Assembly (NCBI GenBank): GCA_017615515.1
Contig: JAFZZX010000060.1
Location: 1-6,658, forward strand
Source: Clostridia bacterium
Lineage (GTDB): Bacteria > Bacillota > Clostridia > Christensenellales > CAG-1252
DNA: 6,658 bases
Reading direction: 5' to 3'
A program made the translations under genes and the position numbers. The notes beneath the pieces are model-generated. The model was given only the letters and a program-made list of their open reading frames with translations. It did no database searches and was not told where the DNA came from. Below are positions 1-6,658 of this stretch, in pieces (within the stretch, counting starts at the first letter, position 1; each line of letters begins with the position of its first letter).

Positions 1-1044
1 AAGTACGGCGACTTTATGCGCGCGGCGTCCCATACTGCCGAAGAGGTGGAGATCGCACTCGGCATTCCCGAAAAAGCGCGTTCCATTATGAACACCTACT
101 GGGGCTACCTCGGCGTCCCGACCGACGACCTGTCCGCTCTGCACTTCATCAGCCTGTTGACCGCCTATATGGAGGTCAAACCCACGATGCCCTACAACCG
201 CTCGCACGAACTCTCCTTGAACCTCGTGAAAGCCTTTGAAGGATTCGGCGGCGAGATCCGCTACAACAGCGAAGTCACCCGCTTCCTCTACGATGAGAAA
301 GGCAAGGCGATCGGCGTGGTCGCGAACGGCGAAGAGTACTTTGCGAAAAAGATCGTTGCCAACGTAATCCCGAACAACGTGATCAATCGCTCGGACGCGA
401 AGAAACTACCGAAGCGTTTCCGCAAACTCGCGAACGCAAGAAAGTTCGGCATGACCTTCGTAACCGTCTATCTCGGACTCGACAAGTCGAGAGAAGAGCT
501 CGGCATCGACGACTATTCGGTTTTCATCACGCGTGACAAGGATCCGCGCGTGCAATTCGAGACCCGCAATGACTGCGGCTACTACGTCGTCAACTGCCTG
601 AACAAGGCGCTCCCCGACGCGACGCCCAAGGGCACGTCCACCCTCTTCTTCACGATCCCCTTTATGCCGGGCGACTTCCCCGAAGATCTGACGGCGCGTG
701 ATTACAAAGAGTTCAAGAACTCGATCGCGGAAAAGTATATCAAGGACTACGAGGAGACGATGGGCATCTCCATCAGACCCTATATCGAGGAGATCTCGAT
801 CGCCTCGCCCGTGACCTTCGCGCGCTACCTCGGCACCCCCGAAGGCGCGATCTACGGCTACGACACCGGCAACTGGGACAACGTCGTGGGACGCACCGCG
901 ATGGAACCGATGGAGTTCAACGTCCCGAATCTGTATTTCTGCGGCGGTCACTCCACGATGGGCGACGGCTTCCCCTCCGGCTATATCACCGGAGACAGGA
1001 TCGGTAAAAGAGTCGTGAAAGATTTACGCAAGGAGGGCAAATAA
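1..1044 (+). CDS. NAD(P)/FAD-dependent oxidoreductase, phytoene desaturase-like (5'-truncated by window)
   Basis: The reading frame is open from base 1 (Lys-Tyr-Gly-Asp-Phe before the first internal Met at base 16), so the gene begins outside the window; 347 residues are visible. The N-terminal Rossmann GxGxxG that would bind FAD is not included. Visible residues 66-125 have the typical mid-region of CrtI/amine-oxidase-like flavoproteins: a helix, then 'GGEIRYNSEVTRF', then 'GVVANGEEYFAKKIVANVIPN', a strand that usually carries substrate or FAD contacts. The C-terminus (visible residues 315-338, beginning GGHSTMGDGFPSGYITGD) is the characteristic closing FAD-binding motif of this superfamily. 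The substrate cannot be read from the sequence; carotenoid desaturation is only the family's namesake. The downstream reductase starts one base after this stop codon, so the two are almost certainly co-transcribed and probably exchange electrons (inference). Confidence 0.85.
   Translation, partial: KYGDFMRAASHTAEEVEIALGIPEKARSIMNTYWGYLGVPTDDLSALHFISLLTAYMEVKPTMPYNRSHELSLNLVKAFEGFGGEIRYNSEVTRFLYDEKGKAIGVVANGEEYFAKKIVANVIPNNVINRSDAKKLPKRFRKLANARKFGMTFVTVYLGLDKSREELGIDDYSVFITRDKDPRVQFETRNDCGYYVVNCLNKALPDATPKGTSTLFFTIPFMPGDFPEDLTARDYKEFKNSIAEKYIKDYEETMGISIRPYIEEISIASPVTFARYLGTPEGAIYGYDTGNWDNVVGRTAMEPMEFNVPNLYFCGGHSTMGDGFPSGYITGDRIGKRVVKDLRKEGK
1030..1037 (+). promoter_or_regulatory. Ribosome binding site of the reductase gene, inside the upstream gene
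   Basis: AAGGAGGG lies in the last codons of the flavoprotein gene, 8 bases before the ATG at 1046. It fixes that start and supports coupled translation of the pair. Confidence 0.85.
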
Positions 1045-1045
1045 G

Positions 1046-2254
1046 ATGAGCAAGTCCAAGATCAATAAACTCGCCCGCACCGGGCTCGTCGGCGTCATTA
1101 CCAAGAGGCTCAGCACCGTCGGCAAGGCGTCTGACGCCCCCGCGAAACCCCTGCTCGAATACTATCCCAACAAACTCGCAGCCGAACTGCATCCCAAGGC
1201 GCAACACGTCGTGATCAAGGAGATCCGCGCGTTCTCGCCCGACATGAAGAGCATCGTATTCGCCCCCGACGCGGAGGCGGGCACCGAAAAACTCGCCTGG
1301 TTCTCGGCGGGACAGTACCTGAGCATTTGCGTGGATATCGACGGCAAGATCTATAAGCGCCCCTATTCGATCGCGTCCTCTCCGGCGGACACCTTGAACG
1401 GCACCTATATGCTGACCATCAAGAGGGTCGGCGGCGGCATCGTATCCGAGTATATCCTCGACAACTGGAAGGAAGGTATGAAGGTGACGGTTTCCGCCCC
1501 CCTCGGCGACTTCACCTACGAGAGACTGCGTGACGCCGAGACCGTGATCGGTATCGCGGGCGGCAGCGGCATCACCCCCTTCCGTTCCCTCGCGAAGGCG
1601 ATCTACGAGGGCGACGAACCCTGCTCCCTCGTTCTCCTCTACGGCAGCCGCACCTACGAAGACGCCGTCTTCAGCGACGAGATCGCGGAATGGGCGAAAG
1701 TAAACGACAAGATCCGTCTCGTGAACGTCCTGTCCAACGAGGAAAAGAAAGGCTGCGAAAGCGGCTTCATCACCGCAGATCTCATCAAGAAATATGCGCC
1801 CAAGGGCGATTTCTCGATCTTTATGTGCGGACCGCAAGCGATGTACAACTTCGCCGATAAGGAGATCGAGAAACTCGGCATCCGCCGCAAGTTCGTCCGT
1901 CACGAACTCTTCGGCGAATATTTCCATCCCGAGAAAAACGCCGATTATTCGGGCAATCCCGAGGAAACCTACAAGGTGACCGTCACGATCGCGGGGAAAA
2001 CGACTGTGATCGACTGCAAGGCGGACACTTCCCTTCTCCGCGCGATGGAAGCGGCGGGGCTGAATCCCCCGTCCGACTGCCGTTCGGGCAGATGCGGCTG
2101 GTGTCACTCCAAACTGCTGTCCGGCGAGGTCTATATCCCCGAATCGGTGGACGGCAGACGCATGGCGGATAAGCTGTACGGCTACATCCACCCCTGTTGC
2201 ACCTTCCCGCTCTCGGACGTCAGTATCGACGTGCCGCCGATGCCGAAGGACTGA
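1046..2254 (+). CDS. NAD(P)H:flavin oxidoreductase with C-terminal plant-type [2Fe-2S] ferredoxin domain
   Basis: A 402-residue soluble electron-transfer flavoprotein. Domains in order: an N-terminal extension of about 50 residues; a ferredoxin-NADP reductase-type FAD/FMN barrel (about 52-158) with the flavin motif RPYSIAS at 105-111; a nucleotide-binding domain (about 163-290) with GIAGGSGITPFRSL at 169-182 and the CGPQAMY motif at 261-267; and a [2Fe-2S] ferredoxin domain (about 308-398). The cluster ligands are visible as C345-x4-C350-x2-C353 and a distal C384 (C385 next to it is the alternative). This order (flavin, NAD, ferredoxin) is that of phthalate dioxygenase reductase-like and HCP reductase-like proteins. 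It would move electrons from NAD(P)H through flavin to the cluster and on to a partner. The partner is probably the flavoprotein encoded immediately upstream, by inference from the one-base gap. No signal peptide or membrane segment is visible. Confidence 0.9.
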   Translation: MSKSKINKLARTGLVGVITKRLSTVGKASDAPAKPLLEYYPNKLAAELHPKAQHVVIKEIRAFSPDMKSIVFAPDAEAGTEKLAWFSAGQYLSICVDIDGKIYKRPYSIASSPADTLNGTYMLTIKRVGGGIVSEYILDNWKEGMKVTVSAPLGDFTYERLRDAETVIGIAGGSGITPFRSLAKAIYEGDEPCSLVLLYGSRTYEDAVFSDEIAEWAKVNDKIRLVNVLSNEEKKGCESGFITADLIKKYAPKGDFSIFMCGPQAMYNFADKEIEKLGIRRKFVRHELFGEYFHPEKNADYSGNPEETYKVTVTIAGKTTVIDCKADTSLLRAMEAAGLNPPSDCRSGRCGWCHSKLLSGEVYIPESVDGRRMADKLYGYIHPCCTFPLSDVSIDVPPMPKD

Positions 2255-2321
2255 TTCGGCGGGTTAACAATCTCACATCGACAATGGCAAAAAAGCCATA
2301 AAACAAAATAACACATATATC

Positions 2322-2330
2322 AAAGGAGGA
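2322..2330 (+). promoter_or_regulatory. Strong ribosome binding site of the zinc ribbon gene
   Basis: AAAGGAGGA, with its AGGAGG core 9 bases from the first of two consecutive ATG codons (2339 and 2342). The spacing favours 2339. The AT-rich 2300-2320 stretch before it may hold a promoter, but I see no convincing -35/-10 pair. Confidence 0.8.
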
Positions 2331-2338
2331 ATTGAATT

Positions 2339-2536
2339 ATGATGATCACTTGCGGAGAATGCGGACACGAAGTCTCGGATCAAAGCTACATTTGCCCCTG
2401 TTGCGGCAGAGACGTGCGCGTCCTGAAGAGCAACGGTTACGGTTGCGGCAACTGTGACGAAAAATGGTCGTGCGACAAAGAGTGGGGCCCCAGCGGCTAT
2501 CCTTGCCTGCACTATTCGGAAATGGACAACGATTGA
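2339..2536 (+). CDS. Small zinc ribbon protein, 65 aa, unknown role
   Basis: A 65-residue protein with nine cysteines, too rich in ordered Cys pairs to be a chance frame. The N-terminal half has C5-x2-C8 and C19-P-C-C22-G, the double-knuckle pattern of a zinc ribbon. The second half has C36-x2-C39, C45, C56 and H58, which could form a second metal site. There is no membrane segment and the C-terminus is acidic (SEMDND). It has its own strong Shine-Dalgarno site and is followed closely by a hairpin terminator. It could be monocistronic or the last gene of the redox operon, since the 84-bp gap upstream holds no clear terminator. Zinc binding is inferred from family pattern; the partner and function are unknown. 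Nucleic-acid or protein binding is typical of such folds. Confidence 0.8.
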   Translation: MMITCGECGHEVSDQSYICPCCGRDVRVLKSNGYGCGNCDEKWSCDKEWGPSGYPCLHYSEMDND

Positions 2537-2557
2537 TAACGAGATCAACAAACCGCG

Positions 2558-2589
2558 CGCCCCTCGCACTCACGAGGGGCGTTTCTCTT
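2558..2589 (+). terminator. Hairpin terminator after the zinc ribbon gene
   Basis: A perfect 9-bp stem (2558-2566 with 2573-2581, CGCCCCTCG/CGAGGGGCG) encloses a 6-base loop (CACTCA) and is followed by TTTCTCTT. It is a good rho-independent terminator with a short, interrupted T-run. The next start codon is at 2592, only 3 bases later, so read-through or a promoter inside the zinc ribbon gene must serve the glycosylase. Confidence 0.8.
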
Positions 2590-2591
2590 AA

Positions 2592-3095
2592 ATGCAAATG
2601 AAAAACAAACCGGAACGCATCTCCAATCCCTTCCCGCCCGTTGCGGACGAAAACGCGCGCGTCTTGATCCTCGGGTCGCTCCCGTCCGAAGCCTCGCGTG
2701 CGGCGGGCTTTTATTATATGAATCCGCGCAACCGCTTTTGGAGCGTGATGACCGCGCTCCTCGGCGAGGACTTCACGGGAATGAACTCGTCGGAAAAAGC
2801 GGCGGCGCTCAAGCGTCACCGCATCGCCCTCTCGGACGTCATATCTTCCTGCGAGATACACCGCTCGTCCGACGCCAGTATCAAAGACGCGAGATGTACG
2901 GATAGTCCCGCCATTCTCGCCGCCGCGCCGATTCAAAAGATCCTCTTAAACGGCGGCAAAGCCTACGCCCTGTTCTTAAAGCATTTCCCCGAGCACGCCG
3001 ACCTCGCACGGCAGATGCCTTCCACTTCGCCCGCAAACGCAAGGCTTTCCCTCGACGATCTCGTGGAAGAATGGGGGAAAGCACTCAAAAAGTAG
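2592..3095 (+). CDS. Hypoxanthine/deoxyinosine DNA glycosylase (UDG superfamily, family 6 type)
   Basis: A 167-residue cytoplasmic base-excision repair enzyme, full length for the family. Motif 1 is GSLPSEAS (28-35), followed by YYMNPRNRFW (41-50), the signature of the deoxyinosine glycosylase branch. N44 or N47 of this segment would be the catalytic-type Asn; from memory, an Asn in this region is catalytic in the characterised archaeal enzyme. Also present are LSDVISSCEIHRSSDASIK (80-98) and the closing motif PSTSPANA (143-150), equivalent to motif 2 of the UDG superfamily. The enzyme would remove hypoxanthine (deaminated adenine) from DNA; family 6 members generally lack strong uracil activity. 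The start is uncertain: ATG at 2592 or at 2598. The only Shine-Dalgarno-like bases upstream are GAGGGG, within the right arm of the preceding terminator. It is convergent with the HD gene. Confidence 0.88.
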   Translation: MQMKNKPERISNPFPPVADENARVLILGSLPSEASRAAGFYYMNPRNRFWSVMTALLGEDFTGMNSSEKAAALKRHRIALSDVISSCEIHRSSDASIKDARCTDSPAILAAAPIQKILLNGGKAYALFLKHFPEHADLARQMPSTSPANARLSLDDLVEEWGKALKK

Positions 3096-3104
3096 TTCGA
3101 TCCA

Positions 3105-3136
3105 AACAAAAAGGCGCCCCGCAATATGGGGCGCCC
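3105..3136 (-). terminator. Terminator of the HD gene, possibly bidirectional
   Basis: A perfect 8-bp stem (3113-3120 GGCGCCCC with 3128-3135 or 3129-3136 in register) encloses a 7-base AT-rich loop. Read on the minus strand the stem is followed by TTTTTGTTTGGA, a strong T-run, so it is a classic terminator for the minus-strand gene ending at 3186. On the + strand, downstream of the glycosylase, the stem is followed only by CAATCAATGATTCATTT, so termination in that direction would be weaker. Confidence 0.85.
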
Positions 3137-3185
3137 AATCAATGATTCATTTATATTATACTGTGGCGAAATGCTTTCGGGACTA

Positions 3186-4550
3186 TTATTCCACGGGTTT
3201 CGTGTAGTAGATGCGGTAGCTGTCTTGCAGGATGGGAGCGTCGTCATCGTCGGATAATTGATGAATGATCGCGTTGCGGAAGGTCAGCACCAGATAGTCG
3301 TCCGAGGGAATGCGCGCGGACGTGACCCCCTTCGGCAGGTCGCGAGACAAGAGGTAGTCGTCCTCCCCGTTGATCCGCCAATACCGCTTGAGAAAGTCTT
3401 CGAGGTCGCCGTTCCATCCGTCCTCGACGGCGATGGATGCTCGGTGGGGCGCGCCGACGGTATAGATCCCGGGGCGGCGCGTCGAATAAACCTCGAGATA
3501 GTAGAGGTCCTTTTCCCCTTTCAGCGGAACGTAGGGATGAAAGCGAAGGGCGTAATACAGCGCATCCATCGACCGCTCCTCGTCGTAACAGATCACGTAA
3601 TCCTCGGCATCGGGCGGAACCTCGACCCCCTTCAGCAGAGAGAGGTCGCAGGTGGTCGCGGCATTCTCACAACCGACTGCCGCCTCAAAGGAGGTCACAG
3701 CCGGCTCGTACTCGTTATACAGAAACGCCTTTCCTATGGGACTCCATACCCCCGTTTCTTCGTCCCGCTCCAACTCCACCGCAAACACGAGGAAGAGGGC
3801 GTGACGGTCGGTCGGACGATAGATCTTGTAAAGCTGCAAAAATTCATCCGCGGAGATCGCCTTGCCCCCGATGATTCCGGTCACGGGGAGACCGTTCCTG
3901 CCGTAGGAGTAGGTCTTCGTATTCAGGTTGACGTACAAAAAGGACTTGACTCGGGGCGAGGTGCCCAAGCTCCATTCGCGAAAACCGTCCTCTCGCAGCA
4001 TTTTCACGAGGGGGAAGGAGGGCGATTTGAGTCGATCGTCTTGGATCAGGAACGCCTCCTTACCGATCTCCGCCTCGGCGGGGAGGTCGGACAGCGCCGC
4101 AGAGCCGCGAAAAGAGCCTTCGGCGGCGAGGAGCATACGCAAGGCGGGATAGTAGCATTCCTCCCGTTTGCGCCGAAAATGGCGCGTGTCGGCGCCGCGC
4201 TTCACCTCGCAATTGTGTTTGAGGTCGGCGATCTTGACCCGACGAGCGAGAGGATTATCCTTGATCTTAGCGACGTAATCGGCGTACGGCACGCCCTTGA
4301 CGTGGGTCAAGAGGGCGAGCGCGGCGAGGATCTCCTCGCCGAACCCCTCTCGCCTGAGATCGTCGAGGGTCACGGAGGTGTCCTCGACTACGTCGTGGAG
4401 AAGCGCGACGACCGTCGAGTCCTCGTCCGACATCTGCTCCGCGAGATGATAGGGGTGCAAAAAATACGGGTACCCAGCGTTATCCACCTGCCCCGCGTGC
4501 GCCTCGTAGGCGATCTTGATCGCTTTTTTCACTTTGTCGGAATAGAACAT
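3186..4550 (-). CDS. HD-domain phosphohydrolase (SpoT/MESH1-type) with unassigned C-terminal region
   Basis: A 454-residue protein. Residues about 1-145 match the (p)ppGpp hydrolase-type HD domain: H18, Q21-x-D with GYPYFLHP (H32), the catalytic cluster LLHDVVEDT (H52, D53, E56, D57), the LT-x8-Y-x3-I segment, and VKIADLKHN (D109, N113). Spacing of H32/H52-D53/E56-D57/D109-N113 fits the metal and catalytic residues of Rel/SpoT and MESH1 hydrolases, so alarmone (or another nucleotide phosphate) hydrolysis is plausible. No synthetase, TGS or ACT domain is present. Residues about 150-454 are acidic, with no transmembrane segment, and I recognise no family in them. The start ATG (4550) has AAAAGGG 10 bases upstream. 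A 6+6 inverted repeat and a repeat array lie upstream; a strong terminator lies downstream. Confidence 0.8.
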   Translation of the reverse strand: MFYSDKVKKAIKIAYEAHAGQVDNAGYPYFLHPYHLAEQMSDEDSTVVALLHDVVEDTSVTLDDLRREGFGEEILAALALLTHVKGVPYADYVAKIKDNPLARRVKIADLKHNCEVKRGADTRHFRRKREECYYPALRMLLAAEGSFRGSAALSDLPAEAEIGKEAFLIQDDRLKSPSFPLVKMLREDGFREWSLGTSPRVKSFLYVNLNTKTYSYGRNGLPVTGIIGGKAISADEFLQLYKIYRPTDRHALFLVFAVELERDEETGVWSPIGKAFLYNEYEPAVTSFEAAVGCENAATTCDLSLLKGVEVPPDAEDYVICYDEERSMDALYYALRFHPYVPLKGEKDLYYLEVYSTRRPGIYTVGAPHRASIAVEDGWNGDLEDFLKRYWRINGEDDYLLSRDLPKGVTSARIPSDDYLVLTFRNAIIHQLSDDDDAPILQDSYRIYYTKPVE

Positions 4551-4560
4551 AATCTAAATA

Positions 4561-4567
4561 CCCTTTT
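4561..4567 (-). promoter_or_regulatory. Ribosome binding site of the HD gene
   Basis: On the minus strand AAAAGGG lies 10 bases before the ATG at 4550. It is a modest Shine-Dalgarno, but the only one near an in-frame start. Confidence 0.55.
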
Positions 4568-4576
4568 TGCTCACGA

Positions 4577-4589
4577 CCGCAAATTGCGG
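4577..4589. promoter_or_regulatory. Inverted repeat, possible operator upstream of the HD gene
   Basis: CCGCAA-A-TTGCGG: perfect 6-base arms around a single central base, 27 bases upstream of the start codon of the minus-strand HD gene. It is compact and symmetric like a small repressor half-site pair. No confident -35/-10 pair is visible beside it, so operator function is an inference. Confidence 0.35.
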
Positions 4590-4597
4590 ACAGTTGC

Positions 4598-4872
4598 GCG
4601 GAGACGAGTGCTCTTGACTTACCCTAATAGGTCAAAACCTTTCCCTTACCCGATTACCATGGGGAAAGCGGCAGAGACGAGGACTCTCTTCATCCTTTCT
4701 AATACTATCCTCACAAATGGCGAGTGAGGAGATAGGTCAAAATCGCTCTCTTGCTTTTCTTACTCGATTGACTTTGGAGAAAGGCTCAGATGCAAGGCTC
4801 GTTTCTTCTCTTCTCATTCTATCCTCACAAATGGCGAGTGAGGAGAGTGGTGTGGAGGCAAGTGCTCTCCGA
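4598..4872 (+). repeat. Degenerate A/B repeat array 1 (two units plus fragments)
   Basis: This array has two units and an older fragment. The fragment 4598-4614 resembles the end of a B element (GGAGACGAGTGCTCT). Unit 1a has a decayed A element from about 4653 and a B element from 4718. Unit 1b has an intact A element at 4767-4800 and B from 4832. The 34-bp A element is identical in units 1b, 2b and 2c. Linkers before A elements are also related (TAGGTCAAAA at 4629 and 4734). A-to-B spacers are pyrimidine-rich and end in ATCCTCACAA. In units 1a and 1b, TCCTCAC pairs with GTGAGGA around a 9-base loop (4708-4730, 4822-4844), and unit 1b adds GGAGAG/CTCTCC (4842-4870). The array fills the otherwise gene-free space upstream of the HD gene. 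Confidence 0.85.
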
Positions 4873-4950
4873 AGAGGCGGGCAGGCGCGTACTGATGCGT
4901 ACGTAACTGCCCGACGATGAGGTAGTTAGCGAAGCATACGCGCCGCTATG
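4871..4950 (+). repeat. Terminal hairpin segment, copy 1
   Basis: This segment of about 80 bp follows the last B element and is nearly identical to 6580-6658. It can form two alternative structures. Fold 1 (4878-4913): CGGGCAG/CTGCCCG, 7 bp, enclosing CGTAC/GTACG with a TGATGC loop. Fold 2 (4884-4944): GGCGCGTA/TACGCGCC, 8 bp, then TGC/GCA, then TAACTGCC/GGTAGTTA around a 9-base loop, with one G-T pair. Bases 4884-4911 are used by both, so they exclude each other. The segment ends one base before the stop codon of the minus-strand phosphodiesterase gene. It could act as a structured RNA, a gene-end element, or a DNA hairpin recognised by an enzyme; the sequence does not decide. Confidence 0.8.
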
Positions 4951-4951
4951 C

Positions 4952-6133
4952 TCACTCGCCCAAAAACATACCGTAGGGAACCCGTCCCTGCCACGTCTCG
5001 GGCGCCTTCAGCCCCAACGCGTAGGTGACGATCGGCGCAAGATCGGTATTCACGTACTTGCCGGGCGTGCCCTGCTTCACGGTCTTGCCCGCGATCGCGA
5101 AGGTGACGGTGCGCTCCACCTTGCTGTTGCCGCCGTGTCCGGGTCCGTCCTGCAGATAGCGGTGACCGTGGTCGGTGCAGAGGATAAAGAGGGTGTCGTC
5201 CAGCCAGCCGCGCGCCTCATAGGCGTCGTAGAGCTTGCCGATCAAGAGGTCCACGTGCGAGACCGCGCGAATGTAGGCGTGCTTATTATTGCCGTAGCTG
5301 TGTCCCGCGGAATCCACCTGATTGAGGTGCATATACGCGATCTTGTAGTCGGCTGTCTCCGTCTCGTCGATGACTCTCTGCACGGTGACCGCGTCGGTCA
5401 AGGAGTAGGTCTCGTCCGCGAAACCCTCGACCTTGGTCTGCTGTGCGATGTATTGGACGAGGTCGACGTCGCCGAGCACCAATTCGCCATTCAAGATCTC
5501 GTGAAGGGTATTGCAATTGTTGTTGAGCTTCCTGACCTGCGGCAGATCCTCGATCGCGCCGTTATTGACCGCGCTCCAGGTGCAGGAAGACAGCACTTTC
5601 GCATCGGGATTCGCATCCAAGAAAACCTTGATGAAGGAAGGATACTTCTCGTTTGCCTGCTTGCCCGCGTCGAGGTCCGTATTCGAATTCGCGCCCGTGA
5701 TGCCGTGATAAGGCGGGCGTACGCCGTGGAACATACTCGTCCAATTCTGCGCGCTGATGGTCGGATAAACCGCCATCCCGGTGTGGGTCACCGAGGCATT
5801 GATCCTCGTGCCGTTCGCAGTCGTGAAGCCGTCGCCGAAAAGCCTATCGAAATTGGGCGTGGCGCCGTCGTCCATTCGTTTCATATAGTCGCCCATGCCG
5901 TCCACGCCGATGATCAGGACGCGCTTGTATTGCTTGGCAGGGTCGCTGTTGATCGCCGCAAGCTCTGCGTCGGTCGGGACGTACCCTTCCGAGAAACGAT
6001 TGAAGACGAAAGCGCCGAGACAAGAGAGGGCAACGACCGCGCAAACGAGGACGAACGCCGTGATCGCGATCGCGACCGTCCTGCCCTTGTGCGCCTGAAT
6101 GGCGGAAATAATCTTTGCGAAACAATCCTTCAT
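4952..6133 (-). CDS. Membrane-anchored phosphodiesterase/nucleotide pyrophosphatase-like enzyme (alkaline phosphatase superfamily)
   Basis: A 393-residue protein from the ATG at 6133. Basic residues near the N-terminus (AHKGR) are followed by one hydrophobic segment at about 20-45, so it is a signal anchor with the enzyme outside the cytoplasm. The catalytic domain starts at RVLIIGVDGMG (D78, first metal ligand). PTISAQN follows with S127 aligned to the nucleophilic Thr of NPP-type enzymes, then the HGITG motif (H143). LNQVDSAGHSYG gives D274 and H278, TDHGH gives D321 and H322, and GPGHGG gives H333. Together these are the two-metal set of type I phosphodiesterases; a sulfatase-like label would fit less well because no Cys/Ser-x-Pro-x-Arg motif is present. 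The substrate is unknown. The ATG at 6133 is preceded by AGGGGG; an upstream in-frame TTG at 6193 has no such site and runs toward the repeat array. C38 could be a lipidation site, but the preceding residues fit a lipobox poorly. Confidence 0.85.
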   Translation of the reverse strand: MKDCFAKIISAIQAHKGRTVAIAITAFVLVCAVVALSCLGAFVFNRFSEGYVPTDAELAAINSDPAKQYKRVLIIGVDGMGDYMKRMDDGATPNFDRLFGDGFTTANGTRINASVTHTGMAVYPTISAQNWTSMFHGVRPPYHGITGANSNTDLDAGKQANEKYPSFIKVFLDANPDAKVLSSCTWSAVNNGAIEDLPQVRKLNNNCNTLHEILNGELVLGDVDLVQYIAQQTKVEGFADETYSLTDAVTVQRVIDETETADYKIAYMHLNQVDSAGHSYGNNKHAYIRAVSHVDLLIGKLYDAYEARGWLDDTLFILCTDHGHRYLQDGPGHGGNSKVERTVTFAIAGKTVKQGTPGKYVNTDLAPIVTYALGLKAPETWQGRVPYGMFLGE

Positions 6134-6136
6134 AAA

Positions 6137-6142
6137 TCCCCC
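6137..6142 (-). promoter_or_regulatory. Ribosome binding site of the phosphodiesterase gene
   Basis: On the minus strand AGGGGG lies about 4 bases before the ATG at 6133 (counting from the last G). It is the reason for preferring that start over the in-frame TTG 60 bases further upstream. Confidence 0.65.
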
Positions 6143-6193
6143 TAAATGAGCTTTCGGTTCTCGGCAATCCCGATTCCTTTTTCGGTTTCTCAA

Positions 6194-6582
6194 TTCAAAA
6201 TCAACTTTGGTGAAGGCTTAGAGCCCTCCCCCTCTCCTCGACCATCCAAAAATCGGCGTGTGAGGAGAGTGGTGTGGAGACGAGTGCTCATGATTCTCCC
6301 AAACAGATCAAGAGCCTTTCTTTCCCTTTTCCTCACTCGATTGACTTTGGAGAAAGGCTCAGATGCAAGGCTCTATCCTTTCTTCTTATACTATCCTCAC
6401 AATCGGCGAGTGAGGAGAGTGGTGTGGAGACGAGTGCTCTCCGATTACTACCCTTCTCTTAATAGTTCAGACACAATTGACTTTGGAGAAAGGCTCAGAT
6501 GCAAGGCTCTTCTATCCTTTCTCTCACACGTCCTATCAATCGGCGAGTGAGGAGAGTGGTGTGGAGACGAGCGCTCTCCGAA
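6194..6582 (+). repeat. A/B repeat array 2 (three units)
   Basis: Three tandem units of about 136-150 bp. A elements start at 6200 (decayed, 2a), 6340 (2b) and 6476 (2c); B elements start at 6253, 6403 and 6540. The A elements of 2b and 2c (6340-6373, 6476-6509) are identical to that of unit 1b over 34 bases. Each B element carries GAGGAGAGTGGTGTGGAGAC, here with CGAGTGCTC or CGAGCGCTC after it. Unit 2b keeps the TCCTCAC/GTGAGGA hairpin (6394-6416); 2a and 2c have lost it. A 9-bp inverted repeat GAGCCTTTC/GAAAGGCTC (6312-6320 with 6352-6360) joins the linker to the A element of 2b only. The array fills the gene-free 500 bp upstream of the phosphodiesterase gene. I see no protein-coding gene in it. 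Confidence 0.85.
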
Positions 6583-6658
6583 GAGGCGGGCAGGCGCGTA
6601 CTGATGCGTACGTAACTGCCCGACGATGAGGTAGTTAGCGAAGTATACGCGCCGCTAT
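6580..6658 (+). repeat. Terminal hairpin segment, copy 2 (runs to window edge)
   Basis: Same segment as 4871-4950, offset by exactly 1,709 bases. Fold 1 lies at 6587-6622 and fold 2 at 6593-6653. Within the hairpins the only difference from copy 1 is C4935 to T6644; in fold 2 this turns a G-C pair of the TGC/GCA stem into a G-T (G-U) pair, so pairing is kept on the + strand. By analogy with copy 1, a minus-strand gene may end just beyond the window edge. Confidence 0.8.

What the first reader, a model, noticed from the sequence alone, without database searches (positions are those of the whole stretch)
4598..6658. Two repeat blocks with identical architecture flank a gene, giving a cassette-like period of 1,709 bp
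Both blocks have the same order in the same orientation: A/B units, then a terminal hairpin segment. Bases 4832-4949 match 6541-6658 with about 5 mismatches, no indels, and a constant offset of 1,709. Between them sits one complete minus-strand gene, and the block to its left precedes another minus-strand gene. So each minus-strand gene has a block on its upstream side and, for the phosphodiesterase, a terminal segment touching its stop codon. That resembles gene-plus-recombination-site cassettes (as in integrons) or a dispersed repeat family that lands at gene boundaries. I know of no named family that I can match to it.
Basis: partly seen in the sequence, partly recalled or inferred. Interest (0 to 1): 0.75.

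Follow-up and report, generated by a model that had tools for sequence, protein, structure and literature searches.

The report
ERIC-like hairpin repeat behind stop codons
The two repeat blocks end in copies of a 125-letter hairpin repeat that sits directly behind the stop codons of many genes in gut and rumen Clostridia and matches, in a structure-based search, the ERIC repeats of E. coli and its kin; it is likely a mobile element that overwrites its own older copies and takes the place of the gene's usual transcription stop signal.

Summary
The repeats are real (5 mismatches in 118 nt, offset 1,709) but are not integron-like cassettes. Each block ends in a ~125-nt element that folds as one long imperfect hairpin (39 pairs, 25 with changes on both sides; 0 of 500 shuffles as good). 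The A and B units are half-elements, read as remains of older copies. The window's genome has 51 model matches; 12 of 13 genomes of the genus have 24-74, and 22 of 125 sampled genera of the order have some, as do Selenomonadales, a deltaproteobacterium and others picked by pattern. A model built without any ERIC finds enterobacterial ERIC in 5 of 6 loci at E 1.6e-8 to 3.3e-6: an ERIC-like superfamily, not ERIC proper (no TA ends). One end abuts a converging gene's stop codon in 78 of 99 testable copies of the order, the other end in 3 of 98. Orthologous ends without the element have an ordinary terminator in 14 of 23 cases; beyond elements it is 8 of 62. Half-elements lie mainly on the gene-distal side, and the unit-A type is still complete at the paralogous site in two relatives, which suggests serial replacement. 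The likeness of the two blocks is younger than the ancient tandem gene pair they follow. Mobility and function are inferred; the mover is unknown.

The parts
4833..4960 (+). Complete ERIC-like element 1 (128 nt with both outer arms, GGCGAGTGAG...CTCACTCGCC); its 3' arm covers the stop codon of the minus-strand phosphodiesterase gene
   Evidence: R1 match 4834-4959, 132.4 bits, E 1.3e-27; one of the 17 sequences of the model; alignment and folding
6542..6658 (+). Element 2, cut by the contig end; continues as the end of contig C122
   Evidence: R1 match 6555-6658, 99.6 bits; 4 mismatches in 117 nt to element 1; C122 end
4768..4800 (+). Unit A, 5' half of an older element with arm TTGACTTTGG
   Evidence: Exact unit; the same arm and start occur in complete elements behind PDE2 in G010 and G001
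6341..6373 (+). Unit A, second copy
   Evidence: Exact unit
6477..6509 (+). Unit A, third copy
   Evidence: Exact unit
6405..6444 (+). Unit B as a half-element (5' half of the element-1/2 type)
   Evidence: Direct repeats D1; own-genome hits
6254..6289 (+). Unit B half-element, further from the gene
   Evidence: Own-genome hit 6251-6289, 95%
4719..4750 (+). Decayed unit B
   Evidence: Repeat family D1, 64%
6201..6225 (+). Decayed unit A, read by eye
   Evidence: Sequence; no separate hit
4598..4612 (+). Decayed start of a B-like unit
   Evidence: Repeat family D4, 73%
4952..6133 (-). Phosphodiesterase PDE1 (type I phosphodiesterase / nucleotide pyrophosphatase), stop codon inside element 1
   Evidence: PF01663 E 3.7e-20; relatives in 13 of 13 genus genomes
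3186..4550 (-). HD-domain gene whose start faces the left block; neighbour, not part of the element
   Evidence: PF13328 E 1.1e-7

Best explanation
Each block is a stack of copies of a ~125-nt ERIC-like hairpin element that lies in one polarity directly behind a gene's stop codon, where the complete copy next to the gene likely arrived last as a non-autonomous mobile element, removed the gene-proximal half of its predecessor and took the place of the gene's terminator. Shown here: the dispersed family; the covarying single hairpin; the structure-model match to enterobacterial ERIC; the stop-codon abutment in one polarity; presence or absence of the element at orthologous genes; half-elements mainly on the gene-distal side; few ordinary terminators beyond the element. 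Inferred: that copies move; that a new copy comes to stand between stop codon and old copy; that the strand opposite the host gene is the one that must fold (as single-stranded DNA or as antisense RNA); that the hairpin ends or protects the mRNA in place of the terminator. The close match of the window's two blocks is inferred to come from recent conversion or duplication between the 3' ends of two old tandem genes.
For: Dispersal: 51 own-genome model matches at E up to 0.1, at least one being the reverse strand of another; 13 of 13 genus genomes match, twelve with 24-74 and G006 with one; 48 of 297 genomes and 22 of 125 genera in an order sample. Structure: 93.7% of cells paired, 25 of 39 pairs with two-sided changes, covariation score 0.528 against 0.202 in shuffles, 0 of 500 as high. 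ERIC: model R2, built from 38 copies without any enterobacterial ERIC, gives E 1.6e-8, 9.7e-8, 2.4e-6, 2.4e-6, 3.3e-6 in five of six loci, next hit 0.68, and one hit in 53 kb of E. coli K-12, 3 nt behind ybhI. Location: gene-proximal end abuts the stop of a frame of 100 codons or more in 23/25 (G000), 23/36 (G008), 17/18 (other genus), 15/20 (other genera); distal end 0/25, 2/34, 0/19, 1/20; random positions 378/6000. Homology-based gene frames agree. Turnover: upp carries an element in 5 of 10 genus genomes in which upp was found. Terminators: 14 of 23 empty orthologous ends against 8 of 62 beyond elements (Fisher p 2.4e-5); inside the element, gene sense, a terminator-like hairpin with T-run in 20/29 (G000) and 18/36 (G008) against 11-13% in shuffles. 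Layers: orphan 5' halves against orphan 3' halves 14 to 2 in G008, 12 of the 14 distal and same strand; 16 to 3 in G000, 14 of the 16 distal and same strand. Folded strand: G/T 65 against A/C 7 at paired columns.
Against: No insertion was caught with exact edges: the genus genomes are too diverged for that. The published TA ends of ERIC are absent in the 18 copies shown. Plain blastn of element 1 finds no plasmid record although 283 plasmid records match the ERIC core, so the relation rests on the structure model. One of six ERIC loci (L247) is not found by R2 (E 0.71 over 24 nt). Outside the order the abutment is weaker: 10 of 20, and ERIC 3 of 5. In G010 the elements behind PDE1 and PDE2 are only 54% alike, so likeness within a genome is not a rule. 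The G/T excess points to the strand opposite the mRNA, which does not favour a pure mRNA-terminator role; pairs were chosen with RNA rules that allow G-U. The two elements of the window have no T-run hairpin: no minus-strand terminator-like site in 4400-6658. A T-run straight behind the distal arm occurs in 9/29 G000 but 1/36 G008 copies; ERIC has no internal terminator-like hairpin in 5 of 5. Of the 23 'empty' ends, picked by hand, at least one (G011 PDE1) shows by eye an eroded element. Neither reverse transcriptase nor Y1 transposase tracks the element.
Confidence: 0.72

Rival explanations
1. Simple local duplication: the two blocks are alike because one gene-plus-repeat unit was copied in tandem, and nothing is dispersed or mobile.
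For: The blocks flank tandem paralogues; units A and B alternate with a ~136-nt spacing as in a tandem array. In G002 the elements behind PDE1 and PDE2 are 98% alike and the last 30 codons 94% against 53-70% elsewhere, a conversion tract.
Against: The genes are only 55% alike in protein while the elements differ at 4 of 117 sites; the family is genome-wide and in all 13 genus genomes. It explains the likeness of the two blocks, not the element.
Confidence: 0.08
2. A resident 3'-end RNA module, inherited with its gene and kept paired by compensatory change, not a mobile element.
For: Some elements are shared at orthologous stop codons between G000 and G008 (L038, L039, L040, L042, L052, L054, L063) and upp elements of G000, G008 and G005 share a core type by eye; strong covariation; loss of ordinary terminators.
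Against: Many orthologous ends lack it, including all those seen in G006; copies at different genes share cores up to 92%; half-elements pile up behind complete ones.
Confidence: 0.18
3. The pairing of the outer stem is kept by mutational correction of imperfect palindromes during replication (template switching), not by selection on a folded strand.
For: Copies with 92%, 89% and 87% identical cores have outer stems only 45%, 35% and 25% alike, each still self-complementary. The mechanism itself is recalled, not looked up.
Against: Conserved internal mismatches beside the apical stem and a G/T pair kept in 16 of 17 copies would be erased by such correction; G/T outnumber A/C 65 to 7.
Confidence: 0.12
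4. Integron-like gene cassettes with attC-type recombination sites.
For: The element is a folded site just behind a stop codon and the gene-opposite strand is the one constrained, as recalled for attC.
Against: Elements lie singly behind different genes on many contigs, orthologous genes lack them elsewhere, the outermost arms vary freely, no Rfam match.
Confidence: 0.03

Closest known systems
ERIC / IRU / RU-1 (enterobacterial repetitive intergenic consensus); PMC2229807, PMC2267715, PMC10969869, PMC2759123, passages read
   Same: About 127 bp, a single long stem-loop, dispersed between genes; full-length structure-model match in 5 of 6 loci; in 3 of 5 ERIC copies the same end abuts a stop codon in the same polarity; PMC2759123 describes an ERIC fused to a gene's 3' end with loss of its stop codon.
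   Different: Other bacterial classes; outer stem differs from copy to copy; no TA ends in the 18 copies; layered half-elements; internal terminator-like hairpin in 20/29 and 18/36 copies here but 0/5 ERIC. PMC10969869 gives the range of ERIC as Enterobacteriaceae and Vibrionaceae.
REP/BIME palindromes with Y1 (RAYT) transposases (PMC3733652, search listing; otherwise recalled)
   Same: Small dispersed palindromes outside genes.
   Different: REPs are 20-40 bp in that abstract; Y1 transposase was found in only 3 of the 12 element-rich genus genomes, which are incomplete.
Other bacterial MITEs such as RUP, NEMIS/Correia, YPAL (table in PMC2229807)
   Same: 100-200 bp, non-coding, long stem-loop transcripts.
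   Different: No target-site duplication was seen and no parent insertion sequence was found; no sequence comparison with these families was made.
Integron attC sites (recalled)
   Same: Imperfect hairpin behind a stop codon; strand opposite the gene folded.
   Different: No cassette array, variable outermost arms, no Rfam match.
Multicopy nucleotide sequences of Geobacter genomes (PMC2700814, PMC2996986, passages; their alignments were not seen)
   Same: Palindromic families between genes in Deltaproteobacteria; the deltaproteobacterial copies may belong to such a family (guess).
   Different: Not linked to ERIC in the passages read; sequences not compared.

Membership tests
ERIC / IRU / RU-1 | About 127 bp, one long imperfect stem-loop | tested here: met
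   17 copies of 120-129 nt, one hairpin with covariation
ERIC / IRU / RU-1 | Homology over the full length | tested here: met
   R2 without ERIC training: 5 of 6 loci, positions 1-124, E 1.6e-8 to 3.3e-6; K-12 copy E 1.8e-5; R1: E 2.7e-4 to 0.43 in the same five
ERIC / IRU / RU-1 | TA dinucleotide at the ends and as target duplication | tested here: not met
   0 of the 18 copies printed begin and end with TA; so not filed as ERIC proper
ERIC / IRU / RU-1 | Similarity visible by plain nucleotide comparison | tested here: not met
   blastn of element 1 against plasmids, no match at 1e-5, while 283 plasmid records match the ERIC core
MITE (class II, non-autonomous) | Terminal inverted repeats | tested here: met
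   Outer stem, 91.8% of cells paired
MITE (class II, non-autonomous) | Target-site duplication | tested here: inconclusive
   No close empty site for exact edges
MITE (class II, non-autonomous) | Transposase acting in trans | tested here: inconclusive
   Only RVT_1 (0 of 12 element-rich genus genomes) and Y1_Tnp (3 of 12) searched, in incomplete genomes; DDE families not searched
Integron cassette / attC | Integrase and cassette array | not tested
   No integrase search; scattered single copies argue against an array
Rfam families | Match at gathering score | tested here: not met
   0 in the window; in seven loci at E up to 1 only a sub-threshold Gut-1 match outside the element

The most novel reading that the evidence does not exclude
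ERIC is the enterobacterial branch of a superfamily of hairpin elements shared by several bacterial phyla that home to stop codons in one polarity, serve as interchangeable 3'-end modules in place of terminators, carry a new self-complementary outer stem at every site, and overwrite one another in order, leaving half-elements like tree rings; the strand opposite the gene is the folded one, which points to a single-stranded DNA intermediate.
Probability: 0.33. Interest if true: 0.88.

Novelty: new variant of a known kind. Interest (0 to 1): 0.7.

Why it matters
ERIC repeats have served strain typing for decades, but as far as I recall their origin, mover and target rule are unknown. A structure-level relation to repeats in Clostridia and other phyla, one polarity behind stop codons and layered remnants make these questions testable: which enzyme do carriers share, does the hairpin replace the terminator, and how is the outer stem made. 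The repeats may also explain why contigs of this genome end at gene ends, as C192 and C122 do.

Tried and rejected
Described RNA families: none. Integron cassettes: see rivals. Reverse transcription: RVT_1 in 0 of 12 element-rich genus genomes and in G006, which has one copy. RAYT: Y1_Tnp in 3 of 12. Outer arms taken from host sequence: by eye they do not resemble what follows the stop codon in empty orthologues. Vectors: the exact core pattern has 0 matches in viral contigs; the GGAGCGTACT...GTACGTGAC variant has 2, not examined; blastn of element 1 finds nothing in plasmids or phages. A first ORF-length gene call picked antisense frames and was replaced by protein homology and a mechanical stop-codon test. 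Papers: sequence words gave unrelated hits. That no paper found here links ERIC to Clostridia or other phyla rests only, in open-licence PMC papers; Wilson and Sharp 2006 is not held and supplements were not readable.

Limits and dropped rows. Stop-codon test: 29 of 51 G000 matches (those fetched with flanks; contig-end copy L064 left out), 36 G008 matches, 20 of the genus loci, 20 of other genera, 24 of outside genomes, 5 of 6 ERIC loci (L247 left out). The order survey scored 11 candidates per genome. In A2, 11 of 78 rows (weaker strand or repeat of the same place) were dropped before the strand count. G008 was 921 kb and G006 368 kb of about 1.4 Mb each. The 23 empty ends were picked by hand from those seen. 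The half-element model stops at the apex, so it cannot show halves that run further; at least one remnant (in L012/L054) does run past the apex. Infernal calibration was shortened, so E-values are rough.
Full report
OBSERVATION. The window is one whole contig (G000:C192) of a 1.12-Mb, 208-contig genome estimated 77% complete. Contigs of same-genus genomes have the lengths of records titled Christensenella sp. UBA3217, UBA3798 and others. The two blocks match as described: 5 mismatches in 118 nt, offset 1,709; the A unit and the B start are each exact at three places.

THE TERMINAL SEGMENT. Bases 4871-4950 have 26 hits in the own genome at 74-100% identity. Seventeen clean copies of 120-129 nt align end to end. 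Their consensus is one long imperfect hairpin of 39 pairs, 25 with changes on both sides. 93.7% of cells are paired; none of 500 shuffles reaches the observed value on any of five measures; sliding the partner by 1-3 columns drops pairing to 24-47%. The apical stem GCGTAC/GTACGT is nearly invariant and holds a G/T pair in 16 of 17 copies; the outer stem varies but pairs (91.8% of cells).

RANGE. Model R1, built from the 17 copies, gives 51 matches in the own genome at E up to 0.1, one place counted on both strands. All 13 genomes of the genus match: twelve have 24-74 matches, G006 one, near a contig start; of 7 genomes in other genera of the family one matches weakly. In a sample of the order 48 of 297 genomes and 22 of 125 genera match at E up to 1e-6. 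R1 on seven genomes chosen from these gives a full-length best match in each: E 6.8e-17 (Selenomonadales, 53 matches at E up to 1), 1.4e-10 (deltaproteobacterium, 10), 2.7e-8 (Myxococcales, 4), 1.8e-7 (Anaerofustis, 11), 2.9e-4 and 8.0e-4 (two Family XIII bins, 4 and 12), 0.0018 (Alteromonas, 1).

RELATION TO ERIC. The core reminded me of ERIC, which was then tested. R1 on six enterobacterial ERIC loci: the best hit of five lies on the ERIC, full length (E 2.7e-4, 2.7e-4, 0.0022, 0.027, 0.43); in the sixth (L247) E is 1.6. R2, built from 38 copies without any enterobacterial ERIC, gives E 1.6e-8, 9.7e-8, 2.4e-6, 2.4e-6, 3.3e-6 for the same five, full length; the best hit elsewhere is 0.68 and L247 reaches 0.71 over 24 nt. 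In 53 kb of E. coli K-12 the only hit up to E 10 lies between ybhI and ybhJ, 3 nt behind the ybhI stop, E 1.8e-5. Other long hairpin repeats were not scored as a control. Papers, passages only: ERIC is 127 bp with TA at its ends (PMC2229807), folds as a single stem-loop (PMC2267715), is given for Enterobacteriaceae and Vibrionaceae (PMC10969869). The copies here lack TA ends and have copy-specific arms, hence ERIC-like.

STOP CODONS. Protein homology to G008 and G006 showed the true gene frames around own copies; where a right-hand gene was identified it mostly ends within 14 nt of the element end. Mechanical test: a frame of at least 100 codons stops within 20 nt of the gene-proximal end in 23 of 25 (G000), 23 of 36 (G008), 17 of 18 (other genus), 15 of 20 (other genera), 10 of 20 (outside the order), 3 of 5 (ERIC); at the distal end 0/25, 2/34, 0/19, 1/20, 1/24, 1/5; random G008 positions 378 of 6000. 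Pooled for the order 78 of 99 against 3 of 98. Many offsets are -3 to +5; an offset of 14 recurs, where the frame reads into the element and stops inside it. Part of the G008 shortfall may be copies that lie behind another copy.

FILLED AND EMPTY SITES. upp carries an element in G000, G007, G008, G002 and G005 and none in G010, G006, G012, G011 and G003. Empty 3' ends show a terminator-like site within 150 nt in 14 of 23 cases; beyond elements 4 of 27 and 4 of 35; shuffles 4-5% (Fisher p 2.4e-5). Inside the element, read in gene sense, a terminator-like hairpin with a T-run is found in 20 of 29 G000 and 18 of 36 G008 copies, 10 of 24 outside the order and 0 of 5 ERIC, against 11 and 10 in antisense for G000 and G008 and 11-13% in shuffles. 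The window's own elements show no minus-strand site in the stricter scan. Terminator replacement is therefore plausible for the genus, not for every copy.

THE WINDOW'S TWO BLOCKS. PDE1 belongs to a tandem pair, side by side on one contig in G004, G007, G010, G011 and G012. In G000 the pair is 55% alike in protein, the elements behind them differ at 4 of 117 sites. Between species the elements at these genes are 41-75% alike, except G010/G001 at 98%; within genomes the PDE1 and PDE2 elements are 98% alike in G002, 78% in G007 and 54% in G010. In G002 the last 30 codons are 94% identical against 53-70% elsewhere: a conversion tract. In G000 the coding ends show no such excess (0.79, as in G010 0.79 and G007 0.81). 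The likeness of the two blocks is thus recent and local.

LAYERS. Units A and B are 5' halves of elements. In G008, 14 orphan 5' halves were found, 12 distal to a complete copy and on its strand, 2 proximal, against 2 orphan 3' halves; reversed sequence gave none. Within 600 nt of the 29 G000 copies it is 16 (14 distal and same strand) against 3. The A arm TTGACTTTGG heads elements that are still complete behind PDE2 in G010 and G001; the type also occurs at other sites, such as upp in G002 and behind upp in G008 (by eye). I read this as serial replacement. The 136-nt alternation of A and B in the right block looks like later tandem copying.

STRAND AND MOVER. At paired columns G/T outnumber A/C 65 to 7 in the own genome (49 to 7 without the invariant pair), 110 to 22 in the order and 83 to 19 outside it, so the strand opposite the host gene is the constrained one, with the caveat that RNA rules chose the pairs. 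Copies with 92%, 89% and 87% identical cores have outer stems 45%, 35% and 25% alike. Reverse transcriptase and Y1 transposase do not track the element. The mover is unknown.

VERDICT. A real, genome-wide, structured, ERIC-like element at gene 3' ends, new (as far as the searches named in Tried and rejected show) in host range, in its variable self-paired arms, in its polarity behind stop codons and in its layered remnants. Mobility and function are inferred.

Noticed in passing
L015 (around 1209-1300), L017 (around 1100-1150), L026, L128: A second palindromic repeat (GGGGTCCCC...CAATATTG...GTGGGGT and CACCCC...GGGGACCCCG) lies inside copies of the element, as if nested.
   Followed up: no
L016:1126-1199: Sub-threshold match to Gut-1 RNA (27.6 bits, gathering score 50), outside the element.
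   Followed up: no
G006: The genus member with one copy in 1.4 Mb is the only one of 13 with a reverse transcriptase match.
   Followed up: partly
window 16-1044: A 342-aa frame in an oxidoreductase-like neighbourhood has no Pfam match at 0.001.
   Followed up: no
G011 PDE1 (L341): The end counted as empty shows by eye an eroded element whose inner hairpin now has a T-run, as if turned into a terminator.
   Followed up: no
G002 PDE1/PDE2 (L343, L365): The last 30 codons of the paralogues are 94% identical against 53-70% elsewhere, a conversion tract next to 98% identical elements.
   Followed up: yes
L371, L372: Two viral-contig stretches carry the core variant GGAGCGTACT...GTACGTGAC.
   Followed up: no
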